A stretch of 64,000 bases of DNA, from NCBI GenBank assembly GCA_003220225.1, contig QHRU01000039.1:1-64000 (forward strand), read 5' to 3'. The translations under genes were made by a program, and so were the position numbers. The stretch is from Candidatus Rokuibacteriota bacterium (GTDB lineage: Bacteria > Methylomirabilota > Methylomirabilia > Rokubacteriales > CSP1-6). The notes under the pieces were generated by a model, which was given only the letters and a program-made list of their open reading frames with translations, did no database searches and was not told where the DNA came from. Below are positions 1-64,000 of the stretch, one piece after another (position 1 is the stretch's first letter; the number at the start of each line of letters is the position of its first letter).

Positions 1-474
1 CACGGCCGCTACGCGGCGATGGCGGTCGCGCCGCTCACCTCCGGCCGCCTGAACCCCCCGGACATCTGCCTGATCTACGGCACGCCGGGCCAGATGATCT
101 TCTTCATCAACGGGCTCCAGTGGAGCGGCTACCGGAAGATGTCGTTCACGTCGGTGGGCGAGTCGGCGTGCGCCGATTCGTGGGGCAAGGCGCTCAAGAC
201 CGGCGAGCCCGCGCTCACGATCCCGTGCTACGCCGAGCGCCGCTACGGCGGTGTCGCCGACGACGAGTTGCTGATGGCGATCCCGCCGCGCTTCTTGCCC
301 AAGGTGATCGAGGGCCTCGCCGCTCTCGACCGGAACGGCCTGCGCTATCCGGTCCCGCCCTACGGCATCCAATCGGACGCCGGCGCGGGCCTCGCCGTTT
401 CCTACGCGGATAAGGACGGGCGAGCTGCAGGACGTCGCGGGGCTGGGGCCCCGCCGTCCGAGGCGAGCGGATGA
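1..474 (+). CDS. DUF169 family protein, 3' part (5' end outside window)
   Basis: The reading frame is open from base 1, so the gene begins before the window and only about 157 C-terminal residues are seen. The stretch with SACADSWGKAL, TIPCYAERRYGG and DDELLMAIP looks like the conserved core of the DUF169 family (COG2043), whose biochemical role is not established. The last 25 or so residues (after AVSYADK) are low-complexity Gly/Ala/Arg and do not look like family sequence. They run into the remnant of a PIN toxin on the other strand, so the natural 3' end may have been altered by a deletion. Function beyond the family name cannot be given. Confidence 0.7.
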   Translation, partial: HGRYAAMAVAPLTSGRLNPPDICLIYGTPGQMIFFINGLQWSGYRKMSFTSVGESACADSWGKALKTGEPALTIPCYAERRYGGVADDELLMAIPPRFLPKVIEGLAALDRNGLRYPVPPYGIQSDAGAGLAVSYADKDGRAAGRRGAGAPPSEASG

Positions 475-559
475 ATGAGGAAAAAAGCGTAGTCGCTGGC
501 ACACGACTCGCAGCCTCCGGGCGCCGGAGGTGCAGCATGCGCTCGCCCTGGGTGGCGAC

Positions 560-611
560 GACTGCTCTCACGTAGCAGGTCGATCAGAAAAGACGTGTCG
601 AGATACTTCAC
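560..611 (-). pseudogene. vapC-like PIN toxin remnant (N-terminus only)
   Basis: Reading on the minus strand from 611, the frame starts MKYLDTSFLIDLLRE, the typical first strand and helix of a VapC PIN-domain ribonuclease including the first acidic metal ligand (Asp5). After about 15 residues the sequence turns into Arg/Pro/Ala-rich text without any of the other PIN acidic residues, in this or neighbouring frames, and a stop follows at 402. The start codon overlaps the stop of the upstream antitoxin gene as ATGA, the usual layout of a vapBC operon. This is the stump of a decayed or deleted toxin. Confidence 0.6.
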
Positions 612-766
612 CGGCGAGGCGCGCGGGCTCGCGATCTTCGCCGTGCGCGCAGGACGAGCTCCATGGCGTCGAGGGTCCGCTCCGAGAGCCGTGTCTTCGT
701 GACTGCCGCGAGCAAGCGCTTTGCGGTGACCGTCTTCCCCGAGCCCCGTTTGGCTCTTGTCGCCAT
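608..766 (-). CDS. orphan antitoxin-like protein upstream of vapC remnant
   Basis: A 52-residue basic protein beginning MATRAKRGSGKTVTAKRL. It ends ATGA-overlapped with the start of the vapC remnant, which is why it is read as the antitoxin member of a former vapBC pair. The sequence is Lys/Arg-rich with a helix-forming centre (LSERTLDAMELVLRA). No specific antitoxin family is recognised with certainty. With the toxin broken it would be an orphan and may itself be decaying. It could be a chance frame, but the start, length and coupling all fit the toxin-antitoxin pattern. Confidence 0.5.
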   Translation of the reverse strand: MATRAKRGSGKTVTAKRLLAAVTKTRLSERTLDAMELVLRARRRSRARAPRR

Positions 767-812
767 GCCATGAGGATGCCCATCCGACAAACGTCGGTCA
801 AGAGTGTCCGTC

Positions 813-841
813 TTGCGACACCGTGCCGACTCTGGTACCGT
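813..841 (+). promoter_or_regulatory. sigma-70-type promoter of the cob operon
   Basis: TTGCGA (813-818) and TACCGT (836-841) are separated by exactly 17 bases. A transcript from here would start near 848, just before the cobalamin riboswitch, and run into cobU. This is a pattern match only. Confidence 0.5.
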
Positions 842-847
842 TCCGGC

Positions 848-1008
848 GTTGTTCGCGCCCGGGCGCCCACGAGGGCCCCAGGGAAGGCGGTGCGAATCCG
901 CCGCGACCCCGTCACTGTAATCGGGGACGAAACCCGCGAGAGCCACTGGCCACGAGGCCGGGAAGGCGCGGGGAGTAGGACGATCCGAGAGCCAGGAGAC
1001 CTGCCCGC
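848..1008 (+). ncRNA. cobalamin (AdoCbl) riboswitch
   Basis: The segment holds the hallmarks of a cobalamin aptamer in the right order: the core GGGAAGGCGGTGCGAATCCG (881-900), GTCACTGTAA (911-920), a variable arm, and the B12 box GAGCCAGGAGACCTGCC (989-1005). It lies about 45 bases upstream of cobU, the first gene of the B12 salvage/uptake operon, so adenosylcobalamin or a related corrinoid very likely represses the whole run to btuD. A GC-rich segment after the B12 box leads into the ribosome-binding region, which suggests translational control, but the expression platform was not resolved. Confidence 0.92.
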
Positions 1009-1049
1009 GCGCGCACTTTTCGACTCGGTCTTCGCGGGAGGACCCGGGC

Positions 1050-1577
1050 GTGGCTTCGACGACTCTCGTTCTCGGCGGCGCGCGTAGCGGCAAGAGCCGC
1101 TTTGCCGTCGACTGCCAATCTCCGCGGGCGCGCGTGACCTTCGTGGCGACGGCCCAGGCCGGCGACGGCGACATGGCGCAGCGCATCGAGCAGCATCGGG
1201 CCGAGCGGCCGGGGCACTGGCGCACGCTCGAGGAGCCGTACGATCTCGTGCCGCGGCTGCGGGACGCCTGCGCCGGCGCCGACGCCGTCATCGTGGACTG
1301 CCTCACCGTGTGGGTCGCCAATCTCCTCCTGCGCGGCGATCCGGACGACCACATCCTCAAGCAGGCCGACGAGCTGGCCACGCTGCTCGCGCTCCACCCC
1401 GCGGAGTTGACGCTCGTCTCCAACGAGGTGGGGCTCGGCGTCCATCCCGCCACCGAGGACGGCCGCCGCTTCCGCGACCTGCTCGGCTTCGTCAACCAGC
1501 GCCTCGCCGCCGCCGCCGACCGCGTCGTGCTGATGGTGGCCGGACTGCCGCTCATCGTGAAGGACGTGCGCGCGTGA
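1050..1577 (+). CDS. cobU: adenosylcobinamide kinase / GTP:adenosylcobinamide-phosphate guanylyltransferase
   Basis: 175 residues, normal CobU/CobP length. The enzyme phosphorylates adenosylcobinamide and transfers GMP to give AdoCbi-GDP, activating the corrinoid for nucleotide-loop assembly. The P-loop GGARSGKS is at residues 9-16, the segment RIEQHRAERPGHW carries the His (about H49) that in the family accepts GMP, and VIVDCLTVWVANLL and SNEVGLGVHP are further family blocks. Start is GTG at 1050, about 8 bases after a GGGAGG. It is the first gene after the cobalamin riboswitch and its stop overlaps the GTG of cobT (GTGA). Confidence 0.95.
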   Translation: MASTTLVLGGARSGKSRFAVDCQSPRARVTFVATAQAGDGDMAQRIEQHRAERPGHWRTLEEPYDLVPRLRDACAGADAVIVDCLTVWVANLLLRGDPDDHILKQADELATLLALHPAELTLVSNEVGLGVHPATEDGRRFRDLLGFVNQRLAAAADRVVLMVAGLPLIVKDVRA

Positions 1578-2626
1578 TCAGCGTCGCCGCGCTCCGTGAC
1601 GCGATCGCCGCGCCGCCGCCCGGCGCCGCGCGCGCTGCCGAGCGCCACCTCGACACGCTGACCAAGCCGCCGGGCAGCCTCGGCCGTCTCGAAGAGCTGG
1701 CCGCGCGCCTCGTCGCGCTGACCGGCGCGCCGCCGCGCGTCGCGCAGCCCGTGATCTTCACGTTCGCGGCCGATCACGGCGTGGTCGCGGAGGGCGTGAG
1801 CGCCTATCCGCCGTCGGTGACGGCGCAGATGGTCGAGAACTTCCTGCGCGGCGGCGCGGCAGTGAACGTGCTCGCGCGGGATTGCGGCGCGCGCGTCGTC
1901 GTCGCCGACTTCGGCGTCGCGAATCCGATCGGCGACTCCGCGGCGCTGGTCCGTTGCTCGCTCGGCGCGGGCACCGCGAACATCGCGCGCGGCCCCGCCA
2001 TGACGCGCGAGCGGGCCGAGGCGGCGATCGAGGCCGGCGCGCGGCTGGTCATGGGCGCGATCGACGCCGGCGCCGACCTCGTCGCGACGGGCGACATGGG
2101 CATCGGCAACACGACGGCGGCGAGCGCGATCACCGCCGCCGTCACCGGCGCCGCCGTCGACACGGTCACCGGCCGCGGCACCGGCGTGGACGACGACGGC
2201 TGGCGGCGCAAAGTCGACGCCGTGCGTCGCGCGCTGGCGGTGAACGAGCCCGACGCCCGCGACGGCGTCGACGTGCTGGCGAAAGTCGGCGGCTTCGAGA
2301 TCGGCGGGCTCGTCGGGGTCATCCTCGGCGGCGCGGCGCGCCGCGTGCCGGTGGCGCTCGACGGCTTCATCGCGGGCGCCGCCGCCCTCGTCGCCGCGAC
2401 GGTCGCGCCCGCCTCCGTCCACGCCATGTTCGCCTCGCACCGCTCGGCGGAGCCCGGCCACACCCGCGCGCTCGCGCACCTGGGCCTCGTGCCCTACCTC
2501 GACCTCGGCCTGCGGCTGGGCGAGGGGACGGGCGCCGCGCTCTTCGTCCACCTCGCGCGCGCCGCCGCGCGCGTCTACACCGAGATGGCGACCTTCAAGT
2601 CCGCGGGCGTGGACGGCCCGGCGTGA
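1574..2626 (+). CDS. cobT: nicotinate-nucleotide-dimethylbenzimidazole phosphoribosyltransferase
   Basis: 350 residues, normal CobT length. It converts nicotinate mononucleotide and a lower-ligand base such as dimethylbenzimidazole into the alpha-ribotide used for the lower loop of B12. Recognisable blocks are TKPPGSLGRLEELA, ADHGVVAEGVSAYP, GDMGIGNTTAASA, GRGTGVDDDGW, EPGHTRAL and, near the C-terminus, LGEGTGAALF with the Glu considered the catalytic base in the family. The GTG start at 1574 overlaps the cobU stop, and the stop overlaps the GTG of cbiA, so translation is probably coupled. Confidence 0.95.
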   Translation: MISVAALRDAIAAPPPGAARAAERHLDTLTKPPGSLGRLEELAARLVALTGAPPRVAQPVIFTFAADHGVVAEGVSAYPPSVTAQMVENFLRGGAAVNVLARDCGARVVVADFGVANPIGDSAALVRCSLGAGTANIARGPAMTRERAEAAIEAGARLVMGAIDAGADLVATGDMGIGNTTAASAITAAVTGAAVDTVTGRGTGVDDDGWRRKVDAVRRALAVNEPDARDGVDVLAKVGGFEIGGLVGVILGGAARRVPVALDGFIAGAAALVAATVAPASVHAMFASHRSAEPGHTRALAHLGLVPYLDLGLRLGEGTGAALFVHLARAAARVYTEMATFKSAGVDGPA

Positions 2627-3987
2627 GCCGCGTCCTCGTCGTCGCGGGTGTCGCGAGCGGCGTCGGAAAGACGTCGATCACGCTCGGCCTGCTCCGCGCG
2701 CTGCGCCGCCGCGGACTCTCCGTGCAGCCATTCAAGGTCGGTCCCGATTTCATCGATCCCGGCCTGCACGCGGTGGCGTCGGGGCGCTCGTCGTACAACC
2801 TCGACGGGTGGATGTGCGGCCGCGACGCCGTGCTCGCGACGGTCGCCCGGCACGCGGCCGACGTCGACATCGCGATCATCGAGGGCGTCATGGGCTGCTT
2901 CGACGGGCTCGACGGTACGAGCGACGCGGGCTCGACGGCGCAGGTCGCGAAGTGGCTCGGCGCCCCCGTGGTGCTGATCGTGGACGCGGGCGCGCAGTCG
3001 CGCAGCGCGGCGGCGACCGTGCTGGGCTTCGAGCGCTTCGATCCGGCCCTGAGCGTCGCCGCGGTGATCACCAACCGCGTGGGCGGCGCCACGCACGCAC
3101 GCTGGGTCGGGGACGCGATCCGCACGGCGTGCCGTGCGGTGCCGGTCGGCGCCATCCCGCGCGACGACACGTGGTGGGGCTTGCCCGAGCGGCATCTGGG
3201 ACTCGTCACCGCGGCCGAAGGCGTGCTCGACGGCGAGCGACTCGACCGCATGGCCGAGACCGTCGAGCGACACGTCGACCTCGACCGCCTGCTCGCGCTG
3301 GCCGCCCCGCTGGCGTTGACGCGGTCGCCTGTCCTCGTCCAGCGCCCGCGCGCGACCATTGCCGTGGCGCGAGACCTCGCGTTTCAGTTCTACTACGCGG
3401 AGAACCTCGACCTCCTGCGCGAGGCGGGGGCGGAGCTCGTGGAGTGGAGCCCGCTCGCCGACGGCGAGCCCCCGGACGTCGACGGCCTCTATTTCGGCGG
3501 CGGCTATCCGGAGCTGCACGGCAAGCGGCTCGCCGACAACGCGGGGTGCCGCAAGGCGGTGCGGCGCTTCGTCCTCGACCTCGGGCGGCCGGTGTACGCG
3601 GAGTGCGGCGGGCTGATGTACCTCGCGCAGTCGCTCGAGGACGCCGAGGGCGGCGTGCACGAGATGGTCGACGTGCTGCCGGCGCGGGTCACGATGCGGC
3701 CGCCGCGCATGTCGCTCGGCTACGTGGACGTGACCCTGACCGCGCCCACGCCGCTCGGCCGCGCTGGGGCGGTGGCGCGCGGCCAGGAGTTCCACTTCTC
3801 GACGCTGTCGCCGGTGCCGGCGAGCGTGCCCCGCGCCTACAGCGTCATGGCGCCCGGCGGCGTGGCGCGCGCCGAGGGCTACCTGGTGGGCCGCGCGCTC
3901 CTGAGCTACGTGCACCTGCACTTCGCGTCGAACCCGGCGCTCGCGCGCGGGTTCGTGGACGCGTGCGCCGAGGCGCGCCGCCGATGA
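2623..3987 (+). CDS. cbiA: cobyrinic acid a,c-diamide synthase
   Basis: 454 residues with two domains. The N-terminal synthetase domain carries the P-loop VASGVGKTS followed by FKVGPDFIDPG and EGVMGCFDGL. The C-terminal class I glutamine amidotransferase domain has FGGGYPELHG and YAECGGLMYL with the nucleophilic Cys near residue 328, and a late VHLHFAS block. The enzyme amidates the a and c side chains of the corrin ring using glutamine and ATP. It starts with GTG overlapping the cobT stop and ends ATGA-overlapped with cobQ. Its presence shows corrinoid amidation as well as loop assembly. Confidence 0.95.
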   Translation: MSRVLVVAGVASGVGKTSITLGLLRALRRRGLSVQPFKVGPDFIDPGLHAVASGRSSYNLDGWMCGRDAVLATVARHAADVDIAIIEGVMGCFDGLDGTSDAGSTAQVAKWLGAPVVLIVDAGAQSRSAAATVLGFERFDPALSVAAVITNRVGGATHARWVGDAIRTACRAVPVGAIPRDDTWWGLPERHLGLVTAAEGVLDGERLDRMAETVERHVDLDRLLALAAPLALTRSPVLVQRPRATIAVARDLAFQFYYAENLDLLREAGAELVEWSPLADGEPPDVDGLYFGGGYPELHGKRLADNAGCRKAVRRFVLDLGRPVYAECGGLMYLAQSLEDAEGGVHEMVDVLPARVTMRPPRMSLGYVDVTLTAPTPLGRAGAVARGQEFHFSTLSPVPASVPRAYSVMAPGGVARAEGYLVGRALLSYVHLHFASNPALARGFVDACAEARRR

Positions 3988-5504
3988 GGCTCGCGCCGTG
4001 CGTGATGGTGCAGGGCACGGCGTCGGGCGTCGGCAAGAGCCTGCTGGCCGCCGCGCTCTGTCGGATCTTCGCGCGCGGCGGCTATCGCGTGGCGCCGTTC
4101 AAGTCGCAGAACATGTCGCTCAACGCGGCGGTCACCGCCGACGGCGGCGAGATCGGCCGCGCGCAGGCCGTTCAGGCGGCCGCGGCCGGGATCGAGCCGA
4201 CGGTGGACATGAACCCGATCCTCCTGAAGCCCGAGACCGACGACCGCTCGCAGGTGGTCGTCCGCGGGCGCGCCATCGCGAGCCTCGACTGGCGCGGCTA
4301 CGAGCGGCTGGCGCCGACGCTCTGGCCCGTGGTCGTCGAGAGCCTCGAGCGCTTGCGGGCCGCCCACGACCTCGTGGTGATCGAGGGCGCCGGCAACCCG
4401 GCCGAGATCAATCTCGAGTGCGACCTTGCCAACATGCGCGTGGCCGCGGTGGCCGGCGCGCCCGTCCTGCTGGTCGGCGACATCGACCGCGGCGGCGTCT
4501 TCGCGGCGCTCGTCGGCACGCTCGCGCTCCTCTCACCCGACGACCGCGCGCGCGTGGCGGGGCTCGTCGTCAACCGCTTCCGCGGCGATCCGAGCGTGCT
4601 GGCGCCCGGGCTCGAGCTGCTCGCCGCGCGCGCCGGCGTTCCCGTGCTGGGCGTCGTCCCGCACCTGGGCGAGGCGCCGCTGCCCGAGGAGGACTCGCTC
4701 GGGCTCGAGGACCGCGGCGACGTCGCCGACGCGCTCGTGAGCGTCGCGGTCGCGCGGCTGCCCCGCATCGCGAACTTCGATGATCTCGAGCCGTTGACCG
4801 CCGAGCCGCGCGTGGCCGTGCGATTCGTCACGCGGCCGGAGGCGGTCGACGCCGCCGACGTCATCGTGCTGCCCGGGAGCAAGACCACCGTCGCCGACCT
4901 GGCGTGGCTGCGCGAGCGCGGGCTCGCGGCGGCGATCGCGCGCGCCGCCACCGACGGCCGCGCCGTGATCGGCCTTTGCGGAGGCTACCAGATGCTCGGC
5001 GAGCGGCTCGACGATCCCGATCGCGTCGAGTCTGCCGCGCCGCGCGTGAGCGGGCTCGGTCTCTTGCCCGTCGTCACCACGTTCGCGCGCGAGAAAACGA
5101 CCGTCCGCGCGCGTGGTCGCGTGCTCGCGGGCGGGCCGTTCGACGCGGCCGCGGGCGCGCCGGTCGAGGCCTACGAGATTCACTGCGGGCGCACGACGGC
5201 CCACGGCGGTGACGCCGTCTTCGCGCTGACCGAACGCGCGGGCGCGCCGACCGACGCTCTCGACGGCACGCGCGCCGGCACCGTCGTCGGCACGTATCTG
5301 CACGGCTGCTTCGCGAGCGGCGCGCTCAGGCGGGCGCTGCTGACGGCGGCGGCGTCACGCCGCGGCGTCGGGCCCGATCCGCGCTGGGGCGCCGCCGTTC
5401 TCGCGGATCGCTACGACCGCCTGGCGGATCGCGTGGCCGCGGCGCTCGACCTCGAGGCGCTGGGACGGCTCGCGCACTGCCCGCTCGGCGCGCTGGCGGA
5501 ATGA
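3984..5504 (+). CDS. cobQ: cobyric acid synthase
   Basis: 506 residues, typical for CobQ/CbiP. It adds the four remaining amides (b, d, e, g) to adenosylcobyrinic acid a,c-diamide. The N-terminal P-loop is QGTASGVGKSL, followed by the family block FKSQNMSLNA and GAGNPAEINL. The C-terminal glutamine amidotransferase domain has GLCGGYQMLG with the catalytic Cys near residue 332 and TYLHGCF near the end. ATGA overlap links it to cbiA upstream and to btuF downstream. Confidence 0.95.
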   Translation: MRLAPCVMVQGTASGVGKSLLAAALCRIFARGGYRVAPFKSQNMSLNAAVTADGGEIGRAQAVQAAAAGIEPTVDMNPILLKPETDDRSQVVVRGRAIASLDWRGYERLAPTLWPVVVESLERLRAAHDLVVIEGAGNPAEINLECDLANMRVAAVAGAPVLLVGDIDRGGVFAALVGTLALLSPDDRARVAGLVVNRFRGDPSVLAPGLELLAARAGVPVLGVVPHLGEAPLPEEDSLGLEDRGDVADALVSVAVARLPRIANFDDLEPLTAEPRVAVRFVTRPEAVDAADVIVLPGSKTTVADLAWLRERGLAAAIARAATDGRAVIGLCGGYQMLGERLDDPDRVESAAPRVSGLGLLPVVTTFAREKTTVRARGRVLAGGPFDAAAGAPVEAYEIHCGRTTAHGGDAVFALTERAGAPTDALDGTRAGTVVGTYLHGCFASGALRRALLTAAASRRGVGPDPRWGAAVLADRYDRLADRVAAALDLEALGRLAHCPLGALAE

Positions 5505-6382
5505 TCCGCGCCCTCGCGGCCGTCGCGCTGCTCGCGCTGGCGTCGCCGGCGCACGCGCTCGTCCTGCGCGACATGCTCGGCCGCGAGGTCACGCTGGCCG
5601 GCCCGCCCACGCGCATCGTCTCGCTCGTGCCCAGCGTCACCGAGAGCGCCTTCGCGCTCGGCGGCGAGGCGCGCATCGTCGGCGTGAGCGACTTCTGCGA
5701 CTGGCCGCCGGCCGCGCGCGCCAAGCCACGCGTGGGCGGGATGGTCAACCCGAGTCTCGAGACGCTCGTCGCGCTCAAGCCGGACCTCGTGGTCGGCACC
5801 GACGAGGGCAACCGCGAGGAGACGTTCGTCCAGCTCCAGCGGCTCGGGATTCCCGTGTACATCGTGCACGCCCACCGCATCTCCGAGATGTACGACCTCA
5901 TCGCGCGGGTCGGAGCGCTGACCGGGCGGCGGGACGCGGTCGGCCCGCTCGTGGCGGGCATCCAGCGGCGCATCGATGCCGTGCGCGCCGCCGTGAAGGC
6001 GCGGCCCGCGCCGCGCGTGCTGTATGTGCTCTGGCCCGATCCGCTGCTCGTGCCGGGCCGCGACTCCCACCTCACGGAGATGATCGAGCTGGCGGGCGGC
6101 CGCTCGATCACCGCCGGCGAGCCCGTGAGCTACGTGCGCTTCAGCATCGAGGCGGCCGTCGCGCGCGCGCCGGAGGTCATCGTGCTGGCCGATCACTCCA
6201 CCGGCGCCTCGACGGCGGGGCGCGCGGCCCCGGAGAAGTGGCAGGCGTTGACGAGCGTGCCCGCCATCCGCGCCGGCCGCCTGTACTCGGTGGACCTGTC
6301 GGTCCTGCACCGTTACGGCCCGCGCGTGCCGGAGGGGCTCGAGCTGCTCGCGCGGATGATCCATCCCGAGGCGTTCAAGTGA
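5501..6382 (+). CDS. btuF: periplasmic cobalamin-binding protein
   Basis: 293 residues. A signal peptide (MIRALAAVALLALASPAHA) is followed by a class III periplasmic binding-protein fold: RIVSLVPSVTESAFALG near the start, VGVSDFCDWPP, and SLETLVALKPDLVVG. It captures cobalamin in the periplasm and delivers it to BtuCD. The ATG overlaps the cobQ stop and the gene is followed by btuC with a GTGA overlap, which together with the upstream riboswitch fixes the substrate as a corrinoid rather than an iron siderophore. Confidence 0.9.
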   Translation: MIRALAAVALLALASPAHALVLRDMLGREVTLAGPPTRIVSLVPSVTESAFALGGEARIVGVSDFCDWPPAARAKPRVGGMVNPSLETLVALKPDLVVGTDEGNREETFVQLQRLGIPVYIVHAHRISEMYDLIARVGALTGRRDAVGPLVAGIQRRIDAVRAAVKARPAPRVLYVLWPDPLLVPGRDSHLTEMIELAGGRSITAGEPVSYVRFSIEAAVARAPEVIVLADHSTGASTAGRAAPEKWQALTSVPAIRAGRLYSVDLSVLHRYGPRVPEGLELLARMIHPEAFK

Positions 6383-7392
6383 CCGACGCGCGCCGCCTCG
6401 CCCGGGCGCTCGCCGCGCTGAGCCTCGTGTTGCTCGCCGTCGGCGTGACGGCGCTCTTCGTCGGCAGCGCCGAGCTCTCGCCGTCCGCGGTGGCCCGCGC
6501 GCTCGCCGGCCGCGCCGAGGCCTCGTCGGTGGAGGCCATCGTGACCCTGAGCCTGCGACTGCCGCGGGTGGCGGCGGCCGTGCTGGCCGGCGCGGCCCTC
6601 GCCGTCGCCGGTGTCGGCTTCCAGGCCCTGACGCGCAACCCACTCGCGGAGCCGTCGGTGCTCGGCGTGTCGAGCGGGGCGGCCTTCGGCGTGGTGCTCG
6701 CGCAGATCCTCGGCTTGTCGTCCGGGATCGTGGCCGCGCTCGGCGCGGCCGTGTTCGCCTTCGCGGGGGCGCTGCTCGCGGCGACGATCGTCTACCTGGT
6801 CGCGACCGCGCCCGGCGGCCTCGCGGTCCAGACCCTGCTCCTGACCGGCGTCATCGTCGGCATCTTCTTTTCGGCCGCCATCACCGTGATCATCTCGGTC
6901 GTCGACTTCAACCGCCTGACCGGCGTGATCCACTGGCTGCTCGGCAACCTCGGGCCGATCCCCGCCGCTTCGCTGGCGCTCTTCGCCGTCCTCGCCGGCG
7001 CCGGCGTCTGGCTGATTCTAAAAAGTGCGCGCGAGCTGAATCTGCTGGCGCTCGGCGAGGAGGCCTCGCGCCAGCTCGGCGTGGACGCCGAGCGGCTCAA
7101 GCGCCGGGTGTTCGTGGCCGCCGCGCTGCTCACGGGGACCGTGGTCGCGTTCACCGGGCCCATCGGCTTCGTCGGACTGATCGTGCCGCACGTGTTGCGC
7201 CGGCTCGTCGGCCAGGACAACCGTTTCCTCGTGCCGACGGCGGCGCTGGCGGGCGGCGCGTTCCTGCTCGCCGCCGACACGCTGGCGCGCAACGTGGTGG
7301 CGCCGGCCGAGCTCTCGGTGGGCGTGATCACCGCCTTCTGCGGCGCGCCCTTCTTCGTGTGGATCCTGCGCACGCGGAGCCGGCCGCTCTGA
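6379..7392 (+). CDS. btuC: cobalamin ABC transporter permease
   Basis: 337 residues, FecCD/BtuC family inner-membrane permease with about ten hydrophobic helices. Family blocks are LRLPRVAAAVLAGAALAVAG, FQALTRNPLAEPSVLGVSSG, GNLGPI, and TGPIGFVGLIVPHVLRRLVG, the last including the loop that contacts the ATPase. GTG start at 6379 overlaps the btuF stop. The partner ATPase follows directly. Its place in the cob/btu operon makes cobalamin the likely cargo. Confidence 0.92.
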   Translation: MTDARRLARALAALSLVLLAVGVTALFVGSAELSPSAVARALAGRAEASSVEAIVTLSLRLPRVAAAVLAGAALAVAGVGFQALTRNPLAEPSVLGVSSGAAFGVVLAQILGLSSGIVAALGAAVFAFAGALLAATIVYLVATAPGGLAVQTLLLTGVIVGIFFSAAITVIISVVDFNRLTGVIHWLLGNLGPIPAASLALFAVLAGAGVWLILKSARELNLLALGEEASRQLGVDAERLKRRVFVAAALLTGTVVAFTGPIGFVGLIVPHVLRRLVGQDNRFLVPTAALAGGAFLLAADTLARNVVAPAELSVGVITAFCGAPFFVWILRTRSRPL

Positions 7393-8195
7393 CGCCGCTC
7401 GTTCAGTTCCGCGACGTCGCCTTCGCCTACGCGCGGCCCGCGCGTGGGCGCGAGCGGACGTTCGCGTTTCCGGGGCTGTCGTTCACCGTCGAGCGCGGCG
7501 AGATCTTCGGCGTCATCGGTCCCAACAGCGCGGGCAAGACGTCGCTGCTGCGGCTGCTCACGCGCGTGCTGCGCCCGCAGCGCGGCGAGATCCGGCTCGC
7601 CGGACGGCCCGTGGGCGATCTCGCGCCCTGGGCGCTGGCGCGCGAGGTGGCGATGGTGCCTCAGGAGGCGCCGCGGCCCTTTCCGTTCACGGTCGAGCAG
7701 CTCGTGCTGATGGGCCGTTACCCGCACGCGCCGGGCCGCTTCTTCGAGGACGCCGCCGACATCACCGCCGCGCGCGCCGCCATGGCGGCGACGGAGACGC
7801 TCGCGCTGGCTCCGCTGCCGCTCGAGCAGCTCTCGGGCGGCGAGCGCCAGCGCGCCCTGCTCGCGCGGGCGCTGGCCCAGGAGCCGCGGCTCCTCGTGCT
7901 CGACGAGCCCACCGCGCATCTCGACCTGCGCTACCAGGCGGAGACGGCGGCGCTGCTGCGGGGCCTGAACCGCGAGCGCGGCATGACGATCCTGCTCGTC
8001 TCGCACGACCTGAACCTGGCCGCCGAGCTGTGCGACCGCCTGCTGCTGCTGAGCGCGGGCGAGGTCGCGCGCGTCGGCGCCGCCGTCGACGTCCTCGAGC
8101 AAGGGTTGCTGGAAAGCGTGTTCGGCTGTCACGTCACCGTGGACAAGAGTCCGAGCGGACGCCCGGTCGTCCAGCTCGCGTACGAGAGGGGGTGA
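7359..8195 (+). CDS. btuD: cobalamin ABC transporter ATP-binding protein
   Basis: Up to 278 residues, FecE/BtuD type ATPase. Walker A is GPNSAGKTS (Ser in place of the more usual Gly), the Q-loop is MVPQE, the signature is LSGGERQRALLARAL, Walker B is LLVLDEPTAHLDL and the switch His is LLVSHDLN. The start is uncertain. ATG at 7359 overlaps btuC by 34 bases, but the domain only begins at LVQFRDV, and CTG at 7389 forms a CTGA overlap exactly like the ATGA/GTGA overlaps of the other operon genes. No ATG, GTG or TTG fits between. A CTG start at 7389 (268 residues) is therefore quite possible. Confidence 0.9.
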   Translation: MDPAHAEPAALTPLVQFRDVAFAYARPARGRERTFAFPGLSFTVERGEIFGVIGPNSAGKTSLLRLLTRVLRPQRGEIRLAGRPVGDLAPWALAREVAMVPQEAPRPFPFTVEQLVLMGRYPHAPGRFFEDAADITAARAAMAATETLALAPLPLEQLSGGERQRALLARALAQEPRLLVLDEPTAHLDLRYQAETAALLRGLNRERGMTILLVSHDLNLAAELCDRLLLLSAGEVARVGAAVDVLEQGLLESVFGCHVTVDKSPSGRPVVQLAYERG

Positions 8196-8217
8196 GGCCG
8201 AAGCGTGTCCGCGTGAG

Positions 8218-8386
8218 AACGCGCTCCGGGTGCGAGGGAAGCCGGTGAGAAGCCGGCACGGTCGCGCCACTGTGAGTGGGGAGCGCCGTCCAGGTCCCGC
8301 GTGAGCGGGAGCCACTGTTGCCGTCAGCGGGCGATGGGAAGGCGTGGGCGGTCGCGTCGATCCACGAGTCAGGAAACCTGCCCGGA
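8218..8386 (+). ncRNA. second cobalamin riboswitch
   Basis: The core GGGAAGCCGGTGAGAAGCCGG (from 8235), CGCCACTGTGAGTG (from 8267) and the B12 box GAGTCAGGAAACCTGCC (8366-8382) follow in the order expected for a cobalamin aptamer. It fills the gap between btuD and btuB, about 40 bases before the btuB start, so btuB, cbiZ and the TonB-like gene form a second corrinoid-controlled unit, separate from cobU-btuD. No clear -35/-10 pair was seen in front of it. Confidence 0.92.
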
Positions 8387-8425
8387 GAGCAGTCTTCCAA
8401 CCCTTTCGCAGAAAAGGAGTGGAGC

Positions 8426-10354
8426 ATGATCCGGACGGTGGTGACCATGGGCGCCCTCGCGCTCGCGGTGAGCACGGCCGCGGCGCAAGAGGTGAAGCAA
8501 ACGCCGGAAGTGAAACATACCGAGCCGGTCGTCGTCACGGCGACGAAAGTCGAGACGCCGCGCGAACAGCTCGGCGCCTCGGTGACGGTCATCGGCGAGG
8601 ACGAGCTGAAAACGTACAACTACTCCGAGTTCCAGGAGGTCATGCGACAGGTCCCCGGCGTGGACATCCAGCGCTTCGGAGGGCTCGGCCGCAACTCGAG
8701 CATCCGCATCCGCGGGGCCAACCCCAACCAGGTCCAGGTGCTCGTGGACGGCATGCGCGTGAAGAGCCCGACCCTCGGCTCGGCGGAGCTGTCGGAGATC
8801 TCGCTCGACGCGATCGAGCGCATCGAGGTCGTGCGTGGCCCGCAGTCGACGCTCTACGGCGCGGACGCCATCGGCGGCGTGGTGAACGTCATCACCAAGA
8901 AGGGCGCCGGCCCGGTGCAGAGCACGGTGCACCTGCAGGCCGGCAGCTACGCGACCTTCCGCGAGCAGGCCAACGTGCAGGGCTCGTACGGCGGGTTCAA
9001 CTTCAATCTCTCCGGCAGCCGCTACGACACCGAAGGCTACCTGCGGCGCTTCAAGAACGACGACGCGGAGCAGACGGCGTTCGGCGGCCGCATCGGCTAC
9101 GATTTCCCGTGGAAGGGCGAGCTCTCGCTCTCGGGCCGCTACGTGAAGCTCGAGGTGGACCTGCCGATCGCCTTCACCGGTCGCCCGACCGTCCTCGATC
9201 CGAACTTCCAGCAGCAGACCGACACCTGGCTCTACAACGTGGCGTACACGCAGCCGATGCTCGACTGGTGGCGCTGGCGCGTCCGCTTCGGCCAGTGGTT
9301 CAACAACGTCGGCAGCCAGAATCCACCCCCGCCGCCCAGAGACGCGTTCGGCGTCCCCGTCTCCCAGACCGACACGAAGCGCCAGGAGGCCGAGCTCATC
9401 AACAGCTTCGACGTTGGGACGTGGAACACGATCACCATCGGGCTCGAGCATCGCCGCGAGCAGGGCGTCACGCGCGGCGTGTTCGCCTTCCTGTTCCCGC
9501 CTGAGGACGTTTCCGTCTTCCACAAGACGATCAACACCTCGTCGGTGTTCGGTCAGGACGAGATCCGCCTCTTCGACCGGCTGTTCGTGACGGGCGGTCT
9601 TCGCTGGGAGGACAACGACACCTACGGCGATTCGCTCACACCGCGCGTGTCGGTCGCGCTGCTCGTGAAGGAGATCGGCACGAAGCTGCGCGGCGGGTGG
9701 GCCAAGGGCTTTCGCGCGCCGACCATCAACGACCTGCTCTTCCCGGGGTTCGGCAACACGGGCCTGGTGCCCGAGCACAGCGAGAGCTGGGAGGTGGGCG
9801 TCGACCAGAAGGTGTGGAAGGATCGGCTCCGGTTCGGGACGACGTACTTCCACAATTCGTTCAAGGACCTGATCCAGTCCGCTCCCGCGCCCGGCTCGCC
9901 GTTCGGCGTTTTGCCGAAGAACGTCGGCCGGGCGAGGACGTACGGCTGGGAGAACTACGTCGAGGTCGAGCCGCTGGACTGGCTCCTGCTCTACGCGAAC
10001 TACACGATCACCCGGTCTCGCGACGCGATCGCGCACACCGATCTCGCCCGGACGCCGGCGCACCATTACAACGCCGGCGTCGCCGTGACCCCGACCCCGC
10101 GTCTCACGCTCTTCGCCCAGGCGACCGTCGTCTCGAGCTCGCTCGAGTCGGCGAGCCAGGCGTTCCGCAACCACGGCTATCACAGGATCGACGCCGGTGG
10201 CACCTTCCGGCTGTTCGGGCGCTACGGCGTCGTCGATCGGACGGAGCTGACCGCGCGCATCGAGAACCTCACCGACGAATCGTACACGGAGATCTTCGGG
10301 GTGAAGGCCGCGGGCTTCAACGCGCTGGTCGGCCTGCGCGCGTACTTGAAATGA
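8426..10354 (+). CDS. btuB: TonB-dependent cobalamin outer-membrane receptor
   Basis: 642 residues. Signal peptide (MIRTVVTMGALALAVSTAAA), then a TonB-box-like EPVVVTATK, the plug domain (VTVIGEDELK, MRQVPGVDIQRFGG, SIRIRGANPNQVQVLVDG, IERIEVVRGPQSTLYGADAIGGVVNVITKKG) and a 22-strand-type beta barrel with alternating aromatic strands, ending in LVGLRAYLK. It takes up corrinoids across the outer membrane using TonB energy. AAAGGAG lies 8 bases before the ATG. The upstream riboswitch supports corrinoid specificity. The stop overlaps cbiZ (ATGA). Confidence 0.92.
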   Translation: MIRTVVTMGALALAVSTAAAQEVKQTPEVKHTEPVVVTATKVETPREQLGASVTVIGEDELKTYNYSEFQEVMRQVPGVDIQRFGGLGRNSSIRIRGANPNQVQVLVDGMRVKSPTLGSAELSEISLDAIERIEVVRGPQSTLYGADAIGGVVNVITKKGAGPVQSTVHLQAGSYATFREQANVQGSYGGFNFNLSGSRYDTEGYLRRFKNDDAEQTAFGGRIGYDFPWKGELSLSGRYVKLEVDLPIAFTGRPTVLDPNFQQQTDTWLYNVAYTQPMLDWWRWRVRFGQWFNNVGSQNPPPPPRDAFGVPVSQTDTKRQEAELINSFDVGTWNTITIGLEHRREQGVTRGVFAFLFPPEDVSVFHKTINTSSVFGQDEIRLFDRLFVTGGLRWEDNDTYGDSLTPRVSVALLVKEIGTKLRGGWAKGFRAPTINDLLFPGFGNTGLVPEHSESWEVGVDQKVWKDRLRFGTTYFHNSFKDLIQSAPAPGSPFGVLPKNVGRARTYGWENYVEVEPLDWLLLYANYTITRSRDAIAHTDLARTPAHHYNAGVAVTPTPRLTLFAQATVVSSSLESASQAFRNHGYHRIDAGGTFRLFGRYGVVDRTELTARIENLTDESYTEIFGVKAAGFNALVGLRAYLK

Positions 10355-11070
10355 CCATCGACGGCGTCGCGACGCGGGTGGGGCCGGAGGCGGTCGTGGT
10401 GACGGCCGAGCGCGCGCTGAGCGTGCTCTCCTCGGCCGTCGTCGGAGGCGGCTTCGCCCGCGCGCGCGCCGTGCTGAACGTGCACGTGCCGAAGAATTTC
10501 GCGTGCGCCGACGCGGAGGGCACGGTCGCCGCCGCCGCCCGCCGCCTCGGCGTGCCGGCGCCGTGGGTCGCGCTGCTGACGGGTGCCCGGACCGAGCGCG
10601 CGGAGATCGCCACGGCCGCGGCCGACGACGTGCGCGCGCTCGTCGTGGTTACGGTCGGCCTCTCGAATCCCAGCGCGGCGGGCCTCAGCGCGCGCGCGGC
10701 GTGGCTGCCCGCGACGATCAACACGATCACCGTGGTGGACGCCGATCCGGAGGCGGCGGCGCTCGTGAACCTGGTCGCCACGCTGACCGAGGTCAAGACC
10801 GACGTCCTGCGCGCCGCCGGCGTCCGCTGCGACGACGGTCGGGCCGCCACCGGCACCTCGAGCGACGCCGTCGTCGTGGCCGCCACGAGGCGCGGCGCGC
10901 GCTGCCGCTACGGCGGGCCGGTCACCGACGTGGGCTGGGCGGCGGCGAGCGCGGCCCGTCAGGCGCTGGAGACCGCCGTGGGCCGCTGGCTCGCGGAGCA
11001 CGCGTCGTCGCCCCCGGAGCGGCGTGAATACCCCCAGGGGGGCCACCCCCAGGGAGGGCCAGGTCAGTGA
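10351..11070 (+). CDS. cbiZ: adenosylcobinamide amidohydrolase
   Basis: 239 residues, CbiZ family. The enzyme cuts the aminopropanol side of adenosylcobinamide or unwanted cobamides to give adenosylcobyric acid, so imported corrinoids can be remodelled. Family-like stretches are LNVHVPKNFAC, TVGLSNPSAAG, ATINTITVVDA, LTEVKTDVL and ATGTSSDAVVVAA. It is ATGA-coupled to btuB under the second riboswitch, consistent with remodelling right after uptake. The C-terminus (about residues 225-239) is a short Gly/Pro/Gln tail encoded by a CCCCCAGGG-type repeat and is probably not part of the fold. Confidence 0.88.
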   Translation: MTIDGVATRVGPEAVVVTAERALSVLSSAVVGGGFARARAVLNVHVPKNFACADAEGTVAAAARRLGVPAPWVALLTGARTERAEIATAAADDVRALVVVTVGLSNPSAAGLSARAAWLPATINTITVVDADPEAAALVNLVATLTEVKTDVLRAAGVRCDDGRAATGTSSDAVVVAATRRGARCRYGGPVTDVGWAAASAARQALETAVGRWLAEHASSPPERREYPQGGHPQGGPGQ

Positions 11071-11918
11071 TTCGGCCGGCGCGCTGGCTGCCGCTCTCGC
11101 TCGCCGTGCACGCCGCGGCGCTCGGCGGCGGGCTGTGGCTCGCGCGCGAGCCCGGCGAGCGCGCGCTCTTCGTGGACATGACGCGGCTGGAGTCGGAGAC
11201 GGACTCTGCGCGTGCGGGCTCGGCGCCGGCCAAGCGCGCGGCCGCCCCGCCGGCGCCGACGCGACGCGCCCCGGTGAAGCGCACCGCACCGCCGGCACGA
11301 TCCGTCGATGCTTCGACGCCAGCCACGACGCCAGCGCCCGCCCCGGCTCCGGCCGTCGCCGCAGCACCGCCGGCCGCGCCCACGCCCTCCGTCGCGGGCC
11401 CGGCGCCCGCCGTCGAGGCGCCGCCGTCGCCGAGCGCGGCCGATCCCGTCGTCGCCAGCGGGGCGCCGGTCGCCCCGGAGAGCGCCGCTCCCGCGCCCGC
11501 CGCGTCGCGCGGCGGCGATGGCGCGACGGGTGGCGAGGCAGCCGACCCGGTGCCCGCCGCGTCGGGGGCGCGTGGCGGCGCCGGCGGCGCCGGAACGCTG
11601 GCGCTGGCGATCCCCGGCGACGGCGGCGCCGGCGCATACGGTCCGTACCTCGCGGCGCTGCGGCGCCGGCTCCAGGAGGCGCTCGAGTACCCGGCCGCGG
11701 CGCGGCGGCGTGGGCTGAGCGGCACCGTGCACCTGGAGATCGCGCTCGAGGCCACGGGCCGCGTGAGCGAGGTGATGCTGGTGCGCTCGTCCTCGCACGC
11801 CCTGCTGGACGACGCGGCGCTGGACGCCGCGCGCGGACTGCGCCGCGTGCCGTTCCCGCCCGAGGTGCGCCCGCGTGCGCTGCGGGTGCGGCTGCCCGTG
11901 GTGTTCGAGCTGCGCTGA
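11067..11918 (+). CDS. TonB-like energy transducer
   Basis: 283 residues. One N-terminal membrane anchor (ARWLPLSLAVHAAALGGGLWL) is followed by a long Ala/Pro-rich periplasmic spacer (about residues 45-175) and a C-terminal TonB-like domain with YLAALRRRLQEALEYPAAARRRGLSGTVHLEI as its start (given here across several blocks) and a VMLVRSSSHALLDDAAL segment. It would carry proton-motive energy to outer-membrane receptors, most obviously the BtuB two genes upstream. GTG at 11067 overlaps the cbiZ stop. No exbB or exbD is in the window, so they must be elsewhere or shared. Confidence 0.8.
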   Translation: MIRPARWLPLSLAVHAAALGGGLWLAREPGERALFVDMTRLESETDSARAGSAPAKRAAAPPAPTRRAPVKRTAPPARSVDASTPATTPAPAPAPAVAAAPPAAPTPSVAGPAPAVEAPPSPSAADPVVASGAPVAPESAAPAPAASRGGDGATGGEAADPVPAASGARGGAGGAGTLALAIPGDGGAGAYGPYLAALRRRLQEALEYPAAARRRGLSGTVHLEIALEATGRVSEVMLVRSSSHALLDDAALDAARGLRRVPFPPEVRPRALRVRLPVVFELR

Positions 11919-11943
11919 CGCCCGCGTCGATCCGCGCTACCAT
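11915..11943 (+). promoter_or_regulatory. promoter-like site before 11951
   Basis: CTGACG (11915-11920) and TACCAT (11938-11943) lie 17 bases apart, and the -10-like hexamer ends 7 bases before the ATG at 11951. It overlaps the stop of the TonB-like gene. This would give an almost leaderless transcript. Confidence 0.4.
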
Positions 11944-11950
11944 GCGCGCC

Positions 11951-12469
11951 ATGGCGACGCGCACGGTGGAGCACGGACCGGACGGTAGCGTGACCGAGTA
12001 CGACGAGGTCGCCGTCCGGGGCGCCGCCGTCGAGCGGCTGCTGACCGAGCTCTTCAGCGAGCACTGGGCCGAGGTCTTCGCGGGCCCGGTCATCGAGGGC
12101 GCCGCCTACGAGATCCGGTTCACCGCGAAGCCCGCGCTCTCGATGCTCGACGGCTACCTCACGGTGGACGTCGGCGCGTGGCACTTCCACCTCTGCGTCG
12201 GCGAGCATCGCGGCGCGGCCACGCCCGAGCAGGCGGCGCGGCGCCGCGTGGCGCGCGCGGCGTTCTTCAAGACCGACGGCGGCTCGTGCGTGCCGGGCTC
12301 GTGGGGGCTCCGGCTCTGGAACGGCCACGGCGAACAGATGATCAGCGTCTTCTTTCCGAACCCGTGGCTCGACGACGCGCAGCAGCGCACGCGCGAGCCG
12401 CGCTGGGAGAGGACCGCGCTCTGGGAGGACCTGCGCCGGCGCTACGCGGGCGACCGCGTCGGCGACTGA
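11951..12469 (+). CDS. conserved protein of unknown function
   Basis: 172 residues beginning MATRTVEHGPDGSVTEYDE. No signal peptide or membrane helix. The central part GYLTVDVGAWHFHLCVGEHRG, and the later SWGLRLWNGHGEQMISVFFPNP, look like a conserved compact domain with clustered His, Cys and aromatic residues, but I cannot name the family with certainty. ATG at 11951 is preferred over 11942 because a TACCAT -10-like site ends 7 bases upstream of it. It follows the corrinoid uptake genes, but no functional link can be shown. Confidence 0.7.
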   Translation: MATRTVEHGPDGSVTEYDEVAVRGAAVERLLTELFSEHWAEVFAGPVIEGAAYEIRFTAKPALSMLDGYLTVDVGAWHFHLCVGEHRGAATPEQAARRRVARAAFFKTDGGSCVPGSWGLRLWNGHGEQMISVFFPNPWLDDAQQRTREPRWERTALWEDLRRRYAGDRVGD

Positions 12470-12484
12470 CCGAGGGAATCGCGC

Positions 12485-13459
12485 GTGACGCGCCGCCGGC
12501 GACTCGTCCGCGGCGCCGTCGTCGCGCTCGCGATCGTCTCGACGGGCGGACTCGCGGGCGCGGTGCTCGCGACTCTCGTCATGACCCGGCAGGGATCGCC
12601 GGAGCGCCTGCGCTCGCGCGCGGGCAGCCTCGTTCGCGTGCAGACGCGCCCGCTGCCGCGCGCGGGCCCCTCGCGGTTCGACACGCTCGAGCTGCGCAGC
12701 TCGACGGGGCTCGACGTCCACGGCCTGGTGCGGGTGCCCGACGCCGGCCGGCCGCCGTACGCCGGCGCGGTCGTCGTCGGCGGCATGAAGCGGGGCAGCC
12801 GCATCGTCACCGTCAGCGGGCTCGACGCCATCGCGCGCAGCGCCGTCATCGTCTCGCCCGACTATCCGATCCAGCTGCGCCGCGATTCCTGGCGTGGCGT
12901 GGCCGCGCTGCGCACGCTCGCGCGGGTGCGTCCGGCCGCGTTCGACGCCGTGTGTGACGTCCTGCTGCTGACCGACTATCTCAGCCGCCGTCCGGACGTC
13001 GATCCCCGCCGCATCTTCCTGATCGGCGGGAGCCTCGGCGCGGTGGTGGCTGTCGTCGCCGGCGGCATCGACGCGCGCCCGGCCGCCGTCGTGCTGCTCT
13101 ACGGCGGCGGCAACCTGGGCCCGCTCATCGCCCACACGCTCGAGCATCCCGCCCAGAGGGTCCACGTCCCGCACTGGGCGACGCCCGTGGTCGGACGCGC
13201 GCTCGCCTGGTGGCTCACGCCGCTGACGCCGGAGCGTTTCGCGCCGGCGATCGCGCCGCGCACGCTCATCATGGTCAACGGCGCCGGCGACTCGCTCGTC
13301 CCGCGGCGCTACGTGATGGCGCTGTACGACGCCGCCCGCGAGCCCAAGGAGCTGGTGTGGGTAGAGGGCGAGCATCTGCAGCCCTCGGAGACGGCGCTGC
13401 TCGAGCGGCTCTCCGGCGTCGTGACCGCGCGCCTCGTGGCCCACGGGCTGCTGCGCTGA
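12485..13459 (+). CDS. membrane-anchored or exported alpha/beta-hydrolase
   Basis: 324 residues. An N-terminal hydrophobic segment after basic residues (RRRRLVRGAVVALAIVSTGG) suggests export or anchoring. The remainder has an alpha/beta-hydrolase layout: the strand FLIGGSLGAVVAVV with a GxSxG nucleophile elbow (GGSLG), a possible acid in NGAGDSLVP, and a late His in GEHLQPSE, in the order Ser-Asp-His. Substrate is unknown. GTG start at 12485 follows the previous gene by 15 bases. It converges on the GT4 gene on the other strand. Confidence 0.75.
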   Translation: MTRRRRLVRGAVVALAIVSTGGLAGAVLATLVMTRQGSPERLRSRAGSLVRVQTRPLPRAGPSRFDTLELRSSTGLDVHGLVRVPDAGRPPYAGAVVVGGMKRGSRIVTVSGLDAIARSAVIVSPDYPIQLRRDSWRGVAALRTLARVRPAAFDAVCDVLLLTDYLSRRPDVDPRRIFLIGGSLGAVVAVVAGGIDARPAAVVLLYGGGNLGPLIAHTLEHPAQRVHVPHWATPVVGRALAWWLTPLTPERFAPAIAPRTLIMVNGAGDSLVPRRYVMALYDAAREPKELVWVEGEHLQPSETALLERLSGVVTARLVAHGLLR

Positions 13460-13475
13460 TTCGGTGGCGCCGGCG

Positions 13476-14567
13476 CTACGCTTCCGCCAGCAGCCTCCGG
13501 TAGAGCGCCTCCGTCCGCTCGACCTTGACCGCCGTCGAGAACTTCGCCTCCACGCGGCGCCGGCCTTCCATCGCCCTCGCGCAGGCCTGCGGCCGATCCA
13601 CGATGTTCTCCAGCAGCGCGCGCGCCAGGGCGTCGGGCCGGCGTGGGGGCACGAGCAGGCCGGTCACCCCGTGCGTCACGAGCTCGGGATTGCCCTGGAG
13701 ATCGGTCGCGACGACCGGTACCGCGACGGCCAGCGCCTCGCGCAGCGTGCCGGTGAGGCCGAGGCCGGCGTACGAGGCGTCGACGCAGCAATCCGACGCC
13801 GCGAGGATCTCGGGGATGTCCTCGCGGTAGCCGATGACGCGCACGCGGCCGTTCAGGCGGCGGTGCCGGACGCGCTCGCAGAGCGAGTCGGGATTGCGGG
13901 CACCGACGATCAGCAACCGCGCCTGCGGCGCCGCGGCCGCGAGCCAGACCATCGCGTCGATGACGTCGTCGTTACCCTTCCAGCTGCGCACACCGATTTG
14001 CGTGATCACGAAGTCGTCAGGCGTGAATCCGAGCTCGCGCCGTACCGGCCCGCCGTCGATACCCGGATGAAAGCGGGCGGTGTCCGTCCCCGAGTAGATG
14101 ACCTCGACCTTCTTGCCGTCGACGCCGGAACGCACGAGCGCCCGCTTGATGGACTCGCAGACCGCGATGATGGCCGTGACGCGCCGGGTCGTGTAGCCGA
14201 GGCGCTGAAAGCGATCGAGCGGAAAACTGACGCCGCGGTTGAGGATCAGCACCGGAATCCGCACGAACAACCCGGCCATCAGCGCGAGCGTCCGGCCCTT
14301 GCCCTTGTGGGCGTGGACGACGTCGATCCGGTGCGCTCTGAGGATCCGGGCGAGGCGCCACGCCGACGCCACGTCCACCTCGGACGTCATCGGCACGTCG
14401 TGATGCGCGAGGCCCTCCTGGCGGCAGCACCGCGCCCAGTGCTCGCTCGGGCGCGTGGCGACGACGACCTCGTGCCCGCGGCGCGCGAGCTGTTGCGCGA
14501 GCTCGCGCAGCTGGATCGCCGCCCCCGTGAAGTAATCGTCCTTCGGGTACACGTGCAGGATCCGCAT
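13476..14567 (-). CDS. GT4-family glycosyltransferase
   Basis: 363 residues, GT-B fold. The N-terminus MRILHVYPKDDYFTGAAIQL with RELAQQLARRGHEVVVATR is the acceptor-side domain. The C-terminal donor-binding domain shows VITQIGVRSWKGNDD, ARLLIVGA, RVIGYREDIPEILAASDCCVDAS and the E-x7-E-like LREALAVAVPVVATDLQGNPELV. It would transfer a sugar from a nucleotide donor onto a lipid or polysaccharide acceptor. Its start lies 5 bases after the stop of the upstream RND pump, so it is probably transcribed with the efflux operon, though the functional link is unclear. Confidence 0.85.
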   Translation of the reverse strand: MRILHVYPKDDYFTGAAIQLRELAQQLARRGHEVVVATRPSEHWARCCRQEGLAHHDVPMTSEVDVASAWRLARILRAHRIDVVHAHKGKGRTLALMAGLFVRIPVLILNRGVSFPLDRFQRLGYTTRRVTAIIAVCESIKRALVRSGVDGKKVEVIYSGTDTARFHPGIDGGPVRRELGFTPDDFVITQIGVRSWKGNDDVIDAMVWLAAAAPQARLLIVGARNPDSLCERVRHRRLNGRVRVIGYREDIPEILAASDCCVDASYAGLGLTGTLREALAVAVPVVATDLQGNPELVTHGVTGLLVPPRRPDALARALLENIVDRPQACARAMEGRRRVEAKFSTAVKVERTEALYRRLLAEA

Positions 14568-14572
14568 GGCCC

Positions 14573-17500
14573 TCACGGCGCCGCCTCCGGCGCCGGGTCC
14601 GGCCCCGACCATCCCGCGATCAACGCGTAAACCACCGGCAGCACCAGCAGCGTGAGCGCGGTGGATGACACGAGCCCGCCGATGACGACGCGCGCGAGCG
14701 GCCGCTGGATCTCCGAGCCGATGCCGTGCGAGATCGCGGCCGGGATGAAGCCGATCACGGCCACGATCCCCGACACGACGATGGGCCGGAACCGGAGGGC
14801 GCACCCGCGCAGCACGGCGTCGCGCGCCCCGAGGCCCTCCGCGCGTGCCTGGCGGATCGAGGACACGAGCACCACGCCGTTGAGCACGCTCACGCCGAAG
14901 ACGGCGACGAAGCCGACGGCGGCCGAGATGTTGAACGTGGTGCGCCAGAGGAAGAGCGCGAGCGTGCCGCCGATGAGCGCGAACGGCAGGTTGAGCATGA
15001 TGAGCAGCGCATCCCCGATCGACTGGAAGGCGCCGAAGAGCAGGATGAAGATGATGAAGATCACGAGCGGCACGATGACGTAGAGCCGCGCCAGCGCGCG
15101 CTGCTGGTCCTCGAAGCGCCCCGACCACACCATCCGGTAGCCCTCGGGCAGGTGCACGGCGGCCTCGACCTTGCGCATCGCCTCGGCGACCAGGCCGCCC
15201 ATGTCGCGCTCGCGCACGCCCCACTTGATGCCGATGCGGCGCTGGTTGCCCTCTCTCAGGATCTGCCCCAGCCCCTCCGTCTTGAGGAACTCCGCGAGCT
15301 GCGTGAGCGGGATCCGTTCGCCGCTCGGCGCGCTGACGGTGAGCGCCTTGAGCGTCGCGAGCGAGTCCGTCGTCGACGCGAGCCTCACGGCCAGGTCGAA
15401 CCGGCGCTCGCCCTCGAAGACCTGGGTCACCACCCGGCCGCGCGTGGCCACCTCGATCGCGTCCTCGATGTCCTGGACGTTGATGCCGTAGCGCGCGGCC
15501 GCCTTGCGATCCACCACGATCTGCAGCTGCGGCTGGCCCACCAGGTGGTCGTAGTCGAGGTCGGCCACGCCGCGGATGCCCGCGAGCACCCCGGTGATCT
15601 CGCGCGCCTTGTCCTCCAGCACGAAGAGGTCGGGGCCGTAGAGCTTGATGCCGAGCTCGCCCTTCACGCCGGCGAGGGCCTCGTCCACGTTGTCCTTGAT
15701 CGGCTGCGAGAAGTTCGTGGTGATACCGCGGATGTTCTCGAGCCGCGCGGTCATCGCCTCGACGAGCGCGCTCTTGTCCCGCACGCGCCACGCGTCGCGC
15801 GGCTTGAGCCCGATGTAGAACTCGGCGGTGTCGGGCCCGTTCGGATCGGTGCCGTCGTCGGGCGCCCCGAGCTGGGAAACGACCACGCGGACCTCGGGGA
15901 ACGTCAGCAGCCGCTCCCGAATGTCGTGGACGTACGGATTGGCGTCCTCCAGCGAGATGCCGACCGGGAACTTCACGCGCAGCCAGATGTCGCCCTCGTC
16001 CAGCTCGGGCAGGAACTCCTTGCCGAGGAGCGTGAACGCGACGAGCGCGAGCGCGAACATCGCCGCGGTGGCGCCCACCGGCACGGCCGGGCGGCGCAGG
16101 CAGAAGCGCAGCGCGGGCAGGTAGGGCGTGCGCAGCGCTCTCAAGATGGGGCTCTCGCGCTCGGACGGCGGGTGGCGGAACAGAAAGCTCGTGAGCACGG
16201 GCAGCAGCGTGAGGGTCAGTACGAGCGAGCCGATCACGGCGAAGGCGATGGTCACCGCCATCGGCCGGAACAGCTTGCCCTCGATCCGCTGGAAGGTGAG
16301 GATCGGCACGTAGACGGTCATGATGATCAGGACGGCGAACGTGAGCGGGCGCGCGACCTCGAGGGCGGCGTGCTGCACCTCGCGAAGGACGCGCGGGCCG
16401 GTCACCTTGCGCTCGCTCAGGTGGCGCAGGATGTTCTCGGTCATGATGACCGCGCCGTCCACGATGATGCCGAAGTCGATGGCGCCCAGCGAGAGCAGGT
16501 TGGCCGGGATCCCACGCAGGTCCATGAAGACGAAGGCGAAGAGCAGCGAGAGCGGGATGGTCAGCGCCACGATGAGCGCCGCGCGGAGGTTTCCGAGGAA
16601 CAGCGAGAGCAGCACGATGACGAGCCCGGCGCCCTCGAGGAGGTTGCGCATGACCGTCGTCACCGTCGTGCGCACGAGGCGGTCGCGGCTGTAGTAGGGG
16701 TGCATCGAGACGCCCGCCGGCAGCGTCTTCTGCACCTCGTGGACCTTCGCGCGCACGCCGGCGATGACGGCGTCGGGATTCTCGCCCTTGCGCATCAGCA
16801 CGATGCCCTGCACGAGGTCGTCGTCGTGGTCGCGACCGAGGATGCCGAAGCGGATGGCGTGCCCGATGCCGGCGCGGCCGATGTCCCGTACGCGCACTGG
16901 CGTGCCCTTGAGCGACGTAACCACGACGTTCTCGAGGTCCTCTGTCGATTGCACGAGGCCGATGCCACGCACCATGAGCGCGTACTGCCCCTCGCGGATG
17001 TAGGAGCCGCCCGCGTTGGCGTTGTTGGCGGCGACCGCGTCGAACACCTGCTTGAGCGTCACGTTGTAGGCGCGCAGCCGCTCGGGATCGACGGTGACCT
17101 GGTACTGCTTGATGCCGCCGCCCCACGAGACGACGTCGGCCACGCCGGGCACCTTGCGGAACTCGCGCTCGAGGACCCAGTCCTGGTAGGCCTTGAGGTC
17201 GACGAGCGGCATCGTCCTGGACTCGAGCGTGTAGCGGTAGACCTCGCCGATCGGCGAGGCGAGCGGGCCGAGCTGCGGCTTGGCGTCCGCGGGGATGTCG
17301 GCCTGCGTGATGCGCTCGAGCACCTGCTGCCGTGACCAGTAGTTGTCGGTGCCGTCGGCGAAGAGGACGCGGATGTTCGAGAGGCCGAAGTTCGAGAACG
17401 AGCGCAGGAAGGTCACGTTGGCGATGCCGTTCAGCTCCTTCTCGAGCTGGATCGTGATGTAGCGCTCGACCTCTTCGGCGGCATGGCCCGGCCAGAGGGT

Positions 17501-17650
17501 GATCACGTCGACCTCGACGTCGGCGACGTCGGGATAGGCCTCGATGGGCAGGCGGTGGAACGACACGATGCCGCCGGCCGTGAGGAGCAGGGCCAGCGCG
17601 AGCGTGATGAACCGCTGGTGCAGCGCGAACGCGACGACGCGCGCGATCAT
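14573..17650 (-). CDS. heavy-metal efflux RND pump (CzcA/CusA type), second copy
   Basis: 1025 residues, full length. An inner-membrane RND proton antiporter of the heavy-metal (HME) class that drives metal ions through a periplasmic adaptor and an outer-membrane channel. It begins MIARVVAFALHQRFITLALA, has YPDVADVEVDVITLWPGHAA, two sets of transmembrane helices around large periplasmic loops, and in helix 4 the HME-type acidic motif DFGIIVDGAVIMTEN (D, D, E). It is a close paralogue of the upstream pump at 18039-21122 with near-identical order of blocks, so it reads as a tandem duplicate. Metal specificity cannot be told from sequence. Confidence 0.92.
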   Translation of the reverse strand: MIARVVAFALHQRFITLALALLLTAGGIVSFHRLPIEAYPDVADVEVDVITLWPGHAAEEVERYITIQLEKELNGIANVTFLRSFSNFGLSNIRVLFADGTDNYWSRQQVLERITQADIPADAKPQLGPLASPIGEVYRYTLESRTMPLVDLKAYQDWVLEREFRKVPGVADVVSWGGGIKQYQVTVDPERLRAYNVTLKQVFDAVAANNANAGGSYIREGQYALMVRGIGLVQSTEDLENVVVTSLKGTPVRVRDIGRAGIGHAIRFGILGRDHDDDLVQGIVLMRKGENPDAVIAGVRAKVHEVQKTLPAGVSMHPYYSRDRLVRTTVTTVMRNLLEGAGLVIVLLSLFLGNLRAALIVALTIPLSLLFAFVFMDLRGIPANLLSLGAIDFGIIVDGAVIMTENILRHLSERKVTGPRVLREVQHAALEVARPLTFAVLIIMTVYVPILTFQRIEGKLFRPMAVTIAFAVIGSLVLTLTLLPVLTSFLFRHPPSERESPILRALRTPYLPALRFCLRRPAVPVGATAAMFALALVAFTLLGKEFLPELDEGDIWLRVKFPVGISLEDANPYVHDIRERLLTFPEVRVVVSQLGAPDDGTDPNGPDTAEFYIGLKPRDAWRVRDKSALVEAMTARLENIRGITTNFSQPIKDNVDEALAGVKGELGIKLYGPDLFVLEDKAREITGVLAGIRGVADLDYDHLVGQPQLQIVVDRKAAARYGINVQDIEDAIEVATRGRVVTQVFEGERRFDLAVRLASTTDSLATLKALTVSAPSGERIPLTQLAEFLKTEGLGQILREGNQRRIGIKWGVRERDMGGLVAEAMRKVEAAVHLPEGYRMVWSGRFEDQQRALARLYVIVPLVIFIIFILLFGAFQSIGDALLIMLNLPFALIGGTLALFLWRTTFNISAAVGFVAVFGVSVLNGVVLVSSIRQARAEGLGARDAVLRGCALRFRPIVVSGIVAVIGFIPAAISHGIGSEIQRPLARVVIGGLVSSTALTLLVLPVVYALIAGWSGPDPAPEAAP

Positions 17651-17751
17651 GACAGTCGCCTTCCTCGGGCCGTCGCGCGCGGCGCACGGGCGGCCCGGGC
17701 TCGAGTCCGGGGAGCCGCCGGCGGCGCCGGCGGCGGATCAGGACGGCGGTG

Positions 17752-18042
17752 TCAGACACGCGGTGGCGCGCGGGTGGCGACGGGCGCGCCCGCGCGGAGC
17801 GGCGGCGCGCCGGCCTCGGCCATCGGCGGCGTGCCGGCGACCACGCGGCGCGAGTCGGGAACGGTGGTCGGCGCGTGCAGCGCGGCGGCGGTCGCGCAGA
17901 CGAGGAGGACGACGTCGTCGTGATCGCCATCGTCCCAGAAGTCCGCGACCCACGTCGGGTCCACCGGGCTCGCGAGCGCGAGCGGCGACAGCGCCGCGAC
18001 GGCGAGCAGCACCAGCAGCGCGACGAGGGCCCGGGGCTTCAC
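17752..18042 (-). CDS. small exported protein between tandem RND pumps
   Basis: 96 residues. GTG start at 18042 overlaps the stop of the upstream pump as GTGA. A signal peptide (VKPRALVALLVLLAVAALSPLALA) precedes SPVDPTWVADFWDDGDHDDVVLLV, an acidic segment rich in Asp and His, followed by a Pro/Ala tail. The acidic patch could bind metal, which would fit the efflux setting, but that is inference. No family is named. Small exported proteins of this type are often found within metal RND operons. Confidence 0.7.
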   Translation of the reverse strand: MKPRALVALLVLLAVAALSPLALASPVDPTWVADFWDDGDHDDVVLLVCATAAALHAPTTVPDSRRVVAGTPPMAEAGAPPLRAGAPVATRAPPRV

Positions 18043-21000
18043 GCCTCGGCCTCCGCCGGGGCCGGCGCCGGACCGTGGGCGCCGGCGAGCCACGCGTAGA
18101 TCGCGGGCAGCACCAGCAGCGTGAGCAGCGTCGAGGAGATCAGGCCGCCGACGACCACGCGCGCGAGCGGGCGCTGGATCTCGGCGCCGATGCCGTGGGA
18201 GAGCGCGGCGGGCAGGAAACCGATGACGGCGACGATGCCGGACACCACGATCGGCCGGAACCGGAGCGCGCAGCCGCGCAGGATCGCCTCGCGCTGCGAC
18301 AGCCCCTCCTCGCGCGCCTGGCGGATCGAGGAGACGAGGACCACGCCGTTGAGCACGCTGACGCCGAAGACGGCGATGTAGCCGACGGCGCCCGAGATGT
18401 TGAAGTTGGTGTTCCAGAGCAGGAGCGCGAGGGTGCCGCCGATGAGCGCGAACGGCAGGTTGAGCATGATGAGCAGCGCGTCGGGGACCGACTGGAAGGC
18501 GCCGAAGAGCAGGATGAAGATGATGAAGATCACGAGCGGCACGATCACGTACAGGCGCGCGAGCGCCCGCTGCTGATCCTCGAAGCGCCCGGACCACACC
18601 ATGCGGTAGCCCTCGGGCAGCGTCACCGCCTGCATCTTCTGCATCGCCTCCGCGACGAGGCTGCCCATGTCACGCTCGCGGACGCTCCACTTGATGGCGA
18701 GCCGCCGCGAGTTCGCCTCGCGGTCGATCTCGGCCAGGCCGTCCGTCTGGATGAACTCCGCGAGCTGGGTGACCGGGATGCGCTCGCCGCTCGGCGCGCT
18801 CACCGTCAGCGCCTTCAGGGTGGCCAGCGGATCGTCGCCGCCGGGCAGCCGCACGGCGAGGTCGAAGCGCCGCTCACCCTCGAACACCTGGGTGACCACG
18901 CGCCCCTTGGTCGCCGCCTCGATCCCGTCCTGGACGTCCTGGATGTTGATGCCGTAGCGCGCGGTGGCCGCGCGGTCGATGATGATCTGCAGCTGCGGCA
19001 GCCCGACGAAGTGGTCGTAGTCGAGATCGGTCACGCCGTGGATCGGTCGCATGACGCTCACGATCTCCCTCGCCTTGGCGTCCATCACGAAGAGGTCGGG
19101 GCCGTACAGCTTGATGGCCAGCTCGCCCTTCACGCCGGCCATGGCCTCGTCCACGTTGTCCTTGATCGGCTGCGAGAAGTTCGTGGTGATCCCCGGCACG
19201 GCCGCGAGCAGCGCCGCGCGCATCTTCTCGATCAGCGCCTCGCGATCCTTCGTCGTCGTCCATTCCTCGCGCGGCTTGAGGCCGACGTAGAACTCCGCGT
19301 TGTCCGGCGCCTCGGGATCGGTGCCGTCGTCCGGGGCGCCGAGCTGGGAGACGACCGCGTGGACCTCGGGGAACCTCAAGAATTGCTCGCGCATCTCGCG
19401 GACGTAGGGCCGGCCCCCCTCGACCGAGATTCCCAGCGGCAGCGCCACGCGCACCCACATGTCGCCCTCGTCAAGCTCGGGAAGGAACTCCTTGCCGAGA
19501 AACGTGAAGGCGACGAGGCTCAGCGCGAGCAGCGCGGCCGCGGCGCTGATCGGCACCACCGGCCGGCGCAGGCAGAAGGTCAGGGCCGGCACGTACGGGC
19601 GGCGGAGCCAGCGCAGCAGGGGGCTCTCGCGCTCGGAGGGCGGCCGCCGGAAGAGCAGGCTCGCCAGCACGGGGATCAGCGTCAGCGTGAGCACCAGCGA
19701 GCCGATCACGGCCAGCGAGATCGTCACCGCCATCGGGCGGAACAGCTTGCCCTCGATCCGCTGGAACGTGAGGATCGGCACGTAGACGGTCATGATGATG
19801 AGGACGGCGAAGGTGAGTGGCCGCGCGACCTCGAGGGCGCTGTGCTGGACCTCGCGCACGACGCGGCGGCCGGTGACGCGGCGCTGGGACAGGTGGCGCA
19901 CGATGTTCTCGGTCATGATCACGGCGCCGTCCACGATGATCCCGAAGTCGATGGCGCCGAGCGACAGGAGGTTGGCGGGGATCGCGTTGAGGTCCATGAA
20001 GATGAAGGCGAAGAGCAGGGAGAGCGGGATGGTGAGCGCCACGAGGATCGCGGCGCGGACGTTGTAGAGGAACAGCGAGAGCAGCAGGACCACCAGCGCG
20101 GCGCCCTCGATCAGGTTCTTCATGACGGTGCCGACGGTCGCGTTCACCAGCCGCTCGCGGTTGTAGTACGGGCGCAGCTCTACCCCGGCCGGGAGAATCT
20201 GCTGGATGTCCTCCAGCTTCCTCTTGACGCCGTCGATGACGGCGCCCGGGTTCTCGCCCTTGCGCATGCGCACGATGCCGCCCACCACGTCGTCGTCGTG
20301 GTCGCGGCCGAGCACGCCGAGGCGGATGGCGTGGCCGATGCCCACCGTGCCGAGGTCGCGCACGCGCACGGGCGTCCCGCGCGGCGCCGCCACCACGATG
20401 CTCTCGACGTCGCGCGTGGACTGGATCATGCCGATGCCGCGCACGGTGAGCGCGTACTGACCCCACGGGATATAGGAGCCGCCGGCGTTGGCGTTGTTGG
20501 CGGCGACGGCGTCGAAGACCTGCTTGAGGGTCAGGTTGTACGCGCGCAGCCGCACGGGATCGATGGTGATCTGGTACTGCTTGACGCCGCCGCCCCACGA
20601 GATGACGTCGGCCACGCCGGCCACCTTGAGGAACTCGCGCTCCAGCACCCAGTCCTGCAGCGCCTTCAGCTCGACCAGGGGCATGGTGGGCGACCAGAGG
20701 GTGTAGCGATACACCTCGCCGATGACGCTCGAGAGGGCGCCGAGGGTCGGGCGCGCGTCGGTCGGGACCTCGGCGCCGGCGATCCGCTCCTGCACCTGCT
20801 GGCGCGCCCAGTACTTGTCGGTGCCGTCGGCGAAGAGCACGCGGATGTTCGAGAGGCCGAACAGCGACGCCGACCTCAGAAATGTGACGTTGGCGATGCC
20901 GTTCAGCTCCTTCTCGAGCTGGATCGTGATGAGCCGCTCGACCTCCTCGGCGGCGTGGCCCTGCCAGAGCGTGATGACCTCCACGGTGACGTCGCCGACG

Positions 21001-21122
21001 TCGGGATAGGCCTCGATGGGCAGGCGCGTCCAGGACAGGATCCCGCCCGCCGTCAGCAGCAGCGCCAGCGCCAGCGTGACGAAGCGCTGGTGCAGCGCGA
21101 AGGCGACGAGCCGCGCGATCAC
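18039..21122 (-). CDS. heavy-metal efflux RND pump (CzcA/CusA type), first copy
   Basis: 1027 residues. Same architecture as its downstream paralogue: VIARLVAFALHQRFVTLALA, YPDVGDVTVEVITLWQGHAA, two transmembrane bundles, and the HME helix-4 motif DFGIIVDGAVIMTEN with its three acidic residues. GTG start at 21122 overlaps the stop of the membrane fusion protein (GTGA). With that adaptor and the TolC-like protein upstream it makes a complete three-part efflux system for metal ions. It ends GTGA-coupled to a small exported protein. Confidence 0.92.
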   Translation of the reverse strand: MIARLVAFALHQRFVTLALALLLTAGGILSWTRLPIEAYPDVGDVTVEVITLWQGHAAEEVERLITIQLEKELNGIANVTFLRSASLFGLSNIRVLFADGTDKYWARQQVQERIAGAEVPTDARPTLGALSSVIGEVYRYTLWSPTMPLVELKALQDWVLEREFLKVAGVADVISWGGGVKQYQITIDPVRLRAYNLTLKQVFDAVAANNANAGGSYIPWGQYALTVRGIGMIQSTRDVESIVVAAPRGTPVRVRDLGTVGIGHAIRLGVLGRDHDDDVVGGIVRMRKGENPGAVIDGVKRKLEDIQQILPAGVELRPYYNRERLVNATVGTVMKNLIEGAALVVLLLSLFLYNVRAAILVALTIPLSLLFAFIFMDLNAIPANLLSLGAIDFGIIVDGAVIMTENIVRHLSQRRVTGRRVVREVQHSALEVARPLTFAVLIIMTVYVPILTFQRIEGKLFRPMAVTISLAVIGSLVLTLTLIPVLASLLFRRPPSERESPLLRWLRRPYVPALTFCLRRPVVPISAAAALLALSLVAFTFLGKEFLPELDEGDMWVRVALPLGISVEGGRPYVREMREQFLRFPEVHAVVSQLGAPDDGTDPEAPDNAEFYVGLKPREEWTTTKDREALIEKMRAALLAAVPGITTNFSQPIKDNVDEAMAGVKGELAIKLYGPDLFVMDAKAREIVSVMRPIHGVTDLDYDHFVGLPQLQIIIDRAATARYGINIQDVQDGIEAATKGRVVTQVFEGERRFDLAVRLPGGDDPLATLKALTVSAPSGERIPVTQLAEFIQTDGLAEIDREANSRRLAIKWSVRERDMGSLVAEAMQKMQAVTLPEGYRMVWSGRFEDQQRALARLYVIVPLVIFIIFILLFGAFQSVPDALLIMLNLPFALIGGTLALLLWNTNFNISGAVGYIAVFGVSVLNGVVLVSSIRQAREEGLSQREAILRGCALRFRPIVVSGIVAVIGFLPAALSHGIGAEIQRPLARVVVGGLISSTLLTLLVLPAIYAWLAGAHGPAPAPAEAEA

Positions 21123-22249
21123 TTGGTGGCTTTCTTGAGCAGGATGCTCCCGGTGGTGACCACGCGGTCCTCGGGCGTCACGCCCTCGCGGATCTCGACG
21201 GAGCCGTTGAGCTCGCCGCCGAGCTGCACCGGCTTCCGCGCGTAGTCGTCCTTGCCCCGCTCGACGAGGACGTAGGTCTGGCCGCCCTCGCGATGGATGG
21301 CGCTCTGGGGCAGGGTGAGCACGCGCGCGACGCCGGTGGCGATGGCGACCTTGACGAACATCTCGGCCTTCAGCGCGCGGCCGTGATTGGGCACGACGGC
21401 GCGCACCTTCACCGTGCGCGTCTCCTTGTCGACCACGTCGCTGATGTAGTCCACGGCGCCCTCGAAGCGGTCGTGGGGGCAGCACGGCAGCGTGACGGCC
21501 ACCCGCTGGCCGCGCCGCACGCGCGGCACGTCCGGCTCGTAGACGTCCGCCACCACCCACATCGTCGACACGTCGGCGATCACGAAGAGGTTCAGCGGCG
21601 TGTCGGACTGGCCGTACGCGACGACCTGTCCGGGAGTGACGTTGCGCTCGACGATGACGCCGGCGCGCGGCGCGGCCACCACGATCCGGGTGCCGGTGTC
21701 CGCCCGCGACGCGATGGCCGGCAGCTGCTCGGCGCCGATGCCGAGCGTGCGCAGGCGGGCGGCCGCGCGCTCGCGCTCGGCCACCGACTTCCGGTAGTCG
21801 TTGTCCGCCTCGCGCACGTCCTTCTGGGGCACCGCCCTCACCTCGAACAGCTCGCGCGCCAGCCGCTGCGCCGCCTCCGCCCGCTCGACGTCGGCCACCG
21901 CCTTGGCGTAATCGGACTTGGCGGCGCCGAGGTCCGGGCTGTCGATCACGATCAGGCGGTGGCCGGGCTCGACGATCTCGCCGGGGCGCGCGAGCACCTC
22001 GAGCACGCGGCCCGTCACCAGCGCCTGGACCCGCGCGAGCGCCTCCTCGTTGAACTGCGCCTTGCCGCTCGTCTCGAGCGAGGTCGCGCGCTCCTGCAGC
22101 TTCGGCGCCGCCACCACGACGGAGACATTCGCGCGGGTGGGCGCCGCCGGCTCGGCCTTGGCCGTCGCGGCGGCGGTGTCGGGGCCCCGATTGCACGCCG
22201 CGAGCAGGGCGAGCAGCGGCAGGAGGCTCAGGAGGCCGCCGCGGCTCAC
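21119..22249 (-). CDS. RND efflux membrane fusion lipoprotein (CzcB/CusB-like)
   Basis: 376 residues. The N-terminus has a lipobox (LLALLAAC), so it is probably anchored by lipid. Then come a barrel/lipoyl half-motif (GRVLEVLARPGEIVEPGHRLIVIDS), an alpha-hairpin with coiled-coil character (SDYAKAVADVERAEAAQRLA onward), the second lipoyl half (VVAAPRAGVIVERNVTPGQVV) and beta-barrel/proximal domains. A CCPHDRF segment offers Cys/His that might bind metal. GTG at 22249 is chosen because it makes a GTGA overlap with the TolC-like gene. It bridges the RND pump to the outer-membrane channel. Confidence 0.9.
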   Translation of the reverse strand: MSRGGLLSLLPLLALLAACNRGPDTAAATAKAEPAAPTRANVSVVVAAPKLQERATSLETSGKAQFNEEALARVQALVTGRVLEVLARPGEIVEPGHRLIVIDSPDLGAAKSDYAKAVADVERAEAAQRLARELFEVRAVPQKDVREADNDYRKSVAERERAAARLRTLGIGAEQLPAIASRADTGTRIVVAAPRAGVIVERNVTPGQVVAYGQSDTPLNLFVIADVSTMWVVADVYEPDVPRVRRGQRVAVTLPCCPHDRFEGAVDYISDVVDKETRTVKVRAVVPNHGRALKAEMFVKVAIATGVARVLTLPQSAIHREGGQTYVLVERGKDDYARKPVQLGGELNGSVEIREGVTPEDRVVTTGSILLKKATK

Positions 22250-23478
22250 GGATTTTCCCACGGCCCGCCCACGGCGGCTTCGAGCTGGTAGAGCGCGCCC
22301 CAGTAGGCGCCGAGCGTGCGGAGGTGCTCGAGCGAGGTCTCGCGATACGTGCGCTGCGCGTCGAGGAAGTCGAGCAGGCTCAGGCCCCCGCGCCGGTACG
22401 CGAACTCCACGGTGTCCCGCGCGCGCTGGGCCTTGGGCAGGTACGTGTCGCGCAGCAGGAGCACCTTGTCGCGCTGGTTGACGACCTGGCTCAGCGCCGC
22501 GTCCACGTCGGCGAGCACCTGCACCGCCGCCGCCTCCCGCAGCGCGTCGGCGCGGTCGACCTCCGCGCGCGTGCGCGCGATCTCGCCCTGGTTGCGGTCG
22601 AACACGCGCAGCGGGACGCTGACGCCCACGCCGAAGGTGTTGTCGGGGCCGATGCGCTGGTACTCGACCAGGGGTGTGACGTCCCACCACGCGTTGGCGC
22701 GCGCCAGCTCGCGGTCGGCGCGGGCGCGCTGCCGCGCGGCTTCCGCGGCTCTGAGATCCGGGCGGGCATCCAGCGCGCGGCGGCGCAGCACGGAGACGTC
22801 GAGCGGCACATCGCGGAAGCCGAGCTCGCCGCTCACCGCGAAGTCCGGCGCCACCGCCTCCGGCCCCACCGCGGCGCGCAGCGCGATGCGGGCGGCGGCG
22901 ATGGCCTGGCGGGCGTCGGCGGCGTCGCGCTCGAAGGCGAAGCGCTGGACCTGGATGCGCGTCAGCTCGAGCTCGGAGATGTCGCCCTTCTCGGCGCGGA
23001 TGCGCTGCAGCCGCTCCACCTCGTCGAGCGCCTTGAGATTTTCGCCGGTCAGCGCCAGCGTCGCCTCCGCCACCAGCGTGTCCGTGAACGCCTTCTTGAC
23101 CTGCGCGACGACCTGCCGCCGCGTGTCCTCCAGCTCGGCCGCCGTTACGCGGCTCGCCGCCCGCGCGCTGTCGAGCCGGCGCGCGCGCTTGCCCCCGAGC
23201 TCGATCGGCTGGCCGAGGCTGAAGGTGTATTGCGGGTCGTTCCGGCTGCCGATCTGCTCGGCGAGGGAGGAGGCCGTGGGGTTCGGCCGCAGGCCCGCCG
23301 TGATCTCCTGCGCCTGCGTGGCGCGGTACTCGTGCTGCTTGGCGCGCAGCGTCGGGTTCTCGCGCAGCGCCAGCGCGACGGCATCGTCGAGCGACAGGCG
23401 GGTGGCGGGGGCCTGCGCCTCCGCGAGCGCCGCAGACACGAGCACCATCACCACCACGTGAACGACGAGCCTGACCAT
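22246..23478 (-). CDS. TolC-family outer-membrane efflux protein (CzcC-like)
   Basis: 410 residues. Signal peptide (MVRLVVHVVVMVLVSAALAEA), then the duplicated outer-membrane efflux domain: LSLDDAVALALRENPTLRA, a long coiled-coil stretch, LRRRALDARPDLRAAEAARQ in the second repeat and GGLSLLDFLDAQRTYRE near the end. It forms the trimeric exit duct for the metal efflux complex encoded downstream. The stop overlaps the adaptor start. Confidence 0.9.
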   Translation of the reverse strand: MVRLVVHVVVMVLVSAALAEAQAPATRLSLDDAVALALRENPTLRAKQHEYRATQAQEITAGLRPNPTASSLAEQIGSRNDPQYTFSLGQPIELGGKRARRLDSARAASRVTAAELEDTRRQVVAQVKKAFTDTLVAEATLALTGENLKALDEVERLQRIRAEKGDISELELTRIQVQRFAFERDAADARQAIAAARIALRAAVGPEAVAPDFAVSGELGFRDVPLDVSVLRRRALDARPDLRAAEAARQRARADRELARANAWWDVTPLVEYQRIGPDNTFGVGVSVPLRVFDRNQGEIARTRAEVDRADALREAAAVQVLADVDAALSQVVNQRDKVLLLRDTYLPKAQRARDTVEFAYRRGGLSLLDFLDAQRTYRETSLEHLRTLGAYWGALYQLEAAVGGPWENP

Positions 23479-23554
23479 GACCTCTCCTTGCGTTGAGCCG
23501 GGACTGCCAATCAGCGACGGCGCCGGATCCGGCGGCGTCGCGAGAGAGTCGTGG

Positions 23555-23923
23555 TCAGGCGGAGGGCGCGTCGGCGAGCGTCGCGCGCGCGAGCAGCATG
23601 CGCGTGGCGGGCGTCGGCGCGAAACGGCGGACGCGTGGCGCGGCGGCGCGCTCGACGCGGGCGGACCGGGCCAGGGCCTCGGCGGCCAGCGCGGCGCCGA
23701 GGGTCAGGCTGATGGCGAGGGCGGCGAGGGCGACGCGCTTGAGGTCGTCCTCGTGGTGCGACTCCGTCGGCTTGGCGTCGACGCTCGTGGTGATGGGTAG
23801 GAAATCGGAGCCGTCGACGTCGAGCACCTCGAAGAGGATGAACGAGCATACGAGCCCCAGGCAGGCCAGATAGATGGCCAGCACGAGTCGGGGCCACCGG
23901 GCGGTTCTGAGGACCGCTTGCAC
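23555..23923 (-). CDS. small membrane protein upstream of efflux operon
   Basis: 122 residues with two hydrophobic segments (RLVLAIYLACLGLVCSFILFEVL near residue 15 and LAALAISLTLGAALAAEALA near residue 70), separated by an acidic/His stretch TESHHEDDLKR. The family is not recognised. It lies 76 bases upstream of the TolC gene on the same strand and may be the first gene of the metal efflux operon, where the His/Asp loop could sense or bind metal; that is inference. GTG start at 23923; a TAATTC ends 7 bases upstream of it. Confidence 0.65.
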   Translation of the reverse strand: MQAVLRTARWPRLVLAIYLACLGLVCSFILFEVLDVDGSDFLPITTSVDAKPTESHHEDDLKRVALAALAISLTLGAALAAEALARSARVERAAAPRVRRFAPTPATRMLLARATLADAPSA

Positions 23924-23973
23924 GGAGCAAGAATTACCACAATTCGCCTTACGGCGTCGATAATTGCGGTCTC

Positions 23974-24927
23974 ATGCCGCCCCTGGCCGTGATCGTCGCC
24001 GCCGCGCTGGACCTGGCGCTCGGCGACCCGCCGAATCGCCTGCACCCCGTGGCCTGGATCGGCCGCGCGATCGCCGGCGGCCGACGCGCCCTCTGCCGCG
24101 GCGGGCGCGCGCAGCTCGTCGTCGGCGGCGCGCTGGTGACGCTCGCCGTCGCGGCTGTCGCGGCAGCGGCGGGACTGGTCGTCGCCACGCTGGCGGCACG
24201 CCTGGGGTCGGCGGGCCCGCTCGTCGAGGGCGCCGCGCTCTCGCTGCTGCTGTCGATTCGCGGTCTCGTCCGCGCGGCGCGCGCGGTGGCGGGCCCGTTG
24301 GCGGCGGGCGATCTGGAGGCGGCGCGCGCGGCGGTCGCCTGTCATCTGGTGAGCCGGCCGACGGCGACGCTCGGTCCCGACGAAGTCGCCTCCGCCGCCG
24401 TCGAGTCGGTCGCCGAGAACCTCACCGACGCCCTCGTCGCACCCCTCTGCTTCTATCTCGTGTTCGGGCTGGCCGGTGCCGCCGCCTATCGCGCCGTGAA
24501 CACCGCCGACGCGATGCTCGGCTATCGCGACGGCTCGCTCGAGTGGTTCGGCAAGCTCGCCGCGCGGCTCGACGACGTGCTGAACTTCGTCCCCGCGCGG
24601 CTCGCCGCGCTGGGCCTCGTCGCCGGCGCCGTCGCAGCCGGCGAGGACGCGCGCGGGGCCCTCCGGATGCTCCGGCGCGACGGCGCGCTCACCGCGAGCC
24701 CCAACGCGGGCCGGACGATGGCCGCGATGGCGGGCGCGCTCGGGCTCACGCTCGGCAAGCGCGGCGCCTACCGGCTGGGCGAGGGCCGGCCGCCCACGGC
24801 CGGCGACGTCGCGCGCGCGGTGCGCGTGTTCGCCTGGGCGGCGGGGCTCACCCTCGGCGCGCTCCTTCTCCTCGATTCGCTTGCGCTTTTTCTTCGTGGC
24901 GGTCGCGGAGCGCTGGGTATCATCTAA
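23974..24927 (+). CDS. cobD: adenosylcobinamide-phosphate synthase
   Basis: 317 residues, CbiB/CobD family membrane protein. It attaches aminopropanol (or its phosphate) to adenosylcobyric acid to give adenosylcobinamide (phosphate). The family start ALDLALGDPPNRLHPVAWIG is clear, followed by SRPTATLGPDEVASAAVESVAENLTDALVAPL, AAYRAVNTADAMLGY and LTASPNAGRTMAAMAGALG (each in short blocks), with several hydrophobic helices. It supplies the step between cobQ/cbiZ products and cobU, but stands 16 kb from the cob operon without a riboswitch in front. Its stop TAA overlaps an ATG (24927) in the argS frame. Confidence 0.93.
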   Translation: MPPLAVIVAAALDLALGDPPNRLHPVAWIGRAIAGGRRALCRGGRAQLVVGGALVTLAVAAVAAAAGLVVATLAARLGSAGPLVEGAALSLLLSIRGLVRAARAVAGPLAAGDLEAARAAVACHLVSRPTATLGPDEVASAAVESVAENLTDALVAPLCFYLVFGLAGAAAYRAVNTADAMLGYRDGSLEWFGKLAARLDDVLNFVPARLAALGLVAGAVAAGEDARGALRMLRRDGALTASPNAGRTMAAMAGALGLTLGKRGAYRLGEGRPPTAGDVARAVRVFAWAAGLTLGALLLLDSLALFLRGGRGALGII

Positions 24928-24965
24928 TGCAATCGCCGCCGAGGAGGGCGGCGGACTTGCGCGCA

Positions 24966-26627
24966 ATGACGGTCACCGATCGGCTGACGGACGGGGTGCG
25001 CACGGCGCTGGCGGCGGCGGGGCTGCCCGCGGCCGAGGACTGCGCGTGGGAAGTGCCGCGCCAGGCCGAGCACGGCGACTACGCGACGAACGTCGCGATG
25101 ACGCTGGCGCGCGCCGCGAAGCGCCCGCCGCGCCAGATCGCCGACGCGCTGGCGAAGAACTTCCCCGCGATGCCCGAGGTCGCGCGTGTGGAAGTCGCGG
25201 GCCCCGGCTTCCTGAACGTGTTCCTCGCGCCGGCATGGACCGCGGCCACGCTGCACGAGATCCTCGACGCCGGCGCGGCCTATGGGCTCGGCACGAGCCA
25301 CGCCGGCCAGCGGACGCGCCTGGAGTTCGTGTCTGCCAATCCCACCGGCCCGCTCGTCATCGTGAACGCGCGCGCCGCCGCCGTCGGCGACTCGGTGGCG
25401 CGGCTGCTGCGCTCGCAGGGCGCGCGGGTCACCACCGAGTTCTACGTGAACGACGCCGGCACCCAGTTCGAGGCGCTCGCGCGCTCCTTCGAGGCGCGGG
25501 TGCGCCAGGAGTTCGGCGAGACGGCCGCGCTGCCCGAGAACGGCTATCCCGGCGAGTACCTGATCGACCTCGCGAAGGAGTACCGCGCCGGAGGCGGCGC
25601 GCTCGACGTTCCCGGCGACGAGCGGGCGCGGCTCGAGCACTTCGGGCGCTGGGCCGTCGAGCGGATGGTCGAGCAGCAGCGCCGCACGCTCGCCGCCTAC
25701 GGCGTGGACTTCGACGTGTGGTCCTCGGAGCAGCGCGACGTCCGCGACCGCGGCCTGCCGGAGAAGGCCGTGCAGGAGCTCGCCGCACGCGGCCTCACGT
25801 ACGAGCAGGACGGCGCGCTCTGGTTCCGCTCGACGGCGGTCGAGGGCGCCGGCGACGACCAGGACCGCGTGCTGCGGCGGCGCACCGGGGAGCTGACCTA
25901 CTTCGCCGTCGATATCGCGTTCCACCACTACGTGAAGTTCGCCGGCGTCGACCACGTCATCGACCTGCTCGGCCCCGACCATCACGGCCACGTGCCGCGC
26001 ATGCGCGCCGCGATGCAGGCGCTCGGCCACCCGCCCCAGGCGTTTCAGGCGCCGATCATCCAGCTCGTGACGCTGCTGCGCGACGGGCAGCCCGTCCGCA
26101 TGTCCAAGCGCCGCGGCGAGTTCGTGTTGATGGAGGAATTGCTGGACGAGGTCGGGCGCGACGCCGCGCGGTTCACGTTCCTCACGCGGCGGCACGACAG
26201 CCCGCTCGAGTTCGACCTCGCGGTGGCGACGCGGCAGTCGAGCGACAACCCCGTCTACTACGTGCAGTACGCCCACGCGCGCATCCGCTCGATCCACCGG
26301 CAGGTGGCGGAGCAGGGGATCGCGATCCCCGCCTGGCGCGACGTGGACCTCACCCCGCTCACCGGCGCCGAGGAGCAGGCGCTCATCAAGCGACTGCTCG
26401 AGTATCCGAATCTCGTGGCGGGCGCCGCCCGCGCGGCCGAGCCGCACCGCGTGGCGTACTGGCTGACGGAGCTGGCGGGAGTCTTCCATCCGTACTACAA
26501 GAACCATCGCGTGATCCAGGACGACCGCACGCTGATGCTCGCGCGTCTCGCCCTCTGCACGGCGGTGGGGCAGGTGATCGCCAACGGGCTCGCGCTGCTG
26601 GGCGTGAGCGCGCCGGAGACGATGTAG
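24966..26627 (+). CDS. argS: arginyl-tRNA synthetase with altered HIGH motif
   Basis: 553 residues, full ArgS length. It charges tRNA-Arg. The N-terminal additional domain (about 1-110), the Rossmann catalytic domain with EFVSANPTGPL, FYVNDAGTQ and DLLGPDHHGHV, the KMSK-like VRMSKRRGEFV and the C-terminal anticodon domain (SSDNPVYYVQYAHARI onward) are all present. Odd: where most ArgS read HVGHGRG after NPTGPL, this one reads VIVNARA (residues 131-137), so both signature His residues are missing. The frame is otherwise intact. ATG at 24966 is preferred; ATG at 24927, overlapping the cobD stop, is an alternative. Confidence 0.93.
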   Translation: MTVTDRLTDGVRTALAAAGLPAAEDCAWEVPRQAEHGDYATNVAMTLARAAKRPPRQIADALAKNFPAMPEVARVEVAGPGFLNVFLAPAWTAATLHEILDAGAAYGLGTSHAGQRTRLEFVSANPTGPLVIVNARAAAVGDSVARLLRSQGARVTTEFYVNDAGTQFEALARSFEARVRQEFGETAALPENGYPGEYLIDLAKEYRAGGGALDVPGDERARLEHFGRWAVERMVEQQRRTLAAYGVDFDVWSSEQRDVRDRGLPEKAVQELAARGLTYEQDGALWFRSTAVEGAGDDQDRVLRRRTGELTYFAVDIAFHHYVKFAGVDHVIDLLGPDHHGHVPRMRAAMQALGHPPQAFQAPIIQLVTLLRDGQPVRMSKRRGEFVLMEELLDEVGRDAARFTFLTRRHDSPLEFDLAVATRQSSDNPVYYVQYAHARIRSIHRQVAEQGIAIPAWRDVDLTPLTGAEEQALIKRLLEYPNLVAGAARAAEPHRVAYWLTELAGVFHPYYKNHRVIQDDRTLMLARLALCTAVGQVIANGLALLGVSAPETM

Positions 26628-27248
26628 ATGGCAGCGCGCGGGCGCAGCTCGAGCGGCACCGCGCGGCTGCTGGTGCTGGTCGGCATCCTCACCGTTCTCG
26701 GCGCGACCTTCGGCGTCGGCGTGTACACCGGCCGCATCTGGTCGGCGCGGGCCGCCGTCGTCGCCGCGCACGCGCCCGAGACCGAGCCGGCCCGCCGCGG
26801 CCCCGGCCGCGGCGGCAGGCTGCCGGAGGCGCCGGCGCCCCAGCTCACGTTCTATCGGGAGCTGACCGCGCCGCTCACCGCGCCGCCGCCGCCGCCCCGG
26901 CCGGCGAAGACCGCGCCGCCGCCGCTCGTGACCGTGCCGCCGCGTCCCGGCGAGCAGGCCGACACCCTCGGCGCCGCGACTCGCGCGCCGACCTCGGGCG
27001 CGCGTGACGGCGCCACGACCCGCTTCACCGTCCAGATCGCGTCCTACCGCGTGCGCCCGCCCGCCGAGGCGCTCCGCGAGTCGCTCGCCTCCGCCGGCCA
27101 CGACGCGCGCGTGGTGGAAGCCGACGCCAACGGCCCGGTCTACCGCGTGCAGGTCGGTGACCTCCCCACGCGCGAGGCCGCGCGCGCGCTGGCGGTGCGC
27201 CTCAGCGGCGAGCGGTCGTCGGTCACACCCTTCGTCACGACGCGCTGA
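26628..27248 (+). CDS. SPOR-domain membrane protein
   Basis: 206 residues. A short cytoplasmic N-terminus, one transmembrane helix (LLVLVGILTVLGATFGVGVYTG), a Pro/Ala-rich periplasmic linker and a C-terminal SPOR domain (FTVQIASYRVRPPAEALRES, then VYRVQVGDLPTREAARALA). SPOR domains bind denuded glycan strands at the septum, so a role in cell division or envelope remodelling is likely. It starts directly after the argS stop, a common order in many bacteria. Confidence 0.85.
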   Translation: MAARGRSSSGTARLLVLVGILTVLGATFGVGVYTGRIWSARAAVVAAHAPETEPARRGPGRGGRLPEAPAPQLTFYRELTAPLTAPPPPPRPAKTAPPPLVTVPPRPGEQADTLGAATRAPTSGARDGATTRFTVQIASYRVRPPAEALRESLASAGHDARVVEADANGPVYRVQVGDLPTREAARALAVRLSGERSSVTPFVTTR

Positions 27249-27249
27249 C

Positions 27250-27786
27250 GTGACGACGCCGCGCCCCGGCCGCGTGCTGATCAGCGAGCCCGAGCTGCGG
27301 ACGCGTATCGGCGAGCTGGGGCAGCAGATCGCGCGCGATTACGCCGGGGAGACTCCGGTGCTCGTCGGCGTGCTCCAGGGCGCCTTCCTCTTCATGGCCG
27401 ACCTCGTGCGCGCGATCCCCGGCGACATCACCACCGACTTCATCGGCCTCGCCTCCTATGCCGGCGGCAACCGCTCTTCCGGCCAGGTTCGCATCGTGTC
27501 CGATCTCGCGATGCCGGTCGAGAACCGCCACGTGGTCGTCGTCGAGGACATCGTCGACACGGGGCTCACGATCTCGTATCTGCGGCGTAACCTCGAGGCG
27601 CGCCATCCGCGCACCCTTCGCGTGTGCGCGCTGGTGGACAAGATCGAGCGGCGTCAGGTGGACGTCCGCATCGACTACGTCGGCTTCACGATCCCGAACG
27701 TGTTCGTGGTCGGCTACGGCTTCGACTTCGGTGGCCTCTACCGCAACCTGCCGTACGTCGCCGCGCTCGACGAGACGCCGCCGTGA
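27250..27786 (+). CDS. hpt: hypoxanthine phosphoribosyltransferase
   Basis: 178 residues, normal length. It salvages hypoxanthine and guanine to IMP and GMP using PRPP. The PRPP-binding motif [13 protein letters not shown] is clear, with [14 protein letters not shown] (the PPi loop region) before it and the late [20 protein letters not shown] block. GTG start at 27250, one base after the SPOR gene stop. Placement just upstream of ftsH is a conserved bacterial arrangement. Confidence 0.95.
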
Positions 27787-27825
27787 CGCGACGTGTCAGC
27801 CCCCGTGCAGCCTTCGACGCTGTGC

Positions 27826-27831
27826 TACACT
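27826..27831 (+). promoter_or_regulatory. extended -10-like site before ftsH
   Basis: TGC directly followed by TACACT resembles an extended -10 element. It ends 7 bases before the ftsH ATG, so a transcript from it would be almost leaderless. No -35 at 17 bases. Confidence 0.35.
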
Positions 27832-27838
27832 GGCAGCG

Positions 27839-29656
<1,818 letters not shown>

Positions 29657-29660
29657 GGAA

Positions 29661-29725
29661 ATGGGGGGCCCGGAAACGGCCGCGCGTCTCTGTTGAACAT
29701 GGGGGGCCACGAAATGGCCCCCCAT
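29661..29725 (+). repeat. 21-bp near-direct repeat and perfect hairpin between ftsH and CPBP gene
   Basis: A 21-base unit starting ATGGGGGGCC occurs at 29661-29681 and 29699-29719 with 18 of 21 bases the same. The second copy runs into a perfect 11-bp stem, ATGGGGGGCCA (29699-29709) with TGGCCCCCCAT (29715-29725), with a 5-base loop. No T-tract follows, so it is not a standard terminator. It covers the likely start codons of the next gene. Confidence 0.7.
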
Positions 29726-30424
29726 ACCCCCCCGCCGCTGTCTTTCGTGCGCCGCGGGCTCGTCTTCGAGACGGTCACGGTGTGCGCGGTCACGCTGCTG
29801 CCCCCGCTCACGGTGTCCACGCTGATGGCGTCGTCGCCGACGATGTTCCGCCATGCCGCGCTGATGGGCCCCGCCGGCGTCGCCCTGGGCATCCTCCAGG
29901 CGCTGCTCGGGCTCCTGCTCGTGCGCTACATCCTCTTTGTGCGCGGCGAAACCCCGGCCGACATCGGGTTCCGGCCCGGCCTGCGCCCGGTCCTCGAGTC
30001 GGTGCCGCTCGTCGGCGTCGCCTACGCGGGGGCCCTGCTGACGGTGCTGGCGCTGCACGGCTCCGTCATGGCCGAGGCCGCGACGCAGCGCGCCCGCACC
30101 GCCTTCATGACCAGCTCGGCGCCGCTGACGTTCGTCTACGTGATCGTGGGGCCGCTCTTCGAGGAGACGATCGTGCGCGCCTACCTCATGACGCGGCTGA
30201 CGACGCTCGGGCTCTCGACGCCGACGGTCGTGCTGGCGAGCGCGGTGCTCCAGACGGCGTATCACACGTATCAGGGGCTCGCGTGGGCGCTCGTGTACCT
30301 GCCGATCTTCCTCACGTTCGCGGTGTACTTCGCGTGGCGCCGGAACGCGGTGGCGCCCGTCCTGAGCCACGTCACGGTGGACCTCGTCGCCTGGGCCGCG
30401 ATCTACTCGGGGCTGGCCCGCTGA
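29699..30424 (+). CDS. CPBP-family intramembrane metalloprotease
   Basis: About 241 residues with some seven hydrophobic helices. The CPBP (CAAX protease and bacteriocin-processing) motifs are in order: LFEETIVRAYL (EExxxR), TAYHTYQG (His in motif 2) and APVLSHVTVD (His/Asp in motif 3). It would cut within the membrane; the substrate is unknown. The start is uncertain between ATG 29699 and ATG 29714, which both lie inside a perfect hairpin, with TTG 29693 also in frame. Confidence 0.8.
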   Translation: MGGHEMAPHTPPPLSFVRRGLVFETVTVCAVTLLPPLTVSTLMASSPTMFRHAALMGPAGVALGILQALLGLLLVRYILFVRGETPADIGFRPGLRPVLESVPLVGVAYAGALLTVLALHGSVMAEAATQRARTAFMTSSAPLTFVYVIVGPLFEETIVRAYLMTRLTTLGLSTPTVVLASAVLQTAYHTYQGLAWALVYLPIFLTFAVYFAWRRNAVAPVLSHVTVDLVAWAAIYSGLAR

Positions 30425-30461
30425 CGCTGCCGTGGGCGCCGGGCGGATGGTATCGTGAGAC

Positions 30462-31313
30462 ATGTCCCGCCGATCCCGGGCCGAACTCGCCGGCGTCATA
30501 CTCGGTGACGCGTCGCCCGTCGCGGTCATGGGCGTGATCAACGTGAGCCCGGAGTCCTTCCACGCGGGGTCCGTGTACCACGGTGAGGAGGCGGTGCTGA
30601 GGGCCGCGCTCGGCATGGTCGAGGCGGGCGCGGCGCTGATCGACGTCGGCGCCCGGTCGAGCGCGCCCTATCTCGAGACCGGCATCAGCGAGGCCGAGGA
30701 GACGGAGAGGCTCGTGCGCGCGGTCGGCGCGCTCGTCGCGAAGCTGCCGGTGCCGGTGTCGGCCGACACGTCGCGCCCCCGCGTGGCGCGCGCGGCGCTC
30801 GAGGCCGGCGCGCGCGTCGTGAACGACGTCTCCGCGCTCGCCGAGCCGGCCCTCGCCCGCGTCGTCACCGAGCACGACGCCGCCCTGATCCTGATGGCGG
30901 CGCCGGGGCCCGGCCGCGTCCTCGACGCGCCGGTGGCGAGCGTGACGCGGATCCTGACAACGGCGCTGGCGGCGGCGCGCGCGGCGGGCGTGCCCGAGGA
31001 GCGGATCGTGCTCGACCCCGGCATCGGCTTCTTCCGCGACGCCGGCGTCGTCTGGCACGCCTGGGACGTCGCGGTGCTCGCGGGCCTCCCGGCCCTCGCC
31101 GCGCTCGGGCGCCCGCTGTGCGTCGGCGTCTCGCGCAAGTCCTTCGTGGGCGCGATCACCGGACGCGACGATCCGGCCGCGCGGCTGCCCGGCTCGCTGG
31201 CGGCCACGGCGGCGGCCGTGCTCGGCGGCGCCGCCCTCATCCGCGCCCACGACGTGGCGGAGACGGTGGACGCGGTACGCGTGGCCGAGCGCGTGCGGAG
31301 AGCGGCGCCGTGA
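30462..31313 (+). CDS. folP: dihydropteroate synthase
   Basis: 283 residues, TIM barrel. It condenses p-aminobenzoate with hydroxymethyl-dihydropterin diphosphate in folate synthesis. Motifs are MGVINVSPESF near residue 24, IDVGARSSAPY, VSADTSRPRVARAAL, VNDVSAL, IVLDPGIGFF and VGVSRKSFVG. It opens the conserved folP-cdaA-cdaR-glmM block, with GTGA overlap to cdaA. A TATCGT hexamer ends 5 bases before the ATG. Confidence 0.93.
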   Translation: MSRRSRAELAGVILGDASPVAVMGVINVSPESFHAGSVYHGEEAVLRAALGMVEAGAALIDVGARSSAPYLETGISEAEETERLVRAVGALVAKLPVPVSADTSRPRVARAALEAGARVVNDVSALAEPALARVVTEHDAALILMAAPGPGRVLDAPVASVTRILTTALAAARAAGVPEERIVLDPGIGFFRDAGVVWHAWDVAVLAGLPALAALGRPLCVGVSRKSFVGAITGRDDPAARLPGSLAATAAAVLGGAALIRAHDVAETVDAVRVAERVRRAAP

Positions 31314-32158
31314 CGCCGGGGGCCTTCGGCTGGCGCGACGCGCTCGACGTCGTGCTCGTGGCGCTCGTCATCTATCGGATCTTCACGCTCTTCCGCGGCA
31401 CGCGCGCCATGCAGATGCTCGTCGGCGTCGGCGTGCTGGTGGCGGCGTCGCTGGCCGCGCGCCAGCTCGAGCTGCACAGCCTCGGCTGGCTGCTCGACAC
31501 GCTGTGGTCCTTCTGGGTGGTGGTGCTGGTCGTGCTCTTCCAGCCCGAGCTGCGGCGCGCGCTCACGTCGATCGGCCACGCGGCGGTGCTGCGCACGCTC
31601 TTCGGCGGCGGCGGCGTCGAGACGGTGCGCGTGGTGGACGAGATCGCGTCGGTCGCCGGCTCGCTGGCCGAGCGGCGGATCGGCGCGCTCATCGTGATCG
31701 AGCGCGGGACCGGCCTGCGGCAGTACGCGGAGCTGGGCGTCGCCCTCGACGCCCTCGTGTCCGCCGATCTGCTGACGAGCCTCTTCCTGCCGTACTCGCC
31801 GCTGCACGACGGCGCTGCCTTCATCCGCGACGACCGCGTGGTCGCGGCCGGCTGCTTCCTGCCGCTCTCGCGCAACCTCCAGCTCGCCCGCCAGCTCGGC
31901 ACGCGGCATCGCGCGGCGCTCGGCGTGACCGAGGAGACCGACGCGGTGGCGGTGGTCGTCTCCGAGGAGACCGGCCGCCTCTCCCTGGCCGTGGACGGCG
32001 GCATCGAGGCGCTGGCCGGCCCCGACGGGCTGCGCCGGCGCCTGCTCACGCTGCTGGGCGCCAAGACCGAGGGCGTGCCGGCGTTCTGGCGTGGCTGGCT
32101 GCGCGCCCTGCGCTTCCGCGCGCGCCCGGCGGGGCCGCCGTCCTCGTCCGCGCACTGA
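31310..32158 (+). CDS. cdaA: diadenylate cyclase (c-di-AMP synthase)
   Basis: 282 residues, CdaA/DacA type. Three N-terminal membrane helices (within residues 8-75) are followed by the DAC domain with the two catalytic motifs LHDGAAFI (DGA) and GTRHRAALG (RHR). It makes the second messenger c-di-AMP from two ATP at the membrane. GTG start at 31310 overlaps the folP stop, and the stop overlaps the cdaR ATG (TGATG). The C-terminal tail after residue 240 is low-complexity. Confidence 0.95.
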   Translation: MTPGAFGWRDALDVVLVALVIYRIFTLFRGTRAMQMLVGVGVLVAASLAARQLELHSLGWLLDTLWSFWVVVLVVLFQPELRRALTSIGHAAVLRTLFGGGGVETVRVVDEIASVAGSLAERRIGALIVIERGTGLRQYAELGVALDALVSADLLTSLFLPYSPLHDGAAFIRDDRVVAAGCFLPLSRNLQLARQLGTRHRAALGVTEETDAVAVVVSEETGRLSLAVDGGIEALAGPDGLRRRLLTLLGAKTEGVPAFWRGWLRALRFRARPAGPPSSSAH

Positions 32159-32802
32159 TGCTGGCGGCGCTCGCGCGCAACTGGGAGCTCAAGCTGCTCG
32201 CCCTCATCCTGGCGGTGGTCGTCTGGTTCTTCGTCGTGAGCGCCAACCGGAGCCAGTTCGGCTTCGCCGCGCCCCTCGAGTACGTCGGCCTCGAGCCGGG
32301 GATGGTCCTCGTGGGCACGCAGCGCGAGGCCGTCGACGTGCAGGTGGAGGCGGCGCGCTGGGCGGCCGCGCGGCTGGCGCCGGCGGACGTCCGCGTGCGC
32401 GTGGACCTCTCGCGCGCGCGAGAGGGCGACAACACGCTGCAGCTCTCGGCGGACGACGTGCAGGCGCCCGCGGGCATCAACGTGGTGCGCGTCTCGCCGA
32501 ACTGGGTCCGCGTCGCCGTCGCCACCGCCGCCACGCGCGCGCTGCGCGTCGTGCCGCAGCTGCGCGGCTCGCCGCCGCCCGACGTCCAGCTGGGCCGCGT
32601 GGTCGTCGAGCCGCCGACTGTCCAGGTGAAGGGCCCCCGCACTACAATCGAGGAGCGGGCGACGGTGGAGACGGCCCCGGTGGACGTCACGGGCCTCCGC
32701 CAGAGCGTCACGCGCACGGTCGGGCTGCTCCTGCCCGATTCCGTGTATCCCACGACCCAGAGGACGGTGCAGGTGACCGTCGAGATTCGGCGCGACCGGT
32801 GA
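32158..32802 (+). CDS. cdaR: CdaR-like YbbR-domain regulator of CdaA
   Basis: 214 residues. One N-terminal transmembrane helix (LLALILAVVVWFFVVSA) and two YbbR-type extracytoplasmic repeats (starting near PLEYVGLEPGMVL and RVVPQLRGSPPPDVQLG). YbbR proteins bind and regulate CdaA. The number of repeats is lower than in the four-repeat Firmicutes protein. Overlaps join it to cdaA and to glmM. Confidence 0.85.
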   Translation: MLAALARNWELKLLALILAVVVWFFVVSANRSQFGFAAPLEYVGLEPGMVLVGTQREAVDVQVEAARWAAARLAPADVRVRVDLSRAREGDNTLQLSADDVQAPAGINVVRVSPNWVRVAVATAATRALRVVPQLRGSPPPDVQLGRVVVEPPTVQVKGPRTTIEERATVETAPVDVTGLRQSVTRTVGLLLPDSVYPTTQRTVQVTVEIRRDR

Positions 32803-34151
32803 GCAATCGTCTGTTCGGCACGGACGGCATCCGCGGTGTGGCCAACGAGCCGCCGCTGACGCCGGACCTCGCGTATCGCGTCGGCCGCGAGCTCGTGGCC
32901 ACGCTGATCGCGCAGCAGGGCGGCGAGCGCGTGAGACTCGTGATCGGCCGCGACACGCGCCTCTCGGGGGCGCTGCTCGAGGCGGCCATGGTGGCGGGTC
33001 TCCTCTCCGCCGGCGCCGACTGCTACACGGTCGGCGTGCTCCCGACGCCGGGCATCGCGCTCCTCACGCGCGCGCTCGATGCCCACGGCGGCATCGTGCT
33101 CTCCGCCTCCCACAACCCGTTCCAGGACAACGGCATCAAGCTCTTCTCGGCGCAGGGCACGAAGTTCCCCGACGCGTGGGAGGAGCAGATCGAGGCACGG
33201 CTGGCGGCGGCGGACGTGGCGCCGCGCGCGCACGGCGCCGACATCGGCCGCCTCGTCCACTACGACCGCGCGGAGAAGTACTACGTCGACTTCCTCACGC
33301 GCTGTTTCCCGCTGGACCTCGCCGGACTCGCCGTGGTCATCGACTGCGCGCACGGCGCGACGTTCCGCGTGGGGCCGAGCGTCTTCCGGCGGCTCGGCGC
33401 GCGCGTGGTGGCCATGTCGGCGCGGCCCAACGGGACCAATATCAACACGGCCTGCGGCGCGCTGCACCCCGAGGGGCTGCAGAAGCGGCTGCGCGCGGCC
33501 CGCGCCGACGTCGGCTTCGCCTTCGACGGCGACGGCGACCGGCTGATCTCGGTGGATCACCTCGGCGAGATCCGCGACGGCGACTACGCGCTGGCCATCG
33601 CGGGCCGCCACATGGCCAGCCAGCACCGCCTCAAGGCCAACCTCGTGGTCACCACCGTGATGGCCAACCTCGGCCTCGACGAGTCGCTCAAGGCGGCGGG
33701 CATCCGCATGGTGAAGACGCAGGTGGGCGACCGCTACGTGCACGAGGAGATGCAAAAGAGCGGCGCCAACCTCGGCGGCGAGCAGTCGGGCCACCTGTTG
33801 TTCCCCGACTACATGCCCACCGGGGACGGGATCCTCTCGGCGCTCGCGCTCCTGTCGGTCGTGCGCGAGACGGGCGAGCCGCTGGCCTCGCTCGCGACCT
33901 GCATGCGCAAGTTCCCCCAGGTGCTCGTCAACGTCCCCGTGCGCAGCAAGCCGCCCATCGACTCCATCCCCGGCCTCGGCGATCGCGTCGGCGCGTTCGA
34001 GACGGAGATGAACGGCAGCGGGCGCGTGCTGATCCGCTACTCCGGCACCGAGGCGCTCGCGCGGGTGATGATCGAGGGCGCCGACGCCGCCCGCATCCAG
34101 GCGATGGCCGACGAGCTGGCCGGCGTCATCCGGACCCAGATCGGCGCGTGA
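32799..34151 (+). CDS. glmM: phosphoglucosamine mutase
   Basis: 450 residues, normal length. It interconverts glucosamine-6-phosphate and glucosamine-1-phosphate for peptidoglycan and LPS precursors. The N-terminus LFGTDGIRGVAN, the phosphoserine loop SASHNPFQDNGIK, the Mg site FDGDGDR, the sugar loop GGEQSGHLL and the phosphate-binding RYSGTEALARV are all in place. GTG at 32799 overlaps the cdaR stop. Grouping with cdaA/cdaR is widespread, and GlmM can bind CdaA in Firmicutes. Confidence 0.96.
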   Translation: MSNRLFGTDGIRGVANEPPLTPDLAYRVGRELVATLIAQQGGERVRLVIGRDTRLSGALLEAAMVAGLLSAGADCYTVGVLPTPGIALLTRALDAHGGIVLSASHNPFQDNGIKLFSAQGTKFPDAWEEQIEARLAAADVAPRAHGADIGRLVHYDRAEKYYVDFLTRCFPLDLAGLAVVIDCAHGATFRVGPSVFRRLGARVVAMSARPNGTNINTACGALHPEGLQKRLRAARADVGFAFDGDGDRLISVDHLGEIRDGDYALAIAGRHMASQHRLKANLVVTTVMANLGLDESLKAAGIRMVKTQVGDRYVHEEMQKSGANLGGEQSGHLLFPDYMPTGDGILSALALLSVVRETGEPLASLATCMRKFPQVLVNVPVRSKPPIDSIPGLGDRVGAFETEMNGSGRVLIRYSGTEALARVMIEGADAARIQAMADELAGVIRTQIGA

Positions 34152-34558
34152 ACGTCCGCGGCATCGGCGTGGACCTCGTCCGGATCCCGCGCATGCGCGA
34201 CGTCATCGCGCGCTGGGACGAGCGCTTCCTGCGCCGCGTCTTCACGGAGGGCGAGATCGCCTACTGCCGCGCGCGGCGCGATCCCGTGCCCCACTTCGCC
34301 GCGCGCTTCGCGGCCAAGGAGGCGGCCACGAAGGCGCTCGGCAGCGGGCTGAGCCTCGGCGTGCGCTGGCGCGATCTCGAGGTCTGCCGCGAGCGCGGCC
34401 AGGCGCCGCGCCTGGTGCTCCACGGCCGCGCGCGCGAGCTGGGTCTGGCCCGCGGCGGCCGTCACATGCTGCTGGCCCTGACCCACGACGGCGACTACGC
34501 GCTCGCGCAGGCGATGCTCGTGGACGATGACCCGCACCGGGCTCCGGCGACTCGTTAG
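34148..34558 (+). CDS. acpS: holo-[acyl-carrier-protein] synthase
   Basis: 136 residues. It transfers the 4'-phosphopantetheine arm of CoA to acyl carrier proteins. Motifs are GIGVDLVRIPRM at the start with the metal Asp, and FAARFAAKEAATKALG with the catalytic/metal Glu; LALTHDGDYALAQA closes the fold. GTG start overlaps glmM. It could serve the ACP of the ketosynthase cluster 10 kb downstream as well as fatty acid synthesis. Confidence 0.93.
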   Translation: MNVRGIGVDLVRIPRMRDVIARWDERFLRRVFTEGEIAYCRARRDPVPHFAARFAAKEAATKALGSGLSLGVRWRDLEVCRERGQAPRLVLHGRARELGLARGGRHMLLALTHDGDYALAQAMLVDDDPHRAPATR

Positions 34559-35294
34559 CGTGGCCGCCGGACCGCTCGTCCTGTTCGGCTGCGCGACCCA
34601 CGCCGTCGAGTTCCCGCCGCAGACGCCGCGCGGCCACATCGCGGCGCGGCCCGGACGGCCCGGCCTCGTGGTGGCGGCCCCGCACGGCTCGTCCGACGTG
34701 CAGACGGGCGAGATCGCCGCCGAGGTCGCGCGGCGCACGGGCTTCGGTCTCGTGGTCGCCACCGGCTTCAACCTCGAGCCCGACACGCGCGAGCGTCCGG
34801 GCCGCCGCTACCAGGTCAACCGCCCCTTCGAGGGGGCGCCGAGTCGGCCGCCGTCGGAGGACACGGCGAGCGCGGGCGCGCGGCTGGTCTACGAGACGTT
34901 CGAGCGGCGCGTGCGCGAGATCGCGCAGGGTCCCCTCCGCTTCTACGCGGAGATCCACGGCAACAACCGGCGCGAGTCCGCCAACCGGATCGAGATCGCG
35001 ACCGTCGGCGTCGACAAGGAATATGCCCAGCGGTTGCGCGCGCTCTGCGAGCTGGTCCGCGACGCCCACCTGCGCGGTCACGCCCAGGCCCCGCGGCTCG
35101 AGGTGCTGGTCGAGCCGGCGGACCCGATCTTCTACGCGGCCTCCGGCGCCAAGCGCGAGGGAATACTGAAGCTGCCGGAGCGCGCCGTCCACATCGAGCT
35201 GCCGAAGGCGGCGCGCGTGGAGTTCCGCGACCTCTACACGGCCATCCTGGCCGACTTCGTGGCCCAGGCGGTGACCCTGCCACGAGGCCGCTGA
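34527..35294 (+). CDS. lipoprotein with N-formylglutamate amidohydrolase-like core
   Basis: 255 residues. A lipobox signal (LVSVAAGPLVLFGC) suggests a lipid-anchored envelope protein. LVVAAPHGSSDVQTGEIAAEV, then LVVATGFNLEPD, YQVNRPFEG and RFYAEIHGNN resemble the N-formylglutamate amidohydrolase/hippurate-hydrolase-like zinc fold, with His in APHGS and EIHGN as possible ligands. The assignment is by pattern only. The ATG at 34527 overlaps acpS by 32 bases; GTG at 34560 is in frame but would shorten the signal peptide. Confidence 0.65.
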   Translation: MTRTGLRRLVSVAAGPLVLFGCATHAVEFPPQTPRGHIAARPGRPGLVVAAPHGSSDVQTGEIAAEVARRTGFGLVVATGFNLEPDTRERPGRRYQVNRPFEGAPSRPPSEDTASAGARLVYETFERRVREIAQGPLRFYAEIHGNNRRESANRIEIATVGVDKEYAQRLRALCELVRDAHLRGHAQAPRLEVLVEPADPIFYAASGAKREGILKLPERAVHIELPKAARVEFRDLYTAILADFVAQAVTLPRGR

Positions 35295-36853
35295 TGCGGC
35301 CCGTCCTCACCGCCGAGGAGATGCGGCGCGTGGACGCGCGCGCCGTCGCCGATCTCGGGATCCCCGGTCCCACGCTCATGGAGAACGCCGGCCGCGGCGC
35401 CGCCGAGACCCTGCTGGCCGCGCTGCCCGAGCGCGGTCTGCGCGTGCGCGGCCTGAGGGTCGCGATCGTGTGCGGCGGGGGCGGCAATGCCGGCGACGGC
35501 TTCGTCGTCGCGCGCCGCCTCAAGCACGCCGGCGCGCGGCCGGACGTGCTGCTGACCGCGCCGCCGGACGCGCTGCGGGGCGACGCTGCGCTCAAGTACC
35601 AGGAGCTGCGTCGCGTCGGCATCGTCGCGCGCGTCGTCGAGGACGCCGCGAAAGCGACTCCCGCGCTGGAGCGCGCCGGCGTGATCGTCGACGCGCTGCT
35701 CGGCACCGGCGCGCACGGGGCGCCGGCGCCGCTCGTCGCCGCCCTGATCGAGGCGATCAACGCGAGCGGCCGGCCGGTCGTCGCCCTCGACGTGCCGTCG
35801 GGGCTTCCGGCGGACGGCGGCGTTCCGGAGGGTCCCGTCGTGAGTGCCTGGCTCACGCCGACCTTCGCCGCACCGAAGCTCGGCCTCGTGCTCGGCCCCG
35901 GCGCCGAGCGGGCCGGCCGCGTCAGCGTCGTGCCGATCGGCGTGCCCGAGGCCGAGGTCGCGCGTGACGCCCGGACGTTCGTGCTCGAAGCCTCGGACGT
36001 CGCGCCGCTCTTTCCGCGTCGTCCGCGTGACGTCCACAAGGGCACCTACGGCCATCTGCTCGTCGTCGCCGGCTCCGTCGGCAAGACGGGGGCCGCCGCG
36101 CTCTGCGCCCGCGCGGCGCTGCGCGCCGGCGTCGGCCTCGTGACCGTGGGCACCCCGACGAGCGCTCAGCCGACCGTCGCCGCGCTGTCGCTGGAGGCGA
36201 TGACCGAGCCGCTGCCCGAGACGGCGGCGCGCACGCTCGCGGTCACGGCGCGCGAGCCGCTCGCCGCGCTGGCGGAGGCGCGCGACGCGGTGGCGATCGG
36301 CCCGGGCCTCGGCCTCGACCATGAGACGCGCGGGCTGGTGCGCGACCTGGTGGGGACGCTGGCGCGGCCGATGGCCGTCGATGCCGATGCGCTCACGGCG
36401 CTCGCGGATCACCTGCACGTGCTGCGCGGCGTGCACGCGGCGCGCGTGCTCACGCCCCATCCCGGCGAGATGGCCCGCCTCGTCGGCGCGACGGTCGACG
36501 ACGTGCAGCGCGACCGGATCGGCGTCGCGCGCGCGTTCGCCACCACGCACGGCGTCTACCTCGTGCTCAAGGGCGCGCGCACGCTGATCGCCGGGCCCGA
36601 CGGCCGCGTCCTGATCAATCCCACCGGCAACGCCGGCATGGCCAGCGGCGGCACGGGCGACGTGCTGACGGGGATCCTCGGCGCGCTGCTCGCGCGCGGC
36701 ATCGACGCCGCGCGCGCGGCGCCGGGCGCCGTCTACCTGCACGGCCTCGCCGGCGACGTCGCGGCGGAGCGGGTGGGGGAAGAGGCGCTGATCGCGAGCG
36801 ACCTCATCGAGGCGCTCGCCGAGGCGTTCCGTCGGCTCGCGGATGCGCGCTAA
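35294..36853 (+). CDS. nnr: bifunctional NAD(P)H-hydrate epimerase / ADP-dependent dehydratase
   Basis: 519 residues. The N-terminal YjeF_N epimerase (about 1-215) has MENAGRGAAE, VCGGGGNAGDGFVVARRL and VIVDALLGTG. The C-terminal carbohydrate-kinase-like dehydratase (about 230-515) has HKGTYGHLLVVAGS, IGPGLG, LTPHPGEMARL and ASGGTGDVLTGILGALLA. The enzyme repairs damaged NAD(P)H hydrates. It is TGATG-coupled to the previous gene and overlaps tsaE by 11 bases, the usual neighbour. Confidence 0.94.
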   Translation: MRPVLTAEEMRRVDARAVADLGIPGPTLMENAGRGAAETLLAALPERGLRVRGLRVAIVCGGGGNAGDGFVVARRLKHAGARPDVLLTAPPDALRGDAALKYQELRRVGIVARVVEDAAKATPALERAGVIVDALLGTGAHGAPAPLVAALIEAINASGRPVVALDVPSGLPADGGVPEGPVVSAWLTPTFAAPKLGLVLGPGAERAGRVSVVPIGVPEAEVARDARTFVLEASDVAPLFPRRPRDVHKGTYGHLLVVAGSVGKTGAAALCARAALRAGVGLVTVGTPTSAQPTVAALSLEAMTEPLPETAARTLAVTAREPLAALAEARDAVAIGPGLGLDHETRGLVRDLVGTLARPMAVDADALTALADHLHVLRGVHAARVLTPHPGEMARLVGATVDDVQRDRIGVARAFATTHGVYLVLKGARTLIAGPDGRVLINPTGNAGMASGGTGDVLTGILGALLARGIDAARAAPGAVYLHGLAGDVAAERVGEEALIASDLIEALAEAFRRLADAR

Positions 36854-37283
36854 GCTCACCACGACCTCGCCCGAAGCGACCGACGCCGCGGGAGAGCGCC
36901 TCGGCGCGACGCTGGGACCGGGCGACGTCGTCGCGCTCACCGGTGAGCTCGGCGCCGGCAAGACGGTCTTCGTGCAGGGGCTCGTGCGCGCGCTCGGCGT
37001 GACGAGCGGCGCCACCAGCCCGACCTTCGTGCTCGTCAACGAGTACCGCGGCCGCCTGCCGGTGCACCACGTGGACGCGTACCGCACGACCACCCTCACC
37101 GAGCTGCTCGACCTCGGCCTCGAGGAGCTGATCGACGGCGGCGGCGTCACGGTGATCGAATGGGCCGAGCGGCTCGAGCCGCTGGTGCCGGCCCGCGCCG
37201 TACGCGTCAACATCGCCGGCGTCGGCGACGAGCCGCGCGAGATCACGATCGACGACCGGCGTACGACCGCTCGAGCGACGTGA
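36843..37283 (+). CDS. tsaE: tRNA threonylcarbamoyladenosine biosynthesis ATPase TsaE
   Basis: 146 residues. The P-loop is ELGAGKTVFVQGL, followed by ATSPTFVLVNEY and HHVDAYR, and IEWAERL near the end. It works with TsaB/TsaD to make t6A37 on tRNAs reading ANN codons. It overlaps the end of nnr by 11 bases, a frequent arrangement. Confidence 0.94.
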   Translation: MRAKLTTTSPEATDAAGERLGATLGPGDVVALTGELGAGKTVFVQGLVRALGVTSGATSPTFVLVNEYRGRLPVHHVDAYRTTTLTELLDLGLEELIDGGGVTVIEWAERLEPLVPARAVRVNIAGVGDEPREITIDDRRTTARAT

Positions 37284-37318
37284 TCGGGACGCTGGCAACC
37301 GCCGCCACATCCGTAGCA

Positions 37319-37353
37319 TTGCGCATGGGACACGACATGGCTATCATGGCCAT
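37319..37353 (+). promoter_or_regulatory. promoter and operator of toxin-antitoxin operon
   Basis: TTGCGC (37319-37324) and TATCAT (37342-37347) are 17 bases apart, and the -10 ends 6 bases before the antitoxin ATG. An inverted repeat ATGGC (37337-37341) / GCCAT (37349-37353) brackets the -10, well placed for autorepression by the antitoxin. Confidence 0.55.
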
Positions 37354-37647
37354 ATGAAACAGGCTAGGATCGCCGAGCTGAAGAATAACCTCTCCCGGTA
37401 CGTCGCCCGCGTGCGCGCCGGCGAAACCATCACCGTGCTCGACCGGAACAAGCCTGTTGCCCGCCTCGTCCCGATCGCGAAGGCAGATCGGAAAGCGGCC
37501 ATGGACGCGCGGCTCATCGAGCTCGAGCGGAAGGGATGGCTGCGACGCGGCACGGGCGGCTTGCCGAAGTTTATGCGGAAGCGTCCCATTCGGCTCAAGG
37601 GCAGCGTGCTCAAGGACCTGCTCGACGAGCGCGAGAGTGGGTGGTGA
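37354..37647 (+). CDS. Phd/YefM-family antitoxin
   Basis: 97 residues. The N-terminal half MKQARIAELKNNLSRYVARVRAGETITVLDR (in blocks) with KPVARLVPI is the standard Phd/YefM DNA-binding fold. The C-terminal half is basic and would wrap the toxin. It should repress its own operon and neutralise the PIN toxin that follows with a GTGA overlap. A good promoter lies directly upstream in the gap after tsaE. Confidence 0.88.
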   Translation: MKQARIAELKNNLSRYVARVRAGETITVLDRNKPVARLVPIAKADRKAAMDARLIELERKGWLRRGTGGLPKFMRKRPIRLKGSVLKDLLDERESGW

Positions 37648-38069
37648 GGTTCTGGGACAGCTCGGCGATCGTGCCCCTCGTGCTCGTCGAGCCGGCCACG
37701 ACCCGCGTGCGGGCCTGGCTTCGCGAGGATGCGACGGTGGCGATCTGGACGTGCACGCGAGTGGAAGTATTGTCGGCACTTGCCCGGCGGCGCCGGGCCG
37801 AGCCGAGGATGCGGCGGCAGATCGCAGCGGCGCGCCGTGAATTCCTCGAGGCTTGGCCGCGTTGGTCCGAGGTCACGATGATCGACGCGGTGAAGCGTCT
37901 CGCGGAGCGGCTCGTCGAGACACACCCGCTTCGAGCGGCCGACGCACTGCAGATCGGTGCCGCGCTCGTCGCCGCGGAGAGCGAACCCGAGACCCTCGAG
38001 TTCGTGACACTCGACAGTCGACAAGCCGAGGCTGCCGAGCGCGAGGGGTTCCGGGTCATGCATATCTGA
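37644..38069 (+). CDS. PIN-domain toxin (VapC family)
   Basis: 141 residues. Starts VRFWDSSAIVPLVL with the first acidic residue (Asp5), then WTCTRVEVLSALARR with Glu, RAADALQIGAALVAA with Asp and FVTLDSRQAEAAEREGF with Asp, the four-acid PIN ribonuclease pattern. GTG at 37644 overlaps the antitoxin stop. It probably cleaves tRNA or other structured RNA when freed. Unlike the remnant at 560-611, this pair looks intact. Confidence 0.88.
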   Translation: MRFWDSSAIVPLVLVEPATTRVRAWLREDATVAIWTCTRVEVLSALARRRRAEPRMRRQIAAARREFLEAWPRWSEVTMIDAVKRLAERLVETHPLRAADALQIGAALVAAESEPETLEFVTLDSRQAEAAEREGFRVMHI

Positions 38070-38094
38070 TCGCGGACGCCACGGATTCTCGGCA

Positions 38095-38123
38095 TTGACG
38101 GAGTGGCCGGGGTGCCCTATCTC
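38095..38123 (+). promoter_or_regulatory. promoter of radC
   Basis: TTGACG (38095-38100), 17 bases, TATCTC (38118-38123), with ATG at 38130 only 6 bases on. The match and spacing are good and imply a nearly leaderless mRNA. Confidence 0.5.
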
Positions 38124-38129
38124 CATGCC

Positions 38130-38804
38130 ATGACGATCGAGAGTTGGCCCGAGACCGACCGGCCGCGCGAGCGTCTCTACTTCAATGGTCCTACCGCGCT
38201 CGCCGATGCCGAGCTGCTGGCGCTGCAGCTGGGATCGGGAAGGCGCGGCAAGGACGCGGTCGAGGTCGCGCGTGAGATGCTCGCGACCTACGGCTCGCTC
38301 TCGGGCGTCGCGGGACGCGAGGTGAACGAGCTGGCGCGCCTGCCGGGTGTCGGTCGCGCCAAGGCGGCGCGGCTCGTCGCAGCGTTCGAGCTGACGCGGC
38401 GGCTGCGCGCCCGAACCCCGGGCGCGCGGATGGCGCTGTCGAGCCCGGGCGAGGTCTACGCGGCGTTCGGGCCGCTCATGGAGGACCTGCCCCGCGAGGT
38501 CTTCCGCGTCGCGCTCCTGGACGCCCAGAACGGTCTCCTGCGCGACGTCATCGTGTCGGAGGGCACGCTGTCGGCCAGCCTCGTGCATCCGCGCGAGGTG
38601 TTCAAGCCGGCGATCCTCGAGTCCGCCGCCTCCGTGATCCTGCTGCACAACCATCCGAGCGGCGACCCCACGCCGAGCCGGGAGGACGTCCGACTGACGC
38701 GTCAGTTGGTGGAATGCGCCCGGCTGCTCGACCTGCGCATCCACGATCACGTGGTGGTGGGACGCGGACGCTTCGTCAGCCTGGCCGAACGCGGTATCAT
38801 CTAG
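38130..38804 (+). CDS. radC: RadC/JAB-domain protein
   Basis: 224 residues. N-terminal MTIESWPETDRPRERLYFNG is typical, a helix-hairpin-helix LARLPGVGRAKAARL is central, and the C-terminal JAB/MPN metalloprotease-like motif is HNHPSGDPTPSREDVRLT. The cellular role of RadC proteins is unsettled despite the name. ATG at 38130 is chosen over GTG 38103 because it matches the family N-terminus and follows a promoter-like site by 6 bases. Confidence 0.92.
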   Translation: MTIESWPETDRPRERLYFNGPTALADAELLALQLGSGRRGKDAVEVAREMLATYGSLSGVAGREVNELARLPGVGRAKAARLVAAFELTRRLRARTPGARMALSSPGEVYAAFGPLMEDLPREVFRVALLDAQNGLLRDVIVSEGTLSASLVHPREVFKPAILESAASVILLHNHPSGDPTPSREDVRLTRQLVECARLLDLRIHDHVVVGRGRFVSLAERGII

Positions 38805-38808
38805 CACG

Positions 38809-39261
38809 ATGCCGATCCGGGTGCGGAACGTCGGCCACGTGGTCCTCAAGGTGCGCGACATCGAGCGCTCCGCGCGCTTCTATCGCGACGTGCTGGGGCT
38901 CAAGGAGGTGGCGCGCGGCGACTTCGGACGGCCCATGGCCTTCTTCTCGACGGGCGAGAACCATCACGACGTCGCGGTGATGGAGATGGGCCCCGAGGCG
39001 CCCGCTCCGCCGCCGGAGGGCACCGGGCTCTATCACGTCGCGCTGCGGATCGGCACCACGCTGGACGAGCTGCGGGCGGCCCGCGCGCATCTCGAGGCCC
39101 ATGGAATCGCGAAGATGCGCATCCGGGACCACGTGGTGAGCCAGTCGATCTACGTCGACGATCCGGACGGCAACATGGTCGAGCTCTACGTGGACGCCGA
39201 TCCGTCGACGTGGCGGGAGAAGCCGGAGGCGGTTGCCAACTCCCGGCCGCTCAGTCTCTGA
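38809..39261 (+). CDS. VOC-family (glyoxalase-like) metalloprotein
   Basis: 150 residues. Two beta-alpha-beta-beta-beta units: VGHVVLKVRDIERSARFYRDVLGL at the start and GLYHVALRIGTTLDELRAARAHL in the second half, ending YVDDPDGNMVELYVD with the metal-binding Glu. His in GHVV and YHVAL complete likely ligands. The reaction could be a dioxygenase, isomerase or detoxification step; it cannot be chosen. A TATCAT hexamer ends 8 bases upstream. Confidence 0.85.
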   Translation: MPIRVRNVGHVVLKVRDIERSARFYRDVLGLKEVARGDFGRPMAFFSTGENHHDVAVMEMGPEAPAPPPEGTGLYHVALRIGTTLDELRAARAHLEAHGIAKMRIRDHVVSQSIYVDDPDGNMVELYVDADPSTWREKPEAVANSRPLSL

Positions 39262-39265
39262 ACGG

Positions 39266-39505
39266 TCAGCCCTTCGCCAGCTTCTCGATCTCCTTCTTCG
39301 ACATCGTCTGCAGCCGGGTCATCAAGCTCTTCACTTTCCGCTCCGACGCGTGGTCGGCGAGGATCGTCTTGCGCGACTTGGTCCCGTTGGCGATGTAGGC
39401 GACCCAGTCGTCGAGGTTCGGGGTGCCGCGGAACGCGACGGTGACGCCGCTCATTCGCAGGCGACGGCGCCCTTCGATCTTGGCCAGCGGTTTCCGACCC
39501 TCCAT
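39266..39505 (-). CDS. small protein of unknown function
   Basis: 79 residues, no signal peptide. MSGVTVAFRGTPNLDDWVAYIANG followed by KSRKTILADHASERKVKSLMTRL and a Lys-rich tail MSKKEIEKLAKG. The order of a short beta-type N-terminal half and a basic helical C-terminal half looks protein-like, with normal codon use. The family is not recognised. It converges on the VOC gene with a 4-base gap. Confidence 0.5.
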   Translation of the reverse strand: MEGRKPLAKIEGRRRLRMSGVTVAFRGTPNLDDWVAYIANGTKSRKTILADHASERKVKSLMTRLQTMSKKEIEKLAKG

Positions 39506-39820
39506 GGATCCGTCGTCCTCTCAGCGCGTGTCGGTCGACGTCGACCGAATCGCGGCGGCGGGTGGCGCGGCGTTGAGCACGGCGCCCACCATACGAGCGG
39601 CGTGATTTCAGTGTCAAGACTTCAATTCCCCGCATCAGACGGGCGTTTCACGCGGCGGGCGCGCGTTCTCGCCCGTGATCATGCCGAAATTATTTCTCCG
39701 GAGCGTATCCGTGGACGAATGATGCGGTGTTTTCTGACCATGCCTTCGCGAGCCCGCGTCAGTCCGTACGATTTCCGCGCCTGTGGATAGCTGTGGACAT
39801 GTGGATAAGGTGTGCGCAAT
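39506..39820. other. non-coding stretch with DnaA-box-like cluster
   Basis: No credible gene in about 315 bases. Base composition is clearly less GC-rich than the surroundings. At its right edge three 9-mers sit in tandem: TGTGGATAG (39782-39790), TGTGGACAT (39792-39800) and TGTGGATAA (39800-39808). The last is a perfect reverse complement of the DnaA box TTATCCACA and the others differ by one or two bases. An inverted repeat ACGGGCG / CGCCCGT is at 39639-39645 / 39670-39676. It may be a replication origin element or a DnaA-binding regulatory site; dnaA, dnaN and parAB are not nearby. Confidence 0.45.
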
Positions 39821-40807
39821 TTAAACGCGTGCCAAGAGCGCGTCGAGGATCCGCCGCGCGAGGATCGGTCCGCGCGTGATGAATCCGGTGAAGTAGCCGA
39901 CCGCGGTGGCGCCTTCGTCGAGCAGCGCGAGCGCTTTTTCGGGCGTGTCGACGCCGCCGGTGGCGATGATGTCGAGCGAATCGCCGAATCGCTTGCGCGT
40001 GGCGCGCAGATGCTCGAGCGTCGCGGGGAAGATCTCGGGTCCCGAGAGCCCGCCGGCACCCTGCGAGAGGCGCGGCTCCTCGATCCGCCGTGCGTTGCCG
40101 TAGTTCACCACGCGGATGCCGGCCTCCAGCGCGGCCGGAATGATGTCGCGCTCGTTGGTCTCGGCGAAATCCGGCGACAGCTTGAGAATCAGGGGCTTGT
40201 CGGTGGCCGCCCGCACCGCCTCGAGCATCGCGCGCAGCTCGCGCGGGCGTGTGGACCAGCCGTAGACGAGCTTGGTGTTGGGCGAGGAGACGTTGAACTC
40301 CACCAGGTCGCCGTAGGCCGCGAGCCCGCGCACCAGCGTCACGTAGTCCTCCGCCGACTCGCCGGCCACGCTGACGATCAACGGCACCCGGTGGGGCAGG
40401 TCGCGGACCGCCTCGCGGAAGCGGACGAGGCCGGGGTTCGCGAAGCCGTTGCAGTTCACGAGCCCGGGCCCTGCGGCGCTGCTGCGGCGCACCAGGTTGG
40501 GCTGCGGATGACCCGGCCGTGGCGCGGTGGTGATCGACTTGGCGGTGACGGCCCCGAAGCCGAGACCCATCGCTCGCCTCAAAATGCGGGTGTCGTAGTA
40601 CATCGCGGCGAGGATCAAGGGATTGGGCAGGCGGACGCCGCCGAGCGTGACGGCCAGGCGCTCGTCGTCGACGCGGAAGACGGGCAGGCGGTCCAGCGGC
40701 AGCACGCGGAGCGCCTGCTGGCCCAACGCCACGGCCGTCGGCTCCGGGAGCCGGCTCAGGATGCCTGCGTAGACGAGCCGGTAGAGCGTGGCGAGCGCGC
40801 GCGTCAT
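39821..40807 (-). CDS. pyrD: dihydroorotate dehydrogenase
   Basis: 328 residues. An N-terminal helical extension (TLYRLVYAGILSRLPEPTAV) as in class 2, membrane-associated quinone-linked enzymes, then the FMN barrel: GVRLPNPLILAAMYYD, FGAVTAKSITTAPRPGHPQP, NCNGFANPGL, the active-site loop FNVSSPNTKL, LILKLSPDF and IATGGVDTPEKALALLDEGA. It oxidises dihydroorotate to orotate in pyrimidine synthesis. Upstream on its strand TGC-TATCCT resembles an extended -10, 14 bases before the ATG. Confidence 0.9.
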   Translation of the reverse strand: MTRALATLYRLVYAGILSRLPEPTAVALGQQALRVLPLDRLPVFRVDDERLAVTLGGVRLPNPLILAAMYYDTRILRRAMGLGFGAVTAKSITTAPRPGHPQPNLVRRSSAAGPGLVNCNGFANPGLVRFREAVRDLPHRVPLIVSVAGESAEDYVTLVRGLAAYGDLVEFNVSSPNTKLVYGWSTRPRELRAMLEAVRAATDKPLILKLSPDFAETNERDIIPAALEAGIRVVNYGNARRIEEPRLSQGAGGLSGPEIFPATLEHLRATRKRFGDSLDIIATGGVDTPEKALALLDEGATAVGYFTGFITRGPILARRILDALLARV

Positions 40808-40846
40808 TCGGGGACCGACCGAGGATAGCACGACCCGCCGGATGCC

Positions 40847-40875
40847 TTGACGCGGCCGGGGGCGACAATTAGGGT
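40847..40875 (+). promoter_or_regulatory. promoter of the ketosynthase cluster
   Basis: TTGACG (40847-40852) and TAGGGT (40870-40875) are 17 bases apart; ATG of the first cluster gene is 8 bases after the -10. AAGG at 40878-40881 may act as a minimal ribosome site. Confidence 0.5.
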
Positions 40876-40883
40876 GAAAGGTC

Positions 40884-41651
40884 ATGAGCCGGATCGCGGT
40901 GGTCGCGCTGGTCCTGGTCACCGCGGCGTGCGCCCACGCGCCCGTGCGGCCGGCGGCGCGGCCGGCCGCGGCGAGCGTGCCCGCCTTCAGCTTCGCCGAC
41001 GACACGTTCGCCTTCGCCAACGACATCCGCGCTCGCCATCCGGACGGTCACGACCTCTACGCCAACTACTGCTTCGTGCTCGCACGCGCGGTGCGCCAGT
41101 TCCATCGGTTCGCGCGCTTCGACCCGGCGGCGCCGCGCGTGGACGCCGAGGAGTACGCGCGCCGCGTGCGCGCGGTGTCTGGCCACGCGCCATGGGAGCC
41201 GTGGCTGCCGCCCGCCGAGCGCGTCGTCATCCCGGGCTTCGCCAGTCTTCGCGCGTTCTCCGCGGCGGAGGAAGCCGCCGTGAAGACGGGACTCGGCTCG
41301 CGCTTCTGGACGCTCGTGCACTGGACGAACTGGCGCGTGAGCATGCCGGTGCCCGACGGCCACCAGGCGGCGGTGCTCGACGAGGTGCTCGCCGAGCTGG
41401 CGGCGGGACGCCTCGTGCAGCTGCTCGTCACCAACTGGCCGAAGCAGGAGCTGAGCCACACGGTCGTGGCCTACGGCTACCGTGGCGTCGACGACGGCGT
41501 CGAGCTGACCGTGTGGGATCCGAACGATCCGGCCGCGCCCGGCGCCGTGCTATTCGACCGGCGCCGCGAGCGCTTCGTCGCGAGCCGCGTCTACGACACG
41601 CGCGTCGGGCCCATCCGCGTCTTCCGGATGTACTACTCGTGGCTGCTGTGA
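40884..41651 (+). CDS. lipoprotein with possible papain-like (C39-type) fold
   Basis: 255 residues. Lipobox signal (IAVVALVLVTAAC) marks an envelope lipoprotein. The body has a Cys at the start of a helix (YANYCFVLARAV), a His beginning a strand (ELSHTVVAYGY) and an Asp after it (LTVWDPNDP), in the order and setting seen in papain-like C39 or transglutaminase-like folds. Family not identified, so catalysis is only a suggestion. It has its own promoter and is GTGA-coupled to the acyltransferase, making it the first gene of the ketosynthase cluster. Confidence 0.65.
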   Translation: MSRIAVVALVLVTAACAHAPVRPAARPAAASVPAFSFADDTFAFANDIRARHPDGHDLYANYCFVLARAVRQFHRFARFDPAAPRVDAEEYARRVRAVSGHAPWEPWLPPAERVVIPGFASLRAFSAAEEAAVKTGLGSRFWTLVHWTNWRVSMPVPDGHQAAVLDEVLAELAAGRLVQLLVTNWPKQELSHTVVAYGYRGVDDGVELTVWDPNDPAAPGAVLFDRRRERFVASRVYDTRVGPIRVFRMYYSWLL

Positions 41652-42565
41652 GCGAGGCGGGGACGGCGGTGACCGGGACCGTCGCCGTCGCGCCGCGCTG
41701 GTACGCGCACCGTTTCAACCGCGCGGGCGTCTATCGCGTCGCGACGGCCGTGGCGTCCGCGCTGCCGCGGCCGGTGCGCCTGCGCGTGGCGGCGGCCCTG
41801 GCCGGCGTCGCCGGACGGCGCTTCCCGGCCGAGCGCGCCGTCGTCCGCCGCAACCTCGCGCGCATCCTGCCGGGCGCGCCGGCGCGCGAGCTCGACGCGC
41901 TCGTCGCCGCCGTCTTCCGTCACTTCGCCATCTGCTTCGCCGATCTGATCACGGCCAATCGCCGGGCCGACATCGGGGCGCTCGTGGCGGGCATCGAGGG
42001 CATGGGCGGGCTCGAGAAGGCCGCGCGCGCCGGCCGCGGCCTCGTCGTGCTCACCGCGCACCTCGGCAACTGGGAGCTGGCCGGTCGGATGCTGGCGCGC
42101 GACGGCGCCCGCCCGATGCACATCGTCGTCGCCGCCGAGGCGGACCCCGCCGTCGAGCGTTTCCTGCGCGGCGGCGCGGCACCGGTGCGGTTCGTCACGC
42201 GCACGGCGCCCACCGCGTCGCTCTCGCTGCTGAGCGCGCTGCGTCGTGGGGAGATCGTCGCGATGCAGGGTGATCGCGCGCTCGGCACGCGGGGCGACGT
42301 GCTCCAGCCGTTCTTCGGCGCTCCCGCGCCGTTCCCGCTGGGGCCGTTCGTGCTGGCGCGGGCGGCCGGTGCGCCGGTGGTCCCCGCGTTCTGCCTGCTC
42401 GACGCCGACCGCCGCTACCGCATCGTCGTCGGCATGCCGTCGTTGGTGGAGCCGGGCGGCGAGGCCGCCGCGCTCGGCCGCTGGGTCGCCGTGCTGGAGG
42501 TGATGGTGAGGCGCCATCCTTCGCAGTGGTTCAACTTCTACGACCGCTGGAGCCCGCCCGCGTGA
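41648..42565 (+). CDS. LpxL/HtrB-like lysophospholipid/lipid A acyltransferase
   Basis: 305 residues. HTAHLGNWE-type motif LTAHLGNWELAGRML gives the HX4D/E catalytic pair (His-x4-Glu), MQGDRALG matches the second conserved block, and FPLGPFVLARAAGAPVVPAF the third. It would move an acyl chain from acyl-ACP (or CoA) to a membrane acceptor. Standing beside ketosynthases and an ACP, it probably unloads the cluster's product onto a lipid, as acyltransferases do in aryl polyene clusters. GTG start overlaps the lipoprotein gene; stop overlaps the KS. Confidence 0.85.
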   Translation: MSEAGTAVTGTVAVAPRWYAHRFNRAGVYRVATAVASALPRPVRLRVAAALAGVAGRRFPAERAVVRRNLARILPGAPARELDALVAAVFRHFAICFADLITANRRADIGALVAGIEGMGGLEKAARAGRGLVVLTAHLGNWELAGRMLARDGARPMHIVVAAEADPAVERFLRGGAAPVRFVTRTAPTASLSLLSALRRGEIVAMQGDRALGTRGDVLQPFFGAPAPFPLGPFVLARAAGAPVVPAFCLLDADRRYRIVVGMPSLVEPGGEAAALGRWVAVLEVMVRRHPSQWFNFYDRWSPPA

Positions 42566-43737
42566 GCACCTTCGGCAGAACGAGCGCCGTCGCCGTCGTG
42601 GCCGCCGGCGTCGCGACGCCCCTCGGCCTCGATCTCGACTCGTTCTGGTCGGCGCTGTGCACGGGCGTCGACGGGATCTCCGCCATCGAGCGCTTCCGCG
42701 TCGACGACCTGCGCGTGGGGCGCGGCGGCGAGATCAAGAAGCTGCGCGCGCTCCGGCACGGGCGCCTGCCGCGCTGCCGCGCGTCCGCGCTGCTGCTGCT
42801 CGCCGCCGACGACCTGCTCACCCGTGCCGCGCTGGCCGCGGACCCCGCGCGCGTGGCCGTCGTCGTCGGCACCGCGCTCGGGGGCGTCGAGGAGGGCGAG
42901 CGCGCGCTCGGCGAGCGCGGCGCGCGGGCGGCGGCGGCCGGGCTCTACGACAGCCCCGCTCACGCGCTGGCCGAGCGGCTGGCCGCGCGCGGCCCGGTGC
43001 TGACCGTGTCGACCGCGTGCGCTTCGGGCGCCACGGCCATGGGGGTGGGCGCCGATCTGCTCGCCGCGCGCGCCGCCGACCTCGTCGTCGCCGGCGGCTA
43101 CGACGTGCTCTGCCGCTTCGTCATGCGGGGCTTCGACGCGCTGCGCTCGCTCACGCGCGAGCGCGTGCGGCCGTTCGACCGGCGGCGCAGCGGGCTCCTG
43201 CTGGGCGAGGGCGCCGCGCTCGTGCTCATGGCGCGCGACGCCGACGCGCCGCGCGTCCGGCTCGGCCGCCTGCTGGGTCACGCCAGCAGCAGCGACGGCT
43301 CGCACGTCGCCGCGCCGGATCCCCAGGGCCGCGGGCTCGAGCACGCCGTGCGCGGCGCGCTGGCCGCGGCCGGCGTGGGCGGTGACGCCGTGGACTTCGT
43401 GAGCGCTCACGGCACAGGGACTCCACTGAACGACAGAATCGAAACCGCCGTGCTGCGGCGCGCGCTCGGGGCGCGCGCGGGCGCCGTGCCCGTCAATTCG
43501 ATCAAGGGCGCGCTCGGCCACACGATGGGCGCCGCCGCGACGCTGGAGGCGATCATGTGCCTGCTCGCCTCGCGCGACGGCGTGGTGCCGGGCACGGCGG
43601 GCTACGAGGAGCCGGATCCCGCGTGCGAGCTCGACGTGCGCGGCGCCACGCGCGCCGCGCGGCCGCGCGTGAGCCTGAGCACCTCCCTCGGCTTCGGCGG
43701 CTGCAACGCCGCGCTCGTGCTGGAGGGCGCGCCGTGA
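42562..43737 (+). CDS. beta-ketoacyl-ACP synthase (KS II/FabF-like), first
   Basis: 391 residues, thiolase fold. The catalytic triad is complete: Cys about 153 in STACASGA, His in SAHGTGTPLND and His in KGALGHTMGAA, with SLGFGGCNAALV at the end. It performs decarboxylative chain extension with malonyl-ACP. It shares its spacing with the second complete KS at 44787 but the two differ clearly in sequence, so they probably have different roles. GTG at 42562 overlaps the acyltransferase stop, and it is GTGA-linked to a degenerate KS-like gene. Confidence 0.9.
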   Translation: MSTFGRTSAVAVVAAGVATPLGLDLDSFWSALCTGVDGISAIERFRVDDLRVGRGGEIKKLRALRHGRLPRCRASALLLLAADDLLTRAALAADPARVAVVVGTALGGVEEGERALGERGARAAAAGLYDSPAHALAERLAARGPVLTVSTACASGATAMGVGADLLAARAADLVVAGGYDVLCRFVMRGFDALRSLTRERVRPFDRRRSGLLLGEGAALVLMARDADAPRVRLGRLLGHASSSDGSHVAAPDPQGRGLEHAVRGALAAAGVGGDAVDFVSAHGTGTPLNDRIETAVLRRALGARAGAVPVNSIKGALGHTMGAAATLEAIMCLLASRDGVVPGTAGYEEPDPACELDVRGATRAARPRVSLSTSLGFGGCNAALVLEGAP

Positions 43738-44507
43738 CGCGGGTCCTCGGCGTCGGTCTCCTCACCGGCTGGGGCGCCGGCGTCGCCGCGCTGCCCGAGG
43801 ACGCGCGCCGCGCGGCGGGCGACCGACGCGTGGTGCCGCTGGTCACGCCGCCCCTCGCGGGCGAGCGCTTTCGCCGCGCGACGCGCGAGTGCCTGCTGGG
43901 CGTGGCCGCGGTGGAGGCGGCGCTGCGCGAGAGCGGCCTGTCCCGCGCGGCGGTGGCGGGGCCGCGGACGGCCCTGGTGTACGTGACGGCCGCGGCGTAC
44001 GCGGCGAGCAACAAGGGATTCATCGAGGGGGCGGGCACCACGCTGCATTTCCCGTACACGGCGCCCAGTGCCGTGCCGGCCGAAGTCGCGATCGAGTACG
44101 GCTTGACGGGCGGGTATGTCATTCTTGTGGGCGGGGCGGCGGCGGCCGTGGATGCCCTGTGGCAGGCCGGGACGCTGCTCGCGGCCGGCCGCGCGGACAC
44201 GGCGCTCGTGCTCGCGGTGGAGACGTTCGACGAGTGCGCGGATCTCTGGGCGCGCGGACGCTGGGCGGCGCCGCGGCCGCTGGTGGAAGCGGCGGCGTGC
44301 GCCGTGCTCGTCGGGAGCGGCGACGATTCCGGCTACGGGCCGGGCGCCGCCTCGACGCTCGAGGCGCTCGTCGCGCGGCGGGCGGGTGAGACGCTGGCGT
44401 GCGCGCCCCTCGTGGGCCTGGCGCTCGCGCGCGCGGCCGGGGCGCCGCACGCGCGCGTCACCGGGCGCTGGCGCGGCCGTCGCGCACAGATCGCGGTCGC
44501 GACATAG
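43734..44507 (+). CDS. truncated KS-like protein lacking catalytic residues
   Basis: 257 residues, about two thirds of a KS. It matches the N-terminal half of the thiolase fold (RTALVYVTAAAYAASNKGFI, FPYTAPSAVPAEVAIEYGL, AGRADTALVLAVETFDECADL). Where a KS has TACASGA it has YVILVGGAAA, so the nucleophile is lost, and the HGTGT and GHT regions are missing. It may pair with the preceding KS as a chain-length-factor-like partner or scaffold. The frame is clean and coupled on both sides, so it is not a simple pseudogene. Confidence 0.75.
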   Translation: MTRVLGVGLLTGWGAGVAALPEDARRAAGDRRVVPLVTPPLAGERFRRATRECLLGVAAVEAALRESGLSRAAVAGPRTALVYVTAAAYAASNKGFIEGAGTTLHFPYTAPSAVPAEVAIEYGLTGGYVILVGGAAAAVDALWQAGTLLAAGRADTALVLAVETFDECADLWARGRWAAPRPLVEAAACAVLVGSGDDSGYGPGAASTLEALVARRAGETLACAPLVGLALARAAGAPHARVTGRWRGRRAQIAVAT

Positions 44508-44514
44508 GAGGCTC

Positions 44515-44790
44515 ATGGAACCCAAGGAAGTCCTCGACGAGCTGAAGGCGATCCTGGTCTCGCGTCTGAAGTTCGACCCGCGCCGCGCGGCTGAGACGAC
44601 CGAGGCCACCCCGCTGCCGAAGGGCGTCGACGGATCCATCGGCCTCGACTCGCTCGACTTCATCGAGCTGTCGATCGCGATCGAAGAGCGCTTCGGCATC
44701 GCGATGGACGAGAACCAGGACCTGACCGAGCACTTCGCCTCCTTCGACACCCTCTCGCGGTTCATCGCCGGGAAGCTCCGCTCCGCATGA
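44515..44790 (+). CDS. acyl carrier protein
   Basis: 91 residues, acidic. The phosphopantetheine site is Ser46 in GLDSLDFIEL, followed by IAIEERFGIAMDE. TAGGAGG lies 4 bases before the ATG, one of the clearest ribosome sites in the cluster. It would carry the growing chain for the two ketosynthases beside it, after activation by AcpS. The insert ENQDLTEHFASFDTLSRFI is longer and more aromatic than in FabD-type ACPs, as in specialised type II systems. Confidence 0.92.
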   Translation: MEPKEVLDELKAILVSRLKFDPRRAAETTEATPLPKGVDGSIGLDSLDFIELSIAIEERFGIAMDENQDLTEHFASFDTLSRFIAGKLRSA

Positions 44791-45974
44791 AGCGGATCGT
44801 CATCACCGGCCTCGGCGCCGCCAGTCCGTACGGCGCCGGCGTCGCCGCCTACTGGAAGGGGCTCGCCGGCGGCGCCTGCGCGATCCGCGAGCTCACTCTC
44901 ATCGGGACCGATGGCTTCCGCTGCCGGCTCGCGGCCGCGGTGCCGGAGCCGCTCGCCGGCTCGGCGCGCCGCACGCGCGCCGACCGCCTCGCCATCGGCG
45001 CCGCCGGCGAGGCGCTCGCCGACGCCGGGCTCGGCGCGCGCGACCGCGCCGCGGCCGCGCTCGTCGTCGGCGCCGTCGGCGGGGGGATGCTCGAGGCCGA
45101 GGCGTGGTACTGGCGCCACGCGCGCGACGGCACGCGGCCCGCGTCGCTCTCCGCGGTGCGCGCGATGCTGCCGTCGGCGCACGCGGAGACGCTGGCGAGC
45201 CGCTTCCGGCTCGGCGGTCCGCGCCACACGGTGGTGACCGCGTGCAGCTCGGGCGCCGTCGCGCTGGCAGAGGCGGCGGAGCTGATCGCCGACGGCGTCG
45301 TCGAGGTGGCGGTGGCGGGCGGCGTGGACGCGATCACGCGCATCTGCTTCATGGGCTTCAACGCGCTGAAGCTCCTCGACCCGGCGCCCTGCCGGCCCTT
45401 CGATCGCGAGCGGCGCGGGATGTCGATCGGCGAGGGGGCCGGCTTCATGGTGCTCGAGTCCGAGGCGCGGGCCCGCGCGCGCGGCGCGCGCGTGTACGCG
45501 ACGCTCGCGGGCCACGGCATGACGACCGATGCCTTCCACGTGACGGCGCCGGAGCCCGAGGGCGACGGAATGGTGCGCGCGATGTCGGCGGCCCTCGCGC
45601 GGGCGGGCGCGGCGCCGCGCGAGGTGCAGTACGCCAACGCCCACGGCACCGGCACGCCGCAGAACGACCGCATCGAGGCGCGCGCGCTGGCGCGCGTGTT
45701 CGGCGAGGGCGGCCTGCTCGTGTCCTCGAGCAAGTCGATGATCGGCCACACGATGGCCGCCGCCGGCAGCCTCGAGGCCATCGCGACCGTGCTCGCGCTC
45801 GAGCACGGCCTGGTGCCGCCGACCGCGAACCTGGCCACGCCGGATCCGGACGTTCCCTTCGACTGCGTGCCGCGCGCGGCGCGCGCGGCGGGCCTCACGT
45901 GCGCGATCTCCAACTCGTTCGGCTTCGGCGGCCAGAACGTGACGCTGCTCTTCCGGCGAGGCGGCGCCCGATGA
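44787..45974 (+). CDS. beta-ketoacyl-ACP synthase (KS II/FabF-like), second
   Basis: 395 residues. Complete triad: Cys about 153 in VTACSSGAVAL, His in NAHGTGTPQND and His in KSMIGHTMAAAG; C-terminal SNSFGFGGQNVTLLF. The block CRPFDRERRGMSIGEGAGF is typical. ATGA overlap with the ACP gene upstream and ATGA overlap with the degenerate KS downstream repeat the order KS then KS-like seen at 42562-44507. It is likely the main elongating enzyme of the cluster. Confidence 0.92.
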   Translation: MKRIVITGLGAASPYGAGVAAYWKGLAGGACAIRELTLIGTDGFRCRLAAAVPEPLAGSARRTRADRLAIGAAGEALADAGLGARDRAAAALVVGAVGGGMLEAEAWYWRHARDGTRPASLSAVRAMLPSAHAETLASRFRLGGPRHTVVTACSSGAVALAEAAELIADGVVEVAVAGGVDAITRICFMGFNALKLLDPAPCRPFDRERRGMSIGEGAGFMVLESEARARARGARVYATLAGHGMTTDAFHVTAPEPEGDGMVRAMSAALARAGAAPREVQYANAHGTGTPQNDRIEARALARVFGEGGLLVSSSKSMIGHTMAAAGSLEAIATVLALEHGLVPPTANLATPDPDVPFDCVPRAARAAGLTCAISNSFGFGGQNVTLLFRRGGAR

Positions 45975-47038
45975 CGCGGCCGGGCGTGGCCATCACTGGT
46001 GTCGGCGTGGTGAGCGCCGCCGTCACCGGCGACTCCGCGGCTCTCGGCGCGTTCCTGGCGGCGCCGGCCGCGCCCGCGGGCGAGGCGCTGGGCGCAGGGG
46101 CGCTGGCGGCCCTGGTCGATCCGGGCGAGGCGCGTCGGCTCTCGCGCGTCTGCCAGTTCACGATCGCGGCGGCGCGGCTCGCGCTGCGCGAGTCCGGCGT
46201 CGATCCCGCCGCCGGCCTGGGCCTCGTCGTCGGCACCGAGCTCGGCGACCTGGCCTCCACGCACGCGTTCGCCGACGGTTTCCTCGAGCGCGGTCCGGGC
46301 GGCCTGTCCGCGCTGCTGTTCCCGAACACGGTGATGAACACGATGGTCGCGACCACGGCCATCGCGGTGGGCGCGCGCGAGATGGCGCTGACCCTGAACG
46401 CGCCCACGGTCGCGGGCGAGCTGGCGGTCGCGCGCGCGGCCGCCGCGCTGGCGAGCGGACGCGTGCCCGCCATGCTGGCGGGCGGCGTGGACGAGCTGGA
46501 TCCGGTCGTCGAGCGCGAGCTGGCGCGCCTGGGCTTCGGCGCCGAGCGCCGCGGCGAGGGCGCCGCCTTCGTCGTCCTCGAGCCGCGCGCGGCGGCCGAC
46601 GCGCGCGGCGCGACGGTGCTGGGCGAGGTGAGCGCGGCGGCGTGGCGCGCGCTGCCGGCGCGGCCATGGGGCGTGGGGCGAACGCGACGCTCGCCCGCGA
46701 TCGCGGCCGCGCTCGAGGCGGCGGCCGCGCGCCCCGGCGATGTCGGCTGGGTGTACGCGTCCGGCAGCTGCGACAGCGCGCGCGATCGATGGGAAGAGGC
46801 GCTGCTCGGCGCCGCCCTCGGCGCCGAGACACCCGTGTCGACGCTCGGCCGGCTGCTCGGCCGTCATGCCGGGCTCGGCGTGCTGCGCGTGGCGGCGGCC
46901 GCGTGGACGGCGCGGTCTGGGCTGCTGCCGGCGACGGACGGGACGACGCGCGTGGAGCGCGTCCGGCCGGGCCGCGGCCTCGTGCACGGGCTCGCGCGCG
47001 GCGGCACCCACGTCGCGCTGGTGGTCGGCGCCGCGTGA
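45971..47038 (+). CDS. chain-length-factor-like degenerate ketosynthase
   Basis: 355 residues, full thiolase-fold length. RPGVAITGVGVVSAAVTG at the start and AMLAGGVDELD in the core mark it as KS-like, but TACASGA is replaced by LTLNAPTVAGEL, and the first catalytic His region reads YASGSCDSARD. A His remains in LGRHAGLGVLRV. Loss of the nucleophile next to an intact KS is the pattern of type II PKS chain-length factors, which form heterodimers with the KS. That role is inferred. Confidence 0.8.
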   Translation: MTRPGVAITGVGVVSAAVTGDSAALGAFLAAPAAPAGEALGAGALAALVDPGEARRLSRVCQFTIAAARLALRESGVDPAAGLGLVVGTELGDLASTHAFADGFLERGPGGLSALLFPNTVMNTMVATTAIAVGAREMALTLNAPTVAGELAVARAAAALASGRVPAMLAGGVDELDPVVERELARLGFGAERRGEGAAFVVLEPRAAADARGATVLGEVSAAAWRALPARPWGVGRTRRSPAIAAALEAAAARPGDVGWVYASGSCDSARDRWEEALLGAALGAETPVSTLGRLLGRHAGLGVLRVAAAAWTARSGLLPATDGTTRVERVRPGRGLVHGLARGGTHVALVVGAA

Positions 47039-48090
47039 TCCCCTTCGTCGTCGTTCCCGCTCACGACGAGGCCACGACCGTCGGCGACGTCGTCCGCCGG
47101 GCGCGCATCCACGCGCCGGTGATCGTCGTGGACGACGGCTCGACCGACGGCACCGCGGAGGCGGCCGTCGCCGCCGGCGCCGACGTGCGCCGGCACGCGC
47201 GCCGGCTCGGCAAGGCGCAGGCCCTCCGCACCGGCGTCGTCGCCGCGCGCGCGCGCGGCGCCACGCACGTCGTTACGCTCGACGCCGACGGCCAGCACGA
47301 CCCGGACGACGTGTCCACGCTGCTGGCGGCCACCGCACCGCGCACGCTCGTGGTGGGCGCGCGGCGGACCGGCGACGGCGCGCTGCCCGCCGGCCGTGCC
47401 GAGGCCATCGTGGTGGCCGGCTTCTTCGTGAACTGGGCGAGCGGGCTGCGGCTCGCCGACACGCAGTCGGGCTTTCGCGTCTATCCCGTGGCGATCTTCG
47501 ACGAGGTGCCCGCGCGCCGCGGCGGCTTCGTGTTCGAGACCGAGGTGCTGCTGGCGGCCGCCGCGCGCGGCTGGCTCGTGCGCGAGGTGCCGGTGCGCTC
47601 GCTGCCTCGCGTCGCCGCGCGCAGCCGGTTCCGTCCCGTGGCCGACGGCCTCGCGATCGGCGCCTACCTGGCCGGCCGCTCGCTCGCCCGCGGCGCGGCC
47701 GAGGCGGGCGCCGCCGTGGGCACCGTGTTCGAGACCTTCACCGACGGCGATCGCCGTCGCGAGCGGCTCGCCGCGATGCTCGACGGCGCCGCCCCCTACG
47801 TCGGCACCATCGCGTGGGGCGCGATGGTCGGGGCGGAGGCGGCGCGCCGCGCCGGCGCGCGGCTGGCGTGGTGGTGGCGGCATCCGCGGCCGCGCCGCGC
47901 GCTCGTGGCGGCGGCCGGCGCGCTGGGCCTGCCCGGCGTCGTCCCGCTGCTCGTGCTGGCGGCGATCTCGGGCCGGCGCGTGCCCGGCGCGCGCGCGCTG
48001 GTGGCGGCGCTCTACGCGCAGGAGCGGCTCGACGCGCGGGTCGGCGCGCCGGTGCCCGTCAGCGTGAAGCCGCTGCGCAGGAGCGCCTGA
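47035..48090 (+). CDS. GT2-family glycosyltransferase
   Basis: 351 residues. The GT-A domain shows VPAHDEATTVGDVVRR, VIVVDDGSTDGTAE, TLDADGQHDP and DTQSGFRVYP, close to polyprenol-phosphate mannose/glucosyl synthases. The C-terminal third has two hydrophobic stretches (PYVGTIAWGAMVGAEAA and LGLPGVVPLLVLAAI). It may glycosylate the cluster's product or a carrier lipid; glycosyltransferases also occur in aryl polyene clusters. GTG start overlaps the CLF-like gene and the stop overlaps the oxidoreductase ATG. Confidence 0.85.
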   Translation: MIPFVVVPAHDEATTVGDVVRRARIHAPVIVVDDGSTDGTAEAAVAAGADVRRHARRLGKAQALRTGVVAARARGATHVVTLDADGQHDPDDVSTLLAATAPRTLVVGARRTGDGALPAGRAEAIVVAGFFVNWASGLRLADTQSGFRVYPVAIFDEVPARRGGFVFETEVLLAAAARGWLVREVPVRSLPRVAARSRFRPVADGLAIGAYLAGRSLARGAAEAGAAVGTVFETFTDGDRRRERLAAMLDGAAPYVGTIAWGAMVGAEAARRAGARLAWWWRHPRPRRALVAAAGALGLPGVVPLLVLAAISGRRVPGARALVAALYAQERLDARVGAPVPVSVKPLRRSA

Positions 48091-49358
48091 TGGAGACCTT
48101 CGACGTCGTCGTGGTGGGCGGCGGGCCCGGCGGCTCGAGCACGGCAACCTTCCTGGCCGACGGGGGACTGCGCGTGGCGCTCTTCGAGCGCGAGCGATTC
48201 CCGCGCTTCCACGTCGGCGAGTCGCTGATGCCCGCCACGATGCTCCTGCTGGAGGAGCTCGGCGCGAAGGCGGCGATCGAGGAGCGCGGCTTCCAGGTCA
48301 AGTACGGCGCGAGCTTCATCGACGAGGAGAACGACGACGCGACGCAGACCTTCTATTTCCTGCCGGGCCAGCCGTGGCCGAACTATTCCTACCAGGTCCC
48401 CCGCGCCGACTTCGACGCCGTGCTGCTCGACCATGCGAAGAAGCGCGGCGTCACCGTGTACCAACCGGCCACCGTGGAGGGCACCGAGTTCGACGCCGGC
48501 GGCGTGACCGTGACCGCGAGCGCGGAGGACCGTCCGGTTCGGGCGCGAGCGGCGATGCTGGTGGACGCCACGGGGCGCGACGCGCTGATGGCGAGCCGTT
48601 ACGGCCGGCGCCGGCGCATCCCCAACCTCGGCAAGGTCGCGCTCTTCGCGCACTTCAAGGGCGCGGCCCGCCGGTCGGGCCTCGAGGAAGGCAACATCCG
48701 CGTCTACGTCTTCCGCGACGGCTGGTTCTGGTGGATCCCGCTCGCCGGCGACGTCACCAGCGTGGGCGCCATCTGCCACGCGCGCACGGCGAAGGAGTGG
48801 ACCGGCGACCCCGACGGTCTGCTCGACGCGATGATCGCGCGCTGCCGGGGCGTGTCCGAGAACCTCGCGGGTGCTGCTCGCGTCACGCCGGTGTACCGCG
48901 TGGCCAACTTCTCCTACGACAACTCGCCGGTGGTGGGCGACCGCTTCGTCGCCGTCGGCGACGCCATCGCGTTCGTGGACCCGATCTTCTCGGGCGGTGT
49001 CTACATCGCGCTGCGCTCGGGGCAGCTCGCGTCCGTCGCGATCCGCGACGCCTTCCGCGCCGGCGACTTCTCGGCGCGGCGCTTCGCGGACTACGAGCGC
49101 CGCGTGCGCGCGGGCCTCGACCCGCTCTTCAAGTTCATCCACAAGTATTACGAGCCCTCGTTCTTCGATCTCTTGATGCGCCCACGCAACCACTTCGGGA
49201 TCTACGAGGCCGTCCTCAACGTGCTCTCCGGGGGCAACTGGGTGACGATGCCGTGGCGCGTGCGCGCCGCGCTCCGGATCCTCTACGGCATCGCGCGGAT
49301 CAACGCCTGGGTGCGCCGCCGCGCGGGGCTGCCGGTCGAATCCCGGCTCGAGTGGTAG
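48090..49358 (+). CDS. FAD-dependent oxidoreductase of the flavin halogenase family
   Basis: 422 residues. FAD Rossmann motif VVGGGPGGSSTATFLA, then FHVGESLMPA, a Lys in FQVKYGASF, the halogenase-type WxWxIP motif as WFWWIP (about 212-217) and the FAD-binding FVDPIFSGGVYIAL. Flavin halogenases chlorinate or brominate aromatic or polyketide substrates; family members without halogenase activity (dehydrogenases) also exist. Being within a KS/ACP operon, it probably acts on an ACP-bound or finished chain. It is TGATG-coupled to the GT2 gene. Its stop is part of a repeat also found at 61 kb. Confidence 0.8.
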   Translation: METFDVVVVGGGPGGSSTATFLADGGLRVALFERERFPRFHVGESLMPATMLLLEELGAKAAIEERGFQVKYGASFIDEENDDATQTFYFLPGQPWPNYSYQVPRADFDAVLLDHAKKRGVTVYQPATVEGTEFDAGGVTVTASAEDRPVRARAAMLVDATGRDALMASRYGRRRRIPNLGKVALFAHFKGAARRSGLEEGNIRVYVFRDGWFWWIPLAGDVTSVGAICHARTAKEWTGDPDGLLDAMIARCRGVSENLAGAARVTPVYRVANFSYDNSPVVGDRFVAVGDAIAFVDPIFSGGVYIALRSGQLASVAIRDAFRAGDFSARRFADYERRVRAGLDPLFKFIHKYYEPSFFDLLMRPRNHFGIYEAVLNVLSGGNWVTMPWRVRAALRILYGIARINAWVRRRAGLPVESRLEW

Positions 49359-49377
49359 GCGAGGCGAGCCTGTAATC
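49356..49377 (+). repeat. single copy of the 61-kb dispersed repeat
   Basis: TAGGCGAGGCGAGCCTGTA followed by ATC matches the repeat at 61083-61104 with one mismatch. It begins at the stop codon of the halogenase-like gene. Confidence 0.6.
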
Positions 49378-49394
49378 CCGTCGCCGTCGTTCTC

Positions 49395-50594
49395 ATGCTG
49401 ACAAGCCTGCGACGCGCACTCCGTGGTTACCTGTTCACCATCGCCGGCATCGCCATCGGGGTGGCGGGCATCGTGGCCCTCGGGGCCATGGCCGAGCGCA
49501 TCGTGCGCTTCATCGACGGCGGCGACCGCTTCGTGCTCGGCCAGATCTCGGTGGCGGGACGCGGCATGGGCATGGGCGCGGGCTTCACCGCCGGTGGCCT
49601 GCTGCCCGCGGCCGCCATCGAGGCGATCCGCAAGGTCGAGGGCGTCGCCGGCGTGCAGCCGCAAGTGATGCTCCCGCTGAACCCGAGCACCTCGCAGTTC
49701 ATGACGCTCACCCAGGAGCTGGTCATCGGCATGGATCTCTCCGTGCCGTCGCCGAACCGCCACTACCGCACGCTGCCGGTGCAGGCCGGACGATTCCTGC
49801 GCGAGGGCGACCGCCGCAAGGCCGTCGTCGGCGCGTCGTTCGCGGTCTCGCGGCGCCTGGCCCCCGGCTCGCGGCTCGAGCTGGAGGGCACGGCGTACGA
49901 GGTCGTCGGCGTGCTCGAGCGCATGCTGACCGCGCCCGACCGCTTCGTCGTCGTCGCGATCCAGGACGCGCGCGAGCAGTGGGTGGCCAAGGACCGCCTG
50001 CTGCGCACCGTGCTGGCCTCGGGCGGCGTCGCGCTGCGCGCGCAGGACCTCAACACCGGCGCCGCCGTCGGCTGGCGCGACGGCGCGGATCCCGACGTCG
50101 TCGCGCGGCGTATCCGTGACCAGGTCGCCGGCGTGAACGTCCAGATCCCGAGCGAGCTGTCCTCGCTGCTGCGCCAGTCCACGGCGTTCTTCTCGGCATT
50201 GCTCGTCGGCATCGGCCTGCTGGCCTTCGTGATCGGCGGCCTCTCGCTCGCCAACACGGTGGCCGCCGCCGTGTTCGAGCGCATCCGCGATTTCGGCGTC
50301 AAGCGAGCGCTCGGCGCCACCGACTGGCAGCTCGGGCGCGAGATTCTGGCGGAGGCGCTCGCGGTGACGCTGTCCGGCGGCGCGCTCGGCGTGCTCCTCG
50401 CGATGGTGCTCGGGCTCGCCATCGACGGCTGGGCGCGTCGCAGCGGCCAGCAGCTCTTCCTCTTCTCACCGCGCCTGCTCGGCGGCGCACTCGTGTTCTC
50501 GGTGCTCCTGGGCGCCGCGGCCGCGGCCTACGCGGCGCTGCGCATCGTACGCCTGTCGCCCGCCGAGGCGATCCGGAGGGGCAGTGCTGCCTGA
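49395..50594 (+). CDS. MacB/FtsX-like ABC transporter permease
   Basis: 399 residues. An N-terminal membrane helix (YLFTIAGIAIGVAGIVALGAM), a large periplasmic MacB_PCD-like domain (about 40-250) and three C-terminal helices of the FtsX domain (LVGIGLLAFVIGGLSLANTV, ALGVLLAMVLGLAI, LLGGALVFSVLLGAAAAAYA), with RIRDFGVKRALGATDWQL between. It would export or extract a lipid, peptide or small molecule together with the overlapping ATPase. Close behind the KS cluster, it may handle the cluster product. Confidence 0.88.
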   Translation: MLTSLRRALRGYLFTIAGIAIGVAGIVALGAMAERIVRFIDGGDRFVLGQISVAGRGMGMGAGFTAGGLLPAAAIEAIRKVEGVAGVQPQVMLPLNPSTSQFMTLTQELVIGMDLSVPSPNRHYRTLPVQAGRFLREGDRRKAVVGASFAVSRRLAPGSRLELEGTAYEVVGVLERMLTAPDRFVVVAIQDAREQWVAKDRLLRTVLASGGVALRAQDLNTGAAVGWRDGADPDVVARRIRDQVAGVNVQIPSELSSLLRQSTAFFSALLVGIGLLAFVIGGLSLANTVAAAVFERIRDFGVKRALGATDWQLGREILAEALAVTLSGGALGVLLAMVLGLAIDGWARRSGQQLFLFSPRLLGGALVFSVLLGAAAAAYAALRIVRLSPAEAIRRGSAA

Positions 50595-51300
50595 GCCCGT
50601 CCTTCGCGCACGCGGCCTCGTCAAGCGCTTCGCGGCGCCCGCCGGTCCACCGATCGAGGTGCTGGCCGGCGCCGAGCTCACGGTCAGGCGCGGCGAGCTG
50701 GTCGTGATCGAGGGGCCGTCGGGCTCGGGCAAGAGCACGCTGCTCAATGTCCTCGGCCTGCTCGAGGACGCCGATGCCGGCGAGATCCGGTTCGGCGAGC
50801 GCACGGTGAGCACGCTCGGCCGCTCCGCCAAGAGTCGCGAGCGCGGGCGCTGGCTGGGCTTCGTCTTCCAGTCGTTCCTGCTGCTGCCCGGGCTCACCGC
50901 CCTCGACAACGTGCTGCTGGCCGCGCGCTACACGAGCGGCGTCGACGCCGAGCTGCGCCGCCGCGCGATGGCTCTGCTCGAGCGCTTCGGCATGGCCGAG
51001 CGTCGCGACCACCATCCGGCCCAGCTCTCCGGCGGCGAGCAGCAGCGCGTCGCGTTCTGCCGCGCCGTGCTCAACGACCCGCCCCTCTTGCTCGCTGACG
51101 AGCCAACCGGCAATCTCGATGACGCGAACGGCGCGGTGATCCTGGAATCGCTGCGCGACCGGGCGCGCTCCGGCGGCGCCGTCATCGTGGTCAGTCATCG
51201 CCCGGACGCCGCCCGGGACGCCGACGCCGTGTTCACGCTGGCGGCCGGGAAGCTGCACCCGGCGGCGACCCGCCGACCGTCGGGGGCCGGAACCCTGTGA
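50584..51300 (+). CDS. MacB/LolD-like ABC transporter ATP-binding protein
   Basis: 238 residues. Walker [14 protein letters not shown]-loop [18 protein letters not shown], signature [15 protein letters not shown], Walker [13 protein letters not shown] and switch VVSHRPD. The layout is that of MacB/LolD ATPases. GTG at 50584 overlaps the permease by 11 bases. The last residues ([12 protein letters not shown]) are encoded by the first copy of a 48-bp repeat, so the C-terminus may have been extended by it. Confidence 0.92.
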
Positions 51301-51390
51301 AGGCGCCCCGACGGCGACGGGACGTTGCACCGCGCGACGATTCGCCGACCGTCGGGCGCCGGAATCCTGTGAAGGCGCCCCGACGGCGAC
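51271..51390 (+). repeat. tandem 48-bp repeat with internal hairpins
   Basis: Two 48-base copies at 51271-51318 and 51343-51390 agree at 46 positions; the 24-base spacer gives a period of 72. Each copy contains an inverted repeat, CCGTCGGG near its start and CCCCGACGG near its end (first copy 51276-51284 / 51306-51314). In the second copy the stem extends through GCGCC / GGCGC with one bulge. The first copy overlaps the end of the ATPase gene. Confidence 0.85.
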
Positions 51391-51406
51391 TATTAAGGAG
51401 GCTCGA

Positions 51407-51826
51407 ATGAAGGTCCTGACGTGCGCGCTGCTGCTCGAGCTGGCGCTGGCTTCCACGGCGTCGGCCGCCGAGCCGGTGGCCCAGACGTTCAACGCCCCCG
51501 CCGACCGGGTCTGGACGGTGGTGGAGGCGGTGCTCAAACAGCTCGGCTGGGAGATCGACAAGAAGGACCGGACGATCGGCATGATCGGCACCGACTCGCG
51601 GCGTATGGATGGCCAGAACTACGGCGTCTACGCCACGGGCCGGCGCCACCGCCTCACGCTCTATGTGAAGGCCGCGAGCGACAACCGCACCACGGTCACC
51701 GTCGAGCGCGAGCTGTTCAAGCACGAGCGCATCCTGTGGTTCGACAAGGACGAGCCGGTCGGCACGGTCTCCGACAAGCACGACGTCGAGCGCTCGATCT
51801 TGTCGGCCATCGCGAAGGCCCTCTGA
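51407..51826 (+). CDS. small exported protein, BamC/SRPBCC-like appearance
   Basis: 139 residues. Signal peptide (MKVLTCALLLELALASTASA) then EPVAQTFNAPADRVWTVVEAVLKQLGWEIDKKDRTIG, a pattern (helix, then beta strands with IDKKDRTIGMIGTDS) shared by BamC-like lipoproteins and SRPBCC folds; TTVTVERELF follows. No Cys lipobox. Function unknown. AAGGAGG lies 7 bases before the ATG. The stop overlaps the ATG of the small transporter. Confidence 0.7.
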   Translation: MKVLTCALLLELALASTASAAEPVAQTFNAPADRVWTVVEAVLKQLGWEIDKKDRTIGMIGTDSRRMDGQNYGVYATGRRHRLTLYVKAASDNRTTVTVERELFKHERILWFDKDEPVGTVSDKHDVERSILSAIAKAL

Positions 51827-52179
51827 TGACGAGCACCCTGCTGTGGGTGGGGATCGCGAGCCTCGTCGGCGGCGTCGGGCACGTCATCCTGGCCAAAGGG
51901 ATGAGGGTGGTCGGGACCGCCACCGTCGGCTCGCCCCTCGTGCGCACGCTGTCGAACCCCTGGGTGCTCCTCGGCGTCGCGCTCCAGGCGGCGTTCTTCT
52001 TCATCTACATGGCGCTGCTCTCGCGCGAGGACGTCAGCAAGGTGCTGCCGCTCACGACGGTCAACTACATCATCGTCGCCCTCCTCGCGCAGCTCATGCT
52101 GGCCGAGCCGGTGACGCCGCTGCGCTGGACCGGCATCGGCTTCATCGTGCTCGGCGTTTTCCTGGTATCGCGCACCTGA
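51826..52179 (+). CDS. small EamA/SMR-type transporter (ArnE-like)
   Basis: 117 residues with four hydrophobic helices (LLWVGIASLVGGVGHVILAKG, PWVLLGVALQAAFFFIYMALL, VLPLTTVNYIIVALLAQLML, WTGIGFIVLGVFLVS). The late segment EPVTPLRWTGIGFIVLGVFLV is typical of EamA/ArnE-type halves. Followed directly by a GT39 transferase, it fits a flippase for an undecaprenyl-phosphate sugar, as ArnE/ArnF act with ArnT. The cargo is not shown by sequence. Confidence 0.8.
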   Translation: MTSTLLWVGIASLVGGVGHVILAKGMRVVGTATVGSPLVRTLSNPWVLLGVALQAAFFFIYMALLSREDVSKVLPLTTVNYIIVALLAQLMLAEPVTPLRWTGIGFIVLGVFLVSRT

Positions 52180-53885
52180 AGCCGCGCGGCGCGCTGGCGG
52201 CGGCCGCGCTCGCCGCGGCGCTGGCGGCGCCGTTTCTCTTCACCGGCCTCGGCCGCGCGCCGTTCGACGACCCCGGCGAGGGGATGCACGCGGAGATCGC
52301 GCGCGAGCTGGCGGCCAGCGGCGATCCGCTCCGGCTCACTCTCGACGGCGTCCGTTACGTGGACAAGCCCCCGCTGCTCTACCTGCTGCTGGCCAGCGCG
52401 TTTGCCGTCGGCGGCGCCAGCGAGGGGACGGCGCGTGCGGTCGCCGCCCTCGGCGCGCTCGTCGCGGTGGCGGCGACGGCCTGGCTGGGGTCCCGGCTGC
52501 ACGGCGGCCCGTGGGGACTCCTCGCCGGCGTCGCCCTCCTGACCTCGTGTGGCTTCTTCGCCTACGGCCGCTATGTGCGCCCCGAGACGCTCTTCGTCGC
52601 CGGGCTGATCGGCGGCTTCGCGCTGCTTCTTCCGGCCGTCCTCGCCGGCCACCGCGGCCTCGCCGCGCTCGGGCTGGGCGTGTTCGGTCTCGCCGCACTC
52701 GCCAAAGATCCCCTCGGCGCGCTGCTGCCGCCGGTCGCCGTCGGCCTGGCGCTCGCCGCCGCCGGCCGCGCGCGGCCGCTCGGCGCGTGGCTGCCCTGGC
52801 CGGGCGTGGCGGCGCTCCTGGTCCTGGGCCTCGCCTGGTATGCGGCGGTCGCCCTCGCCACGCCGGGCTTCGCCTGGTACACGGTGGTGGACAACCACGT
52901 CCTCAACGTCGCACGCGCCCGCCGGTTTCCCGATGAGGACGTCCCCCTCTCCGCGCTCGAGTTCCTCGTGGTGGCCGCTCTCGGCGCGGGGCCGTGGATC
53001 GTCGCGGCGGCCGCCGCCCTGATCCGGCTCGCGCGGCGGCGCGCGTGGCGCGATCCGGCGCAGGCGCCGTGGATCGTCCTCGCGCTCTGGGCGACCGGAG
53101 TCCTCGCGCTCACCGCGCTGTCGCCGTTCCGGCTGCCGCACTACGGCCTGCCGGCCTATCCGGCGATCGCGCTGCTCGCCGCGCGCGGCTGGTCGGAGAG
53201 CGGGCGGCCGCTCGCGCTCATCCACGCGGGGCTGTTCGCGGCGCTGAGCGCGGCCTGCGCGGTCGCCTGGGCGTCGGGCGGCGCGCCGCTCGCCCGCGTG
53301 CTCGACGCGACCGACGTCGCCACCCACAAGGCGGCGGCCGCGGGCGCCGGCGCCTCGCTCGACCCCGCGCTGTTCGTGCCGGTGCTCGGCGTGGGCGCGC
53401 TGGCGTTCGGCGCCGGCGCGCTCGTCCTGATCGCGTTGATCGTCGCAGGGCGCGCGGCGCGCGTCGCCGCCGCGGCGACGGCCGTGACCCTGCTGGCCAC
53501 GTTGCCGTGCGTCGCCCTCGGCCTCGAGGCGGTGGCCGCGACGCGCTCGGTGAAGCCTATCGCCCTCGAGCTGGCGCGCCGCGCGGGGCCGGCCGACGTG
53601 GTCGTGCACGAGGGGCCCCTCGAAAATTCCGGCGCGCTCGAGTGGTACTCCGGCCGGCGGCCCGTCATCCTCGACGGCCGTCGCAGCGTGCTCGGCTTCG
53701 GCGCCACGCGGCCCGAGAGCCGCGACCTGTTCTGGGACCGCGCGCGGCTCGCCGCGGCCTGGACGGGCGGTGCCCGCGTGTGGGTGGTGACCGGGCGCGC
53801 GGAGGACCGCAGCGCGGTGGGCACGCTGCCCGGCCGACACCTGATCGCGAGCGCGGGCGGCCGGCGTCTGTACGTCAACCGCTGA
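52176..53885 (+). CDS. GT39-family membrane glycosyltransferase (ArnT-like)
   Basis: 569 residues with about twelve hydrophobic helices. FDDPGEGMHAEIARELAASGD carries the acidic first-loop motif of GT39/ArnT enzymes, VRYVDKPPLLYLL follows, and SPFRLPHYGLPAYPAIALL is the conserved later block. It would move a sugar from a polyprenyl carrier to lipid A or another lipid in the periplasm. The only plausible start is CTG at 52176, which makes a CTGA overlap with the previous stop; no ATG, GTG or TTG lies near enough upstream and the next ATG would remove the first helix. Confidence 0.85.
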   Translation: MKPRGALAAAALAAALAAPFLFTGLGRAPFDDPGEGMHAEIARELAASGDPLRLTLDGVRYVDKPPLLYLLLASAFAVGGASEGTARAVAALGALVAVAATAWLGSRLHGGPWGLLAGVALLTSCGFFAYGRYVRPETLFVAGLIGGFALLLPAVLAGHRGLAALGLGVFGLAALAKDPLGALLPPVAVGLALAAAGRARPLGAWLPWPGVAALLVLGLAWYAAVALATPGFAWYTVVDNHVLNVARARRFPDEDVPLSALEFLVVAALGAGPWIVAAAAALIRLARRRAWRDPAQAPWIVLALWATGVLALTALSPFRLPHYGLPAYPAIALLAARGWSESGRPLALIHAGLFAALSAACAVAWASGGAPLARVLDATDVATHKAAAAGAGASLDPALFVPVLGVGALAFGAGALVLIALIVAGRAARVAAAATAVTLLATLPCVALGLEAVAATRSVKPIALELARRAGPADVVVHEGPLENSGALEWYSGRRPVILDGRRSVLGFGATRPESRDLFWDRARLAAAWTGGARVWVVTGRAEDRSAVGTLPGRHLIASAGGRRLYVNR

Positions 53886-53894
53886 TCGGATAAG

Positions 53895-55361
53895 ATGGGG
53901 CGCGTGAACGTGCTCCGGACTCTGTTCCTCCATCCCCCATCCTTCCAGGGCTTCGACGGCGGCGCCGGCTCACGCTATCAGGCGCGCCGCGAGATCCGCT
54001 CGTTCTGGTACCCGACGTGGCTCGCCCAGCCCGCGGCGCTCGTGCCGGGCTCGCGCCTCGTCGACGCGCCGCCCGCCGACCTCACCCTGGCCGACGTGCT
54101 GCCGCTCGCCCGCGAGTACGAGCTGGCGGTGCTGCACACGAGCGCGCCGTCGTTCGGCCACGACGTGAAGGTCGCGGAGGCGCTGAAGGGCGAGAATCCG
54201 GCGCTGCGGATCGGCCTCGTGGGCGCCCACGTCGCCGTGCAGCGCGAGGCGGCGCTGGCGGCGTCGCCCGCGCTCGATTTCGTCTGCGGCAACGAGTTCG
54301 ACTTCACGATCCGCGAGATCGCCGAGGGCTGCGCGCTCGCCTCGGTGGCCGGCCTCTCGTATCGTGATGCCGGCGGCGAGCTCCGCCGCACGCCCGAGCG
54401 CGGGACGCTCGAGGACATGGACGCGCTGCCGTGGGTGGTGGACGTGTACGCGCGCGATCTCGAGATCGAGCGCTACGCCATCGGGTATCTCGAGCACCCC
54501 TACGTCTCGCTCTACACGGGCCGTGGCTGCCGCTCGAAGTGCACCTTCTGCCTCTGGCCCCAGACCGTGGGCGGCCAGCGTTACCGCACGCGCTCCGTCG
54601 GCAACGTGGTCGCCGAGATCGCGCACGCGACGAAGCTGTTCCCTCGGGTGAAGGAGTACTTCTTCGACGACGACACGTTCACCGACGACCTGCCGCGCGC
54701 CGAGGCCATCGCGCGCGGGCTCGGGCGCCTGGGCGTGACGTGGTCGTGCAACGCCAAGCCCGACGTGCCGATGGCCAGTCTCCGGATCTTGCGCGACAAC
54801 GGCCTGCGGCTGCTGCTCGTCGGCTACGAGTCCGGCAGCCAGGCGATCCTCAACAACGTGCGCAAGGGCACGCGGCTGGATCGCGCGCGCGAGTTCACCA
54901 GGGTCGCGCGGGCGCTCGGCATCAAGATCCACGGCACGTTCATCCTGGGCCTGCCGGGTGAGACGCGCGAGACGATCGAGGCGACGATCCGGTTCGCGCA
55001 GCAGATCGATCCTCACACGCTCCAGGTCTCGCTCGCCGCGCCCTATCCGGGCACCGCGCTCTACCGCGAGGCGCTCGAGCGTGGCTGGCTCGAGACCGAG
55101 AGCCTCGTGGACGGGCGGGGGACGCAGGCGAGCGTGATCGGCTATCCGCACCTGCCGCGCGCCGAGATCTTCCGCTCGCTCGAGACGTTCTACCGGCGCT
55201 TCTACTTCCGGCCGCGCAAGATCTTCGCCCTCGGCGGTGAGATGCTGCGCGACCGCGCGGTCATGAAGCGCCGTCTCGGCGAGGGGCTGGACTTCGTGCG
55301 CTTCCTGGCGCGCCGCCGTCAGGAGGCCGCGAGCAGCTCGCCGACCGTGGCGAACCCGTAG
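53895..55361 (+). CDS. hpnJ: hopanoid-type B12-binding radical SAM protein HpnJ
   Basis: About 488 residues. LFLHPPSFQGFDGGAGSRYQ, REIRSFWYPTWLAQPAALV and LVDAPPADLTL match the HpnJ N-terminal B12-binding-type domain. The radical SAM cluster is CRSKCTFC (about C212, C216, C219), followed by FFDDDTFTDDLPRAEAI. HpnJ forms the cyclitol ether head group of bacteriohopanetetrol in other bacteria. TAAGAT (53891-53896) ends 7 bases before an in-frame GTG at 53904, so the true start may be 53904 (485 residues). The 3' end overlaps the convergent deacetylase gene by 43 bases. Confidence 0.88.
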   Translation: MGRVNVLRTLFLHPPSFQGFDGGAGSRYQARREIRSFWYPTWLAQPAALVPGSRLVDAPPADLTLADVLPLAREYELAVLHTSAPSFGHDVKVAEALKGENPALRIGLVGAHVAVQREAALAASPALDFVCGNEFDFTIREIAEGCALASVAGLSYRDAGGELRRTPERGTLEDMDALPWVVDVYARDLEIERYAIGYLEHPYVSLYTGRGCRSKCTFCLWPQTVGGQRYRTRSVGNVVAEIAHATKLFPRVKEYFFDDDTFTDDLPRAEAIARGLGRLGVTWSCNAKPDVPMASLRILRDNGLRLLLVGYESGSQAILNNVRKGTRLDRAREFTRVARALGIKIHGTFILGLPGETRETIEATIRFAQQIDPHTLQVSLAAPYPGTALYREALERGWLETESLVDGRGTQASVIGYPHLPRAEIFRSLETFYRRFYFRPRKIFALGGEMLRDRAVMKRRLGEGLDFVRFLARRRQEAASSSPTVANP

Positions 55362-56017
55362 CCCGCCGCCGCCAACCCGTCGATCATCGCTGGCAGCGCC
55401 GCGCAGAGACGTGCGGGCGCGCCGGGCGTGCCCTCCGCGTCGTGCAGGTCGACGATCGCGCCCGGATGTGCGCGGCGCAGCACGTGCGCGACCTGGGCCT
55501 CCGCCGGCGCCGGTCGCAGCCCTTCGGGCTGGATCGACCAGAACACGCAGCGCTGGCGGTGGCGCCGGAGCGCGCCGAACATCGCCGCGTTCACCATGCC
55601 CCACGGCGGGCGGAAGAGCGCGGGCGGCGCTCCCGCGAGATAGCCCAGCAGGTGCTTCGCGCGCGCGATCTCGCTCTCCGTGCGACGCGGGCCGCAGAGC
55701 CAGAGGCTCGTGTGCGACCAGCCGTGCGAGGCCACCTCGTGCCCGGCGCCCGCGATGGCGCGCACGGTGGCCGGCTCGCGCGCCGCACGCTCGCCGACGA
55801 GGAAGAACGTCGCCCGCACCCCGCGCGCGCCGAGGATATCGAGCACGCGTTCCGTCCACGCGGGATCCGGCCCGTCGTCGAAGGTCAGCGCCACACGCCG
55901 GCCGGCACGCCCGCCGCGCCACGCGCAGAGCGGCGTGACCAGGTGGGGAAGCCACGCGTAGCCGATCCAGGCGGCCACGCCGACTCCGGCGCCCCAGCCG
56001 AGGGCGCGCGCGATCAC
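55319..56017 (-). CDS. NodB-type polysaccharide deacetylase
   Basis: 232 residues. N-terminal membrane anchor (GWGAGVGVAAWIGYAWLP), then the NodB motifs: LTFDDGPDPAW (motif 1 with metal Asp), HEVASHGWSHTSLW (motif 2, HxxxH-type metal His), LFRPPWGMVN (motif 3) and IVDLHDAEG (motif 5 with His). It removes N-acetyl groups from an envelope sugar. GTG at 56017 overlaps the stop of the upstream glycosyltransferase, so the two probably act on the same lipid or glycan. Confidence 0.88.
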   Translation of the reverse strand: MIARALGWGAGVGVAAWIGYAWLPHLVTPLCAWRGGRAGRRVALTFDDGPDPAWTERVLDILGARGVRATFFLVGERAAREPATVRAIAGAGHEVASHGWSHTSLWLCGPRRTESEIARAKHLLGYLAGAPPALFRPPWGMVNAAMFGALRRHRQRCVFWSIQPEGLRPAPAEAQVAHVLRRAHPGAIVDLHDAEGTPGAPARLCAALPAMIDGLAAAGYGFATVGELLAAS

Positions 56018-57141
56018 CGCGGCGCTCCGGCGCGCACGCAGTCCGCGAGCACCAGGTCCACGATGGCCCGCGTGGCGTCGGGGCGGCGCCGCGCGCGCAT
56101 CGGCGCGCGCAGGTGCTCGAGCAGATCGGGATCGCGCAGCGCGCGGTCGAGCAGCCGCTCGAGGTCGGGGCGGCCCCGCGCGACCAGCGCCACGCCGGCC
56201 GACGCCGCGAACCGCTCGTTGCGCCGCTCCTGGCCGGGCAGCGAGCCGTAGAAGAGCAGCGGCACCTCTACCGCCATCGCCTCCGCCAGCGTCATGCCGC
56301 CCGCCTTGGTGACGACGAGATCCGCGGCGGCCATGAGGCGATGCAGGTCGGGGACGAAGCCGAACACGCGCAGCGACGAGCCCGCCACCAGCCGCTCGAG
56401 CGACGCGCGCAGTCCCGCGTCGTGGCCCGCGACGAGGATGCCCACCACGGGACGGCGGATGCGGGCGAGCACCCTGGCGACGTCGGGCAGGCGCCCGACC
56501 GAGCCCCACGAGCCTGCCATCGCCAGCACGACCGGCACCTCGGCCGGCAGCCCCAGCGCGCGGCGCATCTCGCGCGGGTCGGGCGCGCTCGCGAACTCGG
56601 TGCGCACCGGCACGCCCGTGACCACGACGCGCTCGCGCGGGATGCCGCGCGCGACGAGATCGTGGCCCACCTCGTCGGCGGCCACGCAGTAGCGGTCGAT
56701 TCCGGGTGCGATCCACTGGCTGTGGGCGACGAAGTCCGTGACGACGGTGGTGTGCGGCGGCCCGCGCCGGCGCGCGCGCGCGAGCGCGGACATGGCCAGG
56801 GCGGGCGTGGCGTGCACGGTGACCACCGCGTCGGGCGCCAGGCGCTCGAGGAGGGCGGCGAGCCGCCGCCCGCCCACGCGCGAGGCGCCGAAGGTCAGCG
56901 GCGAGTCGCTGGCGAGCCGGTCACCGAGCGCGTAGGCGAGCCCCCACACCGACGGCAGGCGGCGAAGCAGCGCGAGATACACGGCACGCGTCGCGCGGTC
57001 GAAGAGCGGGTGCACGAGGTCGCGGAAGTGGTCGACGACGATCGGCTCGGCGCCACGCCGCGCGACCTCCGCGGCGACGCAGCGGGCGGCCTCGTTGTGG
57101 CCCGAGCCATAGGATGCGGTGAGGATCAGGACGCGGCGCAC
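56014..57141 (-). CDS. MurG/MGDG-synthase-like glycosyltransferase
   Basis: 375 residues, GT-B fold. The start RVLILTASYGSGHNEAARCVA is the MGDG-synthase N-terminal motif with the conserved His. Further blocks are TVVTDFVAHSQWIAPGIDRYCVA, VVVTGVPVRTEF and the donor-site MAAADLVVTKAGGMTLAEAMA. It would glycosylate a membrane lipid (diacylglycerol or similar) from a nucleotide sugar. First gene of a two-gene minus-strand unit with the deacetylase. Confidence 0.88.
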   Translation of the reverse strand: MRRVLILTASYGSGHNEAARCVAAEVARRGAEPIVVDHFRDLVHPLFDRATRAVYLALLRRLPSVWGLAYALGDRLASDSPLTFGASRVGGRRLAALLERLAPDAVVTVHATPALAMSALARARRRGPPHTTVVTDFVAHSQWIAPGIDRYCVAADEVGHDLVARGIPRERVVVTGVPVRTEFASAPDPREMRRALGLPAEVPVVLAMAGSWGSVGRLPDVARVLARIRRPVVGILVAGHDAGLRASLERLVAGSSLRVFGFVPDLHRLMAAADLVVTKAGGMTLAEAMAVEVPLLFYGSLPGQERRNERFAASAGVALVARGRPDLERLLDRALRDPDLLEHLRAPMRARRRPDATRAIVDLVLADCVRAGAPR

Positions 57142-57160
57142 CGTCCTATCCTGCCACGGC

Positions 57161-57189
57161 TTGACCGACCGGGGTCGAGTGGGTAGATT
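57161..57189 (+). promoter_or_regulatory. promoter of tRNA-Val
   Basis: TTGACC (57161-57166), 17 bases, TAGATT (57184-57189). The tRNA begins 11 bases later at 57201. It is one of the best consensus matches in the window. Confidence 0.6.
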
Positions 57190-57200
57190 CTAGGGCCTAC

Positions 57201-57277
57201 GGCCGATTAGCTCAGTTGGTTAGAGCGCGTGCCTCACATGCACGAGGTCGCTGGTTCGAGTCCAGCATCGGCCACCA
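57201..57277 (+). tRNA. tRNA-Val (anticodon CAC)
   Basis: Cloverleaf read by hand: acceptor GGCCGAT (57201-57207) with ATCGGCC (57267-57273), D arm GCTC...GAGC, anticodon stem CGTGC / GCACG with loop CTCACAT giving anticodon CAC (57235-57237), T arm CTGG TTCGAGT CCAG, discriminator A and an encoded CCA (57275-57277). It reads GUG valine codons. Not part of any operon; the neighbours are divergent or unrelated. No integrated element is seen beside it. Confidence 0.97.
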
Positions 57278-57284
57278 CCTCAAT

Positions 57285-57310
57285 CCGCCGGTCGCGCGCG
57301 GCGGTCTTGT
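57285..57310 (+). terminator. possible tRNA terminator
   Basis: Stem CCGCCG (57285-57290) with CGGCGG (57299-57304), 8-base loop, followed by TCTTGT. The T-run is short, so it is weak. Confidence 0.35.
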
Positions 57311-57409
57311 AAAAGGTTCCGACCCGCGGGGAAATATTTTCTCCACATCTTCGGACGTGCGTCGTGCCCAGGGGTGGCGATACGCTTGCCTGCGAGGTAC
57401 CCGGCAGCC

Positions 57410-57838
57410 ATGGACGTCCGGTATGCGCTGAACCCCGTCGGCAGCCTCGTCGGCCGACACCTCCTGGTCGTCGAAGACGACAAGGACGCGCGCGACGTCT
57501 TCTGCGCGATGCTCGACTACGAAGGCGCGATGGTGCTGGGCACCGCCAGCGCGGAAGAGGCGCTCCGCGTCCTGACGACCGTGCGGCCGCACGCCGTCAT
57601 CACCGACATCGTGCTGCCCGGGCGCGACGGCTTCTGGCTGCTCGAGCAGCTGCGCGGCGCGCGCGGCACGCAGACGATCCCGGTCGTGGCCGTGACCGCC
57701 GTCGCCGGCCGCGAGGAAATTCTGGACGCCGGGTTCGACGCTTACCTCTGCAAGCCGGTGCGGCCCGAGGGCGTGGCCGACGCGGTGCTCGCGGCGCTCG
57801 CCTTGCGCGCCGATCCCGACGGGCCGCCCCCGGATTAG
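57410..57838 (+). CDS. stand-alone response regulator (REC domain)
   Basis: 142 residues, a single receiver domain. LLVVEDDKDARDVF has the acidic pocket, the phosphorylation site is Asp66 in VITDIVLPGRDG, VAVTAVAG carries the Thr/Ser switch and YLCKPVRPEG the Lys. There is no output domain, so it works through protein contacts in a two-component or phosphorelay system. No kinase is near. ATG at 57410 is preferred; GTG 57374 is in frame upstream. Confidence 0.9.
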   Translation: MDVRYALNPVGSLVGRHLLVVEDDKDARDVFCAMLDYEGAMVLGTASAEEALRVLTTVRPHAVITDIVLPGRDGFWLLEQLRGARGTQTIPVVAVTAVAGREEILDAGFDAYLCKPVRPEGVADAVLAALALRADPDGPPPD

Positions 57839-58062
57839 CCCCCATCGAGCCAGGCGCGGAGGCACTCAGGGTGCAGACGCAGCACGATCGTCCCGTTCAC
57901 GTCGACGTCGTGCTGGATCTCGGCCGCGCCGACCGCTTCCTCGCAGCCGTCGCACGTCCGGCCCATGCTGACCGAGGACCACGTCCGGTAGCGTGCCTTC
58001 CAGGCGATCGGGTCTTCTGCGGATGGCCGACGCCCTCGAGCCATTCGCCGTGTGGACGTCAC
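57835..58062 (-). CDS. small Cys/His protein of unknown function
   Basis: 75 residues. The C-terminal half has TCDGCEEAVG (CxxC), then VNGTIVLRLHPECLRAWLDGG with a His and Cys four residues apart, a pattern that could bind one zinc. The N-terminal third is basic and unstructured. Its 3' end overlaps the end of the response regulator by 4 bases (convergent). Family not named; it could be a chance frame, but the Cys/His spacing speaks for a real protein. Confidence 0.5.
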   Translation of the reverse strand: MTSTRRMARGRRPSAEDPIAWKARYRTWSSVSMGRTCDGCEEAVGAAEIQHDVDVNGTIVLRLHPECLRAWLDGG

Positions 58063-58142
58063 GGTGAGTCTGTCCGGTGCATTTTCCGTGCTGGCGAAAT
58101 TCGGCGCCGAGGCTCCGCCGTGGTGGTAGCATCTGCGACATT

Positions 58143-59060
58143 ATGAAGGTCTGCATTTTCTTTGACGGGCAGAACTTCTACCGCTCGCTGCTGCGGTACG
58201 ACGAGTCTGTCCGCGTCGACTACGATCGCCTCGCCGTCTGGATCACGCAGAAGGTCGGCGGCGACAGCGCCGTCTTCGGTGGCGCCTACTACTACGTCGG
58301 CGTGTCGGCGGGCGCGCCGCAGCAGGTGGAGGGCTTCCTCAAGGGGCTGGAGTTGCGCCCCGGCTACTTCGTCAAGCGCGATCCGCGCGTGCGGCGCACC
58401 GGCCGCTGTCCGAACTGCGGCGGCGAGTACGACTACACGACGGAGAAGCGCGTCGACACGCGGCTCGTGGCCGACCTGATCCACTACGCGGCCAACGGCG
58501 CCTACGACGCGGCCGTGCTCGTCTCCGGCGACGACGACTTCGTGCCGGCGGTGGATGCGGTCAACGCGCTCGGCAAGCAGGTGTGGGTGGCCACGTGGTC
58601 GGCGGAGGAGCTGTCGAGCGATCTCCGCGTGCGCTGCTTCGGCCACATCAGACTGAGCGAGGGCATCGCGGCGTTCCGCGTGGAGCGGCCACGGCTGCCC
58701 GACCGTGACCGCGAGCGCGGCGCACCGCCGCGCGGGCCGCGCCCGACGCTGCGCGCGCCGGTTCCGGCGCCGGCGGACGACACGTTGGACCGCGCGCTGT
58801 CGGAGCTGCAGCGCGCGGAGGCACGGCTGCCCCACGTGAGCCGCGGCTACTTCGTGATGCGCTGGAAGTCGCACGCGCTGCCCCCCGCGGGGCAGGAGCG
58901 CGAGGCGCTCGTGCAGCAGCTGCTCGACGCCGGGCTGATCGAGGAGCTCGAGATCACCGACGGCGAGGGGCGCCAGGTCGTCGCGATCCGCAGCCGCGTC
59001 CGCGACGGCAACGTGCGCGCGCCCGACGGCCCCCAGGGCAACGTCGCGCTCCCCGGCTGA
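58143..59060 (+). CDS. NYN-domain (LabA-like PIN-fold) protein
   Basis: 305 residues. MKVCIFFDGQNFYRSL has the first catalytic Asp of the NYN nuclease fold; a CPNCGGEYDYTTEKRVDTRLVADLI segment (in parts) adds a CxxC and further acid residues, and VLVSGDDDFVPAVDAVNALG is the diagnostic C-terminal block. The remaining 120 residues hold a Pro/Arg linker and a winged-helix-like or small domain (GYFVMRWKSHALPPAG, LLDAGLIEELEITDGEG). It is probably an RNA-processing nuclease. A TAGCAT hexamer ends 10 bases upstream of the ATG. Confidence 0.85.
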   Translation: MKVCIFFDGQNFYRSLLRYDESVRVDYDRLAVWITQKVGGDSAVFGGAYYYVGVSAGAPQQVEGFLKGLELRPGYFVKRDPRVRRTGRCPNCGGEYDYTTEKRVDTRLVADLIHYAANGAYDAAVLVSGDDDFVPAVDAVNALGKQVWVATWSAEELSSDLRVRCFGHIRLSEGIAAFRVERPRLPDRDRERGAPPRGPRPTLRAPVPAPADDTLDRALSELQRAEARLPHVSRGYFVMRWKSHALPPAGQEREALVQQLLDAGLIEELEITDGEGRQVVAIRSRVRDGNVRAPDGPQGNVALPG

Positions 59061-59065
59061 TCCGG

Positions 59066-59680
59066 TCAGGGCGCGAGCATCTTGCGGACGAGCCCGTCCA
59101 CGGCGGCGGTGGCCGTCGCCTGCACGCCGCGCCGCCGCACGCTCGGGCGCGCGCCCTCGCACTCGGCCTCCACGTCCGGCGTCGTGACCTCGGCGTGCAG
59201 GCGCTCGCCGCCGTCGGCGCGCACGACGCGCGCTTCCTGCCGCCACACCGTCGCCCGCCCCTGCATCGGCCGCCGCGTCTCCTCGCAGACGCGCACGACG
59301 TCCGGCTCCACGCGCAGGCTGACCACGAGCGCGTGGTCGACGCCGACCTCGCGCGCGCGGGCGGCGGCGGCGGCGGTCTCCGGCACCGCGCCACGGGCCT
59401 CGACCGAGCGGACGTCGCGGACGAGGATCGCGCGCGCGTCGAGCGCCTCGAGCAGCGCGCTCTCGTAGAGCGCGGGCAGGTCCTTGCGGTCGCGCTCGGA
59501 CAGCTCGGAGGTCGACGCGACCACGACGCGCACGAGCACGACGGCCTGGCGGACCTGCGCCGCCCGGAAGTCGTTCGCGCGGGCGGTGGGGGCCGAGGGC
59601 GCCTCGCCCCGTCCCGCGGGGGCGCAGCCCGCGACGAGCAACACGAGCGGGAGCGCGACGAGGCGGGGGACGACGGGCAC
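59066..59680 (-). CDS. lipoprotein of unknown function
   Basis: 204 residues. Lipobox signal (LVALPLVLLVAGC). The rest is a compact alpha/beta domain (DLPALYESALLEALDARAIL, VGVDHALVVSLRVEPDVVRVCEE, VDGLVRKML) of the kind seen in small outer-membrane lipoproteins with a repeating ALVVSLRVEP-like strand, but I cannot name a family. Divergent from the MmgE/PrpD gene with 22 bases between starts. Confidence 0.7.
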   Translation of the reverse strand: MPVVPRLVALPLVLLVAGCAPAGRGEAPSAPTARANDFRAAQVRQAVVLVRVVVASTSELSERDRKDLPALYESALLEALDARAILVRDVRSVEARGAVPETAAAAARAREVGVDHALVVSLRVEPDVVRVCEETRRPMQGRATVWRQEARVVRADGGERLHAEVTTPDVEAECEGARPSVRRRGVQATATAAVDGLVRKMLAP

Positions 59681-59689
59681 GACTCAGGG

Positions 59690-59695
59690 TACCAT
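59690..59695 (+). promoter_or_regulatory. -10-like site before MmgE/PrpD gene
   Basis: TACCAT ends 7 bases before the ATG at 59703, the same spacing as at 11938. No -35 was found at 17 bases. Confidence 0.3.
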
Positions 59696-59702
59696 CGGCC
59701 CC

Positions 59703-61061
59703 ATGACGCTCGCCGAGCGGCTCGCCGCTTTCACGGCCTCGCTCTCGTTCGACGCGCTTCCCGACGAGGTCGTGGACAGCGTCCGGATGCGCGCGCTCGA
59801 CGTGCTGGGCATCGCGCTCGCCTCGTCACGCGGCGACTGGGCGCCGGCCGTGGTCGATCTCGCGGGCGAGGGTGGGGGCGAGTGCACGGTGCTCGGCACC
59901 GCGCGGACGGCGTCGATCCCGTTCGCGATCCTCGTCAACGGCACGCTGGCGCACGGGCTCGACTTCGACGACACCCACGCGGCGTCGATCACCCACGCCT
60001 CCGCCGTGATCCTGCCCACGGTGCTCGCGCTGGCCGAGGCGCGCGATCTCGACGGGCGAAGCGCGATCACGGCCGCGGTCGCGGGATACGAGGCGATCAC
60101 GCGCCTGGGCATGGCGGCCTCCGGCGTCTTCCACGCGCGCGGCTGGCACGCGACCTCGGTGTGCGGCGCCTTCGGGGCAGCGCTGGCGGCCGGCGCGTGC
60201 GAGCGGCTCGACGCGCCGCGCCTGACGGCGGCGCTCGGGCTCGCCGGCAGCTTCGCCTCCGGCGTCATGGAGCACCTCGAGGACGGCTCGTGGGTGAAAC
60301 GGCTGCATCCCGGCTGGGCCGGCCATTCCGGGGCGATCGCGGCGGCGCTCGCGCGCGGTGGCGTGCCCGGCCCGGCGACCATCCTCGAAGGCCGCTTCGG
60401 CTTCTACCGGACGTTCGTGGGCGCGGAGCCGGATCGGCGGCCGTTCGAGACGCTGGGACGCGAGTGGGAGATCCTGAAGGTCGGCTACAAGCCCTACCCG
60501 TGCTGCCACCTCAACCATGCCTACCTCGACTGCGCGCTGGAGCTGCTGCGCGCGCCCGGCGTCAGCGCCGACGCCATCGAGAGCATCGAGTGCCGCGTGC
60601 CCGCCGGCGAAGTGCCGATCGTCTGCGAGCCGGTGGAGGTCAAGCGGCGGCCGCGGACCTCCTACGACGCGCAGTTCAGCCTGCCGTTCTCCGTGGCCGC
60701 GGCGTTCCTCGACGGCGCCGTGGGCGTCGACACCTACGCGCCGGCGCGTCTCGGGGACGAGCGCGTTCTGCGCCTGGCGTCGCGCGTGCGCCACGTGGTC
60801 GATCCCGACTCGCCGTTTCCCAGGACGTTCCCGGGCTGGGTGCGCGTGCGCCTCGCGGACGGCCGCGAGCTCGAGGCACGCGTGCCGCACGGGCGCGGCG
60901 GCCCCGACCGCCCGCTGCCGCCCGAGGCCCTCGTCGAGAAGTTCCGCGACAACGCGCGGCGCGCGCTGCCCGCCGCGCGCCTGACCGCGCTCGAGCGCGC
61001 CGCGCTCGGCCTCGATCGGCTGAAGTCCGTCCGCGAACTCATGCGGCTGTGCCGGGGATAA
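59703..61061 (+). CDS. MmgE/PrpD-family protein
   Basis: 452 residues. The all-alpha N-terminal domain shows LAHGLDFDDTHAASITHASAV, VAGYEAITRLGMA, WHATSVCGAFGAALAAG and SWVKRLHPGWAGHSG; the smaller C-terminal domain has LKVGYKPYPCCHLNHAYLD and TSYDAQFSLPFSVAAAF. Family members include 2-methylcitrate dehydratase and other dehydratases or isomerases of tricarboxylates; the true substrate is not given by sequence. No prpBC or other methylcitrate genes are adjacent. Confidence 0.9.
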   Translation: MTLAERLAAFTASLSFDALPDEVVDSVRMRALDVLGIALASSRGDWAPAVVDLAGEGGGECTVLGTARTASIPFAILVNGTLAHGLDFDDTHAASITHASAVILPTVLALAEARDLDGRSAITAAVAGYEAITRLGMAASGVFHARGWHATSVCGAFGAALAAGACERLDAPRLTAALGLAGSFASGVMEHLEDGSWVKRLHPGWAGHSGAIAAALARGGVPGPATILEGRFGFYRTFVGAEPDRRPFETLGREWEILKVGYKPYPCCHLNHAYLDCALELLRAPGVSADAIESIECRVPAGEVPIVCEPVEVKRRPRTSYDAQFSLPFSVAAAFLDGAVGVDTYAPARLGDERVLRLASRVRHVVDPDSPFPRTFPGWVRVRLADGRELEARVPHGRGGPDRPLPPEALVEKFRDNARRALPAARLTALERAALGLDRLKSVRELMRLCRG

Positions 61062-61194
61062 TGGCAGTGCGAGCCGCAGCCGTAGGCGAGGCGAGCCTGT
61101 GATCGTGGCGGTGCGAGCCGCAGCCGTAAGGCGAGGCGAGCCTGTGAACATGGCGGTGCGAGCCGCAGCCGTAAGGCGAGGCGAGGGTGTGATC
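61061..61194 (+). repeat. three tandem copies of a 44-45 bp repeat
   Basis: Units at 61061-61104, 61105-61149 and 61150-61194 share GTGCGAGCCGCAGCCGTA, then AGGCGAGGCGAGCCTGTGA; unit 1 lacks one A and unit 3 has GGG in place of CCT near its end. The first begins at the stop codon of the MmgE/PrpD gene. The right half of the unit also occurs at 49356-49377. The block fills most of the gap before 61213. Confidence 0.9.
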
Positions 61195-61200
61195 TTGATA

Positions 61201-61206
61201 TAGAAT
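61201..61206 (+). promoter_or_regulatory. -10-like site before 61213
   Basis: TAGAAT, within the AT-rich TTGATATAGAAT just after the third repeat, ends 6 bases before the ATG. No -35 at the usual distance. Confidence 0.35.
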
Positions 61207-61212
61207 GGACGT

Positions 61213-61617
61213 ATGCCGATTCTGATCGCGGTCGTCGCGGCGCTGCTGGCCCTGATCGCCCTGCCGGCCGAGGCCCAGCAGGTGAAGATCGAGACCACGC
61301 GCAAGCCCTCCGAACGCGAAGCGCGCGTGGTGCCGCCGCCGCTCCACTACGAAACGTCGCGGCCGCCCGACGCCGACGTCTATCCTCGCGGCACGCGCGT
61401 CGAGCACGATCCGGCCTTCATCGAGCCGTTCGCGGGCTCCTATCAGACGACGAAGGGCAGCGGCCGCTACGGCCTCTCGGGCTGGACGGCGCCGAACCCC
61501 CCGATCGGTCCGGAGGCGACGCTCTGGAAGGAAGTCAACGGCTGGTTTGCGCTGGGCTTTTCGGTGACGTGGGACGGGCCGCCCGCCCGCGTCGTCCCCG
61601 CGCAGCCCGTTCGCTGA
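61213..61617 (+). CDS. small secreted protein of unknown function
   Basis: 134 residues. Signal peptide (MPILIAVVAALLALIALPAEA), then a Pro-rich mature part with FIEPFAGSYQTT, GRYGLSGWTAPNPPIG and LWKEVNGWFALGFSVTWDG. Family not recognised; no Cys. It is followed 4 bases later by the PHP-domain gene and may be co-transcribed. AT-rich sequence with a TAGAAT lies just upstream. Confidence 0.65.
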   Translation: MPILIAVVAALLALIALPAEAQQVKIETTRKPSEREARVVPPPLHYETSRPPDADVYPRGTRVEHDPAFIEPFAGSYQTTKGSGRYGLSGWTAPNPPIGPEATLWKEVNGWFALGFSVTWDGPPARVVPAQPVR

Positions 61618-61621
61618 GGCG

Positions 61622-62188
61622 GTGCTGCTCCGGGGCAACCTGCACGCGCACACGACGTTCTCCGACGGTGTGCGCACTCCGAAGGGCCTCGTCGCCGAGT
61701 ACGAGCGGCTCCGCTACGATTTCCTCGCCATCACCGACCACTTCGACCACGACAACCTCGTGCACCCGGATTACGAGGAGACGATCGCCGCCCTCGAGAG
61801 CGAGCTGCTGATCTTCCGCGGCATCGAGCTGAGCTACCAGCGCCTCGACCAGCACGTCGGACGCGTGCACGGCGACGCCGAGACGCTGTACATCCTGAAC
61901 CACCCCGCGCGCTACAAGCTGAGCGTGGCCGAGACGCTCGACCGCATGCACGCGATCCGCCGCGCGGGCTGGCCGCTCGAGGCCATGGAGGTGACGGACA
62001 CCGGCATGTACCGGCCCTTCTACGACACGGCGGAGATTCCGCTCGTGAAGATCGCCACCGACGACGCGCACCGGCCGCCGCACTTCGGCCGCGCGTGGAT
62101 CGAGGTGGAGGCGTCCCGCGAGCGCGACGCGATCATCCGCGCCATCCGCGCCGGCGACTTCCGCGTGGGCTTCGCGAAGACGTCGTAA
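61622..62188 (+). CDS. PHP-domain phosphoesterase-like protein
   Basis: 188 residues. LRGNLHAHTTFSDGVRTP is PHP motif I with the His pair and Asp; FLAITDHFDHDN, FRGIELSY, LNHPARYK and KIATDDAHRPPHFGR provide the further His/Asp metal ligands. The domain hydrolyses phosphoesters with a three-metal site in many relatives. It is short, a bare PHP domain. GTG start at 61622 follows the secreted protein by 4 bases. Confidence 0.82.
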   Translation: MLLRGNLHAHTTFSDGVRTPKGLVAEYERLRYDFLAITDHFDHDNLVHPDYEETIAALESELLIFRGIELSYQRLDQHVGRVHGDAETLYILNHPARYKLSVAETLDRMHAIRRAGWPLEAMEVTDTGMYRPFYDTAEIPLVKIATDDAHRPPHFGRAWIEVEASRERDAIIRAIRAGDFRVGFAKTS

Positions 62189-62297
62189 GCCGACGCGATG
62201 TCGCGGTCCCGACGCCCGGCGTCAGGGACTCGACACCGAACGTCAATCCTGCCCTGGTTGTTCGTCCAACTCCTGCGGAAATCCGCGCCTCCAGGTC

Positions 62298-62313
62298 TGG
62301 CACGCGAGGTGCA
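62298..62313 (+). promoter_or_regulatory. sigma-54-like -24/-12 site
   Basis: TGGCACGCGAGGTGCA fits the -24 TGGCAC, 5-base spacer, -12 TTGCA pattern with one mismatch (GTGCA for TTGCA). It lies in the 202-base gap before the glycine-zipper gene. The same gap has a 13-base direct repeat AAGACTCACGGAC at 62345-62357 and 62365-62377. Confidence 0.4.
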
Positions 62314-62390
62314 TAGGCGCGACGCTTCTGCGTCAATCCAGATGAAGACTCACGGACGAAGATCAAGACTCACGGACAAAGGAGAGCCGT

Positions 62391-62906
62391 ATGCCCGAGA
62401 GCGTAACGCCGTCGGCTCGTAATCCGTGGAAGCTGACCGCCATCGGCATGGGGCTCGTCGCCGCGACGGCGCTCGCGACAGGTATCGTGGTGGCGAGCCG
62501 CTCGAAACCGGAGGACAAGCCGGTCGCCGTGCAGCCCGCTCCGGCCGAGCGCGCGCGTGTCGAGGGCGCGCGGCCCGTCGCGGCGGCCACCGCGCCCGCC
62601 CGGGTGCCGGATCAGACGATCGTCAAGGCGTGCAACGACCAGGCGGCGGCGACCACCGGGCCGCGTGACAAGACGACGGAAGTCGTGAAGGACGGCGCGG
62701 TTGGAGCGTTGCTGGGAGCGGCGGTCGGCGCAGCGGGGGGCGCCATCGCGGACGGCGGCAAAGGGGCGGGCAAGGGCGCCGCGATCGGCGGCCTCGTGGG
62801 GGCGGGCGCGGGAACCCTGTACGGCGTGAACGACAATCGCAAGCACGATGCCGCGTATCGCGAGGCGTACTCGAGCTGCTTGCGGGCGCGCGGCTACACC
62901 GGATAG
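62391..62906 (+). CDS. glycine-zipper membrane protein
   Basis: 171 residues. One N-terminal transmembrane helix (LTAIGMGLVAATALATGIVVA), a Pro/Ala linker, then a glycine-zipper stretch (GAVGALLGAAVGAAGGAIADGG, then AAIGGLVGAGAGTLYGV) as in YMGG/OmpA-like or stress-related envelope proteins, and a late SSCLRARGY motif common at the end of this type. AAAGGAG is 9 bases before the ATG. A sigma-54-like promoter in front would suggest stress- or growth-dependent expression. Confidence 0.78.
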   Translation: MPESVTPSARNPWKLTAIGMGLVAATALATGIVVASRSKPEDKPVAVQPAPAERARVEGARPVAAATAPARVPDQTIVKACNDQAAATTGPRDKTTEVVKDGAVGALLGAAVGAAGGAIADGGKGAGKGAAIGGLVGAGAGTLYGVNDNRKHDAAYREAYSSCLRARGYTG

Positions 62907-62930
62907 GCCTCGGCGTTTCCCGGCTGCGGT

Positions 62931-63524
62931 TCAGCCGCCGCGCGCGCCGATCGAGCGCAGCAGCACGCGCGTGAGGGCGGGGATCGTCTCCGTGAGGTCC
63001 CGCACGCCGCCGTGGAGCCACTGCACGACGATCTCGTTGAGGGCGCCGAGCCAGGCCAGCGTGGCCACCCGCGTGTCGAGCGGCGCGATCGAGCCGTCGG
63101 CCACCGCCTCGTCGAGATACCCCTGGATCAGCGCGGCGAAGCGATCGGCGACCTCCGCGCGCTTGGCCTGGTACGTCGGGCCGAGGCTCACCGCTTCCAG
63201 GAGGATGAGCCGCGCGAGCCGCTCGTTGGCGGCGAAGGTGGCCAGAGCGGCGGTCAGCGCGCACTCGACCTTGGCGAGGGCGCCGTGCTGCTCGGCGATC
63301 GCCGCCGCCGCCGAGCGCGCCAGCCGCGCCGCGAAGTCGTCGACGAGCGCCAGGAACACCGCCTCCTTGTTCGGGAAATGATGATAGACGGCGCCCTTCG
63401 AGGTGCCCGACGTGCGCACGATGTCGTCCACGATGGCCCTGTGATAGCCTTTGCGGGCGAACACCTCCAGCGCGGCGTCGAGGATGCGGTCTCGGGTGGC
63501 AGTGCGAGGTGAGCGCCGAATCAA
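62931..63524 (-). CDS. TetR-family transcriptional regulator
   Basis: 197 residues. The N-terminal helix-turn-helix domain reads TRDRILDAALEVFARKGYHRAIVDDIV with TSKGAVYHHFPNKEAVFLAL, standard for TetR (TSxGxxYxHFxxKE). The C-terminal ligand domain is of its own type. The only in-frame start is TTG at 63524, immediately opposite the ATG of the MqnD-like gene, so the two starts overlap by one base and the DNA between them has no room for separate promoters. The ligand is unknown. Confidence 0.88.
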   Translation of the reverse strand: MIRRSPRTATRDRILDAALEVFARKGYHRAIVDDIVRTSGTSKGAVYHHFPNKEAVFLALVDDFAARLARSAAAAIAEQHGALAKVECALTAALATFAANERLARLILLEAVSLGPTYQAKRAEVADRFAALIQGYLDEAVADGSIAPLDTRVATLAWLGALNEIVVQWLHGGVRDLTETIPALTRVLLRSIGARGG

Positions 63525-64000
63525 TGCAAACGATCCGCATCGGCCACAGTCCCGACCCCGACGACGCGTTCATGTTCTATGCGCTGACGGCGGGGAAAGT
63601 GCGCGTACCCGGCGTGAGGATCGAGCACGTGCTGGAGGACATCGAGACGCTCAACCGCCGCTCGCGCGAGGCGGAGCTGGAGGTCACCGCCGTCTCGTTC
63701 GCGACGTACCTGCTGATCGCCGACCGCTACCGGATGATGGATCCCGGCGCCTCGATGGGGAAGGGCTACGGCCCGATCCTGGTCGCCCGCGAGCCGATCC
63801 CGGCCGTCGAGCTCGAGCAGCGCGTCACCGCCATCGCGGGGAAGCACACGACGTCCGCGCTTCTGTTGCGCCTCTACGTCGGCGATCCGCCGCTGATCGA
63901 GGTCGCGTTCGACAAGATCCCGGCCGCCGTGCTGGAAGGGCAGGCCGATCTCGGCCTCCTGATCCACGAGGGCCAGATCACCTACCAGACGATGGGGCTC
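63524..64000 (+). CDS. mqnD: MqnD-like 1,4-dihydroxy-6-naphthoate synthase, 5' part (runs off window)
   Basis: 159 residues visible. IRIGHSPDPDDAFMFYAL is the signature of MqnA/MqnD futalosine-pathway enzymes, followed by EDIETLNRRSREAELEVTAVSFATYL, ASMGKGYGPILVAREP and HEGQITYQTMGL. MqnD turns cyclic dehypoxanthine futalosine into 1,4-dihydroxy-6-naphthoate for menaquinone. It is a solute-binding-protein fold without a signal peptide here, which supports an enzyme rather than a transporter. The gene continues past the window. Confidence 0.8.
   Translation, partial: MQTIRIGHSPDPDDAFMFYALTAGKVRVPGVRIEHVLEDIETLNRRSREAELEVTAVSFATYLLIADRYRMMDPGASMGKGYGPILVAREPIPAVELEQRVTAIAGKHTTSALLLRLYVGDPPLIEVAFDKIPAAVLEGQADLGLLIHEGQITYQTMGL

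Follow-up and report, generated by a model that had tools for sequence, protein, structure and literature searches.

Half-size chain-length factors (CLFs) are already represented in the literature by ApeC of the aryl polyene synthases (PMC8358021, PMC12664062). ApeC is half the size of its ketosynthase (KS), consists of a single thiolase domain and a few C-terminal strands (PMC8358021), and acts through a complex with ApeO (PMC8253772). The actinorhodin CLF has 383 residues and an aryl polyene CLF 211 (PMC12664062). A conserved pair of arginines in ApeC has been proposed in print to contact the acyl carrier protein (ACP). The reference structures of ApeC used here are 6QSP chain B and 7F28, the latter identified by sequence match, and its family is PF13723. 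AmcG (NF058659) of the cispentacin system is insoluble alone, becomes soluble and heterodimeric with the KS AmcF, and has been named a cyclization factor. According to the same source, AmcF-AmcG elongates and cyclises the chain on its ACP, and reduction is borrowed from fatty acid synthesis (PMC10698177). The initial annotation of the locus described below had stressed that known CLFs are usually full length, which implied novelty for a short one. ApeC and AmcG precede it in print, so this surprise rested on an incomplete picture of CLFs.

The locus is contained in a 64,000-nucleotide stretch of contig QHRU01000039.1 from a Candidatus Rokuibacteriota bacterium, referred to here as the window. 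The central protein is called SHORT, and the three KS-like proteins around it are called KS1, KS2 and CLF2 (Table 1). The genes are arranged in the order acyltransferase, KS1, SHORT, ACP, KS2, CLF2, family 2 glycosyltransferase (GT2), FAD-dependent oxidoreductase (FAD) and MacB-type ABC transporter. With the coordinates as used, four-base overlaps are found at the acyltransferase-KS1, KS1-SHORT, ACP-KS2, KS2-CLF2 and CLF2-GT2 junctions.

Table 1. Positions of the genes and motifs of the SHORT locus, numbered from the first letter of the window.
Feature	Positions	Strand	Basis
LpxL-type lysophospholipid/lipid A acyltransferase; exact start not fixed	41669..42565	+	PF03279
KS1, intact ketosynthase of 391 aa; catalytic Cys, His and His conserved throughout 14 aligned rows	42562..43737	+	both Pfam KS domains
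SHORT, half-size Cys-less KS-like protein, 257 aa, proposed CLF-type partner of KS1	43734..44507	+	frame, Pfam, alignment, AlphaFold2
GTGA overlap of KS1 stop and SHORT start	43734..43737	+	NTGA in 31/34 measurable related loci
RFRR, codons 45-48 of SHORT	43866..43877	+	invariant in 16 aligned rows
Nucleophile-motif position of SHORT, codons 129-141 (VILVGGAAAAVDA)	44118..44156	+	Cys absent in 34/34 sequences with letters
ACP, acyl carrier protein	44515..44790	+	PF00550; among NCBIfam models AmcB and PRK09184 score best, neither reaching its cut-off
KS2, intact FabF-like ketosynthase; catalytic Cys, His and His conserved throughout 14 aligned rows	44787..45974	+	both Pfam KS halves
CLF2, Cys-less KS-like protein, 355 aa, nearly complete KS fold, probable KS2 partner	45971..47038	+	Pfam, AlphaFold2
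GT2, family 2 glycosyltransferase	47035..48090	+	Pfam
FAD-dependent oxidoreductase; exact start not fixed	48093..49358	+	PF04820/PF01494
MacB/FtsX-type ABC permease and ATPase	49395..51300	+	domain scan

The clean frame and the overlap with KS1, both pointed out in the initial annotation, stand. The SHORT frame is open from a GTG start to a TAG stop, and its first four bases, GTGA, are common to the KS1 stop (TGA, ending at 43737) and the SHORT start. The overlap recurs as NTGA in 31 of the 34 loci in which the end of KS1 could be located (35 loci in total), an arrangement that suggests translational coupling of the two genes. In two loci KS1 and SHORT are in frame with each other: L052/L023, with a read-through linker of about 7 residues, and L062, where a run of N lies inside KS1.

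The only Pfam domain of SHORT above cut-off is the N-terminal ketoacyl-synthase domain (PF00109, 30.4 bits, residues 47-164), in keeping with the N-terminal thiolase fold assigned to it earlier; a match to ACP_syn_III stays below cut-off, at 19.1 of 24 bits. Ketoacyl-synt_C (PF02801) was not found in SHORT by Pfam, so that it shows one of the two Pfam halves of a full-length CLF. At the nucleophile site KS1 reads TVSTACASGA and SHORT ILVGGAAAAV, so that GGAAA does replace TACASGA, as had been claimed. This alignment was made by eye, and its register is that of the HMMER alignment of SHORT with the actinorhodin KS. Of 36 rows (35 loci and the window), 34 have letters at positions 129-145, and Cys is absent from this segment in all of them. 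Neither the HGTGT nor the GHT(M) motif was found in the window's SHORT. SHORT therefore cannot be counted as an active beta-ketoacyl synthase, because its Cys-His-His catalytic residues are missing.

An alignment of 16 rows was assembled from the window's SHORT and 15 orthologues with identities of 48-88%. The members are 257-321 amino acids long, and 44 columns are invariant. Given these numbers, the sequences indicate that the reduced protein is more than a chance observation. The RFRR of SHORT lies where the helix begins that carries the conserved Arg pair in ApeC, and the two positions are equivalent. ApeC works with a separate KS, as is proposed for SHORT. The RR pair is, however, also present in ordinary KSs (e.g. 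1j3n_A).

An AlphaFold2 monomer model of SHORT, computed from the 16-row alignment, has a pLDDT of 88.7 and a pTM of 0.89. Only residues 103-109 are below 50. They lie beside a loop, after about residue 100, whose length varies between members: in the relatives L030, L031 and L035 it has 17, 34 and 35 letters, compared to 2 in the window, and it is contained within alignment columns 117-168. Foldseek and VIA identify the model as a KS/CLF fold. The best VIA match is 6smp_I, the smaller AntDE subunit (Z 23.2, rmsd 3.2, 251 aligned residues), which we take to be the CLF AntE. It is followed by 6kxd_B, the smaller subunit of the ishigamide KS/CLF and presumably the CLF Iga12 (Z 22.9, rmsd 3.1, 250 aligned residues). 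Ordinary KSs are tied with the CLFs within 1 Z unit. ApeC (6qsp_B) is absent from the 34 PDB-sequence profile matches and from the best 50 VIA matches listed, which excludes nothing.

In the model, residues 1-257 cover nearly full KS/CLF chains, for example 4..370 of 6smp_I and 3..404 of 3lrf. Because of this span, strands 239-246 and 249-256 of SHORT correspond to the end of a KS. The protein is predicted to comprise the N-terminal KS half together with the last strands, so that it would have retained the C-terminal hairpin but not the interior of the C-terminal half. The previous statement that SHORT ends before the HGTGT and GHT regions thus holds for the motifs, but not for the final strands, which are retained in the model. 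Like ApeC, modelled SHORT has approximately half the size of a KS, with one thiolase domain and a few C-terminal strands. Its retained part appears to have the same fold as the full-length CLFs (6KXD, AntDE 6SMP and actinorhodin 1TQY chain B; Z 22.3-23.2), and as in their case the gene of the Cys-less protein accompanies those of a KS and an ACP. The solved chains of these CLFs, however, have 348-402 residues compared to 257 in SHORT. A nucleophile-less KS fold, as modelled, and a gene paired with that of a KS are the marks of a CLF, and SHORT carries both. The corresponding model of CLF2 (pLDDT 84.6, pTM 0.88) aligns to the whole chain of the KS 1e5m, with a Z of 45.1 and an rmsd of 2.6 over 352 residues.

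SHORT is present in 18 of 40 genomes searched, the window's own included. Among 95 genomes of the phylum, 45 gave a strong match (E <= 2.0e-47); at E <= 0.001 the tally is 51, weak matches included. By taxon, SHORT is found in 43 of 57 genomes of the window's family, in 2 of 3 others in the order and in none of the 35 from the remainder of the class. KS1 orthologues, which score 504 bits or more whereas the next match has 350, are also present in 45 of the 95 genomes, and these are the same 45 that have SHORT. A looser KS1 tally (E <= 1e-80) gives 80 genomes and includes other ketosynthases. In the 95-genome searches a limited number of preliminary candidates per genome was scored and several genomes are incomplete, which makes absence weaker than presence. 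Since the KS1 and SHORT genes are adjacent, their co-occurrence is not independent of linkage. A scan of the genomes of 84,980 species with two peptide patterns, which may miss distant relatives outside the Rokubacteria, gave 35 SHORT loci, all titled Rokubacteria, Rokuibacteriota or Methylomirabilota; many of them are the same contigs as in the phylum set. The plasmid collection contained no match to SHORT, and a literature search did not find a description of the operon.

The neighbourhood of SHORT is conserved. KS1 lies directly 5' of SHORT in 16 of 17 relatives, and in the 17th (L024) the contig starts within SHORT. The ACP gene is directly 3' of it in all 17. KS2 is present in 17 of these relatives, CLF2 in 15, FAD in 13 and GT2 in 12; the counts are 11 for each MacB gene and 10 for the acyltransferase. 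Contig ends account for some of the absences (e.g. L024-L026); in L028 and L037 GT2 is missing between CLF2 and FAD, and these cases are not contig ends. After KS2 in L033 (genome G011), positions 1-1233 contain, by eye, transposase- and integrase-like sequence in place of CLF2, and a PF13723 match on another contig of the same genome (C96) may be the displaced CLF2. A 255-aa predicted lipoprotein with zero Pfam matches at E 0.1 is encoded at 40884-41651 (+) of the window and has a homologue at 14 of the 17 related loci. Judged by eye, it contains Cys, His and Asp motifs that resemble those of a papain-type (C39-like) protease or transferase.

We consider it quite probable that SHORT is a half-size CLF-type subunit of a type II polyketide or fatty-acid-like synthase and forms a heterodimer with KS1. 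A partner role for KS1 had been suggested in the initial annotation, and it now receives indirect support from the co-occurrence of the two genes (45 of 45), their overlap and the KS/CLF fold. In a KS, the dimer face lies in the N-terminal thiolase half, as does the segment lining the pocket of the partner. SHORT would have retained this half and lost the nucleophile, the interior of the C-terminal half and both catalytic histidines. Made together by way of the overlapping stop and start, KS1 and SHORT would most likely form an obligate heterodimer, in which the chemistry would be carried out by KS1. SHORT would form the opposite side of the acyl pocket, would probably contribute to the surface on which the ACP docks, and may set the length or shape of the chain built on the ACP of the operon. 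The operon would employ a second pair as well, KS2 and the near-full-size Cys-less CLF2. The acyltransferase, GT2 and the ABC exporter make it probable that the product is attached to a lipid and exported. SHORT would then add to the few half-size KS partners a sequence family that neither the ApeC nor the AmcG model recognises. This suggests that CLFs can tolerate losing their C-terminal half, and may have done so more than once, which restricts the set of features that a CLF requires for its function. In addition, the locus draws attention to a conserved, uncharacterised operon for a lipid or polyketide in the Rokubacteria, an uncultivated soil group.

Judged from its sequence and model, SHORT resembles ApeC in anatomy, gene pairing and selection, and lies outside both the ApeC and the AmcG models. 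Membership in the ApeC family was considered and is not supported by sequence: PF13723 matches 0 of 16 SHORT members, and hhalign against a 10-sequence ApeC alignment, in which RR is aligned to RR, is not significant (probability 1.1%, E 0.047). In the 95 genomes PF13723 gave 14 matches, none of them on SHORT. The surroundings differ as well. Among the 27 neighbouring proteins scanned with Pfam (35.3-61 kb), neither ketoreductase (KR) and dehydratase (DH) domains nor an aryl-starter loading domain were found, unlike in the clusters of ApeC, and the SHORT operon has two Cys-less partners, SHORT and CLF2. One relative, G007, possesses in addition a true ApeO-ApeC pair (L038, 230-2166; PF13723, 166 bits), which is separate from the SHORT operon and is followed by genes that look methyltransferase-like by eye.

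The term 'ApeO-type' is used here for KSs encoded beside an ApeC-type CLF. The best NCBIfam model for KS1 is ApeO-like (PRK09185, NF006618), with 275.5 bits against a cut-off of 407; two ApeO-type KSs pass it with 470 and 513 bits. The same two ApeO-type KSs group with KS1 (support 93/80) in a tree built from 46 N-terminal halves. SHORT, ApeC and CLF2 each form one group, and together they stand apart from the KSs (99/96). SHORT and ApeC join weakly (81/45), and according to a warning of the tree program this may be an artefact of two long branches, those of ApeC and SHORT, coming together. Grouping of SHORT with CLF2 is not rejected (p-AU 0.388), nor is that of ApeC with CLF2 (0.366), and thus the half-size partners may have one origin or two. 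CLF2 is matched by the ApeC profile (E 4e-6), and five weak PF13723 matches in relatives fall on CLF2 (G004, G007 C63, G020, G024 and G026), so that CLF2 may link ApeC to the full-length CLFs. A bolder reading, which we regard as possible and rather doubtful, is that SHORT belongs to a line of half-size KS partners of its own, whose reduction was independent of that of ApeC and AmcG, and that two elongation units with unequal partners share one ACP in making an undescribed lipid-anchored, exported polyketide, either unreduced or reduced by the fatty acid synthase.

It is improbable that SHORT is a KS1 partner of the cyclization-factor type, which would fold or cyclise a short chain and not set its length. 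Like SHORT, AmcG is a reduced KS-like protein without catalytic motifs that is encoded beside an ACP, and it heterodimerises with a KS. On the AmcF model KS1 scores 229 and KS2 274 bits, and AmcB is the best model for the ACP, although none of these scores reaches the cut-off. KR and DH domains are missing from the 27 proteins scanned, and AmcF-AmcG borrows its reduction from fatty acid synthesis. However, the AmcG model NF058659, which has 157 positions compared to the 257 amino acids of SHORT, does not recognise the SHORT family: in the 95 genomes it gave 5 weak matches, 0 above cut-off and none at the SHORT position. Furthermore, the 27 proteins scanned contain neither an aminotransferase nor an adenylate-forming ligase domain.

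Crossed pairs, in which SHORT would work with KS2 or CLF2 and KS1 would be a homodimer like ApeR, are unlikely. By hhalign, on small alignments that are weak evidence on descent, SHORT is nearest to CLF2 (E 3.8e-8, 95%), followed by KS2 (E 1.4e-4, 53%), and its match to KS1 is not significant (E 0.14). The case for KS1 as the partner is therefore based on gene order and co-occurrence. Profile nearness, however, reflects descent and not contact; in the window SHORT follows and overlaps KS1, not KS2, whereas it is CLF2 that follows and overlaps KS2.

The invariant, basic RFRR patch and the constant position of the ACP gene directly downstream of SHORT could also be expected of an accessory that does not dimerise, such as a scaffold for ACP docking. 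This is very unlikely, because the invariant columns of the 16 rows are spread over the entire N-terminal KS half and also occupy the segment that precedes the nucleophile site. We know of no scaffold with a KS fold.

The initial annotation argued that SHORT has a selected function, and proposed dN/dS across homologues as a check. The ratios are not neutral. Against its two nearest relatives the dN/dS of SHORT (NG86) is 0.188 (window-L030) and 0.256 (window-L031), with dS of approximately 0.4. The values for KS1 in the same comparisons are 0.114 and 0.141, and those for KS2 and CLF2, against L031 only, are 0.176 and 0.191, which places SHORT near CLF2 and above KS1. More distant pairs give 0.31 to 0.54 (dS 0.63-1.10), and are given little weight because NG86 is less reliable there in GC-rich genes. 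From match start to stop, SHORT is 248-293 amino acids long in 34 sequences, the broken L081 and the contig-edge L082 being left out. No full-length homologue of the SHORT family was found in the 40 genomes, the 95 genomes or the two-pattern scan. Although one distant orthologue is frame-broken (G024/L037, 3187-3802) and another has an in-frame loss of about 40 amino acids (G079/L100), it is hardly credible that SHORT derives from a full-length CLF by ongoing decay or by a one-off recent truncation, which the purifying selection, the similar lengths of the relatives, the confident and complete fold and the lack of a full-length homologue in these searches all contradict. In-frame TAG codons in the orthologues of G069 and G072 were considered as lesions and rejected, because both are terminal stops.

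Elsewhere in the window, a Phd/YefM antitoxin and PIN-domain toxin pair is encoded at 37354-38069 (+), between TsaE and RadC.
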